A stretch of DNA of 29,197 nucleotides from a virus. Positions 1-29,197 of the stretch are shown here, piece after piece; the first letter of the stretch is position 1; each line of letters begins with the position of its first letter. The position numbers and the translations under genes are program-made. The DNA is taken from positions 1-29,197 of IMG/VR virus record IMGVR_UViG_3300025087_000257. One strand, 5' to 3'. The notes below the pieces were generated by a model that was not told the DNA's origin, ran no database searches, and was given only the letters and a program-made list of their open reading frames with translations.

Positions 1-2
1 GA

Positions 3-893
3 TGGATAAGGCACGGTCTTAATCATCTTGATGTATATGCAACATCCGCAGCAACCGATAACTGGGCTGACCAAGTTATCATAGACCTTTCAACAGCATT
101 TACCGAAACACCCTATCCGCTAGGAATAAAACTCCACAGCATATATACAAAGGTTGATGGCACTTGCACTGGTTTATCTTGGGAACTAGACTTTGCAACA
201 GACCTTCCTGTTTGTAGTGTTATATCCCCAACTCTCAATATTGGAGAAACCTATAAATGGAAACAGGGTCTAAAGAGTCCCACTTCTGAAATGTGGGATA
301 ATTGTGCGACTACATGGACTGCTACTACTAACGTGACAGCGGCAGATGAAACCACTATAGTTGTACCTGATACGACAGATGCCACACCTACTTCACAAAA
401 ACTCACACTTGCTGCTGGTTTCTCTACAGGCAAGATTGCATATATCACTGGAGCAACAGATAGTGGCGACGAGTGGGAAGGAGTGAGTTTCTATATTCGT
501 TCCTCGGTAGCATTACAGCCCAGCGACTTGGCTTTCTGTACTGACGAATCAACAGTCCTTGCATCTCCTGACGAAACTCTTAATATACCCTTTGCAATGG
601 AAGCTGATAAGTGGTATTTCGTTAAACTCTATTTCACTGGAGCCACCACAGCCAGAGATGTTATTTCTTCTCATGGTTTATGGGCTAACAGAGATTTTGG
701 AGCGGCTGTGTTGTATATTGACAACATAAGATTTATAAAACATTCACAACAGTTCCCTAGTTTACAGAGTGGGTCTGCATTAGGAAGCCCGTATGGTGAT
801 TTAGTTTGCACGACTGTTGGTATAGCAAATACTGATGTTATACAGGCTTCTCTCGACTTCGAGTGGGTGTGGTCGGATGATTCTCTCAGGTGA
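3..893 (+). CDS. Phage structural (tail/virion) protein with a beta-sandwich module, 5' partial
   Basis: The frame is open from the first complete codon at base 3, so the gene begins before the window; the ATG at 291 is internal. The part from about base 285 to 745 reads as one all-beta module: a tryptophan-rich start (MWDNCATTW..NVT), a central VSFYIRS strand, a WYFVKLYF strand and a closing WANRDFGAAVLYIDNIRF strand. The same module occurs twice in the 1156-residue protein at 2537-6007, which suggests both proteins sit in the virion surface or tail. The final 45 residues are outside the module. The TGA overlaps the GTG start of the downstream homing endonuclease. Function beyond 'virion protein with binding-type module' is inferred. 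Confidence 0.7.
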   Translation, partial: WIRHGLNHLDVYATSAATDNWADQVIIDLSTAFTETPYPLGIKLHSIYTKVDGTCTGLSWELDFATDLPVCSVISPTLNIGETYKWKQGLKSPTSEMWDNCATTWTATTNVTAADETTIVVPDTTDATPTSQKLTLAAGFSTGKIAYITGATDSGDEWEGVSFYIRSSVALQPSDLAFCTDESTVLASPDETLNIPFAMEADKWYFVKLYFTGATTARDVISSHGLWANRDFGAAVLYIDNIRFIKHSQQFPSLQSGSALGSPYGDLVCTTVGIANTDVIQASLDFEWVWSDDSLR

Positions 894-1630
894 TTGGAAG
901 AAAATCAGGTCATACGGTTTCTCTTGAAACTCGTAAAAAACTTAGTTTATCTATGACGGGGAGAAAGTGTTCTGAGCAGACTAAACTTAAAATGAAAAAA
1001 AGCAACAAAAGATTGTGGCTTGGAAAAAAGTTTTCGGATGAGCACAGAAAAAAATTAAGTGAAAGTCACAAAGGTCAAATCCCTGCTTGCCAGTGGGAAA
1101 AAGGTCATATTCCGTGGAACCTAGGTAAAAAAATGCCACTGGAACTTCATAAAAAAGCGTGGCGAACTCGTAGAAATAATGGGAACGGGAAACCCAGCAA
1201 GGAAGCAGTAGAAAAGATTAGATTAAAACTTTTGGGTAGAAAAAATACCCCAGAAACCATAGAAAAAATGAAACAAAGTGCCCAAAAAAGAGTAGCAGAA
1301 TATGGCATGCCTTCTGGAGAAAAATCTCCAAACTGGCAAGGGGGTAAAACAAAAGAATCTACAAAGATAAGACATTCTTTAAGATATAAAGAATGGAGAA
1401 CCTCTGTTTTTGTGCGGGATGAATTTACCTGTCAAACCTGTGGACAGAGGGGAGGGTTATATCTGGAAGCACATCACAAGAAAATGTTTAGTATTTTACT
1501 GAAAGAAGCGACATACTATTTCCCATATCTTGGTATATACGATGCCGCAATGCTATATACCCCGCTTTGGGATATTAACAACGGAATAACATTGTGCGAA
1601 AAGTGCCACAATAAAACAAAAGGTAAATAA
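890..1630 (+). CDS. Homing endonuclease, NUMOD3 repeats plus HNH domain
   Basis: A 246-residue basic protein. Residues about 1-140 hold several NUMOD3-type DNA-binding repeats (GRK.S.ET..K.S patterns at about 3-26, 24-48 and 115-132). The C-terminal third is an HNH nuclease: CQTC at 181-184, the HH pair at 195-196, NNGITLC and CEKCH at 236-240. Such enzymes cut a target site and spread their own gene. The GTG start at 890 overlaps the TGA of the upstream virion gene, and an in-frame stop at 878-880 rules out an earlier start; the ribosome binding site is poor, so translation may be coupled. It sits between two structural genes as a free-standing mobile gene. Family assignment is strong; activity is untested. 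Confidence 0.9.
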   Translation: MIGRKSGHTVSLETRKKLSLSMTGRKCSEQTKLKMKKSNKRLWLGKKFSDEHRKKLSESHKGQIPACQWEKGHIPWNLGKKMPLELHKKAWRTRRNNGNGKPSKEAVEKIRLKLLGRKNTPETIEKMKQSAQKRVAEYGMPSGEKSPNWQGGKTKESTKIRHSLRYKEWRTSVFVRDEFTCQTCGQRGGLYLEAHHKKMFSILLKEATYYFPYLGIYDAAMLYTPLWDINNGITLCEKCHNKTKGK

Positions 1631-1818
1631 TGGAATTTAAAAAACGTCAACAGAGAACATATGTTGAAAAGAATATAGAGAAACCTAATACAAAGCCGGG
1701 GTATATGAATGACAAGGGTCCGAAAGAATGCGGAATTTGCTCAATCAGTACCCCAGCTAACTACCTTGTATCACAGAGGGGAATTTTAGTTTGCTCCAAA
1801 TGTTTGGATGCGAAATAA
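1630..1818 (+). CDS. Small zinc-ribbon protein
   Basis: A 62-residue protein whose ATG overlaps the stop of the endonuclease gene (TAATG). Residues 1-30 are basic and probably flexible. C34-x2-C37 and C55-x2-C58 form a four-cysteine zinc-binding site. The family is not recognised. Position suggests it either came with the homing endonuclease or is a small accessory of the structural operon. Confidence 0.65.
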   Translation: MEFKKRQQRTYVEKNIEKPNTKPGYMNDKGPKECGICSISTPANYLVSQRGILVCSKCLDAK

Positions 1819-1830
1819 CACGGAGATAAA

Positions 1831-2520
1831 ATGGCTCAATATTTTACATTAGAAAACCTTTTAACTAGTTTAGAGGGTAACCTTCGTCTTTCTACAGGTG
1901 AAACTGGTGTATATGGGAACAGTACCTACCGCACTGGAATATTAAACAACGGTGCTAAAGATTTCATTCGTAGAACTAGAGCATTAAAAACTAAGTTGAC
2001 TTACACCCTAGTTGCAGACCAACAGGAATACGACCTTTCCACAGATGCCACCTTTCTACAGATAGACGGCGAGGGTGGTGTTGTTTATGATGGAAAAAGA
2101 TTAGAGCCTTCTAGTATTCAAATGCTGGATTTAAAACAGAACGGGTGGAGAGATATGGATAGTGATACCCCCACTACTTACTATCCTAGAGCTATGAAGT
2201 ATTTGGGGTTAGTACCTGCACCTAGTTCCACAGTAGTGACAGCAGATAGTTCTTTTTATGTTTATGCTTTAAAAAGACCAGTGGATATGTCTGCGACAAC
2301 CGATACACCGTTTAGCAGTGAAAGTATAATGGAAGAATATGATGAAGCACCCTTATTGTATGCCTCTTGGAAACTATTAATCCGTGGTAAACAATTTGAA
2401 GAAGCAATGTCTTACAAGAAGGAATATGCGGAAATGGTAAGACAGTGTGTGTATGATTTGGCGAGTCCAGAAGACCGCTCCGACCAACTTATTCCAATGA
2501 TTTATAATAGAAATAGATAA
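1831..2520 (+). CDS. Head-tail adaptor (connector)-like protein
   Basis: A 229-residue protein preceded by CGGAGA. It has the pattern seen in phage adaptor/connector proteins that dock beneath the portal: an N-terminal helical part (about 1-55, NNGAKDFIRRTRALK), a beta part starting with QQEYDLSTDATFLQID, then VYDGKRLEPSSIQMLDL, a YYPRAMKYLGLVPAP segment, and a C-terminal helical pair (about 165-210) rich in acidic and aromatic residues. Its place just before the large tail protein and ejection proteins fits a P22 gp4-like role. The assignment comes from sequence pattern and gene order; an alternative is another tail-tube component. Confidence 0.6.
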   Translation: MAQYFTLENLLTSLEGNLRLSTGETGVYGNSTYRTGILNNGAKDFIRRTRALKTKLTYTLVADQQEYDLSTDATFLQIDGEGGVVYDGKRLEPSSIQMLDLKQNGWRDMDSDTPTTYYPRAMKYLGLVPAPSSTVVTADSSFYVYALKRPVDMSATTDTPFSSESIMEEYDEAPLLYASWKLLIRGKQFEEAMSYKKEYAEMVRQCVYDLASPEDRSDQLIPMIYNRNR

Positions 2521-2536
2521 ACAACGGAGTTATAAA

Positions 2537-5500
2537 ATGATAGAAGCACAGCCAATTATCCATGCGTCATTCAAGGGGATGGTCACCTCCACTCCTCCTT
2601 TATATTTAACAGAATCGGAATCACCAGACAACCAGAACGTTCTAACAGACGAGGTTTACGGGGTTATAAAGAAACTTCCGGGGTTTGTTAAAACTGGTCA
2701 AATTGGTTCTAAACTATTAGTTGATAGTTGTGAAAGTGCTTGGACTCCCAATGCGGAAGTGACAGCAACCGCCGACAGCACTACCACCGTTATTGGTACT
2801 AACGCAAGTAAGTTGGTTATTGGGGTGAACTTCACCACTGGAATTGCGGCTTATAGTGTAGTATCTGCGATGAACCTATCCACCCATTCTTCTATTGGGT
2901 TCTATTTTAAATCTACCACAGCATTAACAGCAGGACAATACGAGTTTGTGTTGGGAGAGAATGTAGACCATGCCACCACTGTTGAGAACATTGATATACC
3001 AGCAATAGATGCTAATACTTGGTATTATATTAATTTGTCATATGCTGGTTCTACCGCAAGTAGAGATGCCATTATCTGGGTAGGATTGAATGTTGTGACG
3101 GATATTGGTGCAAACACTGTTTATATAGACCATATAGAGAGTTTTAGTACATCTTTCTTTCCAGTGGAGATGTGTGAAACAGCGTGGACCGCTTCTAGTA
3201 ATGTGACAAGCACCGCCGATAACACTTCTGGTTTTGTAAAGCAAGGCACTTATTCTTCAAAGAATGTAATAGCGGCAGGGTTCACTACAGGACTTATTTC
3301 CCATTCAGATATAACCGCATTAAACCTATCCGAGTTCAAGAGAATTGGACTTTGGGTGTACAGTACCATAGACCTTCTTTCTGGCGACCTTAGCATACAA
3401 TTAAGTGATGCTGTTGGATTAGAAGAAGATATGCTTATTACAGAACCTATTATAGCTTCCACTTGGACTTATGTCACAGTGGCAATGGCTGTACCTGCCG
3501 ATAACACCGCAATAACAATAGTCGGTCTTAACTCCAATAGAGATTTTGGTGCTTGTACTATTTATACAGACGATATAAGAGCATTAAAGCCCGTAAAAAC
3601 CGCCGCAGAATATTTCCAGACAGATGGTTCAAGGAAGTTAATGATTGCAGATGGCGAAACTGTTTGGGCTTCTACAGACGGTGTAACTTTCAGTGCAGTG
3701 GCTAGTGGGTTTAATCCTGATTATGACCACGAATTTTGCACTTATGATGGCGATTGCTATTTCACTAATGGTTTTAATTGGGTTATGGCTTACACAGATG
3801 CCGAGAAAACCATAGTTTATAATGGAGCGGCTGATGCTGCTTTTTATATTCCAAAGGCTAGACATATATGGAACCACCAAGGAGCAACCTTAATGGCGGG
3901 TTATAGTGGTGGTAATTTAGCCACAGTGTCATATACAGATGAAAGTAAGTTGACAAGTGAAGCTGGGTGGTTTAGTACATCTGCTTCTTACAATAAAGAT
4001 TTGGCTCTTGATACGGGAGATTATATAACTAGGGGTTTTCCTTACGGTGAACGTACTGTAATATTCCTTAATAGGATATTCTATGTTCTCACTGGTGACC
4101 AATATAATAACTTTGACTGGATGCCTAGAGAATTAGGGATTGGTTGTACATTAGGTCGTTCAGTGCAGATTAAAGACGGTAATATATTATTTGCTGGGTC
4201 TAATGGACTGTATCGTATGGACGAGAGTTTTTCTCCTGTTCGTATATCAGACCCTATTAAAGAGAAATACCAGACCTTCCAACAGGGATTGGTTAATTAT
4301 CTTAATTGGAATCAGAGTATACAAGAGGATTTCGCCGCAGGAACTATTGGTAGTAATCAATTTGAATACACTGGAACTTACTCTGGTATATTACAACTAA
4401 AAAACAGTACAATATTAACAGATTTAGCGGCTGGATTGACACCAACAACTAATGCCAGTACCACTAATATTACTAATATAACAGATGGTAACGATTCTAC
4501 GTCTTGGGTATCTGGCGGATTCACGGCAACAGAAAAATATGTAGTGGTGGACTTATCTTCAAATAAAACTATAAAGTATGCGAGATTAAGTTTTTCCCTA
4601 ATTACCAATATAAGTGGATATACAGAAGATGTGTTGTTGCAATATTCTACAGATAATACAAATTGGACTACATTTAAAACAATGTCAACTAACGGCATAC
4701 ATATTTATTCAGATGCAACTGGGTTTTCAGCAAGGTATATAAGGGTGTTTAAAGCTACAGCTACTTTCGGAGAAAACAGGTTGTACATATATACATTGAA
4801 TACGGCGTCCTGCAACTCCACTGTTACATCTACATACTTTACAATGTATACAGACACGATAGATTATGGTGCAATACCAACAACATTTGGCAACCTAACA
4901 ATAAACTCTTCTTTTCTACCCGCACAAACAACCCTAAAGATATATGCGTCAACAAGTGCAGATGGTACAAGTTGGGACGCAGATGTCTATATTGGAACAA
5001 CCACAACCACTGGTAATTATAGTTTCAATATAGGTAGTATTTCTACTCCATTTACTGCCCCGACCTTAAAAAGATATATTAAAATAGGGCTTAGATATCT
5101 TATTGCTGAAAATATATCCAACACTTCTAGTCTTTACATTGGGGGAACATTTATATCTCAAACTAATAACACTGGTGGTTCAATAGCCCAATGGGGAACA
5201 TTTGACACATCTACTGTACTATCCAACCAAACTATTAACTTCTATACTAGGTCTGCCACTACAGAGGGTGGACTAACTACAGCCACTTGGAATATAGTAA
5301 CAGCAGGACAAAGAGTGCCAGAACCTATTGGTAATGGTTGGATTCAGTGGAAAGCGGAATTTAACACCACAATGTACAATGAAATACCATATATTGATTC
5401 AGTCACGGTTAATTGGGTAACCAGTACGGCTTCAACAATTCCATCAACTCAAATGGCAAGTATTGTGGATAACAACAGATATTTTATGTTTGGTCAAACC

Positions 5501-6007
5501 GCCTCCGAGGAATACAATAACACTGGTATCTGCATAGATAAGATGTGGCAATTTCAGGGAGTGAAGGATTATCCCGTAGGTTGTGCAACTCTATTTAACC
5601 AAGAACCTTGGTTCGGGAGTGCTATAGATGGACGTATTTTTAGATTGTTCACTGGTGTTAAGTTTGACTATATTGATTGGCAAGACGATATTGTTTCTTA
5701 TTGGGTCACTGGAAGATTTGGTATGGTACATAAAGGTCAGGATAAGTGGTTTATAGAAATGATTTCTTTCTTTGAACCGCAGTCGTCTGTTGGAACCTTG
5801 GACGTACAATACGACATGAACAACTCTGGCACTTTCACCACAATAGGAAGTGTGGATTTGACTGAGGGAGACGGAGAAAAGAGATTTCTTTTCACGGGAT
5901 TCGTTAAGGGAAGGGACGGTAGGTTTAAGTTCTATTGTGATGACCCCTGCGATTTAGCAATTTATAAATTAGTTACGGTTTATCAAATATTCGAGAGAAC
6001 TATCTAA
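2537..6007 (+). CDS. Large multidomain tail protein with duplicated beta module and discoidin (F5/8C) domain
   Basis: A 1156-residue protein with CGGAG ahead of its ATG. Order of parts: an N-terminal lead (1-58); two copies of a roughly 145-residue beta module (about 59-205 and 208-350), each starting with CE.AW....(E/N)VT.TAD and ending in a D(I/F)GA.T(V/I)Y.D strand; a repeat-rich, propeller-like part (about 355-600); an F5/8 type C (discoidin) domain at about 634-755, with NITDGNDSTSW, VVVDL and ARYIRVF; a second beta region (about 756-960); and a C-terminal part with YIDSVTVNW, GCATLFNQEPWFGS and DGRIFRLF. Discoidin domains usually bind glycans. Gene order suggests a tail hub or stopper protein that also presents binding modules. 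The exact structural role is inferred. Confidence 0.75.
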   Translation: MIEAQPIIHASFKGMVTSTPPLYLTESESPDNQNVLTDEVYGVIKKLPGFVKTGQIGSKLLVDSCESAWTPNAEVTATADSTTTVIGTNASKLVIGVNFTTGIAAYSVVSAMNLSTHSSIGFYFKSTTALTAGQYEFVLGENVDHATTVENIDIPAIDANTWYYINLSYAGSTASRDAIIWVGLNVVTDIGANTVYIDHIESFSTSFFPVEMCETAWTASSNVTSTADNTSGFVKQGTYSSKNVIAAGFTTGLISHSDITALNLSEFKRIGLWVYSTIDLLSGDLSIQLSDAVGLEEDMLITEPIIASTWTYVTVAMAVPADNTAITIVGLNSNRDFGACTIYTDDIRALKPVKTAAEYFQTDGSRKLMIADGETVWASTDGVTFSAVASGFNPDYDHEFCTYDGDCYFTNGFNWVMAYTDAEKTIVYNGAADAAFYIPKARHIWNHQGATLMAGYSGGNLATVSYTDESKLTSEAGWFSTSASYNKDLALDTGDYITRGFPYGERTVIFLNRIFYVLTGDQYNNFDWMPRELGIGCTLGRSVQIKDGNILFAGSNGLYRMDESFSPVRISDPIKEKYQTFQQGLVNYLNWNQSIQEDFAAGTIGSNQFEYTGTYSGILQLKNSTILTDLAAGLTPTTNASTTNITNITDGNDSTSWVSGGFTATEKYVVVDLSSNKTIKYARLSFSLITNISGYTEDVLLQYSTDNTNWTTFKTMSTNGIHIYSDATGFSARYIRVFKATATFGENRLYIYTLNTASCNSTVTSTYFTMYTDTIDYGAIPTTFGNLTINSSFLPAQTTLKIYASTSADGTSWDADVYIGTTTTTGNYSFNIGSISTPFTAPTLKRYIKIGLRYLIAENISNTSSLYIGGTFISQTNNTGGSIAQWGTFDTSTVLSNQTINFYTRSATTEGGLTTATWNIVTAGQRVPEPIGNGWIQWKAEFNTTMYNEIPYIDSVTVNWVTSTASTIPSTQMASIVDNNRYFMFGQTASEEYNNTGICIDKMWQFQGVKDYPVGCATLFNQEPWFGSAIDGRIFRLFTGVKFDYIDWQDDIVSYWVTGRFGMVHKGQDKWFIEMISFFEPQSSVGTLDVQYDMNNSGTFTTIGSVDLTEGDGEKRFLFTGFVKGRDGRFKFYCDDPCDLAIYKLVTVYQIFERTI

Positions 6008-6017
6008 CGGAGGAAGC

Positions 6018-6575
6018 ATGAGTGTAGAATCAGAAGCCGCAATAAAAGCATCACAAAATTATTACGACCTATATAGAACCAAGGGGATTGAAGATATACA
6101 ACGTAGCGGTGTTGTATCTCGCAGGAAGTCATATTCTACTCCCCAAGATATTAGTCAGTTCTCTCAACAGTATGATGTAACGGCGGCTAAGAACTTATCT
6201 CAAATGGGATTAGACCAAGCCAATTTACAAGACCAAGCAAAATATAACGAAGCCAACACTTATGGTGGGATTAGTCCATATAGTGGTGCTACAATACAAG
6301 GTCAACTTCCTTTTCAGGCACAACAGAACGAGATTCAACGCACTTGGAGCCGTAAACTACAAGAAGACCAGTGGAACGCTCAACAGCAAGTAGCTAACCA
6401 ACAGGCATCTAACACCCTTTGGGGTATGATAGGTGGTGGTATTGGAACTATATTAGGCGGTCCGTTAGGTGGTGGATTAGCAAGTACAATATTTGGTGGT
6501 GGTGGAAAACAGTCAAACAATAATTATTCACAACCGAGCGTCAACCCTCAAACTGGCTACCCCAGTTTCATGTAA
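6018..6575 (+). CDS. Putative DNA-ejection (internal virion) protein with glycine-zipper segment
   Basis: A 185-residue protein behind a strong CGGAGGAAGC site. Residues about 55-130 are rich in Q, N and A and likely helical. Residues about 133-160 form a glycine-zipper hydrophobic stretch (GMIGGGIGTILGGPLGG) able to insert in a membrane. Small Q-rich proteins of this type precede larger ejection proteins in short-tailed phages such as T7 (gp14) and P22 (gp7), where they help form a channel for DNA. No direct homolog is recognised, so the role is inferred from composition and position. Confidence 0.6.
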   Translation: MSVESEAAIKASQNYYDLYRTKGIEDIQRSGVVSRRKSYSTPQDISQFSQQYDVTAAKNLSQMGLDQANLQDQAKYNEANTYGGISPYSGATIQGQLPFQAQQNEIQRTWSRKLQEDQWNAQQQVANQQASNTLWGMIGGGIGTILGGPLGGGLASTIFGGGGKQSNNNYSQPSVNPQTGYPSFM

Positions 6576-6586
6576 GGAGATAAACT

Positions 6587-7423
6587 ATGGCTTTTAATCC
6601 AGCGAACACGACAGATAGTGGCAGTCCAGCATTAAGCGGTATAGCTATGTTCCTTCAAGCATTTGGTCAGACATATAACGACCAGAGGAATAAGGAATTG
6701 GCACAAGTGAAACAACAGCAAGAAAGAATGGGTTTAGCACAACAGGAATTACAGAAATTCCAATTAGACGAATACACACCGATAATGCAAAAAGATGTGG
6801 ATTCTGGTAAGGTCACACAAGAACAACTGGTAGACACAGCCATACCCACTTATTCCAGAGAACTTGGTGTTGCCGCTTATGTGAAAAAGCCCAAGGAATA
6901 TGCACCTAAGTATTCCACACCAGAACAGATTTTGGCTGCTAAAAACGCACTTAGAGATGATATAAACAAAAGAGAAACTGAAATGTGGTCTGCTTTCCCT
7001 GTACTGTCTAATGCCAAAAAGGAACTTAGTTCGCTTGGTAGTTCTGATAAGATTTTAGAACAAGGTACAGACAAGTCTAAATGGTACAATGAAAAGGTTG
7101 TACAAATAAATCAGGGTATACAAAATGGAACAATACCTGCCGAAATGAAAGATACCCTAGAATCTGAAATAAAGAATATGATTACTACGCTGTCGGACTA
7201 TAAGTGGCTATCTGAAAGACAGGGCAATATGATTAAGTCCGATAGACAAGGATTAAAACAGGGAAGTCCTATTAGAGATATAACCAATAAGAGTGCGGAA
7301 TTTGATACTGATTTAATGGGTGCCAAACAAGCATTACAGCAAGGCGTGGATAAAAACGCCATAATATCAGAATTAAAGAAAATATATGGTGACAAGTATG
7401 ATTGGGAATCACTTTTAAAATAA
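6587..7423 (+). CDS. Putative internal virion / ejection protein, helical
   Basis: A 278-residue hydrophilic protein behind AAGGAGATAA. The first 25 residues have a short apolar patch (SGIAMFLQAFGQ). Residues about 28-60 are glutamine-rich and likely coiled coil (QVKQQQERMGLAQQELQKFQ). The rest is mostly charged helix with a C-terminal YGDKYDWESLLK. It lies between the glycine-zipper protein and the 789-residue protein, so it probably belongs to the same ejection set. No conserved domain is recognised. Confidence 0.55.
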   Translation: MAFNPANTTDSGSPALSGIAMFLQAFGQTYNDQRNKELAQVKQQQERMGLAQQELQKFQLDEYTPIMQKDVDSGKVTQEQLVDTAIPTYSRELGVAAYVKKPKEYAPKYSTPEQILAAKNALRDDINKRETEMWSAFPVLSNAKKELSSLGSSDKILEQGTDKSKWYNEKVVQINQGIQNGTIPAEMKDTLESEIKNMITTLSDYKWLSERQGNMIKSDRQGLKQGSPIRDITNKSAEFDTDLMGAKQALQQGVDKNAIISELKKIYGDKYDWESLLK

Positions 7424-7435
7424 TAAGGGGATAAA

Positions 7436-9805
7436 ATGCCTATAGATTTCTCTAAACTACCCACTAGTCAGGTAAAGGGTAAAATAGATTTCAGCAAACT
7501 AATACCTATTGCTACAAAACAAGAACCGGTAGAAAATCCTAATCAGAAATACATAGACCAGTTAGAAGCGTCTGGTAAGTCTGCTGCGGATTTAGCCAAG
7601 AACTCTTGGGTTGTTACTCCTTCTGCTAGTTTAAAAGGTGCGGGTAAGATATTGGATTTGGGTTCTAATATACCAGCGGCTCTTATTGATTATTCCACCA
7701 AATCTACAGACCCGACAGAAAAATATATAGCGAGAACACTATCAGAAGCTATGTCTGTAGCTATAAAAGAAAATAAGAGAGTAGGAGATGTGTTGTCTGA
7801 TAAGTTCGGGAACCCCAATAAACCCACCTATGGTAATGCTGCAATATATGGTAGTGCTATGTTAAAAACTCTTGCAGATTTTGGCGGCGATTTAAACCTA
7901 CTACCACTTGGAAAGATGATAAAAATGGTTAAGGGTTCTTCTACTTTAGCCAAGACAATGATTAAAGAGGGTGTTGGTTTAGTGGAAAAAGGTGTCGCTA
8001 AAGAAGTTGCGAGTACAGCCACGGAGAAGGCACCATCTTTAATATCAGAGTTCCACGGTACACAGAAAACGGTAGACGAAGGATTTGACGTTGTAAAGAA
8101 AGCAATAGATTACAATAGTATGCCAAAACCAGGGGCAGACCAAACACTATTCACCAAGATAACAGATGTTTTTAAAGATGTTAAGCCACTAATGAAAAAA
8201 CAAGAAACTATTTATAGTCAAGTAAGAAAGGAACGACTTGGTAAGGCAATGGCTGTTGGTAAAGATGTGCCGGGTTTAGATAAGGTTAAAGCAATGAAAT
8301 CCCAACTTGGCGGAGAAATAGATAAGGTAGAATTTGAATCTGTTGTTAAGAAGTTTTCACAAAATGAACTTAACAGGATAGTACAGTTGGTAGATGAAAG
8401 TCCGAAGTTGGCTGGTTTTGAGAAAGTTAATGCGTTAAATGGTATCGAAAGAATTATGGGTGAAAGGGGTGGTTCTCTTCCCAGACCCCACGAGTTAGAA
8501 TTACTAGAAAGAGTGTTTCCTAAAGAAGTGGTAAATGCTATGTTGGAATCAAGACCCTTTTGGACTAAAGCTAAAGAACTGGGTTATGAGATTGCCAATG
8601 TTCCTAGAGCGATAATGTCGTCTTTTGACTTATCTGCACCATTTAGACAGGGATTATTTATGTCGTCAAGAAAAGAGTTCTGGACTTCCTTGAAACCAAT
8701 GGTTAAATCTTTTGGGAGCGACAAAGCATTTGATGCGGTAAATGATAGTATTGTTAAGAGTGCAAACTATGAACTTATGAAAGAAAGTGGGCTTAGTTTA
8801 ACAAATCTTTTAACATCATCTGTAGCTAGAGAAGAGAAGTTTGCATCACAACTGGCGGAGAAAATACCAGTTTTTGGAAGAGGCATAAAGGCTTCGGGTA
8901 GGGCGTATACATCATTTCTTAATAAACTAAGGGTAGACACGTTTAATAGCCTTGTAAGCAATGCAGAAAAGGCTGGACTAAAACCATTAGAAAATATGGA
9001 ACTAACCAAAGAAATAGCACATTTTATTAATGCTGGAACTGGTAGGGGTAACTTGTTTAAGTCAATAGAGGGTTCTCAGGGTGCGGCAAAGGCTCTTAAT
9101 TCCTTCTTTTTCTCTCCAAGACTTATGTCATCTCGTATGACGCTTCTTAACCCAGTGTATTATGTTAAGGCAGACCCTTTTGTTAGGAAAGAAGCATTGA
9201 AATCTTTATTTGCATTAGCAGCTACAGCCACTACAGTAAATGCACTTGCCAAGGCTGGTGGTGCAGATGTTACCGTTGACCCAAGGAGTGCTGATTTTGG
9301 GAAGATAAAGATAGGAAACACTAGGGTTGATATTCTTGGTGGATTTCAACAGTATATAAGAGCGGCGGCACAATTAGCAACAGGTAAGACAGTTAATTCT
9401 CAAACAGGTAAGGAATATACATTAGGAGAAGGATATAAACCACAAACCAGACTAGATATATTGGCTAAGAATATAGAATATAAGGAAGCACCAATAGCAT
9501 CTTTTGTTACAGCATTGCTTAGGGGTAAAACATCATTTGGAGAAGATTTGAATGTTCCAAGGGAAGTAGCAATGAGAATGGTTCCAATGATAACACAGGA
9601 TTTAAAAGAGTTGTATGACGAAGACCCCAAACTACTACCTCTTGCTGTAGCAAGTGCATTGGGTTTTGGTATACAAACATATAAGGATAAATCTCCAGCA
9701 GAAAGACTAAAAGAGAAACAAGGTGTAAATGCCGAGAAGTTCTCTAAAGAAAACATACAGAAAAGAAGAGAAGAAATAATTAGAAAATACACAAAGGGCA
9801 AATAA
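7436..9805 (+). CDS. Large ejection-type virion protein with LPD38-like C-terminal region
   Basis: A 789-residue protein behind AAGGGGATAAA. IDFSKL occurs twice near the N-terminus (residues 3-8 and 17-22). Residues about 110-190 have apolar helices. The best conserved part is about 480-720: NAGTGRGNL, LNSFFFSPRLMSSRM, NPVYYV, VRKEALKSL, an Ala-rich apolar helix, DPRSADFGKIKIGNTRVDILGG and QQYIRAAAQL. That pattern resembles the large polyvalent protein associated domain LPD38 of phage and mobile-element proteins. As the longest of the three proteins before the spike, it most likely plays the part of T7 gp16 or P22 gp16/gp20. No lytic transglycosylase motif is visible. The stop overlaps the tail-spike ATG (TAATG). 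Confidence 0.65.
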   Translation: MPIDFSKLPTSQVKGKIDFSKLIPIATKQEPVENPNQKYIDQLEASGKSAADLAKNSWVVTPSASLKGAGKILDLGSNIPAALIDYSTKSTDPTEKYIARTLSEAMSVAIKENKRVGDVLSDKFGNPNKPTYGNAAIYGSAMLKTLADFGGDLNLLPLGKMIKMVKGSSTLAKTMIKEGVGLVEKGVAKEVASTATEKAPSLISEFHGTQKTVDEGFDVVKKAIDYNSMPKPGADQTLFTKITDVFKDVKPLMKKQETIYSQVRKERLGKAMAVGKDVPGLDKVKAMKSQLGGEIDKVEFESVVKKFSQNELNRIVQLVDESPKLAGFEKVNALNGIERIMGERGGSLPRPHELELLERVFPKEVVNAMLESRPFWTKAKELGYEIANVPRAIMSSFDLSAPFRQGLFMSSRKEFWTSLKPMVKSFGSDKAFDAVNDSIVKSANYELMKESGLSLTNLLTSSVAREEKFASQLAEKIPVFGRGIKASGRAYTSFLNKLRVDTFNSLVSNAEKAGLKPLENMELTKEIAHFINAGTGRGNLFKSIEGSQGAAKALNSFFFSPRLMSSRMTLLNPVYYVKADPFVRKEALKSLFALAATATTVNALAKAGGADVTVDPRSADFGKIKIGNTRVDILGGFQQYIRAAAQLATGKTVNSQTGKEYTLGEGYKPQTRLDILAKNIEYKEAPIASFVTALLRGKTSFGEDLNVPREVAMRMVPMITQDLKELYDEDPKLLPLAVASALGFGIQTYKDKSPAERLKEKQGVNAEKFSKENIQKRREEIIRKYTKGK

Positions 9806-12519
9806 TGAGTGCAACTAAAAATCTCCCACAGGTAAGAAAGTTTGCGGATTTTACTGACTTAAACACCTATTTACAGCAAAGTCATTCAGTGATACAAGAT
9901 GTTATAAATGACTATAATCTGTATGTAAGGGGTAAGTTCGATAGTCAAACTGGACACACCCACACTGGAACTAAACATAATGCACCCAATATCCCTGCTG
10001 GTGCTGTTGTATTAAATGCGGAGGAAGATGGTACTGTAAGAATAGCCAATCCTTCTGCTTTAAACTTCACTACAGGTCTTGATGTCGCTTCCACTGGTGG
10101 AAAGGCTGTTATCTCTGTAGATATATCAGAATTGCAAGTGGCGAGTGCTTCACAGTTGGGAATATTAAGCGCTGCGGATTGGTCTACATTTAATAATAAA
10201 CAACCTGCTGGTTCTTATGTAACTTATACAGGGGCTGTGGCGGATGTTGACTTAGGTCTTTTCGATATCACTGCAACTGTTTTAAACTGTGGTAGTTTTT
10301 ATGTAAATTATAAACCCGCACCAAATCCAGAGAGTGTACATTTCTATAAAAACTCGGCATGGAACGGATGTATATTAGGTCAAACATCAGATGACGCCGC
10401 CTTTGAGATATGGGGTGGAAGTAATTACAACACTGGTGCGTACTACACAATTTATGGTGCGGATTATGCAGAAGAAGGTGCAGACGGCGGTCATGGTGAT
10501 TTCCTATTCTTTCTAGGAAGTGCTACCGCCGAATTCAGGTGGTACAATGTAGCGTCACAAGCATTAATGAAGTTGGGCGATACAGGAGTATTGACACTAC
10601 CGAAATATACTACAGCAGGAATATTACACAATGCGGTAACTACCGGGATAGTGAGTAGTAGCTTAATAGTTCCTGCTGATATTGCAGTTGGCTATGTCTT
10701 GCCTACTGCCGGACAATTATTCCCGATAATCAAGGTCGCTGGTTTTACATCTGCAGATATTGATACCGCCTTAGGATTGGTACCCGCAACGGGGGCTGCT
10801 GTATTTTTCCCAGCCGGAACTTACGCAATAACAAAACAAATACTAGTACCTTATTCTAATGTTACGTTATATGGTGAGGGTAGCTCTACTATTATAAAAC
10901 CTGCCGTATGGGCTTCGTGGGCAACCCCCGCTCATTTTATTTATGCGACATCTAAGAATAACGTTACAATTAAAGATATGTATGTTGATGGAACCAATTG
11001 CACGGGCCAGGCATTTGATTGTATTAGTCTTTACAATAGCCACGATTGCAAGATATTTAATGTTACTGTTTACAAATCAGATAGATATGGGATATACGCA
11101 GGACAGTGTAATGGTACTATTATATCCGGATGCACTGCCGACGCCAACGGAGACGCTGGCATTTATTCTTATGGATACAATGGAGCCGGGTATAATACTG
11201 TTATTGTTGGTAATGTTACTAAAAATCACGTCAGCCCCTCTCTCGCCGGTATACAGATTTATTATCAAAGGGGAGGGGTAGTTTCTGGTAATACAAGTTA
11301 TAACGATCGCTTTGGCTTGTACTCATCAAACAATTCCGATGTAGAGGTTACCGGTAATTCATTTTATTATTCTACAGTTGAAGGTGCGTATTTTTATGGA
11401 GGTTCGGTTGTTTTCAATAATAATGAAATTGTTGCTTCTCTAATAGGATTGCAAATAGACGGGGTTTACGGTGGGTCATTTTGTGGCAATGTTATAAAGA
11501 ATTGTAGTCAGAGAGGTATTAGTATTACATATACCAATGCTTGTAGGGATTTGACCATATCTGGGAATTCTTTCTTTGAAAACGGTAACACATATGACGA
11601 TATTTATATCGGCGCAGGCACAACGGTAAATAGGGTTTTAATCGCAAATAATATATTCACAAGTGCTTCTGGAAAGGCAGAAAGAGCAATAAATATTTTA
11701 GGTGGTACAGACATTACAGTAGTTGGCAACTCCTCATACCTTCATGATACTTGTGGAATAAATATCGATGCTGGTGCAACTAATGTAAGGGTCGGTGTAA
11801 ATAACTTCATGGACGCAACCAAGCTAACTAATACTTGTACTACTTCAGTTGTTGATAATTATGACGGTACTAATTTTGAGTTCAACCAACCATTAAAACT
11901 CGGAACATTGGCTGGTGTATTATTTGGTACAGCAGGTGTAGTGAGTGCTTTAAGTTATGCTGATTTAAAAACAGGAGCCGGATATTACACAAGTGGGGAT
12001 AGTCCTAGTTTTGTTTCAATCACCGCAACAGGTCTAACAGTGAATGGTGCAACAGTATTAAACGAAGCAGGTGCAGACAGCGACACAAGAATAGAGGGTG
12101 TATCAAATACCCATCTTATATTCGCCGACGCTTCAGCGAATAATGTTGGAATAGGGTCTACGAACTACACCCCTTTACATCTGCTTCATGTGCAAGGCGA
12201 GAGCAATAGTCATGCACCAATTATAGCATTAACAGACAATTACGCTGGGCATGTGCAAGAGTGGCGGTTTCAGGCATTTGCAGACACACTTAATATAAGA
12301 AACGGCACAACTAATTTAATGGCGTTCGATGTGTCAGGTAATGCAACGCTTACCGGTATTTTAACAATCAGCTCAAATAAATTAAATATAGCAACGGCTA
12401 AAACCCCCGCAAGTCAAACCGATACGGGTTCAGTCGGCGACATATGTTGGGATGCTTCCTATATCTACGTTTGCACTGCAACAAATTATTGGGAGAGAAC
12501 GGCAATCGCTGCGTGGTAA
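9805..12519 (+). CDS. Tail spike / tail fibre with right-handed beta-helix
   Basis: A 904-residue receptor-binding protein. The N-terminal part (1-110) is helical then has GHTHTGTKH. Residues about 110-165 include LGILSAADWSTFNNKQPAG, a motif common in phage tail fibres. Residues about 312-680 are a pectate-lyase-like parallel beta-helix: GAAVFFPAGTYAIT, VTLYGEGSSTII, then many short turns of the type GN.(I/V/S)..N..GI...... The C-terminal part (about 690-904) has VNGATVLNEAGADSDTRIEG, FADASANNVGIG and a closing beta domain. Beta-helix spikes bind, and often cleave, host surface polysaccharide; catalytic residues cannot be picked by eye. The helix segment has somewhat different codon use from its flanks. 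Confidence 0.85.
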   Translation: MSATKNLPQVRKFADFTDLNTYLQQSHSVIQDVINDYNLYVRGKFDSQTGHTHTGTKHNAPNIPAGAVVLNAEEDGTVRIANPSALNFTTGLDVASTGGKAVISVDISELQVASASQLGILSAADWSTFNNKQPAGSYVTYTGAVADVDLGLFDITATVLNCGSFYVNYKPAPNPESVHFYKNSAWNGCILGQTSDDAAFEIWGGSNYNTGAYYTIYGADYAEEGADGGHGDFLFFLGSATAEFRWYNVASQALMKLGDTGVLTLPKYTTAGILHNAVTTGIVSSSLIVPADIAVGYVLPTAGQLFPIIKVAGFTSADIDTALGLVPATGAAVFFPAGTYAITKQILVPYSNVTLYGEGSSTIIKPAVWASWATPAHFIYATSKNNVTIKDMYVDGTNCTGQAFDCISLYNSHDCKIFNVTVYKSDRYGIYAGQCNGTIISGCTADANGDAGIYSYGYNGAGYNTVIVGNVTKNHVSPSLAGIQIYYQRGGVVSGNTSYNDRFGLYSSNNSDVEVTGNSFYYSTVEGAYFYGGSVVFNNNEIVASLIGLQIDGVYGGSFCGNVIKNCSQRGISITYTNACRDLTISGNSFFENGNTYDDIYIGAGTTVNRVLIANNIFTSASGKAERAINILGGTDITVVGNSSYLHDTCGINIDAGATNVRVGVNNFMDATKLTNTCTTSVVDNYDGTNFEFNQPLKLGTLAGVLFGTAGVVSALSYADLKTGAGYYTSGDSPSFVSITATGLTVNGATVLNEAGADSDTRIEGVSNTHLIFADASANNVGIGSTNYTPLHLLHVQGESNSHAPIIALTDNYAGHVQEWRFQAFADTLNIRNGTTNLMAFDVSGNATLTGILTISSNKLNIATAKTPASQTDTGSVGDICWDASYIYVCTATNYWERTAIAAW

Positions 12520-12560
12520 AGGATAATATTTTAGCCTAAATAGGCAAAGGGGATAGGGAG

Positions 12561-12779
12561 ATGACGCAGAAAGAGAAAGTAAGTATAGAGAGACTGGATG
12601 AAAAGGTCGGGAATATTCTAGACATATTAAAAGGAGAAGAGGGGTTATGTGTCAGGGTGACCAAAATTGAAGCAGATGTTAACGTCGCAAAAGGTTCGGT
12701 CAAGGCGACTATATACTGGGCTGGTTGCGCCGGAGCTATTATAGGAGCTATTGTGGCTTTTGTTGGAGGCAGAATATAA
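12561..12779 (+). CDS. XhlA-like small membrane protein of the lysis cassette
   Basis: A 72-residue protein behind AGGGAG. Residues 1-45 are charged and likely coiled coil (SIERLDEKVGNILDILK.. VTKIEADVNVAKG); residues about 47-68 form one glycine/alanine-rich transmembrane helix (YWAGCAGAIIGAIVAFVGG). This layout, soluble helix then C-terminal membrane anchor, is that of XhlA-type proteins which help the holin. The stop overlaps the next start (TAATG). Assignment rests on architecture and position. Confidence 0.6.
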   Translation: MTQKEKVSIERLDEKVGNILDILKGEEGLCVRVTKIEADVNVAKGSVKATIYWAGCAGAIIGAIVAFVGGRI

Positions 12780-12982
12780 TGAAACAATCAGAAAAGATGA
12801 CAATGGTGTGGGCGCAATTTATTGTATGGATACTTACAATAGTTTGTACGTTTCTGTTCAATAGAGATAGTGCTATATTGGTAGTTGTTTCGGGAGTGTT
12901 CGGTGGTACTTCAGCATGGCTATTTAAGATACGCTCTAAAGAAAAGTCCAGTGGTATTCCTCAAGAAAACAAGGGAGATTAA
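12779..12982 (+). CDS. Holin candidate, two transmembrane helices
   Basis: A 67-residue protein. An in-frame ATG lies 54 bases upstream, but the ATG at 12779 overlaps the previous stop and has GGAGGC ahead of it, so it is chosen. Two predicted membrane helices (about 8-26, MVWAQFIVWILTIVCTFLF, and about 30-50, AILVVVSGVFGGTSAWLF) are joined by a short NRDS turn, followed by a charged tail (KIRSKEKS..ENKGD). This is the layout of small two-helix holins, which permeabilise the inner membrane to release the endolysin. No specific holin family is recognised. Confidence 0.6.
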   Translation: MKQSEKMTMVWAQFIVWILTIVCTFLFNRDSAILVVVSGVFGGTSAWLFKIRSKEKSSGIPQENKGD

Positions 12983-13429
12983 ATGGATAGGCTAAAAAAC
13001 TATATTATAATAGCACTGCTTATCGCCGTGGGTGTTCTTGGATTTATCAATTCTTGTAAAGAACCTAAAATAGAGAAGTCCACAACCTATATCACATTAA
13101 AGGCGAAAGTCACAGGAGCCACATCAGCCACGGTTAAACCCACGGGAGAAATAATCTATACTGGAGACCATATGACAATAGATACTTCCTTTACCGATAA
13201 AGAAACAATTAAATATAGCAACACTGCCTTTCTATTCTTTAATCTGGGGTACGGGGTACAGGTTAATCCTAATTTTCTTGCACCATCTAAAGACATTATA
13301 ATCAACATAGAGAACTGGAGTTTAGGGGCAACTGTAAATCTAAGACCTTATCTTGTTTCACTGGACTACCAACATTTACATGCTTATCCTGACTTAATAC
13401 AGTTGAAAGTGTCAATACCGATATTCTAA
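12983..13429 (+). CDS. Membrane-anchored or lipoprotein-like protein, spanin candidate
   Basis: A 148-residue protein starting directly after the previous stop, behind GGGAGATTAA. Residues 7-24 are an apolar signal or anchor (YIIIALLIAVGVLGFINS), followed by Cys25; INSC could serve as a lipobox, though Asn at -2 is unusual. The rest is mostly beta strand. It sits between holin and endolysin genes, where spanins or endolysin helpers are common. A spanin role would imply a Gram-negative host, but no paired spanin is seen, so this is a guess. Confidence 0.45.
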   Translation: MDRLKNYIIIALLIAVGVLGFINSCKEPKIEKSTTYITLKAKVTGATSATVKPTGEIIYTGDHMTIDTSFTDKETIKYSNTAFLFFNLGYGVQVNPNFLAPSKDIIINIENWSLGATVNLRPYLVSLDYQHLHAYPDLIQLKVSIPIF

Positions 13430-13438
13430 GGGGTGGAG

Positions 13439-13933
13439 ATGTTAAAACTAGCAGAGTTTCATAATAATCTTCAATACAGCAACCTAAGAAGCAAAGGTTG
13501 GGATTTGTTAATTTTATACACCCAAGCCTACTGTGAGAGCAACTTGTCTAATGAATTAACAATGAACGCATATAATCCTTTTTCGGTAAAGGTGAGTAAA
13601 AATTGGAAGGGTGACGTATATCTGCTAAAGAACAATCCAGAGGTTGTAAATGGGAAGGAAGTAATAATACCAGATGTGTTTAAGAAGTACCCGAACTTTA
13701 CCACTGCAATATATGACTTTGCTAATACAATAGAAAGGGTTTATCCTGAGAGTTTTTTACACAGGAACGAATACAAGTTGTTTTATTATTGGTTGGTTAA
13801 TGGAAAGAGTAAGTATGCCACTTGTTTAAATTATCCCGAAAGGCTTGTAAGCAAGTATGAGGAATTAGATATAAATGATTTCAAGGAGTGTCTTAATTCT
13901 TGGGGCGAGAAGGTTCTGTGGGCGACTTCCTAA
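13439..13933 (+). CDS. Endolysin, glucosaminidase (FlgJ/muramidase-like) family
   Basis: A 164-residue protein. A GTG at 13433 is possible, but the AAGGGG at 13428-13433 is correctly spaced only for the ATG at 13439. Residues 28-58 show the glucosaminidase signature: TQAYCESNLS with the likely catalytic Glu33, then MNAYNPFSVKVSKNWKGDV, matching the QA..ES....NNLFGIK...W.G pattern, followed by the F..YP....A..DF segment. Members cleave the glycan strand of peptidoglycan. No signal peptide is seen, so release through the holin candidate upstream is expected. It is the last gene of the plus-strand arm. Confidence 0.75.
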   Translation: MLKLAEFHNNLQYSNLRSKGWDLLILYTQAYCESNLSNELTMNAYNPFSVKVSKNWKGDVYLLKNNPEVVNGKEVIIPDVFKKYPNFTTAIYDFANTIERVYPESFLHRNEYKLFYYWLVNGKSKYATCLNYPERLVSKYEELDINDFKECLNSWGEKVLWATS

Positions 13934-13942
13934 TGTTCCTAT

Positions 13943-13972
13943 GGCGGAAGATTATCGGATTTATCCTCCGCC
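13943..13972. terminator. Hairpin between convergent operons, probable terminator
   Basis: GGCGGA at 13943-13948 pairs with TCCGCC at 13967-13972 around an 18-base loop that can pair further in part. It lies in the 51 bases between the stops of the two convergent arms and is followed on the plus strand by a weak T-rich stretch. It may stop transcription from either side. Confidence 0.6.
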
Positions 13973-13984
13973 TTTACTATTCCC

Positions 13985-14209
13985 TTACTTACTAGTTCCA
14001 AATATCTGACCAAATAACTCATTAACTGCATTATCCTGACCTACATGAAAAGTGTTTGGTGCTTCCCCTAATTCTGCATTTTCAATCCTTAAACAATCCT
14101 TGAACGACTGCTTTAATATGTGACACACCTTTAGTTGATTGTTGGGTGTTAGCACCGAACTAGCCATTATATCCCGTTTAATCTTAGAGAATATCTGTGG
14201 TAGTTCCAT
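13985..14209 (-). CDS. Small hypothetical protein, last gene of the minus arm
   Basis: A 74-residue protein of unknown function. A TTG at 14224 is also open, but the ATG at 14209 overlaps the upstream stop (TAATG) and has GGAGGA four bases ahead, so it is preferred. The sequence is hydrophilic, with a helical middle (LKVCHILKQSFKDCLRIENAE). No domain is recognised. Confidence 0.6.
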   Translation of the reverse strand: MELPQIFSKIKRDIMASSVLTPNNQLKVCHILKQSFKDCLRIENAELGEAPNTFHVGQDNAVNELFGQIFGTSK

Positions 14210-14502
14210 TATTCCTCCACCCAAGCATAACCATTTTTAGGATTTACCTTATCTGCTGTACTGGGTGAATACTGCAACCAATACATACTAAAGGAACTAT
14301 CCCAATATTTCTTTCTCATATCTTTATGCTTTTTCCTCATTTTCTTTTTAATGTGGTTTGCAAGGGTTTTCTCGTTTGCCTTGGTAAGATGTACCTTGGT
14401 CACATTAATGCTAGTTCCTTCTAACGTCTTAACCTTAAACAATTTACAATAGAAATCCTCATAGCATTTAATTCTAGTTAGACTTGGTAGTTTTTTTAAC
14501 AT
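14209..14502 (-). CDS. Small basic hypothetical protein
   Basis: A 97-residue, very lysine-rich protein behind AAAGGAGGAACA. A strongly basic helix (about 40-65, KANEKTLANHIKKKMRKKHKDMRKK) could bind nucleic acid. It overlaps the upstream gene by 29 bases and the downstream start by one. No family recognised. Confidence 0.6.
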   Translation of the reverse strand: MLKKLPSLTRIKCYEDFYCKLFKVKTLEGTSINVTKVHLTKANEKTLANHIKKKMRKKHKDMRKKYWDSSFSMYWLQYSPSTADKVNPKNGYAWVEE

Positions 14503-14863
14503 TGTTCCTCCTTTGTTTCTTTATAGGTTCTTTACGGCAAGGGGCAAAACCTTTTCTGGTTATCCAACACTCTCTGGCAAGTTCACACCTTCCCTTATCC
14601 TCAAAACACATCATAAGTTCGCCGAGTTCTATTGCCTTATAAACATTGTCATATATAACACCCTTCTTGCCGTTCATATACCGTTGTAATTGTTCTAAAT
14701 CCTCATTAGCTATTTTAAGTTGCCATTGTCCATCTTGACCACTGGCATAATCCTTTTGTGCCATATTCACTCTTAGAACATAATCAGCCAGTAGATATAT
14801 GGTAAGACCCAATTCCTTTATCTTTAAGTGGTCTAGTATTCTTGGTAGTAGTTCATCTTTCAT
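14474..14863 (-). CDS. Hypothetical protein with C-terminal cysteine cluster and basic tail
   Basis: A 129-residue protein behind GGGAGGG. The N-terminal two thirds are helical (LLPRILDHLKIKELGLTIYLLADYVLRV). Four cysteines between about residues 86 and 109 (MMCFEDKGRCELARECWITRKGFAPC) might bind a metal, and the last 20 residues are strongly basic. Its start overlaps the upstream stop by four bases. Function unknown. Confidence 0.6.
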   Translation of the reverse strand: MKDELLPRILDHLKIKELGLTIYLLADYVLRVNMAQKDYASGQDGQWQLKIANEDLEQLQRYMNGKKGVIYDNVYKAIELGELMMCFEDKGRCELARECWITRKGFAPCRKEPIKKQRRNNVKKTTKSN

Positions 14864-15093
14864 AAGCCCTCCCCAAATATCAATTTCATTTTCCTATCGA
14901 TTGTGCCGACCCCGACAAATTCGCCGAAATCATTCCTAAAGAACTCTATACCCTCAATACCTGTTTCTCGTTCCATACCATCATCTAGTTTACCCACTGC
15001 TTCATAGAACTCGTTTTCCACCCTTTGTAGTTCTTCCCACCATTCTTTCATTAGTTTAAGTTGCTTCTTGGTTGGTTTTACCGTGTATCGCAT
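14860..15093 (-). CDS. Small hypothetical protein
   Basis: A 77-residue protein behind ACGGAGGGGAT. The N-terminal half is a charged helix (KPTKKQLKLMKEWWEELQRVENEFYEAVGKL); the C-terminal half is likely beta (EFFRNDFGEFVGVGTIDRKMKLIFGEG). It is linked to the next gene by an ATGA overlap. No family recognised. Confidence 0.6.
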   Translation of the reverse strand: MRYTVKPTKKQLKLMKEWWEELQRVENEFYEAVGKLDDGMERETGIEGIEFFRNDFGEFVGVGTIDRKMKLIFGEGL

Positions 15094-15150
15094 ATCCCCT
15101 CCGTGATATAGCTGTTTTATACCCCTAAATCGCTCTAGGATTGATTCTGG

Positions 15151-15166
15151 TGGACTTTAATGTCCA
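15151..15166. repeat. Short perfect inverted repeat in the 15094-15232 spacer
   Basis: TGGAC and GTCCA flank a six-base loop. The surrounding 139-base spacer also holds a CGAGT/ACTCG pair and no convincing gene. The left arm carries the TGGACT string that recurs at 15714, 16116 and 16231. Possible operator or RNA hairpin; function unknown. Confidence 0.35.
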
Positions 15167-15232
15167 AAACGAGTGTAAGTACGTTGTAATAATTAAACTC
15201 GCTACAGCCAATCGTGGTGATGTTGTGAGCGT

Positions 15233-15550
15233 CTACAATAACCTCATAATACTATTGAATTTCCTTAAAGGAATAACAAGATAACCGCTATCTTTATAAC
15301 CTTCATTAAGAAGGGCTATTTTAGTTTCTTTTCTATCTTTGTTTATTAGTGATTTCACGATAAAGTCTGGCTCGGTGCAGTTATCCCAAAATTTATTTCT
15401 ATACGGTTTTAAATCGTTCATTGCCTCAAAGAAGTCATTATTTGTCTTGCCCACACATTGGGAACCAATATAAAAAGATTTCATTTCTTGTTTATCTAAA
15501 CAGGATAGTGTTATAGTTGGACCATTGTTTAGTTTAATTTTTTGTTTCAT
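15233..15550 (-). CDS. Hypothetical protein
   Basis: A 105-residue protein, mixed alpha/beta and slightly basic, with GAGAGG ahead of the ATG. It overlaps the small upstream gene by 17 bases. The middle (FFEAMNDLKPYRNKFWDNC) looks helical and the end (SGYLVIPLRKFNSIMRLL) beta then helix. No family recognised. Confidence 0.6.
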   Translation of the reverse strand: MKQKIKLNNGPTITLSCLDKQEMKSFYIGSQCVGKTNNDFFEAMNDLKPYRNKFWDNCTEPDFIVKSLINKDRKETKIALLNEGYKDSGYLVIPLRKFNSIMRLL

Positions 15551-15683
15551 TTAACCTCTCTATTAAAATATAGTCATAAATAAGGTATTTGGTAATATAT
15601 GGTATAACGGTGTCAATGTTTTTATCATCACACGCCATAAGAAAACTCTCATAATTATCACCACTTACCGTTATTTTATACAC
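15534..15683 (-). CDS. 49-residue hypothetical protein, GTG start
   Basis: A short open frame starting with GTG at 15683 behind a textbook AAAAGGAGGATTAA, ending at the TAA at 15534-15536 inside the next gene. The product starts VYKITVSGDNYESFLMACDD and continues with an apolar, tyrosine-rich stretch (PYITKYLIYDYILIERL). The ribosome binding site and coupling to the next gene are the main support. No family recognised. Confidence 0.55.
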   Translation of the reverse strand: MYKITVSGDNYESFLMACDDKNIDTVIPYITKYLIYDYILIERLNETKN

Positions 15684-15932
15684 TTAATCCTCCTTTTAAT
15701 TGAGATAGGCGATTGGACTTACGGGATATACCCAGTATATCTTGCCAATACTTGCTGTCCGCTATTCTCGTCAGAACCTACCCCACAAGACCCCGTGAAT
15801 TATGCTTGCTCAGAACGTCATCTAAGTCAGAGGCACACAGGGTAACTCAAAACCCAGAGATTTGTGCTTGCCACACTTTAGCGTGGTATAGGCATACTGG
15901 GTCAATCATTTATTGGAGGCGGGGATGACACC

Positions 15933-15944
15933 GTGAAATTTCAC
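15933..15944. promoter_or_regulatory. 12-base perfect palindrome
   Basis: GTGAAATTTCAC is fully self-complementary and could be the site of a dimeric DNA-binding protein. It lies in the middle of the non-coding stretch. No cognate protein is known. Confidence 0.35.
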
Positions 15945-15985
15945 CTATAGGCATCTTATCGGCTGTGCTAAGCACAATTAAGTCA

Positions 15986-16017
15986 ACCCGCCATTTTAGC
16001 AAGGTGGGTGGGTTTTT
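15986..16017 (+). terminator. Plus-strand intrinsic terminator-like hairpin
   Basis: AACCCGCC pairs with GGTGGGTT (one G-T pair) around a 14-base loop and runs into TTTTT. No plus-strand protein gene precedes it, so it supports a non-coding plus-strand transcript. On the minus strand no T-run follows. Confidence 0.5.
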
Positions 16018-16235
16018 CGAGGGACTAACCCCTAGATTATTTCCCACCCCAAGCCATCTCGTCGCTCCCTTACTACCTCTCTATTTACTATCCCCACTTT
16101 TACCCTGTAGGGCGACTGGACTTATTTTCCCACAAATTTAGCGGGAACTGCCAATCCTTCGGTTGAGAGGATTTTGGATTAAGCAAGGCAACCACTTTTG
16201 TTCTTTGGGGTCTATCCACATAGCCTAGAGGTGGA
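16018..16235. other. Remaining non-coding stretch beside the structured locus
   Basis: I see no supported gene here. The open frame on the minus strand at 16100-16309 has no ribosome binding site and runs out of frame through the gene at 16236. Small hairpins are possible (CCCT/AGGG around 16103-16112; GGTTG/CAACC at about 16160-16192). One copy of the direct repeat lies at 16111-16124. Confidence 0.4.
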
Positions 16236-16257
16236 CTATCCTTTCGGAACCTCGCTA
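16221..16257. repeat. Nine-base-pair hairpin across the stop codon of the HNH-like gene
   Basis: TAGC (16221-16224) pairs with GCTA (16254-16257) and GAGGT (16228-16232) with ACCTC (16249-16253), with a three-base bulge and a 16-base loop that holds the stop codon. No T-run follows on either strand, so an RNA-stability or processing role is more likely than termination. Confidence 0.4.
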
Positions 16258-16538
16258 AAGAAATAACAATACTCACATTCTTTAAACAATTTCTTTCTGC
16301 ACCCATCAAAGTAATCGTAATTATCTTTGGCTAGTTGAAAGTCATCAAAGAACTTCTCTTTCAAACCTTCCACCCATTTCCAATTATCTTGATGTCCAGA
16401 CCACGCTTGTTCAAAGAAATGAAGGCAACATAATCCAACACCGCTTCTGTGAGAACCACCAAAGATATGATGAATTTCTCCCTGATAATACTGGTGCCAC
16501 AACTTTGCATTGAATTTGTACGCCTTCTCGTCAATCAT
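16236..16538 (-). CDS. HNH-like nuclease of the 'HHIFGG' phage recombination type, apparently leaderless
   Basis: A 100-residue protein. GEIHHIFGGSHRSGVGLCCLH (residues about 20-40) followed by GHQDN resembles the HHIFGG..R...GL...LC..(C)H core of small phage HNH-fold proteins linked to recombination, and a further cysteine pair (CEYC) lies near the end. A nuclease role is likely but the spacing differs from better-known members. No Shine-Dalgarno sequence precedes the ATG; instead a perfect promoter ends five bases upstream, so the message may start at or next to the start codon. The gene lies just after the RusA-type resolvase, fitting a recombination pair. Confidence 0.6.
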   Translation of the reverse strand: MIDEKAYKFNAKLWHQYYQGEIHHIFGGSHRSGVGLCCLHFFEQAWSGHQDNWKWVEGLKEKFFDDFQLAKDNYDYFDGCRKKLFKECEYCYFFSEVPKG

Positions 16539-16543
16539 AATAC

Positions 16544-16572
16544 ATTATACCATATTTATTTGGGAATGTCAA
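16544..16572 (-). promoter_or_regulatory. Perfect sigma70-type promoter with extended -10
   Basis: On the minus strand TTGACA (16567-16572), a 17-base spacer and TATAAT (16544-16549), with TGG just before the -10. It lies across the end of the resolvase gene and is aimed at the HNH-like gene, whose ATG begins five bases past the -10, and beyond it the structured locus. Confidence 0.85.
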
Positions 16573-16933
16573 GAGAAAACTTTTCTATTTTTATCTCAAC
16601 CCTTGGATTTAATTTATCTAGGTTCTTTGTCCCAGACCATTTATAGAACTGTGAATCATTGTGTATCACTTCGTAATCTTGAAGCAAGTCCCAGATAGAC
16701 TGTTCCATATTAACCCCATCTCTTATTGTTATTCTATTAGATGTAAACCAGTCAATATGTATCTGTAGCTTATCTTCTTTTAAGAACTTTCCCTTGTGTT
16801 CCCCTGTAATCTGTCTACCGAAATCTTTAGCATATTGAATAAATCTAGCATTTGGAACAAGCCTTCTTAATCGGAACACAAACACTTGGCTTGTTTTCTT
16901 CCCGACACAATCACCGTGAACTACGATTATCAT
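16556..16933 (-). CDS. rusA: RusA-type Holliday junction resolvase
   Basis: A 125-residue protein matching the RusA fold. The N-terminus has a short beta strand then GKKTSQVFVFRLRRLVPNARFIQYAKDF, like the G.P..K.R.R....Y.....Y opening. Residues 56-75 have LQIHIDWF then RDGVN, with Asp72 and Asn75 in place of the usual D.DN; HNDSQFY at 91-97 matches the (D/N)D.Q motif with Asp93; the end has RVEIKIEKF. RusA enzymes are dimers that cut four-way junctions left by recombination or replication. The first motif is reduced compared with the classic D.DN. The start has only a weak ribosome binding site and overlaps the upstream gene by 23 bases. Confidence 0.75.
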   Translation of the reverse strand: MIIVVHGDCVGKKTSQVFVFRLRRLVPNARFIQYAKDFGRQITGEHKGKFLKEDKLQIHIDWFTSNRITIRDGVNMEQSIWDLLQDYEVIHNDSQFYKWSGTKNLDKLNPRVEIKIEKFSLDIPK

Positions 16934-17282
16934 ATACCGCCTTTTCTGGATAGTCCAGACCCATTTCCTTGAATAGTGCTACCGGAAGTCCAATAACACA
17001 TGTCAAGCTATCAACTGAACATCTAAGATAGTCAAATCCACCGTCTATCATATGTTTTTTGCATTTACACTCATTGTAATCGTGGCGGTAGAGAGAGAAT
17101 ATCATGCTATGACAATCGGGGCAGAACACCGCATTAACCTTTACCATTTTACCCCAGAACCTTATTTTAGAATAATCTGGTGTTTTTCCGTTAACTTTTA
17201 TACCGTATAACCTTCTAACCTTCTGTATTAGTTCTTCCTTAGCGGATTTCAGATATTTATTACAAGTGGGTTCCTTTTTCAT
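16911..17282 (-). CDS. Zinc-binding phage protein, DUF7695-like
   Basis: A 123-residue protein behind AAGGAGGGATAA. Residues 52-87 carry the recognisable core FCPDCHSMIFSLYRHDY.EC.C then MIDGGFDYLR, with C54, C57, C72 and C74 as likely zinc ligands and H67-D68 conserved in this family. Such proteins occur in many phages and their function is unknown. ATGA overlap with the gene before it. Confidence 0.65.
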   Translation of the reverse strand: MKKEPTCNKYLKSAKEELIQKVRRLYGIKVNGKTPDYSKIRFWGKMVKVNAVFCPDCHSMIFSLYRHDYNECKCKKHMIDGGFDYLRCSVDSLTCVIGLPVALFKEMGLDYPEKAVYDNRSSR

Positions 17283-17773
17283 TTATCCCTCCTTCTAAAT
17301 AATGATTTAACTCTCCATTTGAAATTAATCCACCGAGAACGTATCTTAGTGAAGTACCAATAATATAGTGGGGTATAGTAAGCAGGGTATTCTCCCTTCT
17401 TGGCACAGTTTACACAGAGGGTTCTATACCACCCGATAGTCCAAGTGTGGACATTCTCCATAGTTCCACATTCTTCACATATGTGGTACGATAGACGTTC
17501 TGCGTGTTCTATATATCTATAAACCATTTCATCTGCACCGTCAACGTAGAAGCGTAAACCTGCGAACTTCTCTTTAACTGTGTTCACCTCCACCTGAAAC
17601 TTCATCTTATCGCAGTGGTCTTGTATCTTAAAGCAGAGTTGGTCAATAAGCATTGCCCACCCTGTTCGACACTGGAACCCCCAACAAAGGGCGGTTTTAC
17701 GAACATCACCGTGTCTTTGCTTAAACAGTTTGGGATATTTCTTACACAATATTTTATCTAATTCTATATCCAT
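17279..17773 (-). CDS. Conserved phage hypothetical with zinc ribbon
   Basis: A 164-residue protein behind AAAAGGAG. It follows a pattern common in phages: KYPKLF near the start, CWGFQCRTGWAMLIDQLC (30-47), VKEKFAGLRFYV (66-77), AERLSYHICEECG and TLCVNC. C99, C102, C120 and C123 form a likely zinc ribbon. The C-terminal 35 residues are aromatic then strongly basic (KWRVKSLFRRRDK). The family has no assigned function. The 99 bases before the next gene upstream hold no further gene I can support. Confidence 0.65.
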   Translation of the reverse strand: MDIELDKILCKKYPKLFKQRHGDVRKTALCWGFQCRTGWAMLIDQLCFKIQDHCDKMKFQVEVNTVKEKFAGLRFYVDGADEMVYRYIEHAERLSYHICEECGTMENVHTWTIGWYRTLCVNCAKKGEYPAYYTPLYYWYFTKIRSRWINFKWRVKSLFRRRDK

Positions 17774-17872
17774 AATTCTCCTTTTATTATCCGCAATGGT
17801 GGTTCTTTACGTGCATATAGCCAACCCCTCGTCTTTCTGTAATAGGGACTACCACCACCACGGACAAGTTTT

Positions 17873-18196
17873 TTACTTAACTATCTGAACCTTGCTACTC
17901 GCCAACCCTTCCACCGCTTTCTCCAACATCTTGGTTATTGTCTTGCGGTCATCCTTGGTGTCCATATCAATATAGGTGTTAAGTTTTGCAACAGCCTCGA
18001 CACGGAGTAGGTCTGACTTAATCAAAGCCTGTTCCATTTCCTTCTGTTTAGATATCACAGCTTTTTCTATTTCTAGTTTTTGACTATCTCTTACTTTATT
18101 TATCTCTATTTCGTATATTCTACTTTTTATTTCTTTTTCATGTTCTAATTTCCAAATTGTTCTTTCCAACTCATCTATCTTAGTGTTCTTGAACAT
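17873..18196 (-). CDS. Coiled-coil hypothetical protein
   Basis: A 107-residue, highly charged protein that is almost entirely helical. Residues about 5-60 show heptad spacing typical of a coiled coil (IDELERTIWKLEHEKEIKSRIYEIEINKV). It overlaps the upstream gene by 22 bases; AGGAGG lies about ten bases before the ATG. Likely a scaffolding or oligomerisation protein, but nothing specific can be said. Confidence 0.6.
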   Translation of the reverse strand: MFKNTKIDELERTIWKLEHEKEIKSRIYEIEINKVRDSQKLEIEKAVISKQKEMEQALIKSDLLRVEAVAKLNTYIDMDTKDDRKTITKMLEKAVEGLASSKVQIVK

Positions 18197-18456
18197 ATGT
18201 CTATATCCTCCTGTACTTTGTTTGATTTCTTGTTGTTGATAATAGGTTCAGTTGCTTCATTGTATGGAACACTTCTTATGTCACTTTCTCTATAAATGTG
18301 GTATTGTGGTTGGCTCTGAACTTGCATATGGTGTAATTGTTGGTTATATAATTCTCGTAGGGATGACTCAAGAGAACTTCTTGATAACTCTTGTCCCTGA
18401 CTGGAATCTGCACTATATGCTGTACCCGCTCCAAACAATGCATCAGTAAACCCCAT
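18175..18456 (-). CDS. Hypothetical protein, Ser/Gln-rich
   Basis: A 93-residue protein with GAGGGGTAGGT before the ATG, two bases after the stop of the metallophosphoesterase gene. It begins with a small apolar patch (FTDALFGAGTAYS) and continues with Ser/Gln/Arg-rich sequence. No domain is recognised. Confidence 0.5.
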   Translation of the reverse strand: MGFTDALFGAGTAYSADSSQGQELSRSSLESSLRELYNQQLHHMQVQSQPQYHIYRESDIRSVPYNEATEPIINNKKSNKVQEDIDICSRTLR

Positions 18457-18458
18457 AC

Positions 18459-20384
18459 CTACCCCTCAAACACTTTAGATTTTATAATACTCTTATTCTT
18501 TATCTCCCAATACTTACCCTTTGTTTCTAGTATGCCAAACCCGTGGTTCCATTTATTCACAGGTGCATATTCAGGGTGCATATTGCAGTTAGATGATATA
18601 AACTGATGACCATTTCTTCTAACCACCAACCAACCAGTATCCGAAGTAAAATCATATACCAGACCGTTATATTTAACGACCGACACGTTTGGTGCAAAAA
18701 CATTATTTGTCTTTCGTACACGGACTATATTTATTCTTGCATTTTTCTTAAAGTTGGTATCTTGATATCTAACATGTATCTTGCCGTTATATCCAATTTT
18801 TTGTATTAGCTCTAGATAATCTTGAGCCAAATTGTCAGATATTGTTGCAATATACATTGAACCTGCTTTTGTCGTACTACCGTCTGCCGACACCAACACA
18901 CCCAACAACTCTTTTAAAAACTCGGAATCCGAACCAAGTATCTTTCTTGGTATTCTTTTTTCAAATACACCTCCCCATATTTTAGATATTACCGTTTTTG
19001 TAGATTCGACATTTAACCTAACACGACTACAACTAGAACGCTTATCAACATAAACACTAAACACCAAATTAAGTTTTTTAACCAATTCTATTATTTTACT
19101 TAATTGTGGTTGTTTCTTTTGGTATATTGTTATGCGTTGACCATCGTAACTCCCCTCTGTAACTATCCACATACAGAGTTTAGACAGGTCTTTGTTAAAT
19201 TGTGTTGAACTGTCAAACGGTGCAGATGATTTAAAATTGTATTTTCCATTACCATCATATATCCTTTGAGCTGTTTTGTGTATTAATTTACCAGAATGGT
19301 CACAATACATCATTTTGTGGTCAGGCGTTACAAGAGCATCTATTCTGCACCCTTTAAAACTAATCATGTTTCCACTGTACTCGAACACCTGTCTTGCTTT
19401 GGGTTTAGATAGTTTAACGGTATCTGTTGTCTTATCATAAACCCCTATTAAATCAGAATCTTTAACATCTTTAAATAGCTTATACCCATCCTGTGTTAAT
19501 ATTTCTGTATCATCAGAATAACAAAGACAACCACTACTCCAACAGGTTTTAATATCCCCGTTTAAATCTGTTTCAGTGTAAGTGGAAGAACGGTGCCAAT
19601 GAGTGACATACGTACAAGCACCAGTCCTAAGGAACACTCCCCTTGCAGGATATGCAGAAGATACAGAACCAAACTCATCTCCGTGACCTATTGTCAACTT
19701 CTGGTATCTCAACAAACTAGTGTGCGGTATTGTCTTCACCTTCAACCGCTCTAGGTCGTATATCTTCTCAAATGATAAAGAGGGTAGTTTAAACAGTATC
19801 GGTGCTTTCTGCATAAGGAACCTGCTTAAACGGTGTTCGTGGTTTCCCATCTTCCAGATAGTTGCAGAAGGTTTTATTATCCTACTAATCTCATATATCA
19901 TCTTCTTAACCATTGCAATTTCCCCAAGGAAATCTCTCTGTGAGGGGTCTTTATCAAATGTGGATAGGGAATAGCAGTCTGATAAATCTCCGGGGTAGAT
20001 TATCCCGTCACATTTTTCCTTCTTACCAAATGCCACCGCCACTTCAATAGCTTTTAAGTCAAAATAGGGTATGTGCATATCTGGAAGAAGAAGCCATTTA
20101 TAAGCACCTGTCAGGTTCTCAACCTTAAACGGTGTTTCATCTGGTATTATGGATTTTATCCCTTTGGATATTTCTATCTGCTCTTTGGTTCGTATCTGCA
20201 CGGCATTTTTCCTAGATTTCTTATTCCCCCGTGCACCTCTTGCCTGTCTTATGCTATCTCTTGCCTGTTCCGCATCTTTAAACAATAATTTGTTATCCGA
20301 ATACAACATTTTGGCAAGTGTTAAAGACGGTTCGTAAGGATATTTCTTTACCAACTCTCTAGCCATTTCCACTTTTGTTTTCAC
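18459..20384 (-). CDS. Calcineurin-like metallophosphoesterase interrupted by an intein
   Basis: A 641-residue precursor with a GTG start behind GGGGG. Residues 1-90 are a helical, basic lead. The phosphoesterase core follows: PDMHIP (Asp102, His104), GDLSD (132-136), GNHEH (180-184), GHGDE (233-237) and THWH (261-264), the metal-binding set of calcineurin-like enzymes, which hydrolyse phosphoesters in nucleic acids, nucleotides or proteins. The core is split after WSSGCL by a 312-residue intein (288-599); splicing would join CL to CNMHPEYAPVNKWNHGF and yield a 329-residue enzyme. The junction lies in a conserved strand close to the active site. Its place between SSB and resolvase genes suggests a DNA-related role, but the substrate is unknown. 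Confidence 0.85.
   Translation of the reverse strand: MKTKVEMARELVKKYPYEPSLTLAKMLYSDNKLLFKDAEQARDSIRQARGARGNKKSRKNAVQIRTKEQIEISKGIKSIIPDETPFKVENLTGAYKWLLLPDMHIPYFDLKAIEVAVAFGKKEKCDGIIYPGDLSDCYSLSTFDKDPSQRDFLGEIAMVKKMIYEISRIIKPSATIWKMGNHEHRLSRFLMQKAPILFKLPSLSFEKIYDLERLKVKTIPHTSLLRYQKLTIGHGDEFGSVSSAYPARGVFLRTGACTYVTHWHRSSTYTETDLNGDIKTCWSSGCLCYSDDTEILTQDGYKLFKDVKDSDLIGVYDKTTDTVKLSKPKARQVFEYSGNMISFKGCRIDALVTPDHKMMYCDHSGKLIHKTAQRIYDGNGKYNFKSSAPFDSSTQFNKDLSKLCMWIVTEGSYDGQRITIYQKKQPQLSKIIELVKKLNLVFSVYVDKRSSCSRVRLNVESTKTVISKIWGGVFEKRIPRKILGSDSEFLKELLGVLVSADGSTTKAGSMYIATISDNLAQDYLELIQKIGYNGKIHVRYQDTNFKKNARINIVRVRKTNNVFAPNVSVVKYNGLVYDFTSDTGWLVVRRNGHQFISSNCNMHPEYAPVNKWNHGFGILETKGKYWEIKNKSIIKSKVFEG
18588..19523 (-). 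other. Intein with LAGLIDADG homing endonuclease
   Basis: A 312-residue insertion. Cys288 starts block A (CYSDDTEILTQDG), TPDH at 353-356 is block B, two LAGLIDADG-like helices lie at 403-412 (LCMWIVTEGS, acidic Glu410) and 493-503 (LLGVLVSADGS, acidic Asp501), and VYDFTSDTGWLVVRRNG (576-592) with HQFISSN closes the splicing domain, followed by Cys600 as the +1 nucleophile. The penultimate residue is Ser598 rather than the usual His, and block F has Trp where His is common; both changes occur among known inteins but may slow splicing. Confidence 0.85.
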
Positions 20385-20386
20385 TT

Positions 20387-20551
20387 TTACCCCCGCATTT
20401 TAAAGACTGAAATATTTAGCATCAGAGCAGCTGACCAATAAATTGCTTTCCATTTCTCACCACTTAACAGGGCTACAATAACCATACCTGCGTTCCCCAC
20501 TACCAGATACACTGGAACCCAAAAGGATAGAAAATCAAGCAATGGTTTCAT
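20387..20551 (-). CDS. 54-residue membrane protein nested at the end of ssb
   Basis: An ATG at 20551, with AAGGAG ahead of it, opens a frame that overlaps the last 17 bases of ssb and ends two bases before the phosphoesterase start. The product has two apolar stretches, FLSFWVPVYLVVGNAGMVIVALL and AIYWSAALMLNISVF, split by GEKWK, so two membrane helices are likely. No family recognised. The ribosome binding site and exact fit between neighbours support it. Confidence 0.65.
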   Translation of the reverse strand: MKPLLDFLSFWVPVYLVVGNAGMVIVALLSGEKWKAIYWSAALMLNISVFKMRG

Positions 20552-20885
20552 CTTTCTCCTTTTTATCTAAGAACTGCACTCTATCTGCCACCACCTCGAG
20601 AACAAAGTGTTTCACCCCGTCTTTCTCGTAAGACCTAGATTGCAACCTACCCTCTACAAATGTTAGACTTCCCTTTTTGAGATATTTAGAACAAAGTTCT
20701 CCCTGTTTTCCCCACACATCAACACTCAAAAAACACACTTCCTCTTTCTCTTCACCGCTTTCCGTTTTGTATCTCTTATTCATTGCCATACCAAATCTAC
20801 ACACTTTATTGCTTTCCCCGATAGTCTTGAGTTCGGGGTCTTTCGTCAGATTTCCTATCAACATCACTTTATTTAAACTAGCCAT
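20535..20885 (-). CDS. ssb: Single-stranded DNA-binding protein
   Basis: A 116-residue protein with AAAAGGAG before the ATG. It starts MASLNKVMLIGNLTKDPELK and continues with VCRFGMAMNKRYK, FLSVDVWGKQGELCSKYLKKGS and VEGRLQSRSYEKDGVKHF, the OB-fold core of bacterial-type SSB. Such proteins coat single-stranded DNA during replication and recombination. The protein ends at KKEKDETIA soon after the OB fold, so it lacks both the flexible linker and the acidic DDDIPF-type tip that recruits host partners. Confidence 0.93.
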   Translation of the reverse strand: MASLNKVMLIGNLTKDPELKTIGESNKVCRFGMAMNKRYKTESGEEKEEVCFLSVDVWGKQGELCSKYLKKGSLTFVEGRLQSRSYEKDGVKHFVLEVVADRVQFLDKKEKDETIA

Positions 20886-21153
20886 TTGTTTTCTCCTTTT
20901 GTTCTGTGAGTGCCATTATATGTAAGTACCCCGCTATGTCAACCTTATTATCCCTACTAGGTTTATTATATTCCCTTGCTAATTTCTGTGCTATGTTAAA
21001 CAGTGGCACGTGCCTTGTTTCTAACTTTATCCCAGATATAGCATAGAATATAGCCATTGTTCGTTCCATACACTTTACGGGGTCACCATAGTTGTCTTGT
21101 CTTTCCCCATTAACTAACGACAAACTTTCTTCTAGTATTGATTTATTTTCCAT
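20878..21153 (-). CDS. DUF6378-like phage protein
   Basis: A 91-residue helical protein. ILEESLSLVNGERQDNYGDP (6-25) and DNKVDIAGYLHIMAL (68-82) match the paired motifs of the DUF6378 family, common in phages, with acidic and Tyr residues arranged as in all-alpha nucleotide pyrophosphohydrolase-like folds. Function is not established. A consensus promoter for ssb and the genes after it lies inside its 3' part. Confidence 0.7.
   Translation of the reverse strand: MENKSILEESLSLVNGERQDNYGDPVKCMERTMAIFYAISGIKLETRHVPLFNIAQKLAREYNKPSRDNKVDIAGYLHIMALTEQKEKTNG
20915..20942 (-). promoter_or_regulatory. Sigma70-type promoter ahead of ssb
   Basis: On the minus strand TTGACA (20937-20942), a 16-base spacer and TATAAT (20915-20920), both hexamers perfect. 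It lies in the coding part of the DUF6378-like gene (the codons read VDIAGYLHIM), so chance is possible, but its place 30 bases before ssb is apt. Confidence 0.6.
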
Positions 21154-21442
21154 TAGTTTTTTCCTCTATAGTAAATTTGTCATCTTTGTTTGGTTTTTCA
21201 TTTGTCATACAAAAATACTTTTCACCACCTCCAGCACCCATGCCGTCGCAACCACCACAGTTATATTTATCTTGATTGCATTTACGAGAATATGCAGGTT
21301 GACAGTTTAACGACATATCACTATCACAACACATTAAATCGCCAAGTATACAACCACATTCATCACCACAAAGTCCATCATATCCATTTTCTTTCAGCCA
21401 TTCCGATACAATTTCTATTACCGTGTATCCGTGTTTATTCAT
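21143..21442 (-). CDS. Cysteine-rich phage protein
   Basis: A 99-residue protein behind GGGAGGTATA. After a short helix (VIEIVSEWLKENGYDGLC) come about a dozen cysteines: DECGC, LMCCD, LNCQPAYSRKC, NCGGC and FCM. The opening WLKENGYDGLC..ECGC is a pattern I know from small phage proteins of unknown function. The cysteines probably bind one or more metals. Its start overlaps the upstream stop (TAATG). Confidence 0.6.
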   Translation of the reverse strand: MNKHGYTVIEIVSEWLKENGYDGLCGDECGCILGDLMCCDSDMSLNCQPAYSRKCNQDKYNCGGCDGMGAGGGEKYFCMTNEKPNKDDKFTIEEKTNGK

Positions 21443-21654
21443 TATACCTCCCTGTATTCTGCTTTTATAACATCAAATAATCTAGTGAAACAATCGTCAG
21501 TATAAATAACATCATAGTACCACTTATCGCCTTCTCCCTTCGCTCTGTGTTCTACGATACTTACAATCTCTTTATTTCCACTCATTGGGTCTAAAACCGA
21601 CTCACCAACGGCATAACCATAACCGTTATTACATATCACCTTAGTTATAATCAT
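21442..21654 (-). CDS. Small hypothetical protein
   Basis: A 70-residue, mostly beta protein (YGYAVGESVLDPMSGNKEIVSIVEHR... WYYDVIYTDDCFTRLFDVIKAEY), resembling small SH3-like or KOW-like barrels in strand rhythm. It is linked to the upstream gene by an ATGA overlap. No family recognised. Confidence 0.55.
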   Translation of the reverse strand: MIITKVICNNGYGYAVGESVLDPMSGNKEIVSIVEHRAKGEGDKWYYDVIYTDDCFTRLFDVIKAEYREV

Positions 21655-21959
21655 AGTTTTGCCTCTGGGTGCTGTTCTGGGTCTAAATCCTGCAACAGAA
21701 ACCCTACTCCCATAGCCAAATCGTGTGCCTGTTCTAATGTAATAGACATCTTTCTATCACATAGTAAATCGTGTATCACAACATTACCGTCAATATGTTC
21801 CAACACTACTTCTTCTTTCCCTGTTTCTTGTACTTTTTCATACACATTACCACCTATAACTTCATATATATCCGTACCACCACCATTACCCTTAGAATTA
21901 AACACGTTCCAGTTGTCCCATATACCACCCAGTTTACCAAGAAGTCTAAATTGTGCCAT
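21651..21959 (-). CDS. Hypothetical protein
   Basis: A 102-residue acidic protein behind AAAGGAGGGAAAA. A glycine-rich part (SKGNGGGTDIYEVIGG) is followed by strands and a C-terminal helix (TLEQAHDLAMGVGFLLQDL). Its start overlaps the upstream stop by one base. No family recognised. Confidence 0.55.
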   Translation of the reverse strand: MAQFRLLGKLGGIWDNWNVFNSKGNGGGTDIYEVIGGNVYEKVQETGKEEVVLEHIDGNVVIHDLLCDRKMSITLEQAHDLAMGVGFLLQDLDPEQHPEAKL

Positions 21960-22258
21960 TATTTTCCCTCCTTTAAGTATTTTGCTAATCTATCGGGACA
22001 AGACTTATTCCCTGCACACCCCTTATCGCAGGTATAACCCCTATCCTCTGCTTTACCAGATTTATCCCAAGAACCAGACAATATCTCTATTGCTTTATCT
22101 CTTGATACAGCATTTATAAATTGTGCTATAACTTGTAGCAATATAGACCTACACGTTCCACCCTTGTCTATGTCAATTAGTATCTCCTCTTTTGTATCAA
22201 CTATGTGGATATTTCTTCCACAAGGTGCTTGATAGTTGTGTGTTTTGCTTGGTATCAT
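21959..22258 (-). CDS. Stand-alone TSCPD-domain protein
   Basis: A 99-residue protein that seems to be a lone TSCPD domain: PCGRNIHIV (12-20), LIDIDKGGTCRSILLQVIAQFINAVSR (27-53), AIEILSG (56-62) and NKSCPDRLAKYL (84-95). This domain is best known from the C-terminus of adenosylcobalamin-dependent (class II) ribonucleotide reductases and as a separate small protein, with the cysteines likely binding metal. No ribonucleotide reductase gene is seen in the window, so it may act with a host or distant phage enzyme. Confidence 0.7.
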   Translation of the reverse strand: MIPSKTHNYQAPCGRNIHIVDTKEEILIDIDKGGTCRSILLQVIAQFINAVSRDKAIEILSGSWDKSGKAEDRGYTCDKGCAGNKSCPDRLAKYLKEGK

Positions 22259-22268
22259 GTTTTATCCT

Positions 22269-22505
22269 TTACAGTAAATTCTTTCTAGTGGGTATGGCTC
22301 TCATTTCCCCTGTTGCGTGGGGGATACACAAATCACACGATATATCCCCGTCAACTTTGTGTTCCTCTATCAACCTACTAAGACAACCACCACATATGTA
22401 TTTCTGGATTAATGGTGAACAGTTCTTTTTCCATACCACTTCTTTTAAACTATGAAACACCCCCAAACATTCTGCACAGGCATAACCTAGTGGATTATTC
22501 GGCAC
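22269..22505 (-). CDS. Small zinc-finger-like protein
   Basis: A 78-residue protein with CAEC at 10-13, CGGC at 38-41 and CDLC at 57-60, so one or two zinc sites are likely. The ending (HATGEMRAIPTRKNLL) is extended. It overlaps the upstream gene by 11 bases. No family recognised. Confidence 0.55.
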   Translation of the reverse strand: MPNNPLGYACAECLGVFHSLKEVVWKKNCSPLIQKYICGGCLSRLIEEHKVDGDISCDLCIPHATGEMRAIPTRKNLL

Positions 22506-22866
22506 TCTTTACCTCCCCGATTTTATACAGATGACCGTTTATCCTTGCTAGTGTGGCAATAGGGGTTTTCTCTATGGATATGTTAGCTACCGGAAGCCTA
22601 TTCAATTTCCTAACAAGTGGTGCAAATGCCTCTCTTTCCTTTGTTAATTCCACCTGTGTATGTCCGTTCCAATCTATTGACTTTGTGGATTCTTCGTCAT
22701 CATCATAGAACTTGCATTTATCTGCTATCTCATTTAATCTATCGGAACCACAGATAGTGTCATACGACAGGCTTTCAGTCCAGACATCTTTCAGGCATAT
22801 GTAATTAAATGAGGGAGCCTTCTTCATGCAATTAAAGCACCACCTACACTTTTGCGTTTTCTGCAT
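22495..22866 (-). CDS. Hypothetical protein with N-terminal cysteine cluster
   Basis: A 123-residue protein. C7, C10 and C13 (KCRWCFNC), with C24, C39 and C51, suggest metal binding in the first 55 residues, followed by an acidic patch (YDDDEESTKS) and a mixed C-terminal domain (PLVRKLNRLPVANISIEKTPIATLARINGHLYKIGEV). It overlaps both neighbours. Function unknown. Confidence 0.55.
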   Translation of the reverse strand: MQKTQKCRWCFNCMKKAPSFNYICLKDVWTESLSYDTICGSDRLNEIADKCKFYDDDEESTKSIDWNGHTQVELTKEREAFAPLVRKLNRLPVANISIEKTPIATLARINGHLYKIGEVKSAE

Positions 22867-23113
22867 TTGTAATCTCCTTTATGGGAGTGATATTGCTTAC
22901 TTCCTTTACTGCTTCCATTTTCTGGTCGTGAAGAGAAATCTCCTTATTTAACTTCACATTAACAAACTCTGCAATTCCTTGTGCCTTCTGTGATTCATCA
23001 TACAACTTAGAAGCCCTATCTGTGTACTGTAAACTCTCTGAAAACAATTCCTGTATGTTCTTAGGAAGTTGCTCAAACACATATGTTTTACCGCCAATCG
23101 TCACGTTTGTCAT
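22844..23113 (-). CDS. Small helical phage protein, DUF6447-like pattern
   Basis: An 89-residue protein behind GGGGGATTAATATA, with TAATG overlap. It starts MTNVTIGGKTYVFEQLPKNIQELF, a beta hairpin then helix similar to DUF6447-type phage proteins, and continues as a long charged helix (SESLQYTDRASKLYDESQKAQGI). The family link is tentative and the role unknown. Confidence 0.5.
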   Translation of the reverse strand: MTNVTIGGKTYVFEQLPKNIQELFSESLQYTDRASKLYDESQKAQGIAEFVNVKLNKEISLHDQKMEAVKEVSNITPIKEITNAENAKV

Positions 23114-23916
23114 TATATTAATCCCCCTTTTTTCTTATCTGCTTTCGCTTTCTTTTCTGCTTTCTCTGATTTCATTTTCTTTTCTTCTTCCATTGCCTTT
23201 AGATATTCGGTATTGTATTTCTCACAGTGCCGTATGTACGAACACCACAGTCTACAACCGTTCTTAGCACCATTACTAAAGCACTGCCACGGTATTTTCC
23301 CTTCTTCACTTAAGGGAAGTCCATCAGGAAGTGTGTCAACTTCACAAGCCCTCTCATAAAGGTCTATCTTTGCATTAACCTTACCGATATAATCCTTAAA
23401 CTCAAACCCCATTTCTTTTATTAAAATACTATTCTTCTCAACGTATATTACCAATCCCTTATCTTCTAGTTTGTATTTATCCTTTAAAGATAAGTAGTAG
23501 CCGGTAATCTGCATTGCATAACTTTCGTCTGGCTTTGCTTCTTTGCTTAAATACCCAAACTTATCGCTATGAACTGATTTCCAGTCACCTAACACGTTCT
23601 TTCCTGCGTCATCTAACACGACATCTGCTGTTCCCTTAATTCCCCGATACTCGCAAGGTATCTGCGAAGCAACGGTTATATCCTTGGTGTTGTCAACGCA
23701 GAACCGTTCAAATAAATACCCTGCTGCAAACACCCTCTCTTGCTGTGGTGTATTGGGTATAAATTTATCGGGGTACAACTCGTCATACTTGCGTTCCTCC
23801 ATCATAATCTGTCGTAAGCAATGTCCAAGTTTTGAAAACGAAAACTTACCACTTCTTTTATTCGCCTTTGCCTTAGCCATTATAGACCTATCTATTATGT
23901 TCTCAATCCAAGCCAT
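23113..23916 (-). CDS. Cas4/RecB-type PD-(D/E)XK nuclease with Fe-S cysteine set
   Basis: A 267-residue protein. Nuclease motifs: GTADVV with Asp98, LGDWKS with Asp111 and Lys113, and YAMQITGYYLS with Gln136 and Tyr140, the QxxxY motif of RecB-family exonucleases. Cys33 near the start and Cys221, Cys225 and Cys231 near the end are placed as in the 4Fe-4S cluster of Cas4 and AddB nucleases; Cys212 is extra. The last 30 residues are a lysine-rich tail. In phages such enzymes act in recombination or end processing; SSB, resolvase and helicase genes nearby fit this. No cas genes or arrays accompany it, so a CRISPR role is not indicated. Confidence 0.85.
   Translation of the reverse strand: MAWIENIIDRSIMAKAKANKRSGKFSFSKLGHCLRQIMMEERKYDELYPDKFIPNTPQQERVFAAGYLFERFCVDNTKDITVASQIPCEYRGIKGTADVVLDDAGKNVLGDWKSVHSDKFGYLSKEAKPDESYAMQITGYYLSLKDKYKLEDKGLVIYVEKNSILIKEMGFEFKDYIGKVNAKIDLYERACEVDTLPDGLPLSEEGKIPWQCFSNGAKNGCRLWCSYIRHCEKYNTEYLKAMEEEKKMKSEKAEKKAKADKKKGGLI
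23879..23906 (-). promoter_or_regulatory. Possible sigma70-type promoter in the start of the nuclease gene
   Basis: On the minus strand TTGAGA (23901-23906), a 16-base spacer and TATAAT (23879-23884). It lies within the first codons of the nuclease gene and may be chance. Confidence 0.3.
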
Positions 23917-23925
23917 ATTATTCTC

Positions 23926-24585
23926 CTATGAAGTTATTTTGTTTTCTTTCAGCCACTTAATTGCATTTTCTATATCTTCAACATTATAACTCTCGGAAGA
24001 ACCACTGTTATGAACATACGGTGTTTGAGATATATCTTTAGAAAGTTTCGCTATGGTAAGTAGTTTTTTAGCTAACTTGTTTATTCCCTTTACGTTAAAT
24101 TCCTTGCACCCAATTTTAACCACCAATTTTGGTTCTTGTCCCTTAACTAGAATTCTTGTGTCTTTTTTTATGTCTTTAGTTTTTATAACTTGGCAATTAC
24201 CGTAGAACCAGCGTCCATCTTTATTCTGAATTATCGGATAGCAACTAGTACCCTCCACCCCTGTACCCATAGTGAAACCATTTAGATTTGCCCTTAAAAC
24301 TTTGTAAGTACCCGTACTACCTTCTATGCAAACATCATCTCCCACTTTTAGTTTTGTTGATTTCATTTTCCTTCCTCCTTTAGATTTTATTGGATTATAT
24401 TCTTTCACCTCTGGTGTGCAGGGTATAGATAAACCGTATTGTGTTTGTGGTCTAGTTGCTTCCCAAGGATAGTTTGTTGATGTGGTGTTCCCAGCAACAG
24501 ATATCACACCGCCACTAGTGTTATAACCAAGTATATCATTAACCGAGTACACTCCCCTCCGTCTTAACTCTGAACTATTTTCCAT
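23926..24585 (-). CDS. Hypothetical protein with a strong internal start
   Basis: A 219-residue open frame. Residues 1-73 are polar and look disordered (SVNDILGYNTSGGVISVAGNTTS... PWEATRPQTQYG). Residues 74-219 look folded: a beta-rich part (LKVGDDVCIEGSTGTYKVLRANLNGFTMG) and a helical end (NVEDIENAIKWLKENKI). An ideal ribosome binding site, AAAGGAGGAAGG, lies just before the in-frame ATG at 24366 (Met74), so the main product may be the 146-residue form. No family recognised. Confidence 0.6.
   Translation of the reverse strand: MENSSELRRRGVYSVNDILGYNTSGGVISVAGNTTSTNYPWEATRPQTQYGLSIPCTPEVKEYNPIKSKGGRKMKSTKLKVGDDVCIEGSTGTYKVLRANLNGFTMGTGVEGTSCYPIIQNKDGRWFYGNCQVIKTKDIKKDTRILVKGQEPKLVVKIGCKEFNVKGINKLAKKLLTIAKLSKDISQTPYVHNSGSSESYNVEDIENAIKWLKENKITS
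24366..24379 (-). promoter_or_regulatory. Internal ribosome binding site for a shorter product
   Basis: AAAGGAGGAAGG followed closely by an in-frame ATG inside the 219-residue frame. It is as strong as the sites of true gene starts in this arm. Confidence 0.55.
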
Positions 24586-24778
24586 CTTGTTTTCCTCCTT
24601 CTATTTTAATCACTACCCCAAACATATTAAACATCAGGTATAGTGTATCAATTCCCATTTGGTAGAACAGTAAAAACAAACACGCAAGTATTCCTGTTAT
24701 CGCACCAACAATCAACCGTATATGTATTATACCAAATATTACGGCAATTGTCAAGAGAAATATTTTATCTATACTCAT
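24575..24778 (-). CDS. Small membrane protein
   Basis: A 67-residue protein. The frame is open from 24832, but the ATG at 24778 has GGAGAG ahead of it and an ATGA overlap with the previous gene, so it is chosen. Two or three apolar stretches (KIFLLTIAVIFGIIHIRLIVGAITGILACLFLLFYQMG and LYLMFNMFGVVI) indicate a membrane protein. A perfect sigma70 promoter lies within its coding sequence. Function unknown. Confidence 0.6.
   Translation of the reverse strand: MSIDKIFLLTIAVIFGIIHIRLIVGAITGILACLFLLFYQMGIDTLYLMFNMFGVVIKIEGGKQDGK
24726..24754 (-). promoter_or_regulatory. Perfect sigma70-type promoter, twin of the one at 16544
   Basis: On the minus strand TTGACA (24749-24754), a 17-base spacer and TATAAT (24726-24731), with TGG before the -10. 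It shares TTTCTCTTGACA and TGGTATAAT with the promoter at 16544-16572. It lies inside the small membrane gene and would drive the genes from the 219-residue frame towards the nuclease. Confidence 0.8.
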
Positions 24779-24957
24779 ATTTTTCTCTCCACTGGAATTA
24801 AATAAAGTATATTGTGTTCTCCATTGCCACATTTATCACAAGTAACTTTCAAACCTTTCGACACGTTATAACTTTTCCTTGTACGATATGTCTTGTCACA
24901 CTTCGGACAATAGAATAATGTTTTTATTTTCCTCACGTCAGTACCCCCCCCTGCCAT
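24775..24957 (-). CDS. Zinc-ribbon protein
   Basis: A 60-residue protein behind GGAGAG. CPKC (17-20) and CDKC (40-43) form a four-cysteine ribbon separated by a basic stretch (DKTYRTRKSYNVSKGLKVT). Codons 3-5 are a run of eight G, which makes this start prone to slippage or sequencing error. Role unknown, perhaps nucleic-acid binding. Confidence 0.6.
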   Translation of the reverse strand: MAGGGTDVRKIKTLFYCPKCDKTYRTRKSYNVSKGLKVTCDKCGNGEHNILYLIPVERKI

Positions 24958-25018
24958 TTGTATCTCTCCAGTAGATGTAAAGAATTGCCAGTATTACAAC
25001 CACTAATATAAATTTCAT
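24938..25018 (-). CDS. 26-residue single-helix membrane peptide
   Basis: ATG at 25018 follows AGGAGG and overlaps the stop of the radical SAM gene (ATGA). The product is nearly all one membrane helix (MKFILVVVILAILYIYW) with a short polar tail, and it ends 20 bases inside the zinc-ribbon gene. The strong ribosome binding site and the gene-end coupling favour a real gene, but its shortness leaves doubt. Confidence 0.5.
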   Translation of the reverse strand: MKFILVVVILAILYIYWRDTNGRGGY

Positions 25019-26010
25019 ACCAACCTCCTGTTTTCTAAATTAGTTTCTCTTTGATATTTTTCCCACTTATTATTATAGGCAACACAAACATCAAGACAGT
25101 TTTTCCTACAAATAGAATCCTCTTGGCAGTTGTGGCTTCTATACCAGTCTAATCTTTCTTTTCTTATAGTTTTTGTGTTTTGTGTTGTTCCTACGGGGTT
25201 TCCTTGTTCCCTCATATAGATAATACAAGGGAAATGATAAAGACCCGCTATTGCCATATCATCAAGAACCAACGGACATTTTTTAGTGTCAGATATTCCT
25301 ATACCCCTAACTGGCAATCCTTTTTTTATGTTTTCAATTCTGTATTTCAATATTTTATGCTCTTCTAAAACATTATCATCTATGTTTATTTCTTTTTTTA
25401 GTTTGTTGTGCTGTGATGATGGTATTATCCTTATATCCTTAACTCCTAGTGAGTGTGCAAAATTGACCACTTCTTCCAGTTTTGACATATTTTCTTCTGT
25501 TAAAACAACTCCGACCGAAACATAAACTCTTTTAGATAACACCTCTATATTGTTTTTTATGACATCAAAAACATCTATACCACCGTTCATTGTTTTTGCC
25601 ATAGAAGAGCAACAAGCATCTAGTGATATACTAAAATCATTAACCCCACTATCTATTAACTCTAAATATTTATTTGTATTGGCAGAACCATTTGTAGATA
25701 TTGCTATTTTCTCTATACCACCGCTTTTTGCCAGTTTAACGAGTTCGTTTAACCTAGGATATGTAGTGGGTTCCCCACCAGAAAAACGTATTGCGTAGAG
25801 TTTTTCACTTATAAAATATTCCACCATTTCTTTTGCGTGTTCGTACGGCATTACACCTTTAATGTCTTCTCTTAATCCCCTACAATAGGGGCATTTAAAA
25901 TTGCACTTATCCGTTAGTATAATTTCGCAACGTGATAATCTTGTTGTGTGGTCTGCTTCTTTTGCTCTTTTATCAGATAGTGTGTAAAATCCAATATCTT
26001 CTAGTTTCAT
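25015..26010 (-). CDS. Radical SAM protein with SPASM-like C-terminal cysteines
   Basis: A 331-residue protein. CNFKCPYC at 36-43 is the CxxxCxxC motif that holds the 4Fe-4S cluster used with S-adenosylmethionine; RFSGGEPTTYP (75-85) is the GGEP motif, and ISTNGS and ISLDAC follow as in the MoaA/PqqE-like barrel. The C-terminus holds more cysteines (C.EDSICRKNCLDVC), as in SPASM or twitch domains that carry a second cluster and often modify peptides. The substrate is unknown. It is coupled by ATGA overlaps to the 89-residue gene before it and the membrane peptide after it. Confidence 0.85.
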   Translation of the reverse strand: MKLEDIGFYTLSDKRAKEADHTTRLSRCEIILTDKCNFKCPYCRGLREDIKGVMPYEHAKEMVEYFISEKLYAIRFSGGEPTTYPRLNELVKLAKSGGIEKIAISTNGSANTNKYLELIDSGVNDFSISLDACCSSMAKTMNGGIDVFDVIKNNIEVLSKRVYVSVGVVLTEENMSKLEEVVNFAHSLGVKDIRIIPSSQHNKLKKEINIDDNVLEEHKILKYRIENIKKGLPVRGIGISDTKKCPLVLDDMAIAGLYHFPCIIYMREQGNPVGTTQNTKTIRKERLDWYRSHNCQEDSICRKNCLDVCVAYNNKWEKYQRETNLENRRLV

Positions 26011-26276
26011 AACACCCCCGGGAATATAGCATTAAATTCGTCCATCATTAAGTGAGTCCAGAAATACTCATCATCTTTTAGAAACATAACAGCAATGCAG
26101 TCCACTTTCGGTCTACACAAAAGTTCTTCGGCTTTGCAATATCCTATTGCGTGTTTTCTTATAATATCCGCACCGTTTAGTATTATTTCTTTTCTTGGTT
26201 TTAATCCAAGTTTAATTAAAGTTCCACCCTGCCACGAGCAAAAATCAAATGTTGTGCCGTGTAATTCACTTATCAT
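26007..26276 (-). CDS. Conserved-looking hypothetical protein coupled to the radical SAM gene
   Basis: An 89-residue protein. The frame is open to 26348, but the upstream part overlaps a clear zinc-ribbon gene, and AAGGA lies eight bases before the ATG at 26276; ATG 26294 is an alternative. Core text such as LLCRPKVDCIAVMFLKDDEYFWTHLMMDEFNAIFPG looks like a folded domain. It contains four cysteines. Whether it is a partner or substrate of the radical SAM enzyme cannot be told. Confidence 0.55.
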   Translation of the reverse strand: MISELHGTTFDFCSWQGGTLIKLGLKPRKEIILNGADIIRKHAIGYCKAEELLCRPKVDCIAVMFLKDDEYFWTHLMMDEFNAIFPGVL

Positions 26277-26385
26277 CTCTAATGTCCTTGTCATCGTCTG
26301 GGTCGTCAACCAAGAAATCCTCACAATTAACACATTTAGTTGCTCCAATAGGTATTAATGTCCCGCAACTTTTACAGTTAGGCAT
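26266..26385 (-). CDS. 39-residue zinc-ribbon protein with acidic tail
   Basis: ATG at 26385 behind GGAGGGATAAT. C4, C7, C18 and C21 (NCKSC.. KCVNC) form a compact zinc ribbon, followed by a strongly acidic tail (DDPDDDKDIRDD). It ends 11 bases inside the next gene. The clean ribosome binding site and ordered cysteines make it convincing despite its size. Confidence 0.75.
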   Translation of the reverse strand: MPNCKSCGTLIPIGATKCVNCEDFLVDDPDDDKDIRDDK

Positions 26386-26414
26386 ATTATCCCTCCAATA
26401 AACTTAAATGGCTT

Positions 26415-27419
26415 TTATAATTCTCCAAGTCCCTCTCCGAGGCTAACTTGCTTTTGACCGACTCGTCTATATTTCGGGTCATCATATCCAGTGTTGTTTG
26501 CGTGTTCTTTATTAACATCTGTAGGTCGTGTTTGGTTAGCATCTTTACCCTCCCATATTGTTTCTGATACTGTCTTTTGTCGGTCAGAGAAATTGTAGCA
26601 CTCTGGCATAAAGTTCACTGTAGCAAGTCCTGTTCTACCACCTCTGTTCTTTGCTATGTAAATAGCATAGTCACTAGGTGCATACTCACTTCCATCTTTT
26701 CTCTTCATCATTGCTTTCCAGTACCAGTGGACTATCATTACTGCGTGGGCGTTTTCTTCTAAAACACCAGAACCACGAAGCCCTGTTAATCTAGGTATTT
26801 CATCATTAGCTTCAACACTTGCCCTATTCATTTGAGAACCATAAACCACTGGAATATTATATTCTTTTGCTAGTCTGTCTAAATCTACGGAGAATTGACC
26901 TAGTTGTATTCTTTCCTGTTGGTTTGGATTAGCCCTAATCATTTGTATATAATCAAGAAAAAGACAATCAATTTTGTTGGTATGTACAAACTTCTTTATA
27001 TTGCCAACATCTCCCCAATCTCCGTCTAATCTGTCTTGTGTGACAAGTCCGTGTTCTTCCGGCATTGTTCCAATGTATTCTTCTAAGGCATACCGCTCTT
27101 CTTCGCTTAACGACCCCTTAATCATCTTCGCGTTGCTTATTCCACAATCCATACAAAACATTCTTTCTATTATTTCCCTATTTGTCATTTCAAGATTAAG
27201 AAAACCCACTTTCTTTCCTAACTTAATAAGGTGGTTAGCCATATAAAACATCACGGAACTTTTACCCATACTTGTGCGACCTGCAACACAATGTATCTTC
27301 CCCCTCTTTAATCCCCAGAGAATATCATCAACATCTCTTAATCCTATAGGAAATTCAGGAGTGGAAGAACGAGATAGTATATCCTTTAACACTTCACCCG
27401 ATAGTGACTTTATTGTCAT
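26415..27419 (-). CDS. dnaB: DnaB-type replicative helicase
   Basis: A 334-residue protein holding the RecA-like ATPase domain of DnaB: Walker A GRTSMGKSS (47-55), Walker B CLFLDYIQ with Asp157, SQMNR (195-199), LRGSGVLEENAHAVMIVHW (214-232) and AKNRGGRTG (256-264) near the arginine finger. It lacks the N-terminal primase-interacting domain of bacterial DnaB, as in many phage helicases. The last 50 residues are polar and probably flexible. It unwinds DNA at the replication fork; the OB-fold candidate and initiation candidate lie just upstream. ATGA overlap with the gene that precedes it. Confidence 0.9.
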   Translation of the reverse strand: MTIKSLSGEVLKDILSRSSTPEFPIGLRDVDDILWGLKRGKIHCVAGRTSMGKSSVMFYMANHLIKLGKKVGFLNLEMTNREIIERMFCMDCGISNAKMIKGSLSEEERYALEEYIGTMPEEHGLVTQDRLDGDWGDVGNIKKFVHTNKIDCLFLDYIQMIRANPNQQERIQLGQFSVDLDRLAKEYNIPVVYGSQMNRASVEANDEIPRLTGLRGSGVLEENAHAVMIVHWYWKAMMKRKDGSEYAPSDYAIYIAKNRGGRTGLATVNFMPECYNFSDRQKTVSETIWEGKDANQTRPTDVNKEHANNTGYDDPKYRRVGQKQVSLGEGLGEL

Positions 27420-27613
27420 TGTTTCTCCAATTCAACACATATTTCTTGTGCTATATGGTAGAAATAATCTATCTTTTTGGCTTGGTCATCTGTAAGACCA
27501 TAAGTGCTAACCGCTCCTATTGCAATGTAGAAATTTTTACAGGCTCTATGTATTTCTTTCTTGTAGGTGCAATGTGTGCCATCTTCTTCTATCTCTTGGA
27601 CTTTCTTTTTCAT
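27416..27613 (-). CDS. Small hypothetical protein between initiator candidate and helicase
   Basis: A 65-residue protein. An upstream in-frame ATG exists, but the ATG at 27613 has GGAGG ahead of it and an ATGA overlap with the previous gene. Two helices are likely (HRACKNFYIAIGAVSTYG and TDDQAKKIDYFYHIAQEICVELEK). No family recognised. Confidence 0.55.
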   Translation of the reverse strand: MKKKVQEIEEDGTHCTYKKEIHRACKNFYIAIGAVSTYGLTDDQAKKIDYFYHIAQEICVELEKQ

Positions 27614-27906
27614 CGCAGAACCTCCTCTTTCTCTTGTTTGTTCATCCACATTTGCAAATCCCCGATATTACCCAACATTATTGTTAGAGATGGAGCCTTA
27701 GAAGATACCCAGTTGTTATACCCAGATTTCCAATAGACGAAATACTGTCGTATCATATCTGCTGTTTTATCTTCGTAGGCTTCTTTAATCTTCTTTATTA
27801 CAGCTCCATCCCTGCCCCAATTTATTATACACGGAGAACCGTTCATATAAGTTGGATAGATACTAGCAAACAGTCTTAGTAAATCTTTAGTTCCCGTGTT
27901 TGGCAT
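27610..27906 (-). CDS. Putative replication initiation / helicase-loader-like protein
   Basis: A 98-residue protein. The frame is open to 27966, but AAGGATTATT precedes the ATG at 27906, which is preferred. KDLLRLFASIYPTYMNG, IINWGRDGAVIKKIKEAYED, IRQYFVYWKSGYNNWVSSKAPSLTIMLGNIGDLQ resembles small helical phage proteins next to helicases, thought to help initiation or helicase loading. The assignment rests on pattern and neighbourhood only. Confidence 0.45.
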   Translation of the reverse strand: MPNTGTKDLLRLFASIYPTYMNGSPCIINWGRDGAVIKKIKEAYEDKTADMIRQYFVYWKSGYNNWVSSKAPSLTIMLGNIGDLQMWMNKQEKEEVLR

Positions 27907-28078
27907 AATAATCCTTTGCACTAATCGGTCTAACCCCCAGAACCAATCCAATCTCGTTAAACTCATCTAGCGGACATTCCACTTTCTTATCCTTGCTAAT
28001 TATCACTATGTAATCTATCCCATCCCTTTTCTCTATCCCCGCCTTCCACGTACCATCTTCACTTTCCTGAAATACCAT
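27887..28078 (-). CDS. Small hypothetical protein
   Basis: A 63-residue protein behind AAAGGAGATTTACA. It reads as a beta sheet (TWKAGIEKRDGIDYIVIISKDKKVECPLDEFNEIGLVLG) and ends in a short helix. It overlaps both neighbours by about 20 bases. No family recognised. Confidence 0.55.
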   Translation of the reverse strand: MVFQESEDGTWKAGIEKRDGIDYIVIISKDKKVECPLDEFNEIGLVLGVRPISAKDYYAKHGN

Positions 28079-28490
28079 TGTAAATCTCCTTTAATTCTTC
28101 GCATATTTCTTCAAGGGTCTTACCAGTGGCAATCTTAATGCTAAGAATTTGAGCGGATAGTAAGAGAGTTAAGGTGTCTTTACCGTTCACGTTAGACGGT
28201 ACAACTTCCTGTTTTGGAGCTCCTGTTTCACCAGAGGGTTTACTAGCACTCTGTAATTTCCCTTCACCCAGAACCAATGTTTTCCTAGACCAACGAGAAG
28301 TGCCAAGCATAGAATAGTCAACCAGAACATTAGCACCCTTAACAACCCCAGCCATTGCAACATCCATTATGTTGTACCAAGTAGTACCGTCAGAAGCCAG
28401 TACCCCGAAATACTTCTTACCTGTTTTTGTGGTCTTTTCTTCTGATATTCCCTTAACTGTTATTGTTGCCTGTTGCGTTGCTTCGCTCAT
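28059..28490 (-). CDS. OB-fold-like protein, possible DNA-binding replication protein
   Basis: A 143-residue protein behind AAAAGGAGAAAAA. Residues 8-75 have a strand pattern typical of an OB fold (TITVKGISEEKTTKTGKKYFGVLAS... TWYNIMDVAMAGVVKGANVLVDYSM), then a polar linker (about 78-105) and a C-terminal helix (LTLLLSAQILSIKIATGKTLEEICEELKEIYNG). Such layouts occur in phage proteins binding single-stranded DNA near replication genes. A clear SSB lies elsewhere in the arm, so this would be a second, divergent one. Inference only. Confidence 0.5.
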   Translation of the reverse strand: MSEATQQATITVKGISEEKTTKTGKKYFGVLASDGTTWYNIMDVAMAGVVKGANVLVDYSMLGTSRWSRKTLVLGEGKLQSASKPSGETGAPKQEVVPSNVNGKDTLTLLLSAQILSIKIATGKTLEEICEELKEIYNGISGK

Positions 28491-28501
28491 TTTTTCTCCT
28501 T

Positions 28502-28750
28502 TTAGTCGTTAAACATATGAATAATAAAACTAATACCAAGTATTACAAAAAGCAGTGGTATGGAAATACCTCCGAACCAGCCAACCAAAACATATATTAC
28601 TATTGATAAAAAGTTATGCCAATCTCCAGCGGGTATAGCGTTAGATAAAAACGGAGCCAACTTAAAAAATATAGCCCAGAATATCAACACACCAATTGAA
28701 CATACCAAACCACCAATACCCCAAACAATAGCTTTTGTTCCTGCCAACAT
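28502..28750 (-). CDS. Membrane protein, two to three helices
   Basis: An 82-residue protein behind AGGAGGTTGT. Apolar stretches at about 5-30 (TKAIVWGIGGLVCSIGVLIFWAIFF), 47-60 (FLSIVIYVLVGWFGG) and 63-78 (IPLLFVILGISFIIHMF). No family recognised; could affect the host membrane early in infection. Confidence 0.6.
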   Translation of the reverse strand: MLAGTKAIVWGIGGLVCSIGVLIFWAIFFKLAPFLSNAIPAGDWHNFLSIVIYVLVGWFGGISIPLLFVILGISFIIHMFND

Positions 28751-28758
28751 ACAACCTC

Positions 28759-28953
28759 CTATATATCAGATTTTTCCAATTCCAATGCTTCTATTTGTTC
28801 TTCAAGGGAGTTAATCCTATCCCCTTGTTCGTCTATTTCTGCTCTTTGGCTTTCAATTATATCTTCTAGTTTTTTGTAGCATTTATCACAATAAACATCA
28901 CCCCTTTGGATTATATCGTCTTTGCATTTATTGCACTCACATTCAAATGACAT
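28759..28953 (-). CDS. Zinc-ribbon plus coiled-coil protein
   Basis: A 64-residue protein behind AAAGGAGGAAAA. C5, C7, C10, C22 and C25 form a zinc-ribbon-like head (CECNKC.. YCDKC), followed by a regular acidic coiled coil (KLEDIIESQRAEIDEQGDRINSLEEQIEALELEK). The combination suggests a dimeric binding protein. Function unknown. Confidence 0.65.
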   Translation of the reverse strand: MSFECECNKCKDDIIQRGDVYCDKCYKKLEDIIESQRAEIDEQGDRINSLEEQIEALELEKSDI

Positions 28954-28969
28954 TTTTCCTCCTTTAAAT

Positions 28970-29197
28970 CTATATTACAATATTATTTTTAAATCTTTTT
29001 GGTGTAGTTACGCCTTTAAGGTCGCAACCGCTAAGGTCGAGAGAACCGCCAATGCTCTTAGGCAATGTTATCCCTTTAAGGTCGCAACCTCTAAGGTAGA
29101 GATAACCGCCAATGCTCTTAGGCAATGTTATCCCTTTAAGGTCGCAACCTCTAAGGTCGAGAGAACCGCCAATGCTCTTAGGCAATGTTATCCCTTT
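28970..29197 (-). CDS. LRR-like solenoid repeat protein, 5' partial
   Basis: The frame runs off the window, so the N-terminus is missing. Three nearly identical 20-residue repeats (LPKSIGGSLDLRGCDLKGIT type) are seen, followed by a divergent end (TTPKRFKNNIVI). The regular Leu/Ile/Cys spacing suggests a right-handed solenoid like leucine-rich or pentapeptide repeats. Phage genes of this kind are known but their targets mostly are not. Confidence 0.7.
   Translation of the reverse strand, partial: KGITLPKSIGGSLDLRGCDLKGITLPKSIGGYLYLRGCDLKGITLPKSIGGSLDLSGCDLKGVTTPKRFKNNIVI
29013..29197. repeat. 60-base tandem repeats
   Basis: Three near-identical 60-base units (29013-29072, 29073-29132, 29133-29192) and the start of a fourth. 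Only a few bases differ between units, so they are recent duplications within the repeat-protein gene. Confidence 0.9.

Follow-up and report, generated by a model that had tools for sequence, protein, structure and literature searches.

The window analysed here (the whole 29-kb stretch, a fragment consisting of a single viral record) contains a non-coding spacer, at positions 15684–16235, with a similar small hairpin module near each end of its minus strand. The module recurs nine times between genes of one other, unrelated virus, and is therefore probably a real, uncharacterised mRNA element. The spacer as a whole is tentatively explained as a cis-acting structured intercistronic element of the minus-strand early/replication mRNA. 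It is most likely read from the minus strand, opposite to the direction proposed in the initial annotation.

The plus strand of the window carries structural genes as far as about 13.9 kb, and from about 14 kb on the minus strand is occupied by a compact cluster with replication genes, encoding a RusA-like resolvase, a metallophosphoesterase, SSB, a Cas4-like exonuclease, a radical SAM protein and DnaB. The metallophosphoesterase reading frame (18459–20384, minus strand) is interrupted at 18588–19521 by an intein of about 311 aa (CYSDDTEIL...QFISSN, followed by C) that contains a LAGLIDADG-like domain; in a close relative, the contig L027 (metagenome 3300009285), which has 85–94% identity to the window over its 3.5 kb, this gene is intein-free, with an exact empty site. 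The radical SAM protein (25015–26010, minus strand) shares 48–59% identity with proteins encoded by other viral contigs, one of which is a 735-kb phage record, and most of the neighbouring proteins have no relatives. At the end of the contig (28970–29197), there is a 60-bp tandem repeat in three copies that are 93–96% identical. The spacer lies inside the minus-strand operon and comprises 552 gene-free bases, making it the largest gap in the window (ORF tables, by inspection), and it is also the G+C peak of the window (46%, versus a mean of 38%). It begins at the stop codon (16236) of an upstream gene for a 100-aa protein (16236–16538, minus strand) and ends at the GTG start (15683) of a downstream gene for a 49-aa protein (15534–15683, minus strand; codon log-odds 0.18), which has a GGAGG ribosome-binding site at 15693–15689. 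Both flanking reading frames appear complete and score as gene-like. The two main plus-strand ORFs of the gap have codon log-odds of -0.14 and -0.15, versus +0.09 to +0.27 for the well-supported genes of the window, and the gap has no Pfam matches. A protein-coding gap, for which there is no frame, was rejected on these grounds, and the initial annotation was right to see no convincing gene here.

On the minus strand, the two copies of the module are 403 bases apart and follow the plan AUUGG-C-[variable hairpin]-UAAGU-CCAAU. W1 (15708–15749), with five outer pairs, consists of AUUGG-C-[hairpin GAUAUAC/GUAUAUC]-UAAGU-CCAAU followed by CGCC, and reads AUUGG-CAA-hairpin-CCGUAAGU-CCAAU from 15749 to 15708. 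W2 (16111–16156), with six outer pairs, consists of GAUUGG-C-[hairpin UUCCCGC/GUGGGAA]-UAAGU-CCAGUC followed by GCC, and reads GAUUGG-CAG-hairpin-AAUAAGU-CCAGUC from 16156 to 16111; its P1 stem forms when W2 is folded alone. W2 starts about 80 nt past the stop codon at 16236 and W1 is located towards the other end of the spacer, where the GGAGG of the 49-aa gene follows 14 bases past its end. The repeat is, by itself, only moderately unusual, because 7 of 300 shuffles contain a repeat of 14 nt with no more than one mismatch, but W1 and W2 also share, beyond these 14 bases, the second arm and the presence of a hairpin between the arms. Between the modules, the minus strand also carries two 24-nt direct-repeat units that are 79% identical (unit A, 15848–15871; unit B, 15786–15809).

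A gapped pattern derived from W1 and W2 matched one viral contig, IMGVR_UViG_2818991546_000001 (hereafter G001; 36 kb), which encodes a ribonucleotide reductase resembling those of cyanophages. This match alone proves nothing, since one or two chance matches are expected in the whole collection (scaled from looser scans); the argument for a link is that the match belongs to a family that is conserved at the positions shared by W1 and W2 and variable at those where they differ. G001 contains nine copies of the module, all on its coding strand, in intercistronic spacers that are shorter than the gap in the window but otherwise ordinary, so that the module is in the sense orientation in 2/2 copies in the window and 9/9 in G001. 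Each G001 copy is found 7–45 bases past the stop codon of the upstream ORF, a placement not shared by W1 and W2, and the copy at 8546 is a UAAGA variant that overlaps a small ORF. Five of the copies sit 6–7 nt behind a repeated promoter-like 28-mer, GGACACTGAATTGCCATGATTACATAGG, of which there are seven copies with up to 4 mismatches (at 8510, 13916, 15529, 18078, 21960, 24623 and 29347) and which is possibly a phage promoter. G001 also contains 23 copies of TAATCAGGGTCCAnnnnnCACTCCTT, all on a single strand, mostly as tandem pairs within stems and with a variable 5-nt centre (for example at 13995–14150 and 21710–21865); they look like an array of operators, recombination sites or RNA-binding sites. 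The two viruses thus have in common the GG-C-[hairpin]-UAAGU-CC core, the covarying outer stem, the sense orientation and the intercistronic position, whereas the tandem TAATCAGGGTCCAnnnnnCACTCCTT units and the promoter-like 28-mer are seen in G001 but not in the window. No shared proteins were found between the window and G001, so no common protein partner was identified, and no Rfam match was found in G001. In several G001 copies, UAAG could pair with CUUA in the inner hairpin, and the bulged state of UAAGU is therefore not certain; it may instead act as a switching strand.

The outer stem is maintained by compensatory changes within this module family, with paired differences among copies such as GGUUGG/CCAACC, UAGUGG/CCACUA, GAUUGG/CCAAUC and CUUGG/CCAAG. 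In an alignment of ten copies, from which the copy with a bulged outer stem was left out and the inner hairpins were cut out, 93% of cells are paired, and one pair is A-U in five copies, G-C in four and C-G in one. The covariation score was 0.348, versus 0.113 in shuffles, with none of 500 shuffles scoring as high; kinship alone can beat such shuffles without any structure, but the signal vanishes when the partners are slid by 1–2 columns. When a covariance model was trained exclusively on seven G001 copies and run with filters off on both strands of the 29-kb window, its top two matches were W1 (E 0.013) and W2 (E 0.43), with a different left arm aligned in the case of W2. The same model gave a best E of 8.2 on 431 kb of other phage loci. 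G001 itself had been picked by a pattern derived from the window.

The whole gap has a folding z of -2.8 on the minus strand and -1.7 on the plus strand, the former being the second lowest value among 33 tiles of the window. The lowest, at 1300–1840 (-3.8 minus, about -3.6 plus), is a region in which an HNH endonuclease gene ends and a small CxxC ORF lies, and which has no Rfam match. The predicted minus-strand fold of the gap is ordered and multi-domain, with several helices at p > 0.9. It includes a pairing of the GGAGG of the 49-aa gene with CCUCU at the opposite edge of the gap (p 0.71), which is suggestive only. In this full-length fold, the arm of W1 prefers a different partner (p 0.53), and another helix competes with W2. 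The fold of the body of about 350 bases rests on one sequence, since no homologue of either the body or the whole gap was found.

Searches for relatives and for known RNA classes place the gap outside any named family, and it was filed as a new candidate structured intergenic phage RNA element. Rfam cmscan at gathering thresholds on the window gave no match for the gap, and a search of 15100–16600 on both strands with E up to 10 gave only three chance-level matches; the covariance search in both orientations suggested by the initial annotation thus found no known class. Group I and group II introns were rejected for lack of a core-model match on either strand. No DNA homologues of the gap region were found in phages and plasmids, and the 100-aa and 123-aa neighbour genes led to no relatives. 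The radical SAM gene led to 24 distant contigs, all without the module, and two other genes of the window led to nothing but L027, whose 3.5 kb stop short of the gap. A chromosomal RNA of cyanobacteria was rejected, because 386 genomes gave 38 matches to the pattern, versus about 57 for a reversed control pattern. Versions with other outer stems, sought in viral and genome collections, were also rejected as chance matches, each being a single copy and nearly all lying inside open frames. Nothing specific to this element was found in the literature.

The initial annotation had proposed a plus-strand RNA of 270–300 bases, antisense to the operon and ending at a terminator-like hairpin at 15986–16017. 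The hairpins it named are all present in the sequence: a three-tier stem-loop (15852–15902) that can form on either strand but is more stable on the plus strand (-21.3 versus -15.9 kcal/mol), a 12-base palindrome, GTGAAATTTCAC (15933–15944), one of only two such palindromes in the window, and the hairpin at 15986–16017, which is also more stable on the plus strand. However, they are within regional chance as single hairpins, a 51-nt segment matching the plus-strand stability of the three-tier stem being found in 13% of region-wide dinucleotide shuffles and a segment matching the putative terminator in 72%, and the inventory had missed the hairpin module repeated near either end. The hairpin at 15986–16017 is weak and bulged, with two of its five U residues in the stem, and the terminator scan reported none, such that a plus-strand terminator at this site is not borne out. 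The only plus-strand promoter-like site is a weak one (9/12 match). The inner hairpin of W1 gains two G-U pairs on the plus strand, and W2 gains G-U pairs on the minus strand, but the plus-strand fold of the whole gap is weaker than the minus-strand fold and the modules point in the same direction as the operon. The antisense RNA is thus unsupported, and we consider it highly improbable. The broader proposal of a candidate structured RNA of no known class survives, with a repeated covarying module common to another virus and no Rfam match.

Other explanations would assign the gap a different role, or none. A large structured RNA that acts independently, in the manner of ROOL or GOLLD, could be released from the minus-strand message, the two modules forming its end domains, and the length of about 550 nt without an ORF and the ordered multi-domain fold predicted for the minus strand, with its z of -2.8, would be consistent with this; however, a ribosome-binding site lies directly behind the gap and the G001 modules occur in ordinary, shorter intercistronic spacers. 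Since Rfam gave no match, ARAGORN found no tRNA anywhere in the 29-kb window and no homologue of the region as a whole was found, the resemblance to GOLLD raised in the initial annotation could not be established, and such an RNA is unlikely. The covarying stems would suit hairpins in single-stranded DNA equally well, and a site acting at the DNA level when single-stranded (an origin, a single-strand initiation hairpin or a recombination site) would also account for the repeats and palindromes and for the replication genes around the gap. This is nevertheless very unlikely, given that the spacer is rich in G+C, not in A+T, and that nine dispersed G001 copies, in one orientation after gene ends, fit an mRNA signal better; integron attC sites were rejected because their arms come in a different order from those of the module. 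W1 and W2 might, finally, be unrelated to the G001 family and the gap a neutral or decayed spacer, as the frequency of 14-nt repeats in shuffles, the chance matches that such patterns do yield in large collections and the lack of a homologue of the gap body would allow. We regard such a coincidence as quite unlikely, because the single G001 match proved to be part of a nine-copy family, conserved and variable where W1 and W2 agree and differ, whereas the chance matches of the other scans were isolated; large gaps are also rare in this compact genome.

A cis-acting element setting an mRNA border is suggested by the sense orientation, the intercistronic position and the five G001 copies directly behind the promoter-like 28-mer. 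We infer that the gap is transcribed as part of the minus-strand message, between two cistrons. Each of the two small modules near its ends has a covarying outer stem with a GG/CC closure around a variable inner hairpin, and the conserved UAAGU immediately precedes the closing CC. UAAGU and the GG-CC closure would be recognised in the transcript by a protein or nuclease of the phage or the host, and this recognition would set the cistron border through processing, protection of a new 5' end or gating of the downstream ribosome-binding site. The hairpin itself would be bound or cut, or would remain as a protective 5' end. Several observations count against this explanation: the alternative pairing of the W1 arm, the competing helix of W2, the folding energies of the modules, which do not favour the sense strand (the more stable strand is the sense strand in 6 of 11 copies), the UAAG-CUUA pairing open to several G001 copies, the lack of proteins common to the window and G001, and the failure to find a homologue of the whole gap. 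It is doubtful that the data define a new viral RNA class, i.e. a structured spacer transcript of about 550 nt in which each end is marked by a GG-C-hairpin-UAAGU-CC module that binds a partner and serves as a cistron-border signal in two unrelated viruses. If the border element is real, a compact RNA signal listed in no RNA library is common to two unrelated viruses and located where their mRNAs are divided, and UAAGU and the outer stem would be a mutable target for the study of how phage operons, lacking strong terminators, set their cistron borders. If the G001 link is coincidental, the gap is an ordinary structured spacer.

ROOL and GOLLD are large structured non-coding phage RNAs of unknown function that are often found near tRNA islands (PMC12286853). 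A homo-oligomeric RNA cage is a further mark of both families. The gap resembles them in being large, structured, phage-borne and non-coding, but membership was rejected, as there was no covariance-model match at gathering thresholds or with E up to 10; unlike them, the gap is not accompanied by tRNAs and has no whole-RNA homologues, and its conserved part is a small repeated module. The module may also resemble a conserved 16S rRNA hairpin with UUAAGUCCC, a candidate lead. T7-like phages have RNase III-type processing hairpins with internal loops, which are intercistronic, in the sense orientation and present several times per genome. The module shares all of these features; it differs in that its UAAGU/GG-CC core is conserved and in that its processing is putative.
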